NCBI GenBank assembly: GCA_007693395.1
Contig: REDS01000177.1
Span: forward strand, 1 to 37,562
Length of the DNA: 37,562 nt
Direction of reading: 5' to 3'
DNA from: Balneolaceae bacterium
GTDB lineage: Bacteria; Bacteroidota; Rhodothermia; Balneolales; Balneolaceae
This document shows, piece after piece, positions 1 to 37,562 of this stretch. Numbering within the stretch: the first letter of the stretch is position 1; the number at the start of each line of letters is the position of its first letter. The translations under genes and the position numbers were made by a program. Under the pieces are notes generated by a model. The model saw only the letters and a program-made list of their open reading frames with translations. It did not search any database and was not told the origin of the DNA.

Positions 1-62
1 AGTTGTTCCATTACATCTTCGTCTGACATTTGATGGAGCTTAGCTGCTTTTGAACTTTCCAT
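1..62 (-). CDS. N-terminus of a truncated gene, possibly an ECF-type sigma factor
   Basis: Only the first 20 codons are inside the window. They start at an ATG (62-60) and read MESSKAAKLHQMSDEDVMEQ. An AGG-containing purine stretch (GAGG) lies about 8 bases upstream of the ATG, which supports a real start. The phrase 'MSDEDVMEQ' resembles the opening of many ECF sigma factors, where a short acidic 'sDeeLm..l' segment precedes region 2, but 20 residues are too few to be sure. It follows holA on the same strand after 47 bases, so it could be the last visible gene of the same transcription unit. The product is inferred from a short resemblance only. Confidence 0.4.
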   Translation of the reverse strand, partial: MESSKAAKLHQMSDEDVMEQ

Positions 63-109
63 TTTAGAACCTCGTAAATCTAAGTTGCTGTTTAGCAGTA
101 CCGATAAAT

Positions 110-1168
110 TTAGCCGGTAATGCGCTTTATCAGCAGAAGAAAAATCGATGAGGTATCTAATGTGCTGAAACCCTTTGCTGCACTATCGGCATCCAGAAGA
201 GCTTCGAATATCTGCGGTAACTCAGTAAGCGTAAAGTTTGATGACTCTCGGTATTGGTGATTAAAAGCGTATGCATTTTTAACACCAAGCTGAGTTTGAA
301 CATCTTGCTTGCTCAGGCCTTTTTCCCGTAAACGGCAAATTTGCCAGATATTACTAAACACAGTGTAAAAGAACCCCACGGTTTTAATTACTTCTGCCGT
401 GTTGTTATTACTCTGTTGCAATATCTGTTCCGCAATTTTGAGTGATTTGTTTAAATCTCTTGAAATAACCGCTTCTTTGAGCTCTACAACGTTATATTCG
501 CGATATGACTCAGTAATTTTTTTTACGTGGTCTGTTCCAATCTCTTGAGAAGTGTCCACAAAAGTGCACAGTTTTTCTATTTCTGTAGACAAAAGCTTTA
601 AATCAGCACCAACCAGCTGGGCTAAAAGATGGGCAGCTGCCGGATTGATAACCATGCGATGGGAGTGCCGGCTCCAGTCTATAATCCAGTCTGGAAGATT
701 GTTCTCGTGAATCTTGTTGAACTCATAAATCCCGGTATGGTTTCCTGCTTCTTTACTCAAATATTTTCCGGGGTCCCTGCGTTTATCAGGGAATTTTTCA
801 TCTATCAGGCAGAGAAGTGTGGATGGATTGGGGCTTTTGAAATATTCCAGAAAATCGAGAATGGTACCTCTCTCAGAATTATCGATTTTTTGAAATTCTC
901 TGATGATTACCACCCGCCGTTCTGCCATCATAGGATAACTGCGTGCAATACCCACTGCCTTTTCAGAAGTTGTTTCAGCTCCGTAAAGCAAGTCGAAATT
1001 AAAATCCTTCATCTCATCCGGAACGAGCTTTTCAATCTCTTCCTGAATCATATCAATCAGAAAGCTCTCTTCACCATATAGATAGATCACAGGCTTGAGG
1101 CTCTCTCCTTTTTTGATAGACTTGTAAAGCGCCCGAAATGTATCTAAGCTGGATTTGTATTTAGACAA
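110..1168 (-). CDS. holA: DNA polymerase III subunit delta (clamp loader)
   Basis: The 352-residue product matches the delta subunit in length and layout. An N-terminal region reads 'PVIYLYGEESFLID' (about residues 26-39), the position of the degenerate P-loop in this family. A mid region follows with 'AERRVVIIREFQ' and 'LLCLIDEKFPDKR', and then a helical C-terminal collar domain with 'ELKEAVISRDLNKSLKIAEQIL'. In the family, delta opens the beta sliding clamp and loads it on DNA. It acts in the cytoplasm with gamma/tau and delta'. The start is a TTG (1168-1166); the next in-frame Met is at about residue 40, inside the conserved motif, so TTG is the best start. The gene follows the ThuA-like gene by 31 bases on the same strand and is probably co-transcribed with it. 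Confidence 0.88.
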   Translation of the reverse strand: MSKYKSSLDTFRALYKSIKKGESLKPVIYLYGEESFLIDMIQEEIEKLVPDEMKDFNFDLLYGAETTSEKAVGIARSYPMMAERRVVIIREFQKIDNSERGTILDFLEYFKSPNPSTLLCLIDEKFPDKRRDPGKYLSKEAGNHTGIYEFNKIHENNLPDWIIDWSRHSHRMVINPAAAHLLAQLVGADLKLLSTEIEKLCTFVDTSQEIGTDHVKKITESYREYNVVELKEAVISRDLNKSLKIAEQILQQSNNNTAEVIKTVGFFYTVFSNIWQICRLREKGLSKQDVQTQLGVKNAYAFNHQYRESSNFTLTELPQIFEALLDADSAAKGFSTLDTSSIFLLLIKRITG

Positions 1169-1199
1169 AGCGTTAAGAAATTAAACTGCTGATACTGCT

Positions 1200-1970
1200 C
1201 TAATTTTCAGTAGGTCCAATTGCGTAATTGATACCTCCAAGAAGGTGTTCAAGAAAAAGAGGCTCTGAGAAAGATTCAATCGTATGCCCTAAGCCGGTAT
1301 AAAATGACCGGCCGCCATCAAATTCATGGTACCAGGCAATAGGGTGATTTCCCGGGTGGTCACTACCTTCAAAACTGTCTGTATCGAGTTTTAAAAGCAC
1401 ATTTACATTTTCATTCATATAACCAAAGTTGTACCATTCATCAACTTTAATCCAATACTCATCCAAATGTTGAGTGGATGGATGATCATGATTTTCTACA
1501 AAGATTCTGGCTTCATGAACTCCGGGGGGATGATTATCGAAATAGGCGCCAACAAGTTCTCCATACCATGGCCAGTCGTACTCGGTATCAGTGGCGGAGT
1601 GCACACCTGCAAATCCACCGCCATTCTGAATAAATCTTTTAAAAGCTTCTCGCTGGGTATCATTAAACACGGTGAGTGTGGTGTTTAGAAATAATACGGC
1701 ATCGTAAGCGGCAAGATTTTCATCATTAAAATATTCTGAATCTTCAGTCCAGGTAACGTTAAAGCCATTTGTTATGCCCAGTGCCACTACAGCATCAACA
1801 CCGGGTTCGATGGAGTCATGCCTCCACCCCTCTGTCTTGGTAAATACAAGAACAGATGCTGCAGCATCCTCAAACTGATGAAACTGACTTTCGTTTTTAT
1901 TTTCAGATGAACATGCAGTTGTACTGTTTAATAACATAAAGGGCAGAAGAAGTGTAAAAAAAGCTTTCAT
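1200..1970 (-). CDS. ThuA-like domain lipoprotein
   Basis: The 256-residue product begins with a signal peptide and a lipobox-like end (residues 1-20, '...STTAC'), so it is probably a lipoprotein of the periplasm or outer surface. The rest fits the ThuA-like fold (class I glutamine-amidotransferase-like): 'VLVFTKTEGWRHDSIEPG' at the first strand, then 'YDAVLFLNTT', 'FIQNGGGFAGVHSATDTEYDWPWY' and late 'HPIAWYHEFDGGRSFYTGLGH'. ThuA proteins are linked in some bacteria to trehalose or other sugar use, and many Bacteroidota copies are secreted and attached to sugar-oxidation modules. The substrate is unknown here. The neighbours (luxC-like upstream, holA downstream) give no carbohydrate context. 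Confidence 0.82.
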   Translation of the reverse strand: MKAFFTLLLPFMLLNSTTACSSENKNESQFHQFEDAAASVLVFTKTEGWRHDSIEPGVDAVVALGITNGFNVTWTEDSEYFNDENLAAYDAVLFLNTTLTVFNDTQREAFKRFIQNGGGFAGVHSATDTEYDWPWYGELVGAYFDNHPPGVHEARIFVENHDHPSTQHLDEYWIKVDEWYNFGYMNENVNVLLKLDTDSFEGSDHPGNHPIAWYHEFDGGRSFYTGLGHTIESFSEPLFLEHLLGGINYAIGPTEN

Positions 1971-2033
1971 AGAAGACTAAATTTGGTAAAAGTTGCACGT
2001 AATCAAAATAGTAAAGTTTGAAGATTGATTTCA

Positions 2034-3107
2034 TTAAATCCCGGCATTTTCCTGCAGCCACTCAATAGTGTCAATTTGATCAGGTTTCCACCATATAGGT
2101 GGATTTTGAGCTGTTGACAGAGGTTCAATCACCACATCAGCTGTTTTTTGGCCGATTAAATCCTCCGTAGAATAGACAGCTTGTAATCCGTCTCTGTATT
2201 TTTCCACAATATCATTCAGAGTACTTTTATCCCCTTTTATCCATTGTAAGATAAATTTATCTGAGGGTTTTGAGAGTTGTTCCTCAATCAAATAATCATC
2301 CAGCCATGCCTGCTCTATCTTCATTGCTTTATTGAATGCATAACGATGAAAAAGCGAAGGAGCCGGTTTAGAATGCTGAGGATTATTCAGCCAGAACTCT
2401 TCAACATAATCTGTAAATGAACATTTAAAATCATTCAATCCAAATGGCGCCACTACAATTGCAACAGAACGGCATCCCGCTCCGCCATATCTGAAAACTG
2501 CTTCTGTAAGATTACGCAATGTTTCAGGATTATTATTTGTGATGTAAGCCACAGAAAAATGCGCAGTACGAATCAGACAAGGGGTTGATTCTCTAATTAT
2601 ACTCTCTTTCTGTAGCAGTACCCTTACCTCTGAGGCTGACTTTTCAGACCCGGCAAATATCAGCGCATCAGCACTGGTTATGTTCAGGTTATCGATGTTC
2701 AATGCCCAGCGCATTTCAGAGAGAGGGTTTAAACCGGAATAAAATTCAAGAAATGCAGGCAGCAGGTAGGGATCTTTTCGTGAGATTTTTCCTACGTAAT
2801 TCCCTCCGGTCATCATCACAGAGAGCGTATCCTGAAAACCGACCAGTGGGAGATTTCCTGCATGGAGGCAAAGAATGTTTTTCCCTGAAAGTAAGGCAGG
2901 CTGTAATCCAGATAATTCTGCCCATTTAAGTAAATTTACACCCGCTGTTGCATTCTTTAGTGATCGGATTTGATGTTTGATATCCTCAAAACTGAAAAAC
3001 CCCTCATCCACAGTTTGTTCTATCGCTATTTTCAGCTTTATGTTATCCGGTTGAAACCAGCCGTCAATCGCTTTCGAAAGTTTTTCTATAGAATCAGCTG
3101 CTTGCAT
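2034..3107 (-). CDS. acyl-CoA/acyl-protein reductase, LuxC family
   Basis: The 357-residue product looks like the LuxC-type acyl reductase, an aldehyde-dehydrogenase-superfamily enzyme that reduces an activated fatty acyl group to aldehyde with NADPH. Visible signs are 'GNLPLVGFQDTLSVMMTGG' (about 84-102), 'KISRKDPYLLPAFL' (107-120), a Rossmann-like 'ADALIFAGSEKSASEV', and 'YGGAGCRSVAIVVAP' with Cys212 in the position expected for the thioester nucleophile. It starts 6 bases after the LuxE-like gene ends, so the two are surely co-transcribed; in luminous bacteria LuxE and LuxC form one fatty-acid reductase complex. No luxA, luxB or luxD is present, so light production is not suggested. The true role in this lineage is unknown to me. 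Confidence 0.82.
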   Translation of the reverse strand: MQAADSIEKLSKAIDGWFQPDNIKLKIAIEQTVDEGFFSFEDIKHQIRSLKNATAGVNLLKWAELSGLQPALLSGKNILCLHAGNLPLVGFQDTLSVMMTGGNYVGKISRKDPYLLPAFLEFYSGLNPLSEMRWALNIDNLNITSADALIFAGSEKSASEVRVLLQKESIIRESTPCLIRTAHFSVAYITNNNPETLRNLTEAVFRYGGAGCRSVAIVVAPFGLNDFKCSFTDYVEEFWLNNPQHSKPAPSLFHRYAFNKAMKIEQAWLDDYLIEEQLSKPSDKFILQWIKGDKSTLNDIVEKYRDGLQAVYSTEDLIGQKTADVVIEPLSTAQNPPIWWKPDQIDTIEWLQENAGI

Positions 3108-3113
3108 CGGGAT

Positions 3114-4106
3114 TTAATCTCGGTCTATTAAAAAATTACAGCCACGAAGGTTATCACTGCTCCATCTGCCTAACACTCTGAATCTGCCAGTCTCATCACG
3201 AATACCCTTATCCTCTGTTAAAATAAAGGGACAGGAATAAAAGTTGGCGAGATCGATAATTCCGATTTTTCCTTCCTCCCCCGGTTCACATATTCGGTCA
3301 GGATTTTTTGGGTCCCGAATAGTTACCGTAACCCAATGAGGAGTTGTAAACCATTCACCACTGATTGCATACATTTGACTCAGCAGTTCACACATACCGT
3401 ATTCAGAATGGATCTTTGATGGATCAACATTGAAACCATCCGAAAGGTGTTTGCGTAATTCCTCTTTCGACATTTCCCTTCTGTGAGTTTTCATACCGCC
3501 AGTTTCAATTATCTCAATCTGATTACTCATATTGATCTTCTTTTGATCTATCAAATCAAGCAACCCAAAAGCTGCCCCAAACAATAGCGGTATTTTGCCT
3601 TGACTGAGAACATCAGAAATCCATTCATCGGGATTTTCAATGTCGTGATACATCTTGCTTAAACCACTGCTGTCGTTTTTAATGAGAAAAGTTGCCATCC
3701 AGATCAGGGATGAATATGGATTATCAAGATAGCCGGGCATAGAGCATAACAAAGCATAAATTTCCTGCGGAAAATGGGAGTAAAATGCTTCAGAAATTGC
3801 AGCTTCATAAACAGATTTATCAGCTACGTGATGGGTGCTTTGAATCACTCCTGTAGTGCCACTGCTTTTAAAAATTAAATTAGCCGCACTACTATCTGTA
3901 GTGATTTTTCTCAATTGAAAAGCCCTTATGGGAAGTAGAGGTACAGATTCAACATCAATATCACTATCCTCATTGAAGCCGAATACATTAGAAAAATCCC
4001 GATAGACAGGGTTATGTACGACTTGATAGTTGTAAACTTTTTTCAGGCGATCAGCAAATGAGATCCCGGAATTGAAAATGTACTCTTTCAACTCATTGCC
4101 AGCCAT
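3114..4106 (-). CDS. acyl-protein synthetase, LuxE family
   Basis: The product (330 residues from the ATG at 4106) matches LuxE-type acyl-protein synthetases, distant relatives of AMP-forming ligases such as PaaK. The adenylate-binding-like motif 'FKSSGTTGVIQSTHH' lies near residue 85, followed by 'EIIETGGMKTHRREM', 'SEYGMCELLSQMYA' and the C-terminal 'RVLGRWSSDNLRGCNFL'. The Cys eight residues from the end matches the LuxE cysteine that carries the acyl group before hand-over to LuxC. The frame can be extended to a TTG at 4115, adding three residues; I prefer the ATG. It lies 57 bases after purD and 6 bases before the LuxC-like gene. The family reaction is fatty acid + ATP to acyl-enzyme; the substrate here is inferred only as a fatty or related acid. 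Confidence 0.82.
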   Translation of the reverse strand: MAGNELKEYIFNSGISFADRLKKVYNYQVVHNPVYRDFSNVFGFNEDSDIDVESVPLLPIRAFQLRKITTDSSAANLIFKSSGTTGVIQSTHHVADKSVYEAAISEAFYSHFPQEIYALLCSMPGYLDNPYSSLIWMATFLIKNDSSGLSKMYHDIENPDEWISDVLSQGKIPLLFGAAFGLLDLIDQKKINMSNQIEIIETGGMKTHRREMSKEELRKHLSDGFNVDPSKIHSEYGMCELLSQMYAISGEWFTTPHWVTVTIRDPKNPDRICEPGEEGKIGIIDLANFYSCPFILTEDKGIRDETGRFRVLGRWSSDNLRGCNFLIDRD

Positions 4107-4163
4107 CAAAACCAATCAGATTACAAGTTTACAATACGTGGCGAAACAGAACAGAAGTGTTCG

Positions 4164-5459
4164 TTACAAACTGCTGATTCTCTTCAACCCTTTATGCCCA
4201 ATATCTTTGCGGTAATAGCAATTCTCGAAGCTAATTTTCTGAACATTCTCATAGGTGCTATCAATTGCCCCGCGAAGGGTTTTCCCGCTGCTAACTACAT
4301 TCAATACCCTGCCGCCATTGGTTATAATATCCTTTCCTTTTTGGGCAGTGCCTGCATGAAATAGTTGTACATCACCCGTAATTTTATTAAGGCCTGTAAT
4401 TACTTTGCCTTTCTCATAATTAAGGGGATAACCTTCACTTGCAAGAACAACGCAACAGCGATATTTATCATCAATCTGTATAGATTTTTCGTCTAAACGT
4501 TGCTCAGTGGCTGCTATCATCAAATCGAGGAGATCATTTTCGAGTGATGGCAATATAACCTGGCATTCCGGATCACCAAATCGGCAATTATATTCTACAA
4601 CTTTCGGCCCATCGGCAGTCATCATCAAACCAACATAAAGAATGCCTGTGTAGGCTGATTCTTCAAGCTGCATGCCAGTAATTGTGGGATCAATAATTTC
4701 TGACTGAATTTGTTCAAGAAGAGCTTCATTGAGCAGTGGTGCAGGTGAATATGCCCCCATGCCCCCGGTATTTAGTCCTGTATCCCCGTCACCAATGCGT
4801 TTATGATCTTGTGCGTAGTGTAAAATATGGGAAGAGTGCCCGTCGCAAATTACAAATACGGAAACCTCCTCCCCTTCCATAAACTCTTCAACAACCAGCC
4901 TGCTTGCAGCTTTTGAAAGCGTATCATCTTTCTTAATTGCAAGAAGCCTCTGTTTCACTTCATCCTCGCTGTTACAGATAAATACGCCTTTACCCGCGGC
5001 AAGCCCATCTGCTTTCAGTACAATGGGATACGTATCTTTTGATATAATAAATTTAAGTGCGTCGTCATAGTCGAGGGAACTGAAAACAGCGAAATCTGCC
5101 GTAGGAATGTTGTATTTCAACATAAACTCTTTGGCAAATTCCTTGCTTCCCTCCAGGCGTGCTGCATTCTTTTCAGGGCCAAATACGGCAATATTTTTAG
5201 CCCTTAAAAAGTCTGCGATTCCGTTCACCAAAGGATCTTCAGGACCCACAACAACCAGTTCCACACTGTTGGTTTCAACGAATTCGGCAACAGCTTCAAA
5301 ATCGTTCACATCTAACTGTACATTCTTGCCAAACTGAGCTGTACCGGGGTTTCCCGGAGCGATGTAAAGTTTACCAAGCTTTTCAGACTGGGCAAGTTTC
5401 CAGCTAATTGCATTCTCCCTGCCACCTGAGCCTATCAAAAGTACGTTATATCTATCCAT
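4164..5459 (-). CDS. purD: phosphoribosylamine-glycine ligase
   Basis: The 431-residue product is a clear GAR synthetase, which joins phosphoribosylamine and glycine with ATP in de novo purine synthesis. It opens with 'NVLLIGSGGRENAISWKLAQS' and continues with 'VVVGPEDPLVNGIADFLR' and 'FGPEKNAARLEGSKEFAKEFM'. The ATP-grasp region follows: 'PIVLKADGLAAGKGVF', 'VVEEFMEGEEVSVFVICDG', 'AQDHKRIGDGDTGLNTGGMGAYSP', and 'VEYNCRFGDPECQ' with metal-binding Glu and Asn. Length is typical. It begins 5 bases after tpiA ends, which implies co-transcription. No other purine genes are in the window. Confidence 0.97.
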   Translation of the reverse strand: MDRYNVLLIGSGGRENAISWKLAQSEKLGKLYIAPGNPGTAQFGKNVQLDVNDFEAVAEFVETNSVELVVVGPEDPLVNGIADFLRAKNIAVFGPEKNAARLEGSKEFAKEFMLKYNIPTADFAVFSSLDYDDALKFIISKDTYPIVLKADGLAAGKGVFICNSEDEVKQRLLAIKKDDTLSKAASRLVVEEFMEGEEVSVFVICDGHSSHILHYAQDHKRIGDGDTGLNTGGMGAYSPAPLLNEALLEQIQSEIIDPTITGMQLEESAYTGILYVGLMMTADGPKVVEYNCRFGDPECQVILPSLENDLLDLMIAATEQRLDEKSIQIDDKYRCCVVLASEGYPLNYEKGKVITGLNKITGDVQLFHAGTAQKGKDIITNGGRVLNVVSSGKTLRGAIDSTYENVQKISFENCYYRKDIGHKGLKRISSL

Positions 5460-5464
5460 TCAGC

Positions 5465-6229
5465 TTATATTGATTCAGCGGTCTCTAAAATCTGGCCGTA
5501 ACTGTCAGCTTTCAGGCTGGCACCGCCAATTAAACCGCCATCCACATCGGGCATACTGAGCAGCTCATGGGCATTATCGGGTTTCATGCTGCCGCCATAT
5601 AAAATTCTCACTTTGTCGGCACTTGATTTACCCCAGCTTTTCTCCACAAGAGAACGGATAAATTTATGCATCTCCTGAGCCTGCTCCGGTGTAGCAGTTT
5701 CGCCGGTTCCAATAGCCCAAACCGGTTCATACGCAATCACAAAATTATCTGAAACATCTTCACCAAGGTGATTCAGAACGGCATTAACCTGTTTTTCCAC
5801 CACTTCTTCCTGTTTGCCGCTTTTACGTTCTTCCAAAAGCTCACCAACACACAGAATGGCTTTCAAGCCATCATCAATAGTCTTTTTTGTCTTTTCTGCG
5901 ATTAGTTTATCCGTTTCTCCGTAATACTCTCTACGCTCGGAGTGGCCAATTATTACGTAACTACAGCCGGCATCTTTAAGCATAGATGTGCTGATTTCTC
6001 CGGTATAGGCTCCGTTATCCTGGTTGGATACGTTCTGAGCACCTGTTTGAAAGCCTGTTCCTTCAAATGCAGACTGAACTGCCGGTATAGAGATAAATGG
6101 CGGGCAAAGCAGTGCCTCTGATTTGAAAGTTTTTCCTTTCCAGCCGGCGGCCATCTCTTTAGCTAATTTTGCGGCTTCGGTCGGGCCCGCGTTCATTTTC
6201 CAGTTACCCGCAATTAAAAATGTTCTCAT
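5465..6229 (-). CDS. tpiA: triosephosphate isomerase
   Basis: The 254-residue product carries all TIM-barrel catalytic signatures: 'AGNWKMN' with Asn9 and Lys11, 'IIGHSERR' with His96, 'AYEPVWAIGTG' with catalytic Glu168 at the start of the flexible loop 6, and the phosphate-gripping 'YGGSMKPDNA' plus 'DGGLIGGASL'. It interconverts dihydroxyacetone phosphate and glyceraldehyde 3-phosphate in glycolysis and gluconeogenesis in the cytoplasm. Length is normal for a bacterial TIM. The gene lies 5 bases downstream of the thioredoxin-like lipoprotein gene and 5 bases upstream of purD, in a tight same-strand run. Confidence 0.97.
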   Translation of the reverse strand: MRTFLIAGNWKMNAGPTEAAKLAKEMAAGWKGKTFKSEALLCPPFISIPAVQSAFEGTGFQTGAQNVSNQDNGAYTGEISTSMLKDAGCSYVIIGHSERREYYGETDKLIAEKTKKTIDDGLKAILCVGELLEERKSGKQEEVVEKQVNAVLNHLGEDVSDNFVIAYEPVWAIGTGETATPEQAQEMHKFIRSLVEKSWGKSSADKVRILYGGSMKPDNAHELLSMPDVDGGLIGGASLKADSYGQILETAESI

Positions 6230-6234
6230 GGTCT

Positions 6235-7599
6235 TTATTCGTTCGTTAATGTTGATATTTGTTGTAGTCCTCTCACTATGTCATCATATTCGTTGCCAAT
6301 ATACCTTCTAATGATAGTTCCATCAGCATCTACAAGGTAACGGGTTGGTACCCGGCTCAGATTCAGTATTTCAACAATATGTTCGGCTTCGAATGAGCCC
6401 GGTTCAACAACGTTCCAAAGCTTTTCTCTTTCTGAGAAGAATGCATCAAGTACAATTCTGTTACTGCCAAGTGGAACTGTTATAATTTCGAGGCCAAAAT
6501 TTCTGTAGATCTGGTAAATGGCTATGGTCCTGTCGAACTGCTGCTGATACATTGCATTATCAAACCGGGTAACCTCAAGCATAAAAGGCCGGCCTGTAAG
6601 TTCACTGGTACGTAGGGAGTCACCGGTGCTTAGCAGAAAATTTAATTCAGGGAAGGGATAACCGGGTGCAAGAAACTCAAGATCATATCTTTTGTTCTCG
6701 GCCCACTCCATGGCGAGGTTGTTTTCAGAAAATGTATGAGTAAAAGAATCGAGATAGATTAAAGCCTCTTCTGTGCGGGAGCTGTCGAAAAGCAGCTCAA
6801 TTCTGTTGATTTCAATCTCCATGATATCGGATGAGTGTTGTGCCATATCCTGCAGCCTGTTGATAAAGCTGAGCGCACTCTCAAGGCCTTCAGTTTCGGC
6901 ATAAAACTCAACAAGTACCTCACGTGTACCTGTTGTGAGATTTCCATAGCTGCTTAGAATCTCCTCTGTTCTGGCAACCATAAGGGAGTCGTTCCATTCT
7001 CTTAAGATAGAAATAGAGCTTTCACCGGAAAGCTTACCCGCGTATGTACCGGGATACTGTTCAAATACATCCCAATAAATATCACTCCATTTGTCGATCT
7101 CAATCCCAACGCTATCGGCTGATATTAACCCTGCATTTATAAAATTCGCAACTCTAGTAAAGCTTCGGTCAACTCGTTCAAACGTCCGGAAAACATCATT
7201 TTCACGCGAATTAATTTCAACCGTTCCATTGAAATCGGGCAGATTGGCCCTAAGTTCAATCGTATCCTGATGAGCAAAAATCAGATTTACAATTCCCATC
7301 ACATTGTTGTTTCGGGAAACCACAACCGGAAATTGACCTGGCCTGTCGAAGGTAACATCACCTGAAAAATACCCCTGCTGGTCGGTAAAAGCGTGGAATA
7401 GGGTGTCTGTTCTGTCGCTTGCTGTCCGCACTCTTGCAAGTATTTCAATATCACTGTAGTCAAAACTATCATCCAGTTCTTCAGAAACTGTAATCTGGCC
7501 TTTAATGTGGGCAGTATTACTTACTTCCGGTACCTCACGAGAGCATGAGAGCACGATTAAAAAAACTGAACATAACAGCAGGAAACTTTTTTTCGCCAT
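6235..7599 (-). CDS. thioredoxin-fold lipoprotein lacking CxxC (TlpA/DUF4369-like architecture)
   Basis: From the ATG at 7599 the product is 454 residues with a lipoprotein signal (MAKK followed by a hydrophobic run ending in 'VLSC'). The N-terminal beta-rich part ('GQITVSEEL...GYFSGDV') resembles the DUF4369-like region that precedes TlpA thioredoxins in Bacteroidota. A helical middle follows. The last 140 residues follow a thioredoxin plan: 'YPFPELNFLLSTGDSLRTSELTGRPFMLEV', then '...IITVPLGS', then 'SRVPTRYLVDADGTIIRRYIG' with the cis-Pro. Where TlpA proteins have WCxxC, this one has 'RFDNAMYQQQF', so no redox cysteines are present. An upstream ATG at 7635 overlaps the gatB stop by 8 bases and would add 12 residues before the signal peptide. 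Probably periplasmic or surface-anchored, structural or binding rather than redox-active. Confidence 0.72.
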   Translation of the reverse strand: MAKKSFLLLCSVFLIVLSCSREVPEVSNTAHIKGQITVSEELDDSFDYSDIEILARVRTASDRTDTLFHAFTDQQGYFSGDVTFDRPGQFPVVVSRNNNVMGIVNLIFAHQDTIELRANLPDFNGTVEINSRENDVFRTFERVDRSFTRVANFINAGLISADSVGIEIDKWSDIYWDVFEQYPGTYAGKLSGESSISILREWNDSLMVARTEEILSSYGNLTTGTREVLVEFYAETEGLESALSFINRLQDMAQHSSDIMEIEINRIELLFDSSRTEEALIYLDSFTHTFSENNLAMEWAENKRYDLEFLAPGYPFPELNFLLSTGDSLRTSELTGRPFMLEVTRFDNAMYQQQFDRTIAIYQIYRNFGLEIITVPLGSNRIVLDAFFSEREKLWNVVEPGSFEAEHIVEILNLSRVPTRYLVDADGTIIRRYIGNEYDDIVRGLQQISTLTNE

Positions 7600-7627
7600 A
7601 ACCAACGTATCGGGCTTTGCGCCCTTC

Positions 7628-9079
7628 TTAACCATTTTCTAATTTTTTGGTAACGATATCTTTAGCCAGCTTAGGATTTGCCTTGCCCTTCGATTGTTTC
7701 ATAACCTGGCCGATGAAAAAACCCATCAGAGCTTTTTTACCTTCTTTGTATCGCTGAACTTCGTCTGGATTTGTCTGAATGATTTCATCAATAATATCTT
7801 CAAGAAATGCAGAGTCGGAAACCTGCAGAAGGTTGAGTTCTTCAGCTAACTTTAGAGGCTCCTCATCCTTTTGAAGCATCTCGTTAAAAATAGTCTGCAT
7901 AGCAGATGAACTGATTTTATCATCCTGCTTTAGGGAAATGAGTGATGTTAACCGTTCTGGTGAGATTGTAAATTCTTTAATTTCAATACTCTTATTATTC
8001 AATATTCGCAGCACTTCCGTGAGAATAACATTAGAAACAGCTTTCGGCTCATTTAAAATAGATATACATGCTTCAAAGTAATCAGCAAGCGGACGAGTTT
8101 CTGTGAGGATATACGCATCATCTTCGCTGAGACCGAGCTCTTTTATGAATCTTTCAAAACGTACAGATGGAAGTTCAGGCAGTTCCGATTTAATCTCATC
8201 AAGGGTGTTCTGTTTTATGATGATTGGCGGCAGGTCCGGTTCCGGGAAATAGCGATAATCATGTGCCTCCTCCTTCGATCTCATCTCTCGCGTAACCAGC
8301 TTATTAGGATCCCAAAGTAAGGTTTTTTGTACTACCTCACCTCCAGCCTCAACCAGCTCAATTTGTCGCTCAATTTCGTAGGTAATAGCTCTCTCAACAT
8401 TTCGGAAAGAGTTCATATTCTTCAGCTCTGTACGGGTACCAAGCTCTTTCTGGCCACGTAAGCGAATTGAAACATTTGCATCACAGCGCAAGCTTCCCTC
8501 TTCCATGTTACCGTCGCACACTTCAAGGTATTGTACTATCTGGCGGATTTTCTTTAGGTAATCGTACGCTTCCTGCGGGGTTCGAAGATCCGGCTCTGAT
8601 ACAATCTCAATCAATGGGGTTCCGGCACGATTTAGGTCAACCAGTGTGTGATAAGGATCCTGGTCATGTATTGATTTGCCGGCATCCTCTTCCATATGAA
8701 TACGTGTAATACCGATCCGTTTGGTGTACTCTTCAAGTTCAATATCTATAAATCCATCATAACAGATTGGAGTTTCGTACTGCGAAATCTGGTAACCTTT
8801 CGGGAGATCGGGATAGAAATAATTTTTCCTTGCAAAAATAGATTTTTCAGCCACTTTACAATTCGTAGCAAGACCCATTTTAATGGTATATCGTACCAGA
8901 TTTTCGTTTAGAACAGGCAGTGTTCCGGGATGGCCTAAACAAAGCGGAGTAATCTGTGTGTTAGGGGCGCTTCCGTATTGAGGTGAAACTGCTGCAAAAG
9001 CTTTGCTTTTTGTTAGCAGCTGTGCATGAACTTCAAGGCCTATCACAGCCTCGTACTTCTCATTTGAAATTGTTGACAT
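7628..9079 (-). CDS. gatB: Asp-tRNA(Asn)/Glu-tRNA(Gln) amidotransferase subunit B
   Basis: The 483-residue product is GatB, the kinase/tRNA-binding subunit of the GatCAB transamidase that makes Gln-tRNA(Gln) and/or Asn-tRNA(Asn). Signatures are 'YEAVIGLEVHAQL' at the N-terminus, 'CLGHPGTLPVLN', 'RKNYFYPDLPKGYQISQYETPIC', 'HMEEDAGKSIHD', 'DLNRAGTPLIEIVSEPD', the strongly conserved 'CDGNMEEGSLRCDANVSIR' and 'EAHDYRYFPEPDLPP'. A C-terminal YqeY-like helical domain contains 'GFFIGQVMKQSKGKANPKLAKDI'. It is the first gene of the minus-strand run from 9079 down to 1. Its partner gatA is in this window but at 29272-30792, and gatC is not seen. Confidence 0.97.
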   Translation of the reverse strand: MSTISNEKYEAVIGLEVHAQLLTKSKAFAAVSPQYGSAPNTQITPLCLGHPGTLPVLNENLVRYTIKMGLATNCKVAEKSIFARKNYFYPDLPKGYQISQYETPICYDGFIDIELEEYTKRIGITRIHMEEDAGKSIHDQDPYHTLVDLNRAGTPLIEIVSEPDLRTPQEAYDYLKKIRQIVQYLEVCDGNMEEGSLRCDANVSIRLRGQKELGTRTELKNMNSFRNVERAITYEIERQIELVEAGGEVVQKTLLWDPNKLVTREMRSKEEAHDYRYFPEPDLPPIIIKQNTLDEIKSELPELPSVRFERFIKELGLSEDDAYILTETRPLADYFEACISILNEPKAVSNVILTEVLRILNNKSIEIKEFTISPERLTSLISLKQDDKISSSAMQTIFNEMLQKDEEPLKLAEELNLLQVSDSAFLEDIIDEIIQTNPDEVQRYKEGKKALMGFFIGQVMKQSKGKANPKLAKDIVTKKLENG

Positions 9080-9204
9080 TCTTAAATTGCTGTTTCAAAA
9101 ATTAGCCGAATTGAAAGATAACAAAGTAATGATAGAATATTGTAATCAAATCTGACTGAATTAGTTCATATGTGATGAAGGGAAAGTCAATTTAAAACAA
9201 GGGT

Positions 9205-9218
9205 AAAAAGCGCTTTTT
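9205..9218. promoter_or_regulatory. 14-base perfect palindrome upstream of the 9300 gene
   Basis: The sequence AAAAAGCGCTTTTT is its own reverse complement. It lies in the 220-base divergent gap between gatB and the 9300 gene. A centre of GCGC flanked by A and T tracts could be a protein-binding site, or part of a weak hairpin ending gatB-side antisense transcription. The function is unknown; only the symmetry is directly seen. Confidence 0.3.
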
Positions 9219-9223
9219 TAATT

Positions 9224-9242
9224 TTATGAACTCATTTCATAA
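9224..9242. promoter_or_regulatory. inverted repeat TTATGAA-N5-TTCATAA, candidate operator
   Basis: Two perfect 7-base arms (9224-9230 and 9236-9242) flank a 5-base spacer, an arrangement typical of sites bound by dimeric regulators. The repeat ends 57 bases before the ATG of the plus-strand gene at 9300 and is only 5 bases from the palindrome at 9205. AT-rich sequence makes chance symmetry possible. I could not identify a convincing promoter hexamer pair next to it. Confidence 0.3.
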
Positions 9243-9299
9243 TTATTCAGCTTTTTTGTTAATTGATAGTATACCTTTAACAATTCTCCGGAGTATGTT

Positions 9300-10097
9300 A
9301 TGAAAAACATCTGCTTTACCTTTATTTCAGCAACACTATTTTTAGTACTTATTGCTACGGTTTCGCACGCTCAAAATCACCAGGGATATTATATGCATAT
9401 CGATTATCTGCATATTGAGCAGACAGAGATAATAAACTTTGAACGCAGTATAGAAGAAGTGATAAAACCAATTCAGCGAGCCCGGATTGACTCTGAAAAT
9501 CTTAGAGAGTGGTACCTTTACAGAGTGGCTTTCCCGGGGTCAAGAGATACTCAGCATAACTATGTTGTGGTTTCCCTCAGCAGTGATATTTGCGGGTTTG
9601 AGGATATACATAATCAGGTTGCTGTTTCATTCTCCGGTGATGATGTGGATAAAATGATGGGCATTTACTTCAGCCTGATGGTGCCAAACCATTCTGAACT
9701 TTGGAGAATAAATAATAGTGTTTTAGCATCTGAAGATGCAAAACCAAGCCGTTATTTTGGTATGGATTATATGGATGTGCCACCCGGCATGGAGTATGCG
9801 TATCAAATGATGGAAGATGAAGTTGCCCGCCCACTTCACGAGCTTCGTATGGAAATGGGTAATATGAAGGGCTGGGAACTCTTTACTTTAATAACCCCGG
9901 GAGGCAGTGAGTATGGGTATAATTTTGCGACTGGAAATTATTTAGGCAATCTCAGAAATCTGGAATTTGGTTTTTCTGAAGAACTCATTAGAATTAACAA
10001 CCCAGAAACCAACGTAAGGGAGTTTTTTGATAACATTGAAGAGACGAGAGACCTTGTTCGCTCCGAACTTTGGGAGTTGGTTACATACGTTAAATAA
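9300..10097 (+). CDS. secreted protein of two tandem repeated domains, function unknown
   Basis: The 265-residue product has a clear signal peptide (residues 1-24, hydrophobic core, 'SHAQ' cleavage). I do not recognise a named family. The mature protein is built from two copies of one unit offset by 121 residues. Copy 1 (about 29-95) has 'IDYLHIE', 'IKPIQRARID', Trp71 and 'FPG' (Pro79-Gly80). Copy 2 (about 151-215) has 'MDYMDVP', 'ARPLHELRME', Trp192 and 'TPGG' (Pro200-Gly201). The pattern (Tyr-x-x-hydrophobic, long helix, Pro, Arg, Trp, Pro-Gly, aromatic strand) suggests a duplicated alpha/beta sandwich, perhaps dimeric ferredoxin-like; this is inference. A Shine-Dalgarno GGAG sits 6 bases before the ATG within the palindrome CTCCGGAG. 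The gene is single, with a terminator after it. Confidence 0.75.
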   Translation: MKNICFTFISATLFLVLIATVSHAQNHQGYYMHIDYLHIEQTEIINFERSIEEVIKPIQRARIDSENLREWYLYRVAFPGSRDTQHNYVVVSLSSDICGFEDIHNQVAVSFSGDDVDKMMGIYFSLMVPNHSELWRINNSVLASEDAKPSRYFGMDYMDVPPGMEYAYQMMEDEVARPLHELRMEMGNMKGWELFTLITPGGSEYGYNFATGNYLGNLRNLEFGFSEELIRINNPETNVREFFDNIEETRDLVRSELWELVTYVK

Positions 10098-10121
10098 TTA
10101 TTTATGTGGGATGGTGATGAA

Positions 10122-10153
10122 GGCGGCACTCTAAAAAGTGCTGCCTTTTTTTT
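10122..10153 (+). terminator. intrinsic terminator of the 9300 gene
   Basis: A 9-base-pair stem (GGCGGCACT, 10122-10130, with AGTGCTGCC, 10137-10145, one G-U pair) closes a 6-base loop and is followed by eight T residues (10146-10153). It lies 25 bases after the stop codon at 10097. The T tract runs into the stop codon of the convergent agmatine deiminase gene. On the minus strand the hairpin is followed only by TT, so it works best for the plus-strand gene. Confidence 0.85.
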
Positions 10154-11213
10154 AAAAATCTATTCCGTATAGTTGCTGGGTGATGCAATGGATGCTTCCC
10201 TGACCCCAAACCAGATCAGCACAGGGAATTCCTGTCACCTTTCTTTCTGGAAAATATTTTTCGAAAAGGTTAATAGCCTGTTCGTCACAACTTTTATCAT
10301 ACAAGGGAAGCAGAATCACTCCATTGGCAATATAAAAATTGGCATAACTGGCCGGAACATATTCTGACCCATCAACAGTGGTTCCCTCAATCTTTGTTTT
10401 TGGCAGAGGCAGGGTAATAATCTCAAAGGTGTCTCCGTCTATATTTCTCGCACGTTCCAGAATTTCGTAGTTCTCTTGCAATGCGTTGTAATTCACGTCA
10501 TCAGGATCTTCCGAAATCATCGTCAGGATTGTATTTTCACTCAAAAAGCGAGATAAATCATCAATATGCCCGTCTGTATCGTCACCTGCCAGTCCATCCT
10601 TTAACCATATAATCTTTTCAGCACCCAGATAATCAGCCAGATAGGCTTCAATTTGCTCTTTACTGAGTTGAGGATTTCGATTCTTATTCAGTAATACAGA
10701 TTCGGTTGTAAGAAATACACCTTGGCCATTTGTGTCGATGCTCCCTCCTTCAAGCACGATTCCGGGGCTAAATTTTTCGATCTCAAAGGCTTCAGAAAAC
10801 CATCCAGGCAGTGCATTATCAGCATCGTAAGGAGGATATTTTCCACCCCATGCATTATACTCCCAGTCCGTTATAGCAAACTGGTGCTCATTTCTCTTTT
10901 TGATGAAAATTGGCCCGCAATCTCTTGCCCATACATCGTTAACAGGCTTATTGAACAGATGTACTGCAGATAGGTTAACGTTGTGATGACTAAGTTTCTC
11001 AACGATTTTATCGGCATCCGTTTTTGGATCAACGAGAAGAACTATCGGCTCATGAGTATGCAGGGCTTTTATGATTTCAAGGTAAACAGCTTCAACCCGC
11101 TCCAGACGTTCACCCGGCCATGTTTCTCTGTTTGATGGCCAGTGTAATTGTGTTGCTGCATGTGTTTCCCATTCTGCAGGCATGCGATATCCAAGTTCTT
11201 TTGGTGTATTCAT
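10152..11213 (-). CDS. aguA: agmatine deiminase family protein
   Basis: The 353-residue product belongs to the agmatine deiminase/porphyromonas-type peptidylarginine deiminase family, which hydrolyses agmatine to N-carbamoylputrescine and ammonia. Motifs in order: 'MPAEWETHAATQLHWPSNRETWP' (substrate loop), 'NDVWARDCGPIF', 'WEYNAWGGKYPPYD', 'LEGGSIDTNGQG', 'TTESVLLNKNRNP', 'WLKDGLAGDDTDGHIDDLSRF', and the catalytic cysteine near the C-terminus in 'WGQGSIHCITQQ' (Cys343). Length is typical of the bacterial enzyme and there is no signal peptide, so it should be cytoplasmic. Its ATG overlaps the stop of the upstream secreted nuclease gene by the 4 bases ATGA, which implies translational coupling. 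No partner carbamoylputrescine amidase is in the window. Confidence 0.92.
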   Translation of the reverse strand: MNTPKELGYRMPAEWETHAATQLHWPSNRETWPGERLERVEAVYLEIIKALHTHEPIVLLVDPKTDADKIVEKLSHHNVNLSAVHLFNKPVNDVWARDCGPIFIKKRNEHQFAITDWEYNAWGGKYPPYDADNALPGWFSEAFEIEKFSPGIVLEGGSIDTNGQGVFLTTESVLLNKNRNPQLSKEQIEAYLADYLGAEKIIWLKDGLAGDDTDGHIDDLSRFLSENTILTMISEDPDDVNYNALQENYEILERARNIDGDTFEIITLPLPKTKIEGTTVDGSEYVPASYANFYIANGVILLPLYDKSCDEQAINLFEKYFPERKVTGIPCADLVWGQGSIHCITQQLYGIDF

Positions 11214-13807
11214 CGTACCAGTAACATCTTTTTAGTTTTACTTTCACCGCTGTTCAGCTCAACACGGTAAAGATATGTTCCACTGGAGAGATTTCCTGCA
11301 TCAAACACAACGGTATGATTTCCCGCTGTAAATAACCTTCTATCAGTAAGCAGGGCAACTTTTCTCCCCAGAATATCAAACACTTGTATTGTTACCTCAG
11401 CCGGTTCAGAAATTGAAAAGCGAAGGGTTGTAGCCGGATTGAATGGGTTTGGATAGTTTGGTTGCACAGTAAAATTTTCCGGCAATTCGAAATCATCATC
11501 ATTACTACCTGAAAATTGGAATCTTGACCATACAGGGGCATGATCACTCGTAGTGGATATGAAACTCACTATGTAGTTAGGATTTTCTACACGCTGCGAA
11601 CCATCAATATGGTCCTCAATTAATTCATTGGTAACAATAATATGGTCTATCATCGAGCGAAACTGCCCTACAAGATAAGAGGCAAAACCCCGGTCTTCCA
11701 GATTTTTGGTAACGGCATAGTAGTGCTCATCATCAAGAAAAACCTGATAGGGGCTTACTTCTTCATTGTAGGTCGAGAAATTCAGCTGATCGTTAAAATC
11801 ACCAATAAAAATTATGTTATCCTCTCTTCTTTCACTATCGAGGTAAGTTTTTAGCGATGCTGCTGCATTTTGTCTTCGTAAGAACGATTGCCTGTCTCCA
11901 AACGCCTTTGCATGTACATTAAAGCTGGTTATTCTTCGGGTAACACCCTCTATGGTTGCATCAAATTCAAAAAACAGCGGTAATCGGCCGGCCCAGTCAA
12001 ATGATTCCTGTCCATCAGTTAGTAAACCTGCATCAAGCGAATCGATAACCGCAGTTTTGAACAAATATCCTGTTCGCTGGCGCTGAGAATAGTTTGCCAG
12101 AAAACCGCGATAGTCAGGCAAACGATCTACAAGTGTGTTGAACCGATCTACGTTAGTAATCTCTTGAAGGGCATACAGATCAGCATTTATGGTTTCAATA
12201 ACTTCTATTACATTTTCCATTTGCTGATCGGGTTCAGGCCCCCTGTCGTTTGCACCAAACCACTCAATATTCCATGTTACAAGGTCGAAAGTGAGATTAC
12301 GGGGAATATCCTCGCCTTCTATCTCGAAGGGAACTACCTGAAGATCCTGATTATCTCTGGGTTTTAGCTGATAAACCCTGTTAAAGCGGTCTATAACTCC
12401 AGTTATTTTAACCGGTTCATCAGGTACAGGCGCACCAATAAGATCTGTAACCGAATTGCCTATTCTGATCACTCCGCTGCCCGTAGGATCGGCAATGGAA
12501 TAATTTTGATTTCCCTGAAATACCCCTTCTGCCTGGAATGTTACATTTTCAATAGTTACAAGAGCACTTTCAAATTCACCGCTGTTTATCCTGGCGATGG
12601 TTACTACGTCAGGTTCAATCTCACCGGCTTGTCGTTCAGTGATTTCGTAATTAATGGCACTATCGGTATCAGTAACAGCTATCTGTCGAAGAAATGTACC
12701 GGATGTACCACTTATTGGGTTGAATTCGGTAACGGGACCGGTAACCCGAATACGGTCGCCTCTTTCTACATCTGTATGTAAAGGTTCATAAAAGACAGCG
12801 ATAGCGCCAGTATCATCCTGAATAAATACCGGGCCGTTAAATTCATTAGCCACAGTAACCGTACCCTCAACAGTTACCCTTGTACCAAAGGGAACACTTC
12901 TGGTTTGCGATATTGGAATGATCTCATTCTCATCAACAGCAAATGCCAGCATCGTGAGTACAAATTCAGTCTGATCAGGTTCATTCGTTTGAATGACGAG
13001 CTGATCTTCGAACAAACCTCCGGTTTCAGATGAAAATGTAACGTTAAGATCCGCCGATTCTCTTGATTGAAGTGTTTCAGGCAGGCTTTCAGTAACCGAA
13101 AATCCCTCATTGTTCAATAATTGAATTGATGATATTTCAAGATCAGGTAAACCCGTATTCGATAACCTCAGTGTAACTTTACTACTCTGATTAATATTTA
13201 CCGTTTCAAAATTGAGTTCACTGCCTGATTGCAGCTGCTCCTGCCCTTCCCTGACCGTGAGCCTGGGAGTATCAGACAACTCTATGAACGGTTCAATGGT
13301 AACATCATCAATATTAATCCGGTTACCTGAGGCTTTATTAAACCGAAAGCGTACCGGTTCCGCAATGTTCAGTTCCAGAACATAATATTCCAGTGAGTTC
13401 TCTTCGGTAAGCGAAATTGCTTCTCCGGCACTGTACCATGAATTTCCTTCATCTATCGAATAGTAAACCTGAACAGATCCCCCGCGATCTCCGGAAAAAC
13501 CAGAATTAGAACCCCAGAAACTTAGTACACCTGCCCCCTCTTCTGCATCAAATTGCATCTGTAAAAACCCGTCCCTGATGCGTATGGAGCGTTCACCAAA
13601 TTTTCTGTCTCCATCAGCCTGCCCCACAAGAGCATCATCAAGCAGCCACTCTCCGGTTGCAAATGAAACAACTCCCGCTGCATAGGCATTTTTTGAGCCT
13701 GCTTCAAAATCTTCAAAAATCTGTGCCTCAGCACGCAACACAGAGAGCAAAAGAATGAGGCTTGATAACACAACCGTAAATGCAAATGGGTACCTTCTAA
13801 AAATCAT
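11210..13807 (-). CDS. secreted endonuclease/exonuclease/phosphatase protein with T9SS sorting domain
   Basis: The 865-residue product starts with a signal peptide (residues 1-28, ending 'AEAQ'). After it come a beta-sandwich N-terminal part (about 30-175, 'FEDFEAG...DDVTIEPF'), an Ig-like segment (about 180-290, 'LRLSNTGLPDLEISSI...'), and an OB-fold part (about 300-490, 'GTRVTVEGTVTVANEF...IQDDTGAIAVFYEP') of the sort found in YhcR-like nucleases. The endonuclease/exonuclease/phosphatase domain is at about 510-765: 'FDLVTWNIEWFG', 'ADLYALQEI', 'FNVHAKAFG', 'NIIFIGDFND' and 'SDHAPVWSRF', i.e. the Asn, Glu, Asp-x-Asn and Asp-His catalytic set. The last 85 residues ('NYPNPFNPATT...LGRKVAL...SGTYLYRVE...KKMLL') are a type A T9SS C-terminal sorting domain. 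It is likely an exported DNase or phosphodiesterase for scavenging extracellular nucleic acid; the substrate is inferred. Confidence 0.9.
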   Translation of the reverse strand: MIFRRYPFAFTVVLSSLILLLSVLRAEAQIFEDFEAGSKNAYAAGVVSFATGEWLLDDALVGQADGDRKFGERSIRIRDGFLQMQFDAEEGAGVLSFWGSNSGFSGDRGGSVQVYYSIDEGNSWYSAGEAISLTEENSLEYYVLELNIAEPVRFRFNKASGNRINIDDVTIEPFIELSDTPRLTVREGQEQLQSGSELNFETVNINQSSKVTLRLSNTGLPDLEISSIQLLNNEGFSVTESLPETLQSRESADLNVTFSSETGGLFEDQLVIQTNEPDQTEFVLTMLAFAVDENEIIPISQTRSVPFGTRVTVEGTVTVANEFNGPVFIQDDTGAIAVFYEPLHTDVERGDRIRVTGPVTEFNPISGTSGTFLRQIAVTDTDSAINYEITERQAGEIEPDVVTIARINSGEFESALVTIENVTFQAEGVFQGNQNYSIADPTGSGVIRIGNSVTDLIGAPVPDEPVKITGVIDRFNRVYQLKPRDNQDLQVVPFEIEGEDIPRNLTFDLVTWNIEWFGANDRGPEPDQQMENVIEVIETINADLYALQEITNVDRFNTLVDRLPDYRGFLANYSQRQRTGYLFKTAVIDSLDAGLLTDGQESFDWAGRLPLFFEFDATIEGVTRRITSFNVHAKAFGDRQSFLRRQNAAASLKTYLDSERREDNIIFIGDFNDQLNFSTYNEEVSPYQVFLDDEHYYAVTKNLEDRGFASYLVGQFRSMIDHIIVTNELIEDHIDGSQRVENPNYIVSFISTTSDHAPVWSRFQFSGSNDDDFELPENFTVQPNYPNPFNPATTLRFSISEPAEVTIQVFDILGRKVALLTDRRLFTAGNHTVVFDAGNLSSGTYLYRVELNSGESKTKKMLLVR

Positions 13808-13944
13808 CTAATGAAGGTAGTGAGAAATCATCAATCTTTCTTTTCAGATGAGATGTGAATCTCTGATGCCACCAGATTTATTCGTTCCGATCCGGCAACT
13901 TTTTCTTCATAATCATACAAAAGTTATCTTTTTTCTTTTGCCAA

Positions 13945-13972
13945 TTGCAGGATATATTCCATGCGTTAAAAT
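13945..13972 (+). promoter_or_regulatory. weak candidate promoter for tdk-nupC
   Basis: A TAAAAT hexamer (13967-13972, five of six matches to TATAAT) sits 16 bases after TTGCAG (13945-13950, three of six matches to TTGACA). The tdk start codon is 22 bases further on. The -35 match is poor and promoters of Bacteroidota-like bacteria differ from the classical consensus, so this is only a candidate. Confidence 0.25.
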
Positions 13973-13994
13973 GTTTTGAAAACAGACAGATTGT

Positions 13995-14636
13995 ATGATT
14001 AACGAGCCATCGTTTTTACCCAATCAGGCAGGTTGGATCGAAGTAGTTTGCGGGGGGATGTTCAGCGGTAAAACCGAAGAGCTAATCAGAAGGGCAAGAA
14101 GGGCTCATATTGCCGGGCAACGCGTGGTAATTGTAAAACCGGCAGTTGATAATCGCTACAGCGACACCGAAGTTGTATCGCATGATGAAACCTCTCTTCC
14201 CGGCATTACCGTTGATACAGCCGACCAAATCATCCTCTTAACATCATCAGCTAAAGTAGTTTGTATTGATGAGGCACAATTTTTCGACAGCCGTCTTGTG
14301 GATGTGGTGAATACTCTCGCCAACGATGGCAAACGTGTAATCATTGCCGGACTTGATATGGATTATCTTGGCCGTCCTTTCGAACCAATGCCCCATCTGC
14401 TTGCCATTGCTGAGTATGTAACAAAGCTCCATGCTATCTGTTCAGAAAGCGGAATGATGGCAAATTTTTCGCAGCGTGTAGTGGAAAATGAGAGCCAGGT
14501 TCTGGTTGGTGAAAAAGATTCATACGAACCCCGTGCTCGCCACTGCTTTCGCCCCCCTGTTGATAAAAAACGAGGTAAACCCATTTTACCTCTCACCAAA
14601 CCGGTATTAGAAAACGAAAATAAAGATCAAAATTAA
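13995..14636 (+). CDS. tdk: thymidine kinase (type II)
   Basis: The 213-residue product phosphorylates thymidine in the salvage pathway. It shows the P-loop 'GGMFSGKTEE' (20-29), 'VVIVKPAVDNRY', 'VVSHDE', the Walker B-like 'CIDEAQFFD' with the general base Glu93, 'AGLDMDYLGRPFEPMP' and the lasso region. In the usual type II enzyme four cysteines bind a structural zinc. Here Cys149 and Cys184 remain, but the other two positions are Ser152 and Ala181 ('ICSESG' and 'RARHCF'). I recall the same loss in other Bacteroidota thymidine kinases, so this points to lineage rather than decay. The stop codon is directly followed by the nupC ATG, so the pair forms a nucleoside uptake and salvage operon. Confidence 0.96.
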   Translation: MINEPSFLPNQAGWIEVVCGGMFSGKTEELIRRARRAHIAGQRVVIVKPAVDNRYSDTEVVSHDETSLPGITVDTADQIILLTSSAKVVCIDEAQFFDSRLVDVVNTLANDGKRVIIAGLDMDYLGRPFEPMPHLLAIAEYVTKLHAICSESGMMANFSQRVVENESQVLVGEKDSYEPRARHCFRPPVDKKRGKPILPLTKPVLENENKDQN

Positions 14637-15968
14637 ATGGATATAGTTAGGGGCCTTATCGGCATGGCAGTAATCATTGCCATTGCACTTGCATTCAGTA
14701 ATAACAGAAAAGCCGTGAACTGGAAGCTTGTGGGCACAGGCCTGGGCATTCAGTTTATTCTTGCGATTTTTATTTTAAAAGGCGCTGTAATGGCAGAAGT
14801 GTGGGCACCTCTTGGCTGGCCCAAAGCATTCTTTAGCTGGGTGTCGAGCTTTTTTGTTGTTGTACTCGACTTTACCACTGCCGGAGCTGAATTTATTTTT
14901 GGTGATCTTGCAAAAAGCCCCGGTATGGAGGGTAGTATAGGCCACTTTTTTGCTTTTCAGGTGCTGCCTACTATAGTATTTTTTGCATCATTGACCGCCA
15001 TTTTTTATCACTATGGCATACTGCAAAAGGTGGTTAGTGTCATGTCGAGAGGTATGCAGAAAGTAATGGGTACATCCGGTGCAGAGTCTCTTTCTGTGGT
15101 GGCAAATATTTTTGTCGGTCAAACTGAATCTCCTCTGGTTATAAAGCCCTACATCGATAAAATGACAAAGTCTGAGCTCCTGACAGTCATGACCGGCGGT
15201 ATGGCTACAATTGCAGGCGGGGTAATGGCAGCATACGTGCAAATGCTTGGCAACTCTTACTCTATTGCAAACAATGTACCTCTGGATGTTGGGCGTTTAC
15301 TCTTTGCAGAGCAACTCTTAGGAGCGAGCTTAATGGCAGCACCGGCAGCACTTGTAATTGCTAAGATTCTATTCCCGGAAACTGCAGAGCCGGCTACAAA
15401 AGGTATCGTCAAAATGAGTGTTGAAAAAACCGATGCGAACGGTATTGATGCAGCTGCAACAGGGGCAGGTGTTGGCCTTAAACTGGCAGCAAATGTGGGT
15501 GCTATGCTGCTGGCATTTATAGCCCTGCTTGCTATGGGTAACTATTTTCTTTATGAATTTGGTGAAATTACCGGGTTAAACAATCTGCTGCCCGATTTTG
15601 ATTTGACGATTGAAACATTACTTGGCTGGGTATTGGCTCCTATCGCTTTCGTTGTTGGTGTACCATGGCCCGATGCTGTGAATATGGGATCACTGCTTGG
15701 CACAAAAGTGGTATTGAACGAGTTTGTTGCTTTTCTCCAGATGGCCGACATGGTTGAGCAGGGAATGCTATCCCCTAAAACAATAACCATGGCTACATTT
15801 GCGCTCTGCGGTTTTGCCAATTTCTCTTCAATTGCCATCCAGATTGGTGGTATAGGGGGGTTGGCTCCTTCAAGAAAATCTGAACTTGCCAGTTTCGGCC
15901 TGCTTGCCGTTCTTGCCGGTTCTCTTGCCAATCTGATGACAGCCACTATTGCCGGTATGCTATTTTAA
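14637..15968 (+). CDS. nupC: concentrative nucleoside transporter (CNT/NupC family)
   Basis: The 443-residue membrane protein has the CNT layout: an N-terminal pair of membrane helices (Nucleos_tra2_N-like), a gate region, and the C-terminal transport core. The diagnostic motif 'GQTESPLVIKPYIDKMTKSELLTVMTGGMATIAGG' is at about 160-195. The second motif 'NEFVAFLQM' comes before the final 'CGFANFSSIAIQIGGIGGLAP'. These conserved Gln/Thr/Glu and Asn/Glu residues bind nucleoside and the coupling ion, Na+ or H+. It sits in the inner membrane. The ATG abuts the tdk stop with no spacer, and the pairing with thymidine kinase supports uptake of pyrimidine nucleosides. The next gene (16009) may be a separate unit. 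Confidence 0.95.
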   Translation: MDIVRGLIGMAVIIAIALAFSNNRKAVNWKLVGTGLGIQFILAIFILKGAVMAEVWAPLGWPKAFFSWVSSFFVVVLDFTTAGAEFIFGDLAKSPGMEGSIGHFFAFQVLPTIVFFASLTAIFYHYGILQKVVSVMSRGMQKVMGTSGAESLSVVANIFVGQTESPLVIKPYIDKMTKSELLTVMTGGMATIAGGVMAAYVQMLGNSYSIANNVPLDVGRLLFAEQLLGASLMAAPAALVIAKILFPETAEPATKGIVKMSVEKTDANGIDAAATGAGVGLKLAANVGAMLLAFIALLAMGNYFLYEFGEITGLNNLLPDFDLTIETLLGWVLAPIAFVVGVPWPDAVNMGSLLGTKVVLNEFVAFLQMADMVEQGMLSPKTITMATFALCGFANFSSIAIQIGGIGGLAPSRKSELASFGLLAVLAGSLANLMTATIAGMLF

Positions 15969-16008
15969 TTTTCCACACGTTGAACGCAAAATTTCCGTTT
16001 GAAACTAT

Positions 16009-17856
16009 ATGAAAGCTATACTGATAACCCTATTTATTTACTCATTCTTATTCATCCAAACTCAACAGCAAAGGGATGATGTTGACCGAACCACTGAAAT
16101 TGCAAGGATTGGTTCTGAAACAATTACCCTTGGTGAGTTGATAGACAATTTTAAGATCAATCAAACCGAAGAGCAAATTTCACGAGACGAGCTTGTTGAG
16201 TTTTTACCCTCCTATATTGAATATCGCCTGAAACTAAAAAAAGGCTTTAAATATGAGTTTAATAAAAAGCCTGACCTGCTTGAGGAGTTTGAACTATACG
16301 GCAGGCAGGCTGCTGAAATTTACTGGATGGAGAATGAGATAAAGCAACAGATGATTGAAGCGTTTATTGAACGCAGCAACTACGAACTCTACGCTTTCCA
16401 CATTCTTATTGAGGTACCAAACCAGGCCACTGTTGATCAGGAAAAAGAGATTATGAATCGAATTCTACAGGCTCGTAAAGACCTGGTCAATGGAATTGAC
16501 CCGAATGAGGTAAATGCCACTTACTCAAGCGTGCGCAATGGTAATTATATGGGCGGGCAGCTACCATGGATTACTGCCGGCAGAACTGTTGAACCTTTTG
16601 AAGATGCCCTCTTTTCACTCGAAGTTGGCGAAATTTCAGAGCCTGTTCGCACAGCATTTGGATATCATATAATCTACCTTCAGAACAAGCGCGAACGCTC
16701 GCCCGACCGGCAGGTAAGCCATATATTTTTCCAGGATACCGAAGAATCTCTTGCCTCCGAGAAAGCAGCGGATGTACACCAAAAACTAACCGACGGCCTC
16801 TTTTGGTACGATGCTGTAGAAACTTACAGTATGGACAGAAATACTATTGCAAATGGCGGTTTGATTGGGTGGGTTGGTTACGCAATGCAATTTCCTGAAC
16901 CGTTTGTTGATGCTGTTATGGCAAAAAATCCGAGTGAACCGTTTAGCGAACCGATTGAGATGCCGTATGGTGTTCACATAGTCCGGATTGATTCTGTTCG
17001 AAATTATCCTTCAGAAGAGGCAAGAATGGAAGAGATTGTTCGTGAGCTTGAGAGGCTGCAACGATTAAATCCCAGTGAAGACGAACTAATTGAAGCACTA
17101 AAATCAGAAGGAAATTTTACTCTTAATCAGACAATAATTGATTCGATAAACAGTGCCGACCCTAACTCAGTCATCATCTCATTTAATGAAAAAGAATACA
17201 CTGTAAATGATTTTTCTCTGTTTTCTGAAGTTAATGACTCAGATTCTGATGAACTTCTTGATGACTTTATTCAGGAAGTTGTTCTTTCTCATTTGATTGA
17301 TATTACACGTTCAAAGTTTCCCGATTTTGATGCTCAAATTTCATCTTTTCTAAATGGTTTGGTTGTGTTCCGGATAAACGAAGAGTTTATCTGGAGTGAG
17401 GATGCCCCTGAGAGGAGTGCACTTGAGCAATTTTATGCAGAGAACAAGGAAAATTATTGGTTCGACAGAACCTTTACTTATTTCTCTGTTTCCGCTTTTG
17501 AGGACTCCATAATCACAAAAGCGGTTGATTTTGTAGAAAATGGAGTGCATCCGAAAGATCTGTCGGAACATATTGAGGAGATTAATGTTCGCAGATTTTC
17601 AACATCAAACAGTAATAATCCCGGTTTTGATTTGATTGAAAATATTGATCCAGGTACAATTACCGAAATTCAGATTAGCGGTGTACGCCACAGCTTTTTC
17701 TTTCTGAATAGTGTTGAAGAACCAAGACAGATGACCTTCGATGAAGCCTTCAGCAGAGTGGTAAATGATTACATGCCTATACAGGAAGCTGCATTTATAA
17801 ACTTGTTGAAATCAGAATTCGGTGTGGAAACATTTCCTGAGAATATTCAGATATGA
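16009..17856 (+). CDS. periplasmic peptidyl-prolyl isomerase with two PpiC/parvulin domains
   Basis: The 615-residue product starts with an N-terminal signal-like hydrophobic segment (residues 1-18) and a SurA-like helical region ('IARIGSETITLGELIDNFKINQ'). Two parvulin domains follow. The first (about 125-225) reads 'YAFHILIEVP', 'GGQLPWITAGRTVEPFEDALFSLEVGEISEPVRTAFGYHIIYL'. The second (about 230-335) reads 'RQVSHIFFQ', 'NGGLIGWVGYAMQFPEPFVDAV' and 'PYGVHIVRID'. The C-terminal 270 residues are helical with a further possible degenerate foldase part. In the family these proteins help outer-membrane proteins fold in the periplasm. The stop overlaps the next gene's ATG (17853-17856), so this is the first of three linked foldase-like genes. 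Confidence 0.88.
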   Translation: MKAILITLFIYSFLFIQTQQQRDDVDRTTEIARIGSETITLGELIDNFKINQTEEQISRDELVEFLPSYIEYRLKLKKGFKYEFNKKPDLLEEFELYGRQAAEIYWMENEIKQQMIEAFIERSNYELYAFHILIEVPNQATVDQEKEIMNRILQARKDLVNGIDPNEVNATYSSVRNGNYMGGQLPWITAGRTVEPFEDALFSLEVGEISEPVRTAFGYHIIYLQNKRERSPDRQVSHIFFQDTEESLASEKAADVHQKLTDGLFWYDAVETYSMDRNTIANGGLIGWVGYAMQFPEPFVDAVMAKNPSEPFSEPIEMPYGVHIVRIDSVRNYPSEEARMEEIVRELERLQRLNPSEDELIEALKSEGNFTLNQTIIDSINSADPNSVIISFNEKEYTVNDFSLFSEVNDSDSDELLDDFIQEVVLSHLIDITRSKFPDFDAQISSFLNGLVVFRINEEFIWSEDAPERSALEQFYAENKENYWFDRTFTYFSVSAFEDSIITKAVDFVENGVHPKDLSEHIEEINVRRFSTSNSNNPGFDLIENIDPGTITEIQISGVRHSFFFLNSVEEPRQMTFDEAFSRVVNDYMPIQEAAFINLLKSEFGVETFPENIQI

Positions 17857-18746
17857 AATCTGTTACCTCAATCCTATTTTTATTCGTTGCTGCAGCAATT
17901 GTTCTGAGTGGTTGTAATGGAGTGTCACCGCCATCAAAAGATACCGTTATAGCTTCCGTTGGCAATAACTCCCTTACCCTTCAACAGGCTTTGGATGGTA
18001 TTCCATCTTTCAGGTTGCAGGAAGATTCCCTCTCAGCAGTTCTTGCTTACACCAATCAATGGGTAGAAACACAGGTTACTGTAGATCATGCTAATCGAAT
18101 AGGGATTCCAAACACAGCTGAGTTCCAGCAGAAACTTTCGCAGTATCGAAACCAACTTTTAAAAAACCTGTTGCGGAATTACATTATCGAAACTCATAGC
18201 GACGAGCTATCTGTTAGCTCAAGCGAAGCTCTCGAATATTATCAAACATACCGCGAGCAGTTTGTATTTGACGAAAAATATGTGCGCTTCAGGCATTTAA
18301 CCACCCGCACAAGAACAGAAGCAGAAAATGCCAACCGGGAATTGATTGCGGGGCTGCCGTGGGAAGAGATACTTGAGCGATATAGCGTGAACCCCGTTGC
18401 ACAATTAAACAGAGAAGCTTTATTTGTACCTCTTTCAATGGCTCTACCTGATCTTCCGGCTCTGCATCAACACCTTCAAATTATGGGACTTACGGAACGC
18501 TCTCCCATTCATTTTATCAATGGGCAATATCATTTTGTTCAACTACTGGAGGAAAAAACGGAAGGTGAATATCCTGATTTGGATTGGCTGATACCACAAA
18601 TACAGGAATGGCTTAAACTCGAAAAAACGAGAAGAATAACAAATGCTTATCTGCGAAATCTTTATCTTCAAGCCGAAGCCAATAATGAAATTGCGTTATC
18701 TAACGTTACAGAGATCGATCAGATACTTAAATCGTACGAAAACTAA
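17853..18746 (+). CDS. SurA/PpiC-like lipoprotein with degenerate parvulin domain
   Basis: The 297-residue product has a lipoprotein signal ('VLSGC', Cys21). The region 'VIASVGNNSLTLQQALDGIP' copies the SurA N-terminal 'vN...It..el' strand-helix start, and residues 50-130 are helical as in SurA. The segment 145-235 sits where a parvulin domain belongs ('EKYVRFRHLTTRTRTEAENANRELIAGLPWEEILERYS'). It lacks the glycine-rich 'GG.lG.i' centre and has no 'FGyHii' end, reading only 'INGQYHFVQLLEEK', so isomerase activity is doubtful. It is likely a membrane-tethered chaperone working with its two foldase neighbours. It overlaps the upstream gene by ATGA and is 15 bases from the downstream surA-like gene. 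Confidence 0.8.
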   Translation: MKSVTSILFLFVAAAIVLSGCNGVSPPSKDTVIASVGNNSLTLQQALDGIPSFRLQEDSLSAVLAYTNQWVETQVTVDHANRIGIPNTAEFQQKLSQYRNQLLKNLLRNYIIETHSDELSVSSSEALEYYQTYREQFVFDEKYVRFRHLTTRTRTEAENANRELIAGLPWEEILERYSVNPVAQLNREALFVPLSMALPDLPALHQHLQIMGLTERSPIHFINGQYHFVQLLEEKTEGEYPDLDWLIPQIQEWLKLEKTRRITNAYLRNLYLQAEANNEIALSNVTEIDQILKSYEN

Positions 18747-18761
18747 CTACAAAACCATTTA

Positions 18762-20156
18762 ATGAAATCACTCTTTACCCTGTTTCTATTACCCATTCTG
18801 TTCATTTTTTACTCATCAAATCTGTTTGCTCAAAACAGCCAGGTTACAGATAGAATTGTAGCCATAGTGAACGACCGGATTGTTCTAAAGTCCGATGTTG
18901 ACAGCGAAGTAAACAACTTCCTCCGCCAGGCTGAAGTTGAAGGCGCCAATGTTCAGTTTTCAGAAGATTTATGGTTCAGCGCACTTCAAAGTATGGTTGA
19001 TAATTACGTAATGCTTGAAATGGCTGAGATTGACTCCATCACTGTGAGCGATGATGTTGTTAACCGTGCGATGGATCAGCGCATCAACCAGCTTATTCAA
19101 CAGGCAGGAAGCGAGCGGGCACTTGAGCAGGCACTTGGACAAAGCCTCATTCAAATACGAGCTGATTTCCGTGAACAATTTCGCGAACAGCTGATCGCAC
19201 AGCAAGTGCAGGAAACTCAGCTTCGACGAGTTTCTATCACCCGTCCTGAAGTAATTGAATGGTTTAATCAAATTCCGGAAGATCAACGCCCTGTAATCCC
19301 GGAACAGGTGTCATTGTCTCAAATTGTAGTTATACCGCAACCCCTTGATGATGCACGGCAGGAAGCTCTTGCACGCGCACAGGCATTGCGAGACTCTGTT
19401 ATTACATATGAACGCAGTTTCGAAGAGATGGCTCGACTCTACAGTGAAGATATTTCTGCTCCACGCGGTGGTCTGCTGCCTATGATGCCGCTGGATGACC
19501 TTGTCTCCTCATATTCTGCAGCTGCTGCAGCTTTGCAACCCGGAAGTATATCAGAAGTGGTTGAAACACAGTTTGGATTCCACGTAATCAGGCTGAACAG
19601 ACGGCAGGGAGATAATATTGAGACGAACCACATTCTCATAAAAATTGATGAGGAAGAAGTAGACGATCTCGGTGCTATGGATAAGCTAAATGCCATAAGG
19701 GACAGCGTCTTGGTGCATGGAGAAAGTTTTGCCGATATGGCACGCCGCCACTCTGAGGATGAAGAAACCAGAGCATTTGGAGGCAGGATAACCAATCCGC
19801 AAACCGGCAACAGATTGATGCAGATCAGTCAGCTTGAACCGGCCCTTTACCGAATTGTACTGTTGATGGATGAAGAGGGTGAAATTTCTGAACCAAGATC
19901 TTTTAATCCGCCAAGAAGAACCGTAAACCGGGCTTTTAGAATTGTTCGCTTAGACAGACATATACCCGAACACGTGGCCAACATTGAACAAGATTACGAC
20001 AGGCTTAGAGAATTGGCGCTTAATCAAAAACGGCAGGAACGGTTTGCAAAATGGATTGAAGAAATACGAAACGAAGTTCATGTAGAGTTCCTTATATCTA
20101 TGCCCGACGATATTGAGCAAGAACTACCATTTGAAGACCCCCAGTTATCCCTGTAG
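18762..20156 (+). CDS. surA: SurA-type periplasmic chaperone/peptidyl-prolyl isomerase
   Basis: The 464-residue product has a signal peptide ending 'LFAQ' (about residue 24). The SurA N-terminal domain starts with 'TDRIVAIVNDRIVLKSDVDSEVNNFLRQ' and is helical to about 170. Parvulin domain 1 (about 185-285) reads 'VSLSQIVVIPQ', 'RGGLLPMMPLDDLVSSYSAAAAALQPGSISEVVETQFGFHVIRL'. Parvulin domain 2 (about 290-395) reads 'TNHILIKIDE', 'ARRHSEDEETRAFGGRI'. Length and domain order match SurA, which escorts unfolded outer-membrane proteins to the BAM complex. It is the third of three linked foldase genes and is followed 14 bases later by moxR. Confidence 0.92.
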   Translation: MKSLFTLFLLPILFIFYSSNLFAQNSQVTDRIVAIVNDRIVLKSDVDSEVNNFLRQAEVEGANVQFSEDLWFSALQSMVDNYVMLEMAEIDSITVSDDVVNRAMDQRINQLIQQAGSERALEQALGQSLIQIRADFREQFREQLIAQQVQETQLRRVSITRPEVIEWFNQIPEDQRPVIPEQVSLSQIVVIPQPLDDARQEALARAQALRDSVITYERSFEEMARLYSEDISAPRGGLLPMMPLDDLVSSYSAAAAALQPGSISEVVETQFGFHVIRLNRRQGDNIETNHILIKIDEEEVDDLGAMDKLNAIRDSVLVHGESFADMARRHSEDEETRAFGGRITNPQTGNRLMQISQLEPALYRIVLLMDEEGEISEPRSFNPPRRTVNRAFRIVRLDRHIPEHVANIEQDYDRLRELALNQKRQERFAKWIEEIRNEVHVEFLISMPDDIEQELPFEDPQLSL

Positions 20157-20170
20157 TATTAATCTGATTT

Positions 20171-21166
20171 ATGAGTGAAGTAATACCCGAATCCCCCGAG
20201 AAGGCTGCTGAGTTTTTTAGTGAATCCTTTCAAAACATTAAAGAAGAAATAGCTAAAACCGTTGTAGGCCAAAAAGATGTAGTTGATCAATTACTCATCT
20301 CCCTTTTCTCACGCGGTCACTGTGTACTTGTTGGTGTACCCGGCCTGGCCAAAACATTACTCATTCATACACTGGCTCAAACCCTGAACCTTTCCTTCAG
20401 CCGAATTCAGTTTACACCGGATTTGATGCCGGGTGATATAACCGGTACAGAGGTAATTGAAGACGATAAAGAGAGTGGTAAAAAAAGCTTTAAGTTCATA
20501 AAAGGCCCTATCTTTGCAAACATTGTTCTGGCAGATGAGATAAACCGTACCCCACCAAAAACACAGGCTGCACTGCTCGAGGGCATGCAGGAGTACAGTG
20601 TTACCGCATCAGGGCAAACGTTTAAACTGGATAAGCCCTTTTTTGTGCTGGCAACACAAAACCCCATTGAACAGGAAGGAACGTATCCCCTGCCTGAAGC
20701 GCAGTTAGACAGATTCATGTTTAACATACGGCTTAACTACCCCACGATGGAAGAAGAGCGGCAGATTGTAAATCAAACCACCTCGCCAAGAAATGTTACC
20801 ATTGAGTCTATTCTCGATAAAGAACAGATCACGCAGATTCAGGAGCTGGTACGCGAAGTACCCCTTCCTGAACACGTGCTTCAAAAAACTGTAAAATTAA
20901 TTTCTCAAACGCGGCCCAATACAGAGCATGCCCCTGATTTTATAAACAGCTACCTTAGCTGGGGCGCCGGGCCGCGTGCATCGCAATATCTGGTGCTTGG
21001 AGCAAAGACAAGAGCGCTTTCGCAAGGCAGATACAATGTAGAGATGAAAGATATACAGGCACTTGCCATCCCGGTTCTTCGCCACAGAATTGTAACCAAC
21101 TACGCTGCCGAGGCAGAAGGCCTTACCACAGTTGATATCATCAACAGGCTTCTGAAAAATCTTTAG
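20171..21166 (+). CDS. MoxR-family AAA+ ATPase
   Basis: The 331-residue product shows the MoxR signature set: an N-terminal 'VVGQKDVVDQLLISLFSRGHCVLVGVPGLAKTLLIHTLA' with Walker A at 55-62, 'RIQFTPDLMPGDITGTEV', Walker B 'NIVLADEINRTPPKTQAALLEGMQE' with Asp122-Glu123, sensor 1 'FFVLATQNPIEQEGTYPLPEAQLDRFMF', and the C-terminal lid. MoxR proteins are cytoplasmic chaperone-like ATPases that usually act with VWA-domain partners. The gene is 17 bases before the VWA-like membrane protein gene, a typical partnership. The DUF58 gene that commonly lies between moxR and VWA genes is absent. Confidence 0.95.
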   Translation: MSEVIPESPEKAAEFFSESFQNIKEEIAKTVVGQKDVVDQLLISLFSRGHCVLVGVPGLAKTLLIHTLAQTLNLSFSRIQFTPDLMPGDITGTEVIEDDKESGKKSFKFIKGPIFANIVLADEINRTPPKTQAALLEGMQEYSVTASGQTFKLDKPFFVLATQNPIEQEGTYPLPEAQLDRFMFNIRLNYPTMEEERQIVNQTTSPRNVTIESILDKEQITQIQELVREVPLPEHVLQKTVKLISQTRPNTEHAPDFINSYLSWGAGPRASQYLVLGAKTRALSQGRYNVEMKDIQALAIPVLRHRIVTNYAAEAEGLTTVDIINRLLKNL

Positions 21167-21183
21167 AAATTCTGGCACGCACA

Positions 21184-23298
21184 ATGGCTGCATTTTTTCA
21201 GGGAATTAATCCGGTTCTGCCAATTATTTTTATCACCGGGATTGGAGCCATATCACTCTTTATTGCCTGGTGGACCTACAGCTCTCTCTCCTCAATCCCT
21301 GCACATAAAAAAGGGGCTTTAATTGGCCTGAGGGCTGTTGCTCTATTCATTTTAGTACTGCTTCTGCTTAACCCCTTCATATCAAGGCTCTTTACAGATG
21401 CTGCAAATCAACGGGTTGCAGTTTATCTTGATAACAGCCAGAGCATCACCATAGAGCGGGGTGAATATGATGGACTCAACACATACGGAGAGATTATTGC
21501 AGAGTTTGAGCGCTCGAAAAGCGATGAAATAGAGTTCGATTATTTTCTTTTTGATGATTCCATCACCCGGTCTGATGAGCTCACAGGAACCGGAGTTCGT
21601 ACCAACATAAATAATGTTGTAGAACACCTCCAGGAAAATGAGACAAACTATCTTGGCGCAGTTCTGTTTTCTGATGGCATTATCACACAAGGCAGAAATC
21701 CAATTTTTGCGGCACAAAATCTTTCAGTACCAATTTTTACTGTACCTGTGGGTGATACCACCGATGTTAGAGACATTGCCATTTCTGATGTAGAATACTC
21801 TTCCATAACGTACAGTTTTACATCCCAAACAATACGTGCAGAGATACAACAAACCGGTTATGAAGGCGAATCCGCAACGGTTCAATTCATGAAGTCAGGT
21901 GAATTGATAGAATCTCAAGAGATCGATTTCACTACTGCAGTCAGCAGCCATATAGCCGAATTCTCTTTAGAGTTTAATGAGCCAGGTTTTTTTGATTTTG
22001 AGATCAACGTTCCGCCAAAGGAAGACGAACTTACAGATCAAAATAACCGGTACATCTTCAATATTGAGGTATTGGATGATAAAACAAAGATCCTGTCAAT
22101 TGCCTATGAAGTGCATCCGGATGTAAGTGCAATCCGCAGGTTTATTGCAACAGATCAGCAAAATGAACTCGTTATCTCTACCTGGATAAATGAACAAACC
22201 ATGATTGGTGTGGATCCGCTGAATTTATCAGAAGAACCTGATTTAATTGTTCTGCATGGTTTACCTCCAAACGGGTCGAACGTACTGGAGTGGATAGAAA
22301 ATCAGCAGATACCTGTTCTGTATTTTGCAACTCCTTCTGCTTTCTCACGGCTTGGAGACAGTTCTCTTAGTAACATCATTGGGTTTTATGCAACAGGAAT
22401 TCAGAACCCGATAGATGTGCAGATCTACCATGGTTCCGGCCAAGGCTCGCATTCATTGCTGGAACTTACCCCACAAAATTATCAGCGTTTCCCAATGCTT
22501 CAAACATTCAGGGGAAATTACAGACTCTCCCCTCTTGCTCAACCGCTCATGTTTGCTCTTTTCCAGCGTTCCGAGACAGATATACCTTTGCTTATCGCTG
22601 AAGACACCTCAACACGCCGTAAAGCCGCTGTGAACGCTTTTGGCTGGTACAGGTATCAACAGAGTACTTTGGACGAAGCACAGCAGTTCTACACCCAATT
22701 TTTGTCCAATCTCTTTTCCTGGGCTTCCACCCCGCCCGATCGTCGTACTCTTATGCTTGAGCCAGCAAAACCATCTTTCACAGAGAATGAGAGTGTAGAA
22801 ATCCGTGCAGAACTATTCAATGAATTAGGAGAACCAGAGCCGGAAGCATTTGTTGATATAGAAATTTTTTCGGGCGATAACCCTGAACCTCTGAACAGAT
22901 TCCGGATGAATCACCTGAGGAATGAGATTTACACCGCTGAATTAGGCAATTTTCCTCAGGGGTTATATAGAATTGAGGGAAGAGCTGTAAAAAATGATCA
23001 TGAAATCGGTACTGCCGAAACAAGAGTAAATGTAAGTCAATCGTCTACAGAGTTTTTGAACACGAAAAGAAATGACGATCTGTTGATCTCACTGACTGAA
23101 ATTACCGGTGGCTTATTTATATCAGATGGCGATTATTCCGGCATGAATGAAATGATAACACGCAGAATAGCAGAAGCCGAACTGACTGATACCCGGGAAG
23201 AAACATTTTTCCTCTATCAATCTATTATCTGGTTTTTTGTGGTTCTTACGCTCTTATCAGTTGAATGGCTTTTAAGACGATCTGTATCCCTGCCATAA
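21184..23298 (+). CDS. membrane-anchored VWA-like protein
   Basis: The 704-residue product has two N-terminal membrane helices (about 11-32 and 46-66) and one near the C-terminus (about 678-697), which would hold a large periplasmic domain. After the second helix comes a VWA-type core: 'VAVYLDNSQSI' with a DxSxS metal site (Asp83, Ser85, Ser87), later 'AVLFSDGIITQGRN' and 'VPVGDTTDVRDIAI'. The region about 290-440 ('LIVLHGLPPNGSNVLEWIENQQIPVLYFAT') resembles a glutamine-amidotransferase-like fold, as in membrane proteins of this kind in other phyla. A final beta-rich domain precedes the last helix. It lies 17 bases after moxR. The role is inferred as partner of MoxR in envelope assembly or stress response, with the upstream foldases as context. 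Confidence 0.8.
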   Translation: MAAFFQGINPVLPIIFITGIGAISLFIAWWTYSSLSSIPAHKKGALIGLRAVALFILVLLLLNPFISRLFTDAANQRVAVYLDNSQSITIERGEYDGLNTYGEIIAEFERSKSDEIEFDYFLFDDSITRSDELTGTGVRTNINNVVEHLQENETNYLGAVLFSDGIITQGRNPIFAAQNLSVPIFTVPVGDTTDVRDIAISDVEYSSITYSFTSQTIRAEIQQTGYEGESATVQFMKSGELIESQEIDFTTAVSSHIAEFSLEFNEPGFFDFEINVPPKEDELTDQNNRYIFNIEVLDDKTKILSIAYEVHPDVSAIRRFIATDQQNELVISTWINEQTMIGVDPLNLSEEPDLIVLHGLPPNGSNVLEWIENQQIPVLYFATPSAFSRLGDSSLSNIIGFYATGIQNPIDVQIYHGSGQGSHSLLELTPQNYQRFPMLQTFRGNYRLSPLAQPLMFALFQRSETDIPLLIAEDTSTRRKAAVNAFGWYRYQQSTLDEAQQFYTQFLSNLFSWASTPPDRRTLMLEPAKPSFTENESVEIRAELFNELGEPEPEAFVDIEIFSGDNPEPLNRFRMNHLRNEIYTAELGNFPQGLYRIEGRAVKNDHEIGTAETRVNVSQSSTEFLNTKRNDDLLISLTEITGGLFISDGDYSGMNEMITRRIAEAELTDTREETFFLYQSIIWFFVVLTLLSVEWLLRRSVSLP

Positions 23299-23330
23299 AA
23301 AAACCGGTACCTTTATCAAGCACCGGTTTT
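23298..23330 (-). terminator. hairpin terminator between convergent genes
   Basis: The arms AAAACCGGT (23300-23308) and ACCGGTTTT (23322-23330) form a 9-base-pair stem around a 13-base loop. On the minus strand the hairpin is followed by a run of seven T residues (to 23297), so it terminates transcription arriving from the 23356-25037 gene pair. On the plus strand the T tract is only four plus a T-rich tail, so the same stem may also serve the moxR operon, less efficiently. Confidence 0.75.
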
Positions 23331-23355
23331 CGATTTGTTGTTCGTTTTCTTTACA

Positions 23356-24585
23356 TCACCTTCTCTTCATAACAAGCAGAACAATCAAACCAATGATTAT
23401 AGCTATGCTTACAAGAAAAAGTATAAACATCAATCTCGAGCTTGGCTGAGCTGCTTCACCCCAGTTGTTTAATTTGATATCTATTGCTGTAATTTCAGAC
23501 TGTGAAAGAATATTTCCATCCACCAGTGCTTCGCCCCAAGAGGCTTTCACGGTATTATTCCAGAAGTCACGGAAATTTCTATAGATTCTGTAATCTTCTT
23601 CGCTATTGCTTTCAAGGCTAATTTCAATGCCGCCATCAACATAATTATTAAGTGCAGTGTTGAACGTTTGTGGCGAAGTGAAAGGCCCAAGCTGAATATT
23701 ATTTTGATTGAACGCTGTGGTTAAAGAATTCCACAAACGGTTATCTACTGATGCAAGCCAGGCTGCAAGCAGATCTTCTACCTCTTGTTTTGCCTGAACA
23801 GGCCTTTCAGGATCGAACGTATTTACTAAACGTTCTCCGATTCTTTCCCAAACATCACTGAAATATCCGTGCTGGGCACGCATACCAAGATAATCGGGTG
23901 TTTCGAGCGCTGATGACTGATCCGCAACATTTATGTATTCAGCGATAATAGTTTTGATTACCTGGAGAGGGTTATCATCCATTCGTGCTGTTGTTTCAGA
24001 AAGTTCCTCCTGATTGCTTCTGTCCATTGTTTGATATCTCATCAAAAGCTCTGCCAGAAAATCTGACACAAAACTATCACGTAGTTCTATGTTTTGCCTG
24101 TACTGCCTAATGAGTGCAGCCTGCCTGCTTTCGCTTGCAGCAGAACGCTCTATCTGATCCTGAAGATCTTCAGATTCCAATGTCATCTGATTGATACGGT
24201 CTCTGAATACATCCATTTCAGCGGAGAGCTCATCAACTCGTTCGTTCAATTGCTCAATTACCTCATATCGTTCTGCAAAAGCTGCCCTGTTCTCTTCTGC
24301 GCGGTTGACAGAGGCTTCAAACGTATCAGGATATATTGCAGCATTGATTATAGCAGAGTGTTCAGAATATGTATTGCGCAGGGAAACAAGTTCTTGCTGA
24401 AGCTCTTCAAGTTCCTGTGTTGAAACGGCAAGCTCAACTCTTTCATTTAATGCTGCCAGTTCAGCTCTGAAATCTTGCTGTATTTGAAAATCAGACTGCT
24501 GAGCAACAAGTGCGGAACTCGCAAATATGAAAAACAGAGCAAGAAACAGTGTATATGTCTTTAGATATGGATTCTTAAAATTCAT
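23356..24585 (-). CDS. secreted coiled-coil protein with C-terminal membrane anchor, function unknown
   Basis: I do not recognise this 409-residue protein. It has a signal peptide (residues 1-29, ending 'ALVAQ'), then about 150 residues of Glu/Gln/Ala-rich heptad-like sequence (about 35-180, e.g. 'LAALNERVELAVSTQELEEL', 'LNERVDELSAEMDVFRDRIN') suggesting a long coiled coil. A mixed helical domain follows (about 200-370) with Trp-rich spots such as 'VWERIGERL' and 'FRDFWNNTVKASWGEAL'. A membrane helix at about 383-405 ends in the basic tail 'MKRR'. Topology would be periplasmic body with a C-terminal inner-membrane anchor. A strong Shine-Dalgarno AGGAG (24596-24592) sits 6 bases before the ATG and overlaps the last codons of the upstream lipoprotein gene, so the two are surely coupled. 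Confidence 0.7.
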   Translation of the reverse strand: MNFKNPYLKTYTLFLALFFIFASSALVAQQSDFQIQQDFRAELAALNERVELAVSTQELEELQQELVSLRNTYSEHSAIINAAIYPDTFEASVNRAEENRAAFAERYEVIEQLNERVDELSAEMDVFRDRINQMTLESEDLQDQIERSAASESRQAALIRQYRQNIELRDSFVSDFLAELLMRYQTMDRSNQEELSETTARMDDNPLQVIKTIIAEYINVADQSSALETPDYLGMRAQHGYFSDVWERIGERLVNTFDPERPVQAKQEVEDLLAAWLASVDNRLWNSLTTAFNQNNIQLGPFTSPQTFNTALNNYVDGGIEISLESNSEEDYRIYRNFRDFWNNTVKASWGEALVDGNILSQSEITAIDIKLNNWGEAAQPSSRLMFILFLVSIAIIIGLIVLLVMKRR

Positions 24586-24587
24586 TC

Positions 24588-25037
24588 TTATCTCCTCCCT
24601 GTATGGTCAATATTATATGTTTGCCCGGATACACGATCTACAAGTTCAATAAATCTATCGCGCTGATTAAATGCCGGATTACTGATCCCCTGGCTCGAAA
24701 TCTCTATAATTCTCTTCTTTTTCAGTTCACGTTCAGCAGGCTCAAAAACATATACGTTATTGAAACCATCAGCGGTGATAAAGTAATATCCGGCTCTGTT
24801 TCTTATGAGCCTGACCTCATCCACACTTTGCATACCTTCTCTTTCAAGAATTTTGGCAATTGAAAATTTTATCCCAAAACGCTGGTCGTGAACAGTCTGA
24901 TCTGAATCGGGTGTGAGAACACTCTCAATTGATTGTGAGAAATCTACATCCTGTATAACCATGGATGATCCGCATCCCATAGCTGTAAACAGCAGTGCTG
25001 TAATCACAGTAAACGTAGTTATATATTTTGTTAACAT
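24588..25037 (-). CDS. small lipoprotein, function unknown
   Basis: The 149-residue product has a clear lipoprotein signal ('TAMGC', Cys22) and then 125 residues with no family I recognise. Charged beta-like stretches are visible: 'SVDEVRLIRNRAGYYFITADGFNNVYVFEP' looks like a beta-hairpin pair, and 'ERELKKKRIIEI' is strongly basic. It may bind or sense the coiled-coil protein encoded 2 bases downstream; this is inference from linkage only. It is the first gene of a two-gene unit whose promoter would lie in the 168-base gap shared with tadA. Confidence 0.68.
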   Translation of the reverse strand: MLTKYITTFTVITALLFTAMGCGSSMVIQDVDFSQSIESVLTPDSDQTVHDQRFGIKFSIAKILEREGMQSVDEVRLIRNRAGYYFITADGFNNVYVFEPAERELKKKRIIEISSQGISNPAFNQRDRFIELVDRVSGQTYNIDHTGRR

Positions 25038-25102
25038 AATGTTAATTTAGTTTTTAGGTTCATTTAATATAAAGGGATTTACAAAAAAATTGTTCCGAAC
25101 TG

Positions 25103-25149
25103 ACTATATGCATTTGCCTTACAAGCGATTATACATATAGTACTATAAT
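25103..25149. promoter_or_regulatory. inverted repeat with opposed TATAAT hexamers in the divergent region
   Basis: An 8-base perfect inverted repeat (ACTATATG, 25103-25110; CATATAGT, 25134-25141) has a 23-base spacer. A perfect TATAAT lies on the plus strand at 25144-25149 facing tadA, and another on the minus strand at 25133-25128 facing the lipoprotein gene. Neither has a good TTGACA-like partner at 16-18 bases. The arrangement fits two back-to-back promoters with a shared operator, but AT-rich sequence makes chance matches possible. Confidence 0.35.
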
Positions 25150-25205
25150 AACGAATTATTAAATCATTAATTTGCAGTGACTTTCTAAACTTTCGTAACG
25201 CTATA

Positions 25206-25679
25206 ATGAACAAAATTTATACAGATCTTCAGCTTCATCAGAAGTTTATGACGATGGCTTTTCAACAGGCTGAAATGGCTTACAGCAAAGGGGAAGTACC
25301 TGTTGGTGCCGTTGTAGTGCACGAGGGGCGTGTTGTTGGGAAGGGTTTTAATCAGGTAGAGATGCTGAATGACCCAACCGCGCATGCTGAGATGCTCGCG
25401 ATCTCATCGGCATGTGCAACATTAAACCAGAAATATTTAACAGGCTGCACTCTTTATGTTACCCTTGAACCGTGCCCAATGTGTTCAGGTGCGATTGTAT
25501 GGTCGAAAATTGATCGGGTTGTTTTTGGGGCTATGGATGAAAAATCGGGAGCATGCGGTACCGTGTTTAATATTTCGCACTCTAAGCATTTAAATCACCG
25601 AGCAGAAATCATCCAGGGGATTATGGAGAGTGATTCTGAATATTTGCTCAAACAGTTCTTTTCTGAAAAGAGACCCTGA
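25206..25679 (+). CDS. tadA: tRNA adenosine(34) deaminase
   Basis: The 157-residue product is a tRNA-specific adenosine deaminase. The zinc site is complete: 'PTAHAEMLAI' with His60 and Glu62, and 'LEPCPMCSGAIVWS' with Cys90 and Cys93. The mid-C-terminal 'RVVFGAMDEKSGACGT' is typical of TadA. It converts A34 to inosine in tRNA(Arg) ACG so that CGU, CGC and CGA codons can be read. Length is normal. It is a single gene on the plus strand, convergent with ppx; 26 bases separate the two stop codons and I see no hairpin there. Confidence 0.95.
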   Translation: MNKIYTDLQLHQKFMTMAFQQAEMAYSKGEVPVGAVVVHEGRVVGKGFNQVEMLNDPTAHAEMLAISSACATLNQKYLTGCTLYVTLEPCPMCSGAIVWSKIDRVVFGAMDEKSGACGTVFNISHSKHLNHRAEIIQGIMESDSEYLLKQFFSEKRP

Positions 25680-25705
25680 AAAGCGGTTGTTACAGATAAA
25701 AAACA

Positions 25706-26620
25706 CTAATTAATCAACAGAATTCCGTGTCGTATTCCCCCTGTTGATACAGTAATCTCACTCTTTCCAAAAAATGAGATAATCTCATCCATAATCAGAA
25801 GGCCCGCAAGAATTACCTCTCCCCTTCCGGTCAAAAATGCCGGATATGTGGCTTCAATATCAGCAGGCATCATAGCAGAAAATGATGAAATGTACTCTTT
25901 GATGATATTTTGTGGAAGTTGTACCCCATTTAACTTATCGGAATCGTACTCCTCTATCCCGGAAAAAATTGCTGCCAATGATGTAACCGTACCAGCTACA
26001 CCTATCAGTTCAATATCCTCTTCATTAGAAAAGTTGTCGGTAAGCAGTTGTTGAACAGTATGCCTAAAACTTTGTACTGATGTATCTTCAGGCGGATAGG
26101 ATTTAAAAAAACGTTCTGTAAAACGAACACTGCCCATATCGATGGAAACAGATCTCTTCAACGAAGTGCCAATTCCGAAAGCAAGCTCCGTACTGCCGCC
26201 ACCAATATCAAATACCACGCTTCGTCTTACTTTCTGTTCCTTCAAAACCGATAATGCCCCTTTAAAGGTGGTTTGCGCTTCTTGTGGTCCGCTTAAGAGA
26301 TGAATATCCCAACCCGTTTCCTTTTTCACCCGATCGATAAATTCGCTTCTGTTTGATGCATCCCTGACTGCACTGGTTGCCGTTAGAATGGTCTTATCAA
26401 CTATGGGAGGATAGTTTTCAATCAGGAAACGTTTGTAACGATTTAGTACATCGAGAACACGCTGCTGGCTATCAGGGTGAAGTGTACGATTTTCATCAAC
26501 ACCTTTCCCAAGACAAGGCACTGACTCCATCTCTTTGAGTGCATTAATATTATGTCCATCTAAATCTGCTACCAGAAGCAGTACAGAATTGGTGCCAATA
26601 TCGATAGATGCAGCTATCAT
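25706..26620 (-). CDS. Ppx/GppA-family phosphatase (short form)
   Basis: The 304-residue product belongs to the exopolyphosphatase/guanosine pentaphosphate phosphatase family. It has the N-terminal 'ASIDIGTNSVLLLVAD' phosphate loop, 'TATSAVRDASNRSEFI', 'LSGPQEAQTTFKGAL', the second 'VFDIGGGSTELAFG' loop and 'IGVAGTVTSLAAI'. It contains only the ASKHA-type catalytic domain; the C-terminal HD-like extension of the ~500-residue enzymes is missing, as in the short Ppx group common in Bacteroidota and Actinobacteria. It removes terminal phosphate from polyphosphate or pppGpp; which one cannot be told here. The ATG overlaps the prmA stop by ATGA, so it is translationally coupled. Confidence 0.88.
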   Translation of the reverse strand: MIAASIDIGTNSVLLLVADLDGHNINALKEMESVPCLGKGVDENRTLHPDSQQRVLDVLNRYKRFLIENYPPIVDKTILTATSAVRDASNRSEFIDRVKKETGWDIHLLSGPQEAQTTFKGALSVLKEQKVRRSVVFDIGGGSTELAFGIGTSLKRSVSIDMGSVRFTERFFKSYPPEDTSVQSFRHTVQQLLTDNFSNEEDIELIGVAGTVTSLAAIFSGIEEYDSDKLNGVQLPQNIIKEYISSFSAMMPADIEATYPAFLTGRGEVILAGLLIMDEIISFFGKSEITVSTGGIRHGILLIN

Positions 26621-27459
26621 TCGTTATTCTTCTCTACCTGAAACAGAATCCACTCTTCTTCCTGCCGGATATCTGTGATATGAACCGGCTGGCTGCTCAA
26701 TCTTTCCCTGATTATTTCCTCATCGGTTTCAAGTAAACCTGTTAACAGAAGTGTACCGCCTGCAATTGTTTGATCAATCAGGAATGGAATAATTTCGAGG
26801 ATTACATTCCGGTTGATGTTTGCGAGGGTAACATCAAAAATTTCATTTTCCCGAATCAGCTCCGTGCCTCCAAAACGTATGTCTACCTGCTCCTGAACCT
26901 GGTTGATAATTGCATTTTCAGCGGCATTCTCTTTACTCCATGGGTCTATATCAAACCCAACCGCATGTTTGGCACCAAGTTTAATGGCAGCAATTGCAAG
27001 TATTCCGGTACCGGTACCTGCATCCATCACCTTTTTTCCAGAGAAATCAATCCCTGAAAGCTGCCTCAGTGCCAGGCGTGTGGTTGCATGATAACCTGTA
27101 CCAAAAGCCATTTTAGGATCTATCTCGAGTAGAATTTCGTCTTCTGCGGGCTGCTGATGTGCCCATGTTGGTTTAACAAGAAAGCGCCCGATATTTCGAG
27201 GCTGGATGGTTTTCTCCCATGTTTCATTCCAATTTTGTTCCTCTACTTCATCCAGTTCTGCGAAAGACGACCCGGTATGCAAAGCAACAAGCTGCTCAAT
27301 CAGTTCGCGATGAGAATCATTGAATCTTGATTTTTCAACGTAAGCAATCAGCCGGTTGTCGAACTGTTCGAATCCATAAAAATCGAGGTCCATCAATTCT
27401 GCAATAAAAATTTCATGGAGGTCATCGTCCAGTTCAAACTCAAAGGTGAGGTAATTCAT
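26617..27459 (-). CDS. prmA: ribosomal protein L11 methyltransferase
   Basis: The 280-residue product is PrmA, which methylates the N-terminus and lysines of ribosomal protein L11 with S-adenosylmethionine. A small N-terminal L11-recognising domain ends around 'NWNETWEKTIQPRNIGRFLVKPTWA'. Then come the substrate motif 'LEIDPKMAFGTGYHATTRLALRQL' and the SAM-binding 'KVMDAGTGTGILAIAAIKLGAKHAVGFDID', followed by 'VTLANINRNVILEIIPFL' with the catalytic N-x-x-x segment. The ATG overlaps the stop of the M28 gene by ATGA and its own stop overlaps ppx, giving a tightly coupled trio. Confidence 0.95.
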   Translation of the reverse strand: MNYLTFEFELDDDLHEIFIAELMDLDFYGFEQFDNRLIAYVEKSRFNDSHRELIEQLVALHTGSSFAELDEVEEQNWNETWEKTIQPRNIGRFLVKPTWAHQQPAEDEILLEIDPKMAFGTGYHATTRLALRQLSGIDFSGKKVMDAGTGTGILAIAAIKLGAKHAVGFDIDPWSKENAAENAIINQVQEQVDIRFGGTELIRENEIFDVTLANINRNVILEIIPFLIDQTIAGGTLLLTGLLETDEEIIRERLSSQPVHITDIRQEEEWILFQVEKNNE

Positions 27460-28430
27460 AAGGGTATTCGGTTATAAATCAATTCAAGAACTACATCACC
27501 AACTGCCTGCAGCACATCTTTGTCTATGATGTCCATATTGTCGTTATGGGTGTGCCAATAAGGTGGAAATTGCACATTACCAAGGGCATCAACTCTGTGG
27601 TGGATGATGTTTATCATTGGAATACCGGTAAGCTCTTCAACAATAATGTGGTCATCAGCTATGCGCCCGCCCCGTTGATCAACGAAAAGGTCACCATGGC
27701 CAAACTCTGCAGCAATTGACCAAATTTCATCAACAAGTGACGGAGCAAACTGCATGGAAAAGCCTTCCTTTGGAAACAGTGCATTCTCTCCGCCAACCAT
27801 GTCCAACAGAATGCCGAAACGTGGGTTGTAACCGGGTACAGGAGGATTATTACCCCAGTGGCGAGACCCAAGAAAATAGTGGTCCATATCAGAAACCTCT
27901 CCATAATCTTCACCATCAAAAAGAATAATATCCACACCAATTGGCAAGGAATGCTCAGCAAAAATATTGGCAAACTCCATCAAAACACCAACACCGCTTC
28001 CTCCGTCGTCAGCTCCTAAAATTGGACTGTCCGGATCATAAGGGTCTTCTTCTGCCCGTGGACGTGAATCCCAGTGTGCGGCAAGCAAAATTCTATCCTG
28101 ATGTTCCGTTCCAAAAGCTGCTATCAGGTTGTAAAGATTTAATGTATCGCCATAAACCACCTGCTGAAATGATTGAATGTAAACTGCATCATTTCCGGCT
28201 GTTTCTCTGAAGTGATCATTAAAATACTGAATAGCCCGGCGATGAGCTTCACTGTTGGGCACTCTCGGGCCAAAATTAACCTGTTCTTCTATATATTGAA
28301 AAGCTCTCTCTGAAGAAAAAGCCGGTACAAATCTGCCCTGTTCACTGAATTCAAAACCATCGTCGCTTCTGCAACCGGCTGTTAACATCAACAAAAAAAT
28401 GAGTGCCGCAAAAAAGATAGATCGATACAT
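27456..28430 (-). CDS. M28-family lipoprotein, glutaminyl-peptide cyclotransferase-like
   Basis: The 324-residue product has a lipoprotein signal ('LTAGC', Cys20) and one zinc-peptidase-fold domain. Motifs resemble animal and bacterial glutaminyl cyclases more than ordinary M28 aminopeptidases: 'ILLAAHWDSRPR' (metal-binding His-x-Asp), 'PILGADDGGSGVGVLMEFA' (Asp ligand), 'VDIILFDGEDYGEV' (Glu pair), 'YFLGSRHWGNN', 'GILLDMVGG' (Asp), 'IPMINIIHHR' and 'YWHTHNDNMDII' (His near the C-terminus). Cyclases turn N-terminal Gln of exported proteins into pyroglutamate. Many proteins exported by T9SS-bearing bacteria are capped this way, so a role in maturing secreted proteins is plausible but not proven. 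A plain aminopeptidase remains possible. It overlaps prmA by ATGA. Confidence 0.83.
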   Translation of the reverse strand: MYRSIFFAALIFLLMLTAGCRSDDGFEFSEQGRFVPAFSSERAFQYIEEQVNFGPRVPNSEAHRRAIQYFNDHFRETAGNDAVYIQSFQQVVYGDTLNLYNLIAAFGTEHQDRILLAAHWDSRPRAEEDPYDPDSPILGADDGGSGVGVLMEFANIFAEHSLPIGVDIILFDGEDYGEVSDMDHYFLGSRHWGNNPPVPGYNPRFGILLDMVGGENALFPKEGFSMQFAPSLVDEIWSIAAEFGHGDLFVDQRGGRIADDHIIVEELTGIPMINIIHHRVDALGNVQFPPYWHTHNDNMDIIDKDVLQAVGDVVLELIYNRIPL

Positions 28431-28486
28431 AGTGGTGGTAATTTGTTCTGATTAAGCCAATTATGGCCAGAGTGAAAATACAGATT

Positions 28487-29254
28487 TTATTGATCGGAAC
28501 GATGTACAATCGTGGCAGATGACTGAGCAACAGGCAACACGATAGTATCAAGAATGTTTACATGTTCGGGGCGATTTGCAACAAACAGTAAAATCTCGGC
28601 GATGTCTTCTGCGGTGAGTGGTTTGAGGCGGTCATAAACCTTATCGGCTTTTTCTTTATCACCATTAAAACGAACTGTACTGAATTCTGTGTCCACAAGA
28701 CCGGGAGAGACCGAACTAACCCGGATATTGGTTCCGCTTAAATCCATCTTTGCAGCCTGAGTGATTGCGTTTACCGCGTGCTTTGTAGCACAATAGACTG
28801 ATCCACCCGGATATGCTTCATGTCCGGCAATAGAGCCAATGTTAATGATATGCCCCTTATTTACTTTTTTCATTCGTTCCGAAACAAAGCGTGTTATACT
28901 CAGAAGCCCTTTGATGTTGGTATCAATCATGGCATCCCAATCACTAAAATCAGCGGAATCGATGGGATCTAACCCGGAAGCGAGGCCGGCGTTATTGATG
29001 AGGATATCAATAGGTTGTTCAATGGCATCAACACACTTTTTACACTCTTCCCTATTGCGAATATCAAAGGTAACTGTTTGTACAGAAGTGTTAAACTGCC
29101 CGGAGAGTGTGTTTGCGAGTTGTTTTAACCTCACTTCCCGCCTGCCCGTTAGAATTAACGTACAGTTTTGTTCAGCAAACAACCTTGCTGTAGCTTCCCC
29201 TATCCCTGATGTTGCTCCGGTTATAAGTACAGTTTTATGGTTTAACCGGTTCAA
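28487..29254 (-). CDS. short-chain dehydrogenase/reductase (YdfG-like)
   Basis: The 255-residue product is a classical SDR. The cofactor motif 'TVLITGATSGIGEATARLFAEQ' and the following 'LTGRREVRLKQL' (Arg residues after strand 2) favour NADP(H). 'ILINNAGLASGLDP' is the NNAG motif. The catalytic Ser ('INIGSIAG'), Tyr and Lys ('YCATKHAVN') are all present, followed by 'VSPGLVDTEF'. The pattern 'NNAGLA.G..P' and the end of the protein resemble YdfG, an NADP-dependent 3-hydroxy acid (serine/3-hydroxypropionate) dehydrogenase, but the substrate is inferred only. The start is a TTG at 29254 (next Met is far inside the fold), 17 bases after gatA stops. Confidence 0.88.
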   Translation of the reverse strand: MNRLNHKTVLITGATSGIGEATARLFAEQNCTLILTGRREVRLKQLANTLSGQFNTSVQTVTFDIRNREECKKCVDAIEQPIDILINNAGLASGLDPIDSADFSDWDAMIDTNIKGLLSITRFVSERMKKVNKGHIINIGSIAGHEAYPGGSVYCATKHAVNAITQAAKMDLSGTNIRVSSVSPGLVDTEFSTVRFNGDKEKADKVYDRLKPLTAEDIAEILLFVANRPEHVNILDTIVLPVAQSSATIVHRSDQ

Positions 29255-29271
29255 GAAGTGCTCTTTTGTGT

Positions 29272-30792
29272 TTACTGGTGGAGATTTTCGATTCGTTTGG
29301 CAGCTCGGAGAATATCAGATTCCCTGAAAGCATTCCCCATAAACTGTAAACCAACCGGTAAACCATTTGAGTGAGTGCCTGCGGGTACACTGATACCACA
29401 AATGCCGGCAAGATTTGCCGATATGGTGTATACATCGTTCAGATACATCTGCAGTGGGTCATTAAGATTTTCACCCAGCTTAAATGCCGTGGTTGGAGCT
29501 GTTGGCGATACAATCACGTCAACCTGTTTAAACGCCTCGGTAAAATCGTTCTTTATCAACCTGCGCACTTTTTGTGCTTTTGCATAATAGGCATCATAGT
29601 AGCCGGCACTAAGTACATAGGTGCCCAACAAAATGCGCCGTTTAACCTCTTTGCCAAAACCTTCCGTACGCGACTTTTTGTAAAGCCTTATCAGCTGAGA
29701 ATCCAGTTTGCTCATAGCCTGGTCTACATCCGCAGCGCTTTTGCCCTTAAACGCCTCTTTTATTTGTTGCCTCTCTTCTGAAAGATCTTCCACCACTTTC
29801 TTATGATCTGCCCGGTGACCGTATCGAATACCATCGAACCGTGCCAGATTGCTGGAAGCTTCAGCAGTAGCCAGAATATAGTAGGTGGCTATTCCGTACT
29901 TCATGTGGGGAAGTTTTACCGGAATCAGCTTCACATTTTCTTTTTCAAGCGCTTTTAGCTGATCTTCGATGATCTGCCTCACCTCAGGGTCGAGGCCTTC
30001 TCCAAAGTATTCTTCCGGCACGCCAACTTTCAGTGGAGAGCCATAAGAATCGAGATCGGCCAAGTAATCATCTACAGGCTCGCTGGATGATGAATTATCC
30101 ATAGGATCGTGCCCGGAGATGTGTTTTAGCATGATTGCAGCATCTGTTACATTCTTTGAAAACGGCCCGATACAATCGAAAGATGAAGCATATGCAACCA
30201 ACCCATATCTTGAAACCCGGCTGTATGTTGGCTTGAGCCCAACTACGCCGCAGTATGATGCCGGCTGACGTATAGAGCCTCCGGTATCTGATCCGAGAGA
30301 CACATCACACATGTCAGCTGCAACAACCGCCGCACTGCCACCACTTGACCCGCCCGTAACATACTCTGTATTTACGGGATTTTTTGAGGGGCCAAAAATG
30401 GAATTTTCGGTTGACGAACCCATCGCAAACTCATCCATATTGGCTCGGCCAATAAGGAGTGCATCCTCTGCCTTAAGCTTGCTAATAACTGTTGCCTCGT
30501 ATACACTTTCAAAGTTGTGAAGGATCTGGCTGGCACAGGTTACTTTTTTTCCTGCTTCACAAATAACATCTTTTACCCCGACAATTGCACCGGCAAGAGC
30601 CCCGGCAGAGCCATTAGTGATTTTTTTTTGGATAGATGAAACCTGATTCTGTATATCATCTTCATCCACATGAACAAAAGCGTTAATTTCCGGATTGCGG
30701 GATTTGATTGTAGTAAGATAACCTTCAGTGATTTCTGAGAGGGTTATCTTTCCGGATTTGAGTTGCTCCTGAACAGAGAGCAAATTTTTCAT
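29272..30792 (-). CDS. gatA: Asp-tRNA(Asn)/Glu-tRNA(Gln) amidotransferase subunit A
   Basis: The 506-residue product is GatA, the glutaminase subunit of the GatCAB transamidase. The amidase-signature triad is visible: Lys74 in 'GVKDVI', cis-Ser149 in 'TGGSSGGSA', and the acyl-accepting Ser173 in 'DTGGSIRQPASYCG'. The stretch 'GLKPTYSRVSRYGLVAYASSFDCIGPF' is diagnostic. GatA releases ammonia from glutamine, which is channelled to GatB where Glu-tRNA(Gln) is amidated. The gene lies 13 bases after tatA and 17 bases before the SDR gene. gatB is at 7628-9079, about 20 kb away, and no gatC is visible. Confidence 0.97.
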   Translation of the reverse strand: MKNLLSVQEQLKSGKITLSEITEGYLTTIKSRNPEINAFVHVDEDDIQNQVSSIQKKITNGSAGALAGAIVGVKDVICEAGKKVTCASQILHNFESVYEATVISKLKAEDALLIGRANMDEFAMGSSTENSIFGPSKNPVNTEYVTGGSSGGSAAVVAADMCDVSLGSDTGGSIRQPASYCGVVGLKPTYSRVSRYGLVAYASSFDCIGPFSKNVTDAAIMLKHISGHDPMDNSSSSEPVDDYLADLDSYGSPLKVGVPEEYFGEGLDPEVRQIIEDQLKALEKENVKLIPVKLPHMKYGIATYYILATAEASSNLARFDGIRYGHRADHKKVVEDLSEERQQIKEAFKGKSAADVDQAMSKLDSQLIRLYKKSRTEGFGKEVKRRILLGTYVLSAGYYDAYYAKAQKVRRLIKNDFTEAFKQVDVIVSPTAPTTAFKLGENLNDPLQMYLNDVYTISANLAGICGISVPAGTHSNGLPVGLQFMGNAFRESDILRAAKRIENLHQ

Positions 30793-30805
30793 TTAGACTT
30801 GCCGG

Positions 30806-31021
30806 TTATTTTTCAGTTGTCTCTTTTTCTTTGACTTTGGTTGCTTCGTCTATGTCATTCTTTCCTTTATCAATTTCTTTTTTGATATCGTCAGAAGCTT
30901 TTCGAAACTCATTGATACCCTGTCCGATACCTCGAGCCAACTCGGGAATTCTCTTCGCTCCAAAAAGTAGGAGAATTACGAGAACAATAATAACCATTTC
31001 AAAACCGCCTGGCATGCTCAT
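30806..31021 (-). CDS. tatA: twin-arginine translocase subunit TatA/E
   Basis: The 71-residue product has the TatA layout: a short periplasmic start, one membrane helix ('EMVIIVLVILLLF'), the invariant 'FGAKRIPEL' with Phe-Gly at the hinge, an amphipathic helix ('ARGIGQGINEFRKASDDIKKEI') and a charged Lys/Glu tail. TatA forms the pore of the Tat system, which moves folded proteins across the inner membrane with TatC. No tatC is in this window. The start is the ATG at 31021; a second in-frame ATG two codons later is possible. It is the first gene of the minus-strand cluster that continues to ppx. Confidence 0.95.
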   Translation of the reverse strand: MSMPGGFEMVIIVLVILLLFGAKRIPELARGIGQGINEFRKASDDIKKEIDKGKNDIDEATKVKEKETTEK

Positions 31022-31210
31022 AAACTAAACCTAATTGATTTGTATTCTAATTGTTAATCTGACTTAAGATAAAAAATATTTGATTCACCTATTAGAGTAG
31101 TTAGAAAAAAAAGTTGTAATTTCGTGCGGTTTTATTTGCATTCCTGCTCAGGAACTGTTTAATACTAACATAGAAACAAATTCATTAAACGACATAATTA
31201 AATTAAACTT

Positions 31211-31465
31211 ATGATTTGGACAGTAGAATTAGCCGCTGCACTCGATGAAGCACCATTTCCCGCAACAAGAGAGGAATTAATTGAATGGGCTGAAAGAAAT
31301 GGCCTGCCGCAACAAGCTATTAATAACCTTTATGAGCTTGAAGAGATTGAAGAAGGGGAAGAAACCGTTTATGAAGGGATTGAGGATATTTGGCCCGATT
31401 ACATTCGAAAAGAGGACTTTTTCCACGGTGAAGAAGACGAAGGTTTTGACTATGACGACGTATAA
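31211..31465 (+). CDS. DUF2795-domain protein, very acidic
   Basis: The 84-residue product has the DUF2795 pattern in its first half: 'VELAAALDEAPFPATREELIEWAERNG' followed by 'LPQQAINNLYELEE'. The second half is rich in Glu and Asp ('EEIEEGEETVYEGIEDIWP', 'GEEDEGFDYDDV'), giving a strongly acidic protein. In actinobacteria and other groups this domain occurs in small proteins of unknown role. There is no signal peptide, so it should be cytoplasmic. It stands alone between tatA (opposite strand) and the Omp85 gene, whose GTG start is 91 bases downstream. Confidence 0.85.
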   Translation: MIWTVELAAALDEAPFPATREELIEWAERNGLPQQAINNLYELEEIEEGEETVYEGIEDIWPDYIRKEDFFHGEEDEGFDYDDV

Positions 31466-31555
31466 ACCGAACATTTGATGTACTTCTGATCGAAACATTC
31501 CGTTAGGAAGGCAGGGTTTATCAAGACCAATTTTTTACTGAAAATGATCTGATTA

Positions 31556-33946
31556 GTGATAAAATATTTTCTGCCGTTTCTTTTTTTATTTATAATACTG
31601 CTCATCAACGAGCCTTCTTATGCTCAACAAAATGAAGAATTCACTACTGAGGAAATTTCAGCTGATGAAGAAGATGGAGTAGTAAGAAGACTCCGCTTTA
31701 CCGGGAATAGAAATGCATCCAACAGGGCTCTCACCACACTTGTACGTACCAGAACCAACCGTGAATTTCTGGGAATAAGAAGATTTACCCCATGGTACTA
31801 TATTTGGCAGGTATTTGGAGTGGGTGAATCTCCAAGTTTGCTAAACCGTGAAGTGGTGGCAAACGATATAGAGCGGATAAAGCTCTTTTATGAAAATCTC
31901 GGTTTTTTTGAGGTAGAAGTAGATACAAGCATTATCGAGTTTCGAGAAAACAGATATGAAGTATCTTTTTTAATTCGTGAAGGCCCCGAATCGTCAATTC
32001 GAACAGTATCTTACACAGGGCTGCCGGAGCTCGAAAATGAAAATCTGCTTCGCAACTTCTACCGAAACAGTGTTTTTTCGGGCCATATGCTAAATGATTC
32101 AACCTTTTCGCACAATAGCAGGTACAGGGCTCAGCAACTTCGCGAAGAGCAAACAAGAATCATAAACTTCCTTAAAAATGAGGGCTTTGCATCCGTTGTA
32201 CGAGATTCCGTTCGGGCTTTGCTGAGGCGCGATAGCGATGACCCTACCACAATTGATGTTCTTTTTGCGATCAGGCCGGGCGATATCTATACATTTGGTG
32301 ATATTCAAATTAATCTCTCAGGGCCGGAGGGTGGCGATGAATTTGATGAATCTGAAACAAAAGAAGGGCCTCCCCACGCACTCGAAGGGTATGCCATAAG
32401 AATGCAAAAGCAAAATAAAGCTCAAACACATTTCGATCTTCTAACGGAACAGATCCATTTTAAGCCGGGCGACACTTTTGATCAATCTGCATATCTCAGA
32501 TCAATTAATTCATTTCAAAATCTTGGTAATGTATTGATAAACCGGTTTGGGTTAAGTGAGGATAGTTCCCTCCCTGATTTTTCAGAATCAGTCATCCCCG
32601 TCTACTTTGATTTGCAAACTATCCCCAAACACTCCCTTCGGGCAGAATTTTTCGGTATGCGCCGTTATGGGTTTGGTACAGGAGCAGGTGCAAATTACAC
32701 CAACAATAATGTGTTTGGTATGGCCGAAAATCTAAACTTTGGTCTAAATACAAGTTTTGAATTTGTATCATCCAGAACGTTAAGCGAAATAGCTCCGAGA
32801 GACACCACAGGCCGGCGAACATCATCAGGCGCTGCAATATTTCAAAGTTATGAGGTAAGGGCAGAATACTCCGTTCCAAGACTTAATTTTCCTTTTACCT
32901 TTTTGACCGGCAGCAGGTTTGTTGAAAGCGCCCGCACCAGATATACACTCACATACAGCCAATCGAATCAACTCTTTTTTGATATTAACTCTGATATTCG
33001 ATTTAACCTCAGGTATGAGTTCAGGCATTCATCGCGCTATACAAGCTTGTTCGATCTATTGGAACTCGACATCGTTGATACCAACCCATCGGACCAATTC
33101 AGACAAAATCTTATCAATGAATTTGGTGAGGGTTCTTTTGAATTTCTGAGAATTGAACAAGACTTTAACCCCCAATTTTCATCCATTATCCGTTACACAT
33201 TTCGCAGCCAGAATACTCATCTAATTAAAAGGGATTTTGGGCACTTTGCAGAATTTTCTCTCTCTTTAGCCGGTAATATACCCTACGCAATCGACAGGTA
33301 TATAAGCAACCCGGGTGAGATTGAAGGCTCACTTCCATCGCCATTTGGCCTCTCCTCAAATGATTTATCGTACAGCAGATTTATAAAATTCTCATCCGAC
33401 TATCGAAGATATATTCCTCTTACGCAAAACTCGGTACTCGCCTTCAGGGCATTTGGCGGAATTGCACAACCCATTGGTGATAGTGAAACAATACCTCTTA
33501 ACCGCCGATTCTTTGCCGGCGGCAGCAACGATATTCGCGGCTGGAACCCTTTCAGGCTGGGGCCAGGGGCCATAAGCCCGGATGACTTGAGTATTCCCGG
33601 TGGCGAGATTAAACTGGCATTTTTTAAAGAATACAGAACCATTTTTCTTCGTGATGTTTTTAATGCACAGTGGTTTTTGGCCTGGCATACAGATGCAGGA
33701 AATGTGTGGTATGGGCCTCGAAATACATTTCGAGATGAAGATGATGTTGAACTGCTAAGAGACGGTAAATTTTTCTTAGATTCATTCTATAAGCAGCTTG
33801 CTGTAGGTTCCGGTTTTGGAATTCGCCTCGACTGGGAATTCATTGTTTTCCGGTTCGACCTTACTTACAGAGTGCACGATCTTCAGGAAGGATGGCTGGA
33901 GAACAGGCTGCCTTATTTTAGTTTCGGTATTGGACATTCATTCTAA
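31556..33946 (+). CDS. Omp85-family outer-membrane protein (BamA/TamA-like)
   Basis: The 796-residue product has a signal peptide (residues 1-24, 'SYAQQ'), several POTRA-like domains (about 45-350; e.g. 'VVRRLRFTGNRNASNRALTTLVRT', 'RIKLFYENLGFFEVEVDTSI', 'VSFLIREGPESSIRTVSYTGLPELENENLL', 'DQSAYLRSINSFQNLGNVLI') and a C-terminal 16-strand barrel region (about 365-796). The barrel contains the Omp85 loop-6 motif 'FFAGGSNDIRGWNPF' and ends in Phe ('SFGIGHSF'), the usual beta-signal. It probably inserts or secretes proteins or lipids at the outer membrane. Whether it is the essential BamA or a TamA/TamL-type paralogue cannot be decided; the absence of skp/lpxD-type neighbours favours a paralogue. 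The start is GTG (31556), because an in-frame ATG at 31544 is followed at once by TGA. Confidence 0.9.
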   Translation: MIKYFLPFLFLFIILLINEPSYAQQNEEFTTEEISADEEDGVVRRLRFTGNRNASNRALTTLVRTRTNREFLGIRRFTPWYYIWQVFGVGESPSLLNREVVANDIERIKLFYENLGFFEVEVDTSIIEFRENRYEVSFLIREGPESSIRTVSYTGLPELENENLLRNFYRNSVFSGHMLNDSTFSHNSRYRAQQLREEQTRIINFLKNEGFASVVRDSVRALLRRDSDDPTTIDVLFAIRPGDIYTFGDIQINLSGPEGGDEFDESETKEGPPHALEGYAIRMQKQNKAQTHFDLLTEQIHFKPGDTFDQSAYLRSINSFQNLGNVLINRFGLSEDSSLPDFSESVIPVYFDLQTIPKHSLRAEFFGMRRYGFGTGAGANYTNNNVFGMAENLNFGLNTSFEFVSSRTLSEIAPRDTTGRRTSSGAAIFQSYEVRAEYSVPRLNFPFTFLTGSRFVESARTRYTLTYSQSNQLFFDINSDIRFNLRYEFRHSSRYTSLFDLLELDIVDTNPSDQFRQNLINEFGEGSFEFLRIEQDFNPQFSSIIRYTFRSQNTHLIKRDFGHFAEFSLSLAGNIPYAIDRYISNPGEIEGSLPSPFGLSSNDLSYSRFIKFSSDYRRYIPLTQNSVLAFRAFGGIAQPIGDSETIPLNRRFFAGGSNDIRGWNPFRLGPGAISPDDLSIPGGEIKLAFFKEYRTIFLRDVFNAQWFLAWHTDAGNVWYGPRNTFRDEDDVELLRDGKFFLDSFYKQLAVGSGFGIRLDWEFIVFRFDLTYRVHDLQEGWLENRLPYFSFGIGHSF

Positions 33947-33957
33947 CATTACAGACT

Positions 33958-34491
33958 ATGTTTACAAAAAGTGATTTTAAAAAACTAAAAAGTCAGGGAA
34001 GCATTGTTTTTAATTCTAAACTGCTTTCCAACATGAGCCCGCTTGAGAGATACGAACTGCTTCAGCTTTGCCACAGGCGAAAGTACAAAGAAGGCGAATT
34101 TATCTATTATCAAAATGATCCCGGTACAGGAATGTACTTTATCGAAGAAGGAAGTGTAAAGCTGGCCGTAACAGCAAATACCGAAATTGAAGAGAAAAAG
34201 TTTGAAATAGACATCCATGCTCCATCCGAATTTGGTACGATGAGTATTGGCTACGAAATTCAGCGGTTGTCATCTGCTCAGTGTCTTACTGACTGTACAC
34301 TTCTTGGCTTTTTTAAGCCCGATTTTGAAACTCTTAAAAAACGGCATCCTGAAACGGCAGTAAAATTTCTCGAGTCTGTTTCTACACAGGTAATGAAACA
34401 GCTTGAACAGACAATGAAAAAACTAACAGAGAGTATTGGTGTTGATACTGCATTCAGTATTCTGTTAGAGTCTCAATACGATTCAGATTAA
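33958..34491 (+). CDS. cyclic-nucleotide-binding-domain protein without HTH (Crp-like)
   Basis: The 177-residue product has a CNBD beta-barrel (about 22-120): 'LSNMSPLERYELLQLCHRRKYKEGEFIYYQNDPGTGMYFIEEGSVKLAV', then 'FGTMSIGYEIQRLSSAQCLTDCTLLGFFKPDFETL'. It ends in a long helix (about 130-165) that would be the Crp dimer helix. The helix-turn-helix that normally follows (about 60 more residues) is absent; the protein stops at 177. In the phosphate-binding cassette the usual Glu after Phe-Gly is Thr ('FGTMS'), though an Arg (103) is kept. So it may bind a nucleotide weakly or a different ligand, and cannot bind DNA by itself. It lies 11 bases after the Omp85 gene and 11 before rlmD, so it is probably in one operon. 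Confidence 0.85.
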   Translation: MFTKSDFKKLKSQGSIVFNSKLLSNMSPLERYELLQLCHRRKYKEGEFIYYQNDPGTGMYFIEEGSVKLAVTANTEIEEKKFEIDIHAPSEFGTMSIGYEIQRLSSAQCLTDCTLLGFFKPDFETLKKRHPETAVKFLESVSTQVMKQLEQTMKKLTESIGVDTAFSILLESQYDSD

Positions 34492-34502
34492 ACAATTATT
34501 TA

Positions 34503-35909
34503 ATGGCAGTAAAAAAGGGACAGGTGGTTGAAGTAGAAATTGAATCAACCGCGTTTAAAGGGAAAGGCGTAGCAAAACTTGAAGGCCAGGCACTATTTGT
34601 ATCCGGGGTTGCTCCGGGAGACGTAGTTGAAGCCCGCATCATAAAAAAGAAAAAAAAGTATCTGGAAGCCAAACTTCTACAAATCAAGGAACCCTCTCCC
34701 CTGCGCATTGAGCCAAAATGCAGTCATGCTAACGTATGCGGCGGTTGCACCTGGCAGCATCTATCCTATCAGGATCAATTAATCATCAAGCAGCAGCATG
34801 TAAGGGATCACATAGAACGAATAGCAGGGCTCAATCCTGACCTTGTTGCCCCAATTGCCGGATGTGATCATGCGTTTTATTACCGTAATAAAATGGAGTA
34901 TAGTTTTGGTACCAAGAGGTGGCTTACTGAGGAAGAAATCCGGTCGGATCAATATGTTGATGACACTGCATTTTCAGCAGGTTTACATGCTCCCGGACGT
35001 TTCGATAAAATCCTGAATCTGCGCGAATGTCACCTTCAGCCTGAAATCTCATTTCAGTTATTAGATTTTGTGCGTAATTACTGCATTAAAAACGATATTC
35101 CTGCTTTTGATACATTTAAAAAAGAGGGATTCATGAGGCATTTGGTTATCAGAAATTCGCACTATACTGACGATCTGATGGTAAACCTTGTGACGTTTAA
35201 AGATGATCCGGATATAATCAATCAACTGGCCGATCAATTGCTGGCCGAATTTCCATCAATCACTACCATCGTGAACAATGTGAATGATCAGCCAAATCCA
35301 ACAGCAGTTGGCCGGTATGAGAAAATAATTTATGGCTCAGGTTATATTGTTGATCATATTGGGGATCATTCATTCAAAATTCATGCAAACGCGTTTTTTC
35401 AGACAAACACAAAACAGGCTGAAAAACTCTACTCAATAGCCAGAGAATTTGCTAAGCTGGATGAAGAAAAACTACTTTTTGATCTCTATTGCGGCGTTGG
35501 AACCCTCTCCCTCTTTATGGCTGATAAAGCCAGGAAAGTTTTAGGTATTGAACTGGTTGGTGTTGCCGTTGAAAATGCACGATTTAACGCCAAGGAAAAT
35601 TCTGTGGATAATGCAGAGTTTGTTCTGGGTGATATGAAAGATACATTCAACGATGATTTTCTTTCAAAACATGGTCAGCCAGACTGTATCATTACAGATC
35701 CGCCAAGATCAGGGATGCACCCTGATGTAGTTACCATGTTTACGAAACTGAATGTGCCAACAATTGTTTATGTGAGCTGCAATCCATCAACCATGGCAAG
35801 AGATTTAAATATTTTAAAAGAGTTTTATGATGTTGAACGGATTCAGCCCGTCGATATGTTTCCTCAGACATATCATATAGAAGCTGTGGCTAAACTTACT
35901 CGCAGGTAA
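34503..35909 (+). CDS. rlmD: 23S rRNA (uracil-C5)-methyltransferase RlmD-type
   Basis: The 468-residue product is an RlmD/RumA-class enzyme that methylates a uracil of 23S rRNA (U1939 in E. coli) with SAM. A TRAM domain leads ('GQVVEVEIESTAFKGKGVAKLEGQALFVSGVAPGD'). Then comes an iron-sulphur cluster set: Cys73, Cys79, Cys82 ('CSHANVCGGC') and Cys176 ('LRECHLQP'). The methyltransferase fold has 'LLFDLYCGVGTLSLFMADKA', 'VLGIELVGVAVENARFNA', 'CIITDPPRSGMHP' and the catalytic Cys426 in 'VYVSCNPSTMARDL'. Paralogues RlmC/RlmCD differ in target, so the exact base is inferred. It follows the CNBD gene by 11 bases. Confidence 0.93.
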   Translation: MAVKKGQVVEVEIESTAFKGKGVAKLEGQALFVSGVAPGDVVEARIIKKKKKYLEAKLLQIKEPSPLRIEPKCSHANVCGGCTWQHLSYQDQLIIKQQHVRDHIERIAGLNPDLVAPIAGCDHAFYYRNKMEYSFGTKRWLTEEEIRSDQYVDDTAFSAGLHAPGRFDKILNLRECHLQPEISFQLLDFVRNYCIKNDIPAFDTFKKEGFMRHLVIRNSHYTDDLMVNLVTFKDDPDIINQLADQLLAEFPSITTIVNNVNDQPNPTAVGRYEKIIYGSGYIVDHIGDHSFKIHANAFFQTNTKQAEKLYSIAREFAKLDEEKLLFDLYCGVGTLSLFMADKARKVLGIELVGVAVENARFNAKENSVDNAEFVLGDMKDTFNDDFLSKHGQPDCIITDPPRSGMHPDVVTMFTKLNVPTIVYVSCNPSTMARDLNILKEFYDVERIQPVDMFPQTYHIEAVAKLTRR

Positions 35910-35938
35910 CGCCACTCTCATTAATAAAAACTGTTCAC

Positions 35939-37420
35939 ATGAAAAATGCCATTGTAATAGGTGCCGGAATTGGTGGTTTAGCATCAGCCGCGTTGCTGGC
36001 AAACAGAGGGTTTAAAGTTACAGTTTTGGAAAAGAACAGTGCCGTTGGTGGTAAAATGAACCAAATATCATCCAACGGATACAGATTTGATACGGGGCCT
36101 TCATTACTAACCATGCCCTTTTTGCTCGAAAAACTGTTCAAAGAGTGTGGTGACGATATCAATAATTATTTCGAATTTGAGGAACTGGAACCTCTCTGCC
36201 GATATTTTTACCCTGATGGTACCTTATTTGATAACTTTTCAGATCGAAAAAAAACAGTAGAACAAATACAATCTTTTGCTCCGGAAGACAGTGAAAATTA
36301 CTCCCGATTTTTAGATAGATCGGAGCAAATTTATGATGGCACAGCAGATGCATTCCTTTTCAATCCGTTATATTCTGTACAGGATTTTCTTAAAGTTAAT
36401 CCGCTTAATTTCCTTGATATTGATGCTTTTTCTACGGTTTCAGAAAAAGTGGATGAGTATGTAAAATCTGACTATCTGCGGCAATTCTTTAAACGGTTTA
36501 CTACTTACAATGGATCATCACCGTATCTGGCCCCTGCAACACTGAATGTAATTCCTCATGTGGAACTGAATCAGGGCGGGTATTATGTAAAGGGGGGGCT
36601 CTACAAAATAGCAGAATCTCTTCACAAACTTGCTGTTTCTCTTGGTGCCGAATTTACATTTAACTCAGAAGTCAGCCATATTGAAGTCCAGTCAAATGTC
36701 ATTTCCGGGGTAAAACTGGATGATGGAACCACATTGAAATGCGATCTGCTGTTTTCAAACTCAGATGCAACCGAGACGATCGTTAAACTTTTACCCGATC
36801 AGTCTATATCCAAACGAACAAAAACCCGACAGCAAAACATTGAACCCTCATGCTCAGGTTTTGTACTTATGTTAGGATGCAAAAAAAGTTGGGCAGATTT
36901 AAAACATCACAACATTTTCTTCTCTTCCAACTATAAGAAAGAGTTCACCGACATATTTAAAAACAAAAAACTTCCTGAAGATCCCACCATCTATGTTGCC
37001 AATACATCCTACTCAGATAGCGAACACGCCCCTGAAAATGCTTCCAATCTATTTATTCTGATAAATGCCCCTTATCTGTCTGAGACTCAGAATTGGGACA
37101 ATATTTCTTCGTCGTACTCAAACTTTATTATTCATGAGCTTGAAAAGAGAGGTTTAAAAGACCTCAGTGATTCTATAGAATTTCAGAAAGTGATTACACC
37201 GGAGGATTTTTATAATCTCTACCGATCTAACAAGGGAAGTATTTACGGCACCTCTTCTAATAACAAATTTTCAGCTTTTGTGAGGCCAAGAAATAAGGTT
37301 CGAAAATTTAAAAACCTTTACCTGGTAGGCGGTAGCACTCATCCCGGTGGCGGGATTCCTTTGGTAGTTCAATCTGCTTTTAATGCATTAGAGCTTCTTG
37401 AGCGTCAAGTCATCGGATGA
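35939..37420 (+). CDS. carotenoid desaturase, CrtI/CrtD type
   Basis: The 493-residue product is a phytoene-desaturase-family flavoenzyme. The N-terminal dinucleotide fold 'NAIVIGAGIGGLASAALLANRGFKVTVLEKNSAVGGKMNQISSNGYRFDTGPSLLTMP' is diagnostic, as is the C-terminal FAD-binding 'NLYLVGGSTHPGGGIPLVVQSAFNALELL'. The middle part 'LEPLCRYFYPDGT' and 'HNIFFSSNYKKEFTDIFKNKKLPEDPTIYV' reminds me more of CrtD (1-hydroxycarotenoid 3,4-desaturase) than of CrtI, but I cannot align it here. It adds double bonds to a C40 carotene at the membrane. It begins 29 bases after rlmD. Other carotenoid genes probably follow beyond the window end. Confidence 0.9.
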   Translation: MKNAIVIGAGIGGLASAALLANRGFKVTVLEKNSAVGGKMNQISSNGYRFDTGPSLLTMPFLLEKLFKECGDDINNYFEFEELEPLCRYFYPDGTLFDNFSDRKKTVEQIQSFAPEDSENYSRFLDRSEQIYDGTADAFLFNPLYSVQDFLKVNPLNFLDIDAFSTVSEKVDEYVKSDYLRQFFKRFTTYNGSSPYLAPATLNVIPHVELNQGGYYVKGGLYKIAESLHKLAVSLGAEFTFNSEVSHIEVQSNVISGVKLDDGTTLKCDLLFSNSDATETIVKLLPDQSISKRTKTRQQNIEPSCSGFVLMLGCKKSWADLKHHNIFFSSNYKKEFTDIFKNKKLPEDPTIYVANTSYSDSEHAPENASNLFILINAPYLSETQNWDNISSSYSNFIIHELEKRGLKDLSDSIEFQKVITPEDFYNLYRSNKGSIYGTSSNNKFSAFVRPRNKVRKFKNLYLVGGSTHPGGGIPLVVQSAFNALELLERQVIG

Positions 37421-37562
37421 GTCTTCACTAAATAACATCCATTCGACTAATCTGGCTGCCCACCCGATGACTGGGGAAAGGGTATCAAGAACACTTACGG
37501 CACGTAATGTTCAACAACAGAAACAGAACTGCCGTTTTTTGCTGGAAGAGCAGAATCAAGCT
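37421..37562. other. unresolved 142-base tail, edge of a following gene
   Basis: Two open frames run off the end and I cannot choose between them. On the plus strand an open frame from a TTG at 37398, or an ATG at 37467, reads 'MTGERVSRTLTARNVQQQ' and onward. On the minus strand an open frame ends with a TAA at 37497-37495 after '...SSVSVVEHYVP', which also looks like a natural C-terminus. I see no terminator here. The context suggests either another carotenoid gene or a convergent neighbour. Confidence 0.3.

Follow-up and report, generated by a model that had tools for sequence, protein, structure and literature searches.

The window analysed here, a stretch of 37,562 nucleotides from a Balneolaceae bacterium, carries two genes on its minus strand that are read one after the other. 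The first, LP (24588-25037), encodes a 149-residue lipoprotein; the second, CC (23356-24585), encodes a 409-residue protein that is predicted to be exported, all-helical and held in the membrane by its C-terminus. Both open reading frames lie where the original prediction, made from the letters alone, had placed them, and the LP stop codon stands 2 nt ahead of the CC ATG. That prediction also assigned the two proteins to no known family, and neither of them scores above cut-off in Pfam or NCBIfam. Taken singly, a lipoprotein and an anchored helical protein are familiar kinds of part, but the open literature, genomes of this phylum, and plasmid, phage and viral collections yielded no family name and no publication for the two together.

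LP has the anatomy of a lipoprotein, as was first proposed. Its type II signal peptide (residues 1-21; 24975-25037) leads into a lipobox that ends at Cys22, and a cysteine occupies that column in 93 of 94 aligned sequences. In the same alignment E67, G83 and P121 are near-invariant, the last within a conserved PAFNQR sequence (residues 121-126). In which membrane does LP reside? The surface-export signal of Bacteroidia lipoproteins is an acidic residue after the lipid-bearing cysteine. No acidic residue follows Cys22 (CGSSMV), so a signal of this type is not seen in LP. The outer or surface placement that the original prediction gave it is an inference. A passage in PMC5837995 states that the +2 rule for lipoprotein sorting breaks down in Bacteroidetes; LP may therefore sit in the inner membrane.

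The AlphaFold2 model of LP, built from eight sequences (pLDDT 81.4, pTM 0.71), is all-beta past a low-confidence N-terminus. A fold search gave no match at E 0.001. Structure comparison (best Foldseek E 0.032) returned mostly propellers, as judged by inspection; FGF-1, one of 50 rows listed, is a non-propeller. Because propellers predominate in this comparison, with a best Z of 7.9, we read LP as two to three predicted beta-propeller blades, an arrangement that at Z below 8 can be a common one according to the tool. Sequence searches returned little: against Pfam the window LP finds only Staphopain_pro (E 0.18) and no propeller repeat, the PDB profile search yields a single match (E 1.3), PHROGs yields none, and no relatives were found in plasmids or viral contigs. 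Family scans of the 44 LP alignment members gave scattered weak, signal-peptide-like matches, for which cut-offs are not displayed; DUF5128, a six-bladed propeller, matches one member (E 0.017). LP resembles BamB and other propeller lipoproteins in its lipid anchor and its tentatively predicted propeller-type fold, but with about two to three blades it makes no full propeller, and the window LP lacks a Pfam match. Small few-blade chains among its structural rows recall the oligomeric partial propellers (6r5y; nvBagel designs).

CC begins with a hydrophobic segment in the window sequence, and its signal peptide (24502-24585) would be cleaved, by the Q-rule, between Ala28 and Gln29. Directly behind this presumed site Ser31 and Asp32 are kept in 92 and 93 of 94 sequences, respectively. 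Gln29 itself is present in 44 of 44 rows of alignment A1, but in 55 of 94 at that column phylum-wide; the Q-rule is said, in PMC5837995, not to hold across the whole FCB group. The C-terminal membrane helix and basic end described in the original prediction are found at residues 383-409 (23359-23439): hydropathy over 19 residues reaches up to 3.41 in windows starting at residues 379-391, and a KRR tail follows. The last 14 residues carry a net positive charge in 87 of 94 sequences.

Between these ends the protein is predicted to consist of helices, which cover most of residues 6-408 in an AlphaFold2 model of modest confidence (pLDDT 74.5, pTM 0.47); residues 6-185 are split into four of them. 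CC had been credited with a coiled coil of about 150 residues. A clear heptad coiled coil is there, but it measures about 59 residues and lies inside a longer helical region. Family-averaged heptad periodicity is clear at residues 89-147 (24145-24321; period 3.50, p 0.001 with 1000 permutations; p 0.05 from the window sequence alone). Residues 30-52 and 56-84 come near a period of 3.5 (p 0.08 and 0.06), and residues 152-185 show no significant heptad periodicity, both again family-averaged. Taken as a single stretch, residues 35-185 peak at a period of 3.40 (p 0.007). Closer to the anchor, residues 206-379 (23449-23970) are predicted to form six helices with conserved tryptophans at W246, W276, W285, W342, W350 and W375.

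Searches with CC led mainly to other helical proteins. The fold search found nothing at E 0.001; the best VIA-align match is a designed helical filament protein at Z 10.3, in the range the tool calls common; and the PDB profile search is headed by a designed protein (E 8.7e-5), followed mostly by coiled coils. PHROGs gave weak matches only (best E 0.0063), and no relatives were found in phages. Among the 44 alignment members, matches are scattered, weak and mainly to coiled-coil families (best E 1e-6 in NCBIfam and 4.7e-6 in Pfam, with member cut-offs not displayed). One of the models matched deserves comparison. TIGR04211, which we take to combine an SH3 domain, a coiled coil and a C-terminal anchor, as in E. 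coli YgiM, would by this architecture share with CC a signal peptide, a coiled coil and a single C-terminal membrane helix. Twelve of the 44 members match it at E <=0.01 (best 1.3e-5; cut-off status not displayed), but the window CC scores 18.7 bits against a cut-off of 65, and the match covers the coiled coil only (residues 49-147). Moreover, CC has no SH3 match, carries an additional helical domain and is paired with a lipoprotein. The long-helix bundles of EzrA and spectrin-type repeats offer a second likeness. EzrA weakly matches three of the 44 members, and spectrin and plakin rows reach Z values up to 8.2, a range that the tool calls common for helical models; the window CC, however, gives no EzrA match at E 1 and is predicted to be periplasmic.

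The start of CC is preceded by a Shine-Dalgarno-like sequence, AGGGAGGAG (24592-24600), which lies within the terminal codons of LP. The original prediction called its AGGAG core (24596-24592) exceptional in the window, and so it is: it is the sole SD-like match of at least 5 nt upstream of the 30 window open reading frames inspected, whose starts come from the reading-frame list and may in some cases be wrong. One other of the 30 has a 4-nt match. Across Balneolales loci, matches of at least 5 nt precede CC in 8 of 40 cases and other genes in 6 of 225 (Fisher p 2e-4). The test is approximate, since a script assigned the control starts and the loci share ancestry. In four near relatives (LP 72-89% identical, all ending in TGRR) the site is kept in L106 and absent in L107, L063 and L067. 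High translation of CC, the consequence originally drawn, is unproven because Bacteroidia ribosomes, according to PMC9976891, sequester the anti-SD and mostly do not recognise SD sequences. That text never mentions Balneol- or Rhodothermi-, and the statement may not apply to Balneolales; it also notes that rpsU characteristically has strong SDs in Bacteroidia. A second paper (PMC8710568) reports that Flavobacterium tolerates anti-SD changes that are intolerable to E. coli.

Do LP and CC belong together? Independent distribution, the test that the original prediction had set for its own reading, was not seen. Of 58 relatives, 48 carry LP, and CC is found in exactly these 48; of 392 phylum genomes, 90 carry LP at E 1e-3 and the identical 90 carry CC at E 1e-10 (genome lists compared by eye). 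These 90 comprise 52 Balneolales and 38 genomes in six families outside the window's class, and a separate check confirmed CC in every one of these 38. After the class search we had regarded the pair as restricted to Balneolales, a view that the phylum search overturned. Within the class sample, 85 of 198 genomes have both genes. The raw CC tally there was 89; the four genomes without an LP match were dropped, three of them for short coiled-coil matches (G163, G166, G177) and one, G057, for a weak partial match (model positions 6-77).

Coupling of the two genes, suggested by their spacing in the window, extends to the family: in 93 of 94 loci LP lies ahead of CC, on the same strand and no more than 200 nt away. 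The exception is L083 of G051, in which LP is split over contigs. The 94 loci come from 88 genomes (43 loci in 38 genomes outside the class and 51 loci in 50 Balneolales genomes), with the paired LP pieces in G051 and in G056 each counted as one split gene rather than as copies. In 44 Balneolales loci the distance between the genes ranges from a 4-nt overlap to 68 nt. The closest named CC record, from a Balneolaceae MAG, is 90% identical and has LP adjoining.

The surroundings of the pair are less constant. At 21184-23298 the window encodes a 704-residue protein that finds nothing in NCBIfam and nothing above cut-off in Pfam; its gene adjoins a MoxR ATPase gene, and each of these two genes recurs in 31 of 94 loci. 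An apt-like cluster, c3 (39 of 94 loci), often stands between LP and tadA in other Balneolales, and none is found at 25038-25205 in the window. Outside Balneolales the neighbours vary from family to family. Elsewhere in the window, 11210-13807 encodes a large exported protein whose end, we presume, resembles a type IX secretion sorting domain. Of 198 class genomes, none reaches the cut-off of the model for GldL, a part of the type IX secretion motor, and 6 match it at E 0.001.

Loss and duplication also involve both genes. We inspected the tadA region of 13 genomes that lack the pair, 11 of them Balneolales. In six of these 11 (G031, G038, G041, G046, G097 and G098), by-eye reading of the frames finds neither LP nor CC: the 704-residue neighbour gene ends and tadA follows, with an apt-like gene between the two in five. 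The remaining genomes of the 13 have other or broken tadA surroundings. Conversely, a second LP is present in six genomes (G093, G232, G235, G264, G267 and G338), each time with a CC beside it, although the second CC of G235 is short. Three second copies (L177, L186 and L191) lie between a kinase-like frame, identified by eye, with a response regulator and another regulator. In G275 LP is followed by two CC genes; such a tandem lies at L172:7786-10688.

Trees of the 94 LP and 94 CC sequences tell a similar story. Balneolales separate in both (support 0.963 for LP and 0.986 for CC), and L177, L186 and L191 form a clade in both (0.999 and 1.0); the first copies L168, L185 and L190 form a clade in neither, and L204 and L205 pair in the CC tree (0.76) but not in the LP tree. 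The LP tree has 35 splits supported at 0.9 or above; the CC tree shares 29 of them, and three conflict with a strong CC split. Evolutionary distances of LP and CC give the highest correlation, 0.921 over 27 loci, with a partial correlation of 0.565 given four neighbours; the corresponding values over 49 loci given tadA are 0.896 and 0.804. This covariation of rates is not specific, because the partials given the other three neighbours stay high for LP-surA (0.57), CC-surA (0.537) and CC-vWAlike (0.538). The shared inheritance, loss and duplication of LP and CC lead us to conclude that they very probably do one joint job in the cell envelope.

What is that job? We tentatively propose that LP and CC are two subunits of one envelope complex that most likely serves as a scaffold or tether; their binding and the tether role are assumed. 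CC would be exported by its Sec signal peptide, cut to leave an N-terminal Gln, and would be held in the inner membrane by the helix at its C-terminus. The Trp-rich helical domain of CC would lie near that membrane, the coiled-coil arm would extend into the periplasm, and LP would probably sit in the outer membrane. Sequence or prediction shows the lipobox, the signal peptide and the membrane helix, the helical fold of CC and the beta fold of LP, and the way in which the two genes are inherited, lost and duplicated together. A bolder version, which we consider doubtful, makes the pair a hitherto undescribed bridge across the envelope, in which LP, as a mini-propeller that assembles with itself on the outer membrane, would cap a helical rod anchored in the inner membrane; several lineages of the phylum would use the resulting strut of two proteins. 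That CC spans the periplasm is unproven because its longest predicted heptad helix has only 59 residues, which at 1.5 angstrom each come to about 9 nm.

Two other accounts of a joint job strike us as rather unlikely. In the first, the pair is an envelope sensor: LP would monitor the outer membrane or periplasm and CC would relay its state to a further protein, a separate histidine kinase for example. Response regulators do cluster near the pair in the 43 loci outside the class, accounting for 9 of 85 directly adjoining genes, 3 of the 85 genes one position further out and 6 of the 347 beyond those (frames of at least 240 nt; adjacent versus farther, Fisher p 5e-4), and the second copies L177, L186 and L191 have the kinase-like and regulator flanks described above. 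There are few independent cases, however, because six of the nine adjacent regulators stem from these three orthologous loci. In the Balneolales loci viewed, which were left out of the count, no regulator comes closer than the third position, and the window CC has only about five residues past its membrane helix.

The second account has CC act as an inner-membrane-anchored periplasmic holdase or scaffold that hands clients to an outer-membrane LP, in a BamB-like manner. The structural rows of LP, mostly propellers, include chain B of BamABCDE (7tt2_B, Z 7.0), presumably BamB itself. Among Balneolales loci L068-L107, some of them incomplete, 24 of 40 contain a surA homologue and 17 of 40 the full set of three isomerase homologues, and LP distances covary with surA. 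Yet propellers are common, the Z values fall below 8, and neighbours differ between families outside Balneolales.

It is very unlikely that CC is instead sorted to the surface, with its tail cleaved by an exosortase-type enzyme: its tail has the outline of motif, membrane helix and basic end, and PF09721 exceeds its cut-off in 22 of 40 relatives, the window's genome among them, but CC scores 11.3 bits with VPXXXP-CTERM against a cut-off of 30, and exosortase shows no association with the pair (19 of 35 pair-bearing versus 3 of 5 pair-lacking genomes). Equally improbable are chance neighbours with separate functions, for although gene order around tadA is generally conserved within Balneolales, LP and CC adjoin in six families outside the class despite different neighbours, and second copies arrive as pairs.

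The two-subunit envelope complex remains our tentative reading. To our knowledge, few envelope-spanning systems have been described for such lineages. An envelope unit that belongs to no known family, is strictly paired and turns up in 90 of the 392 phylum genomes sampled is a good target, and the question that it poses is whether these bacteria own a link or an assembly factor between their membranes.
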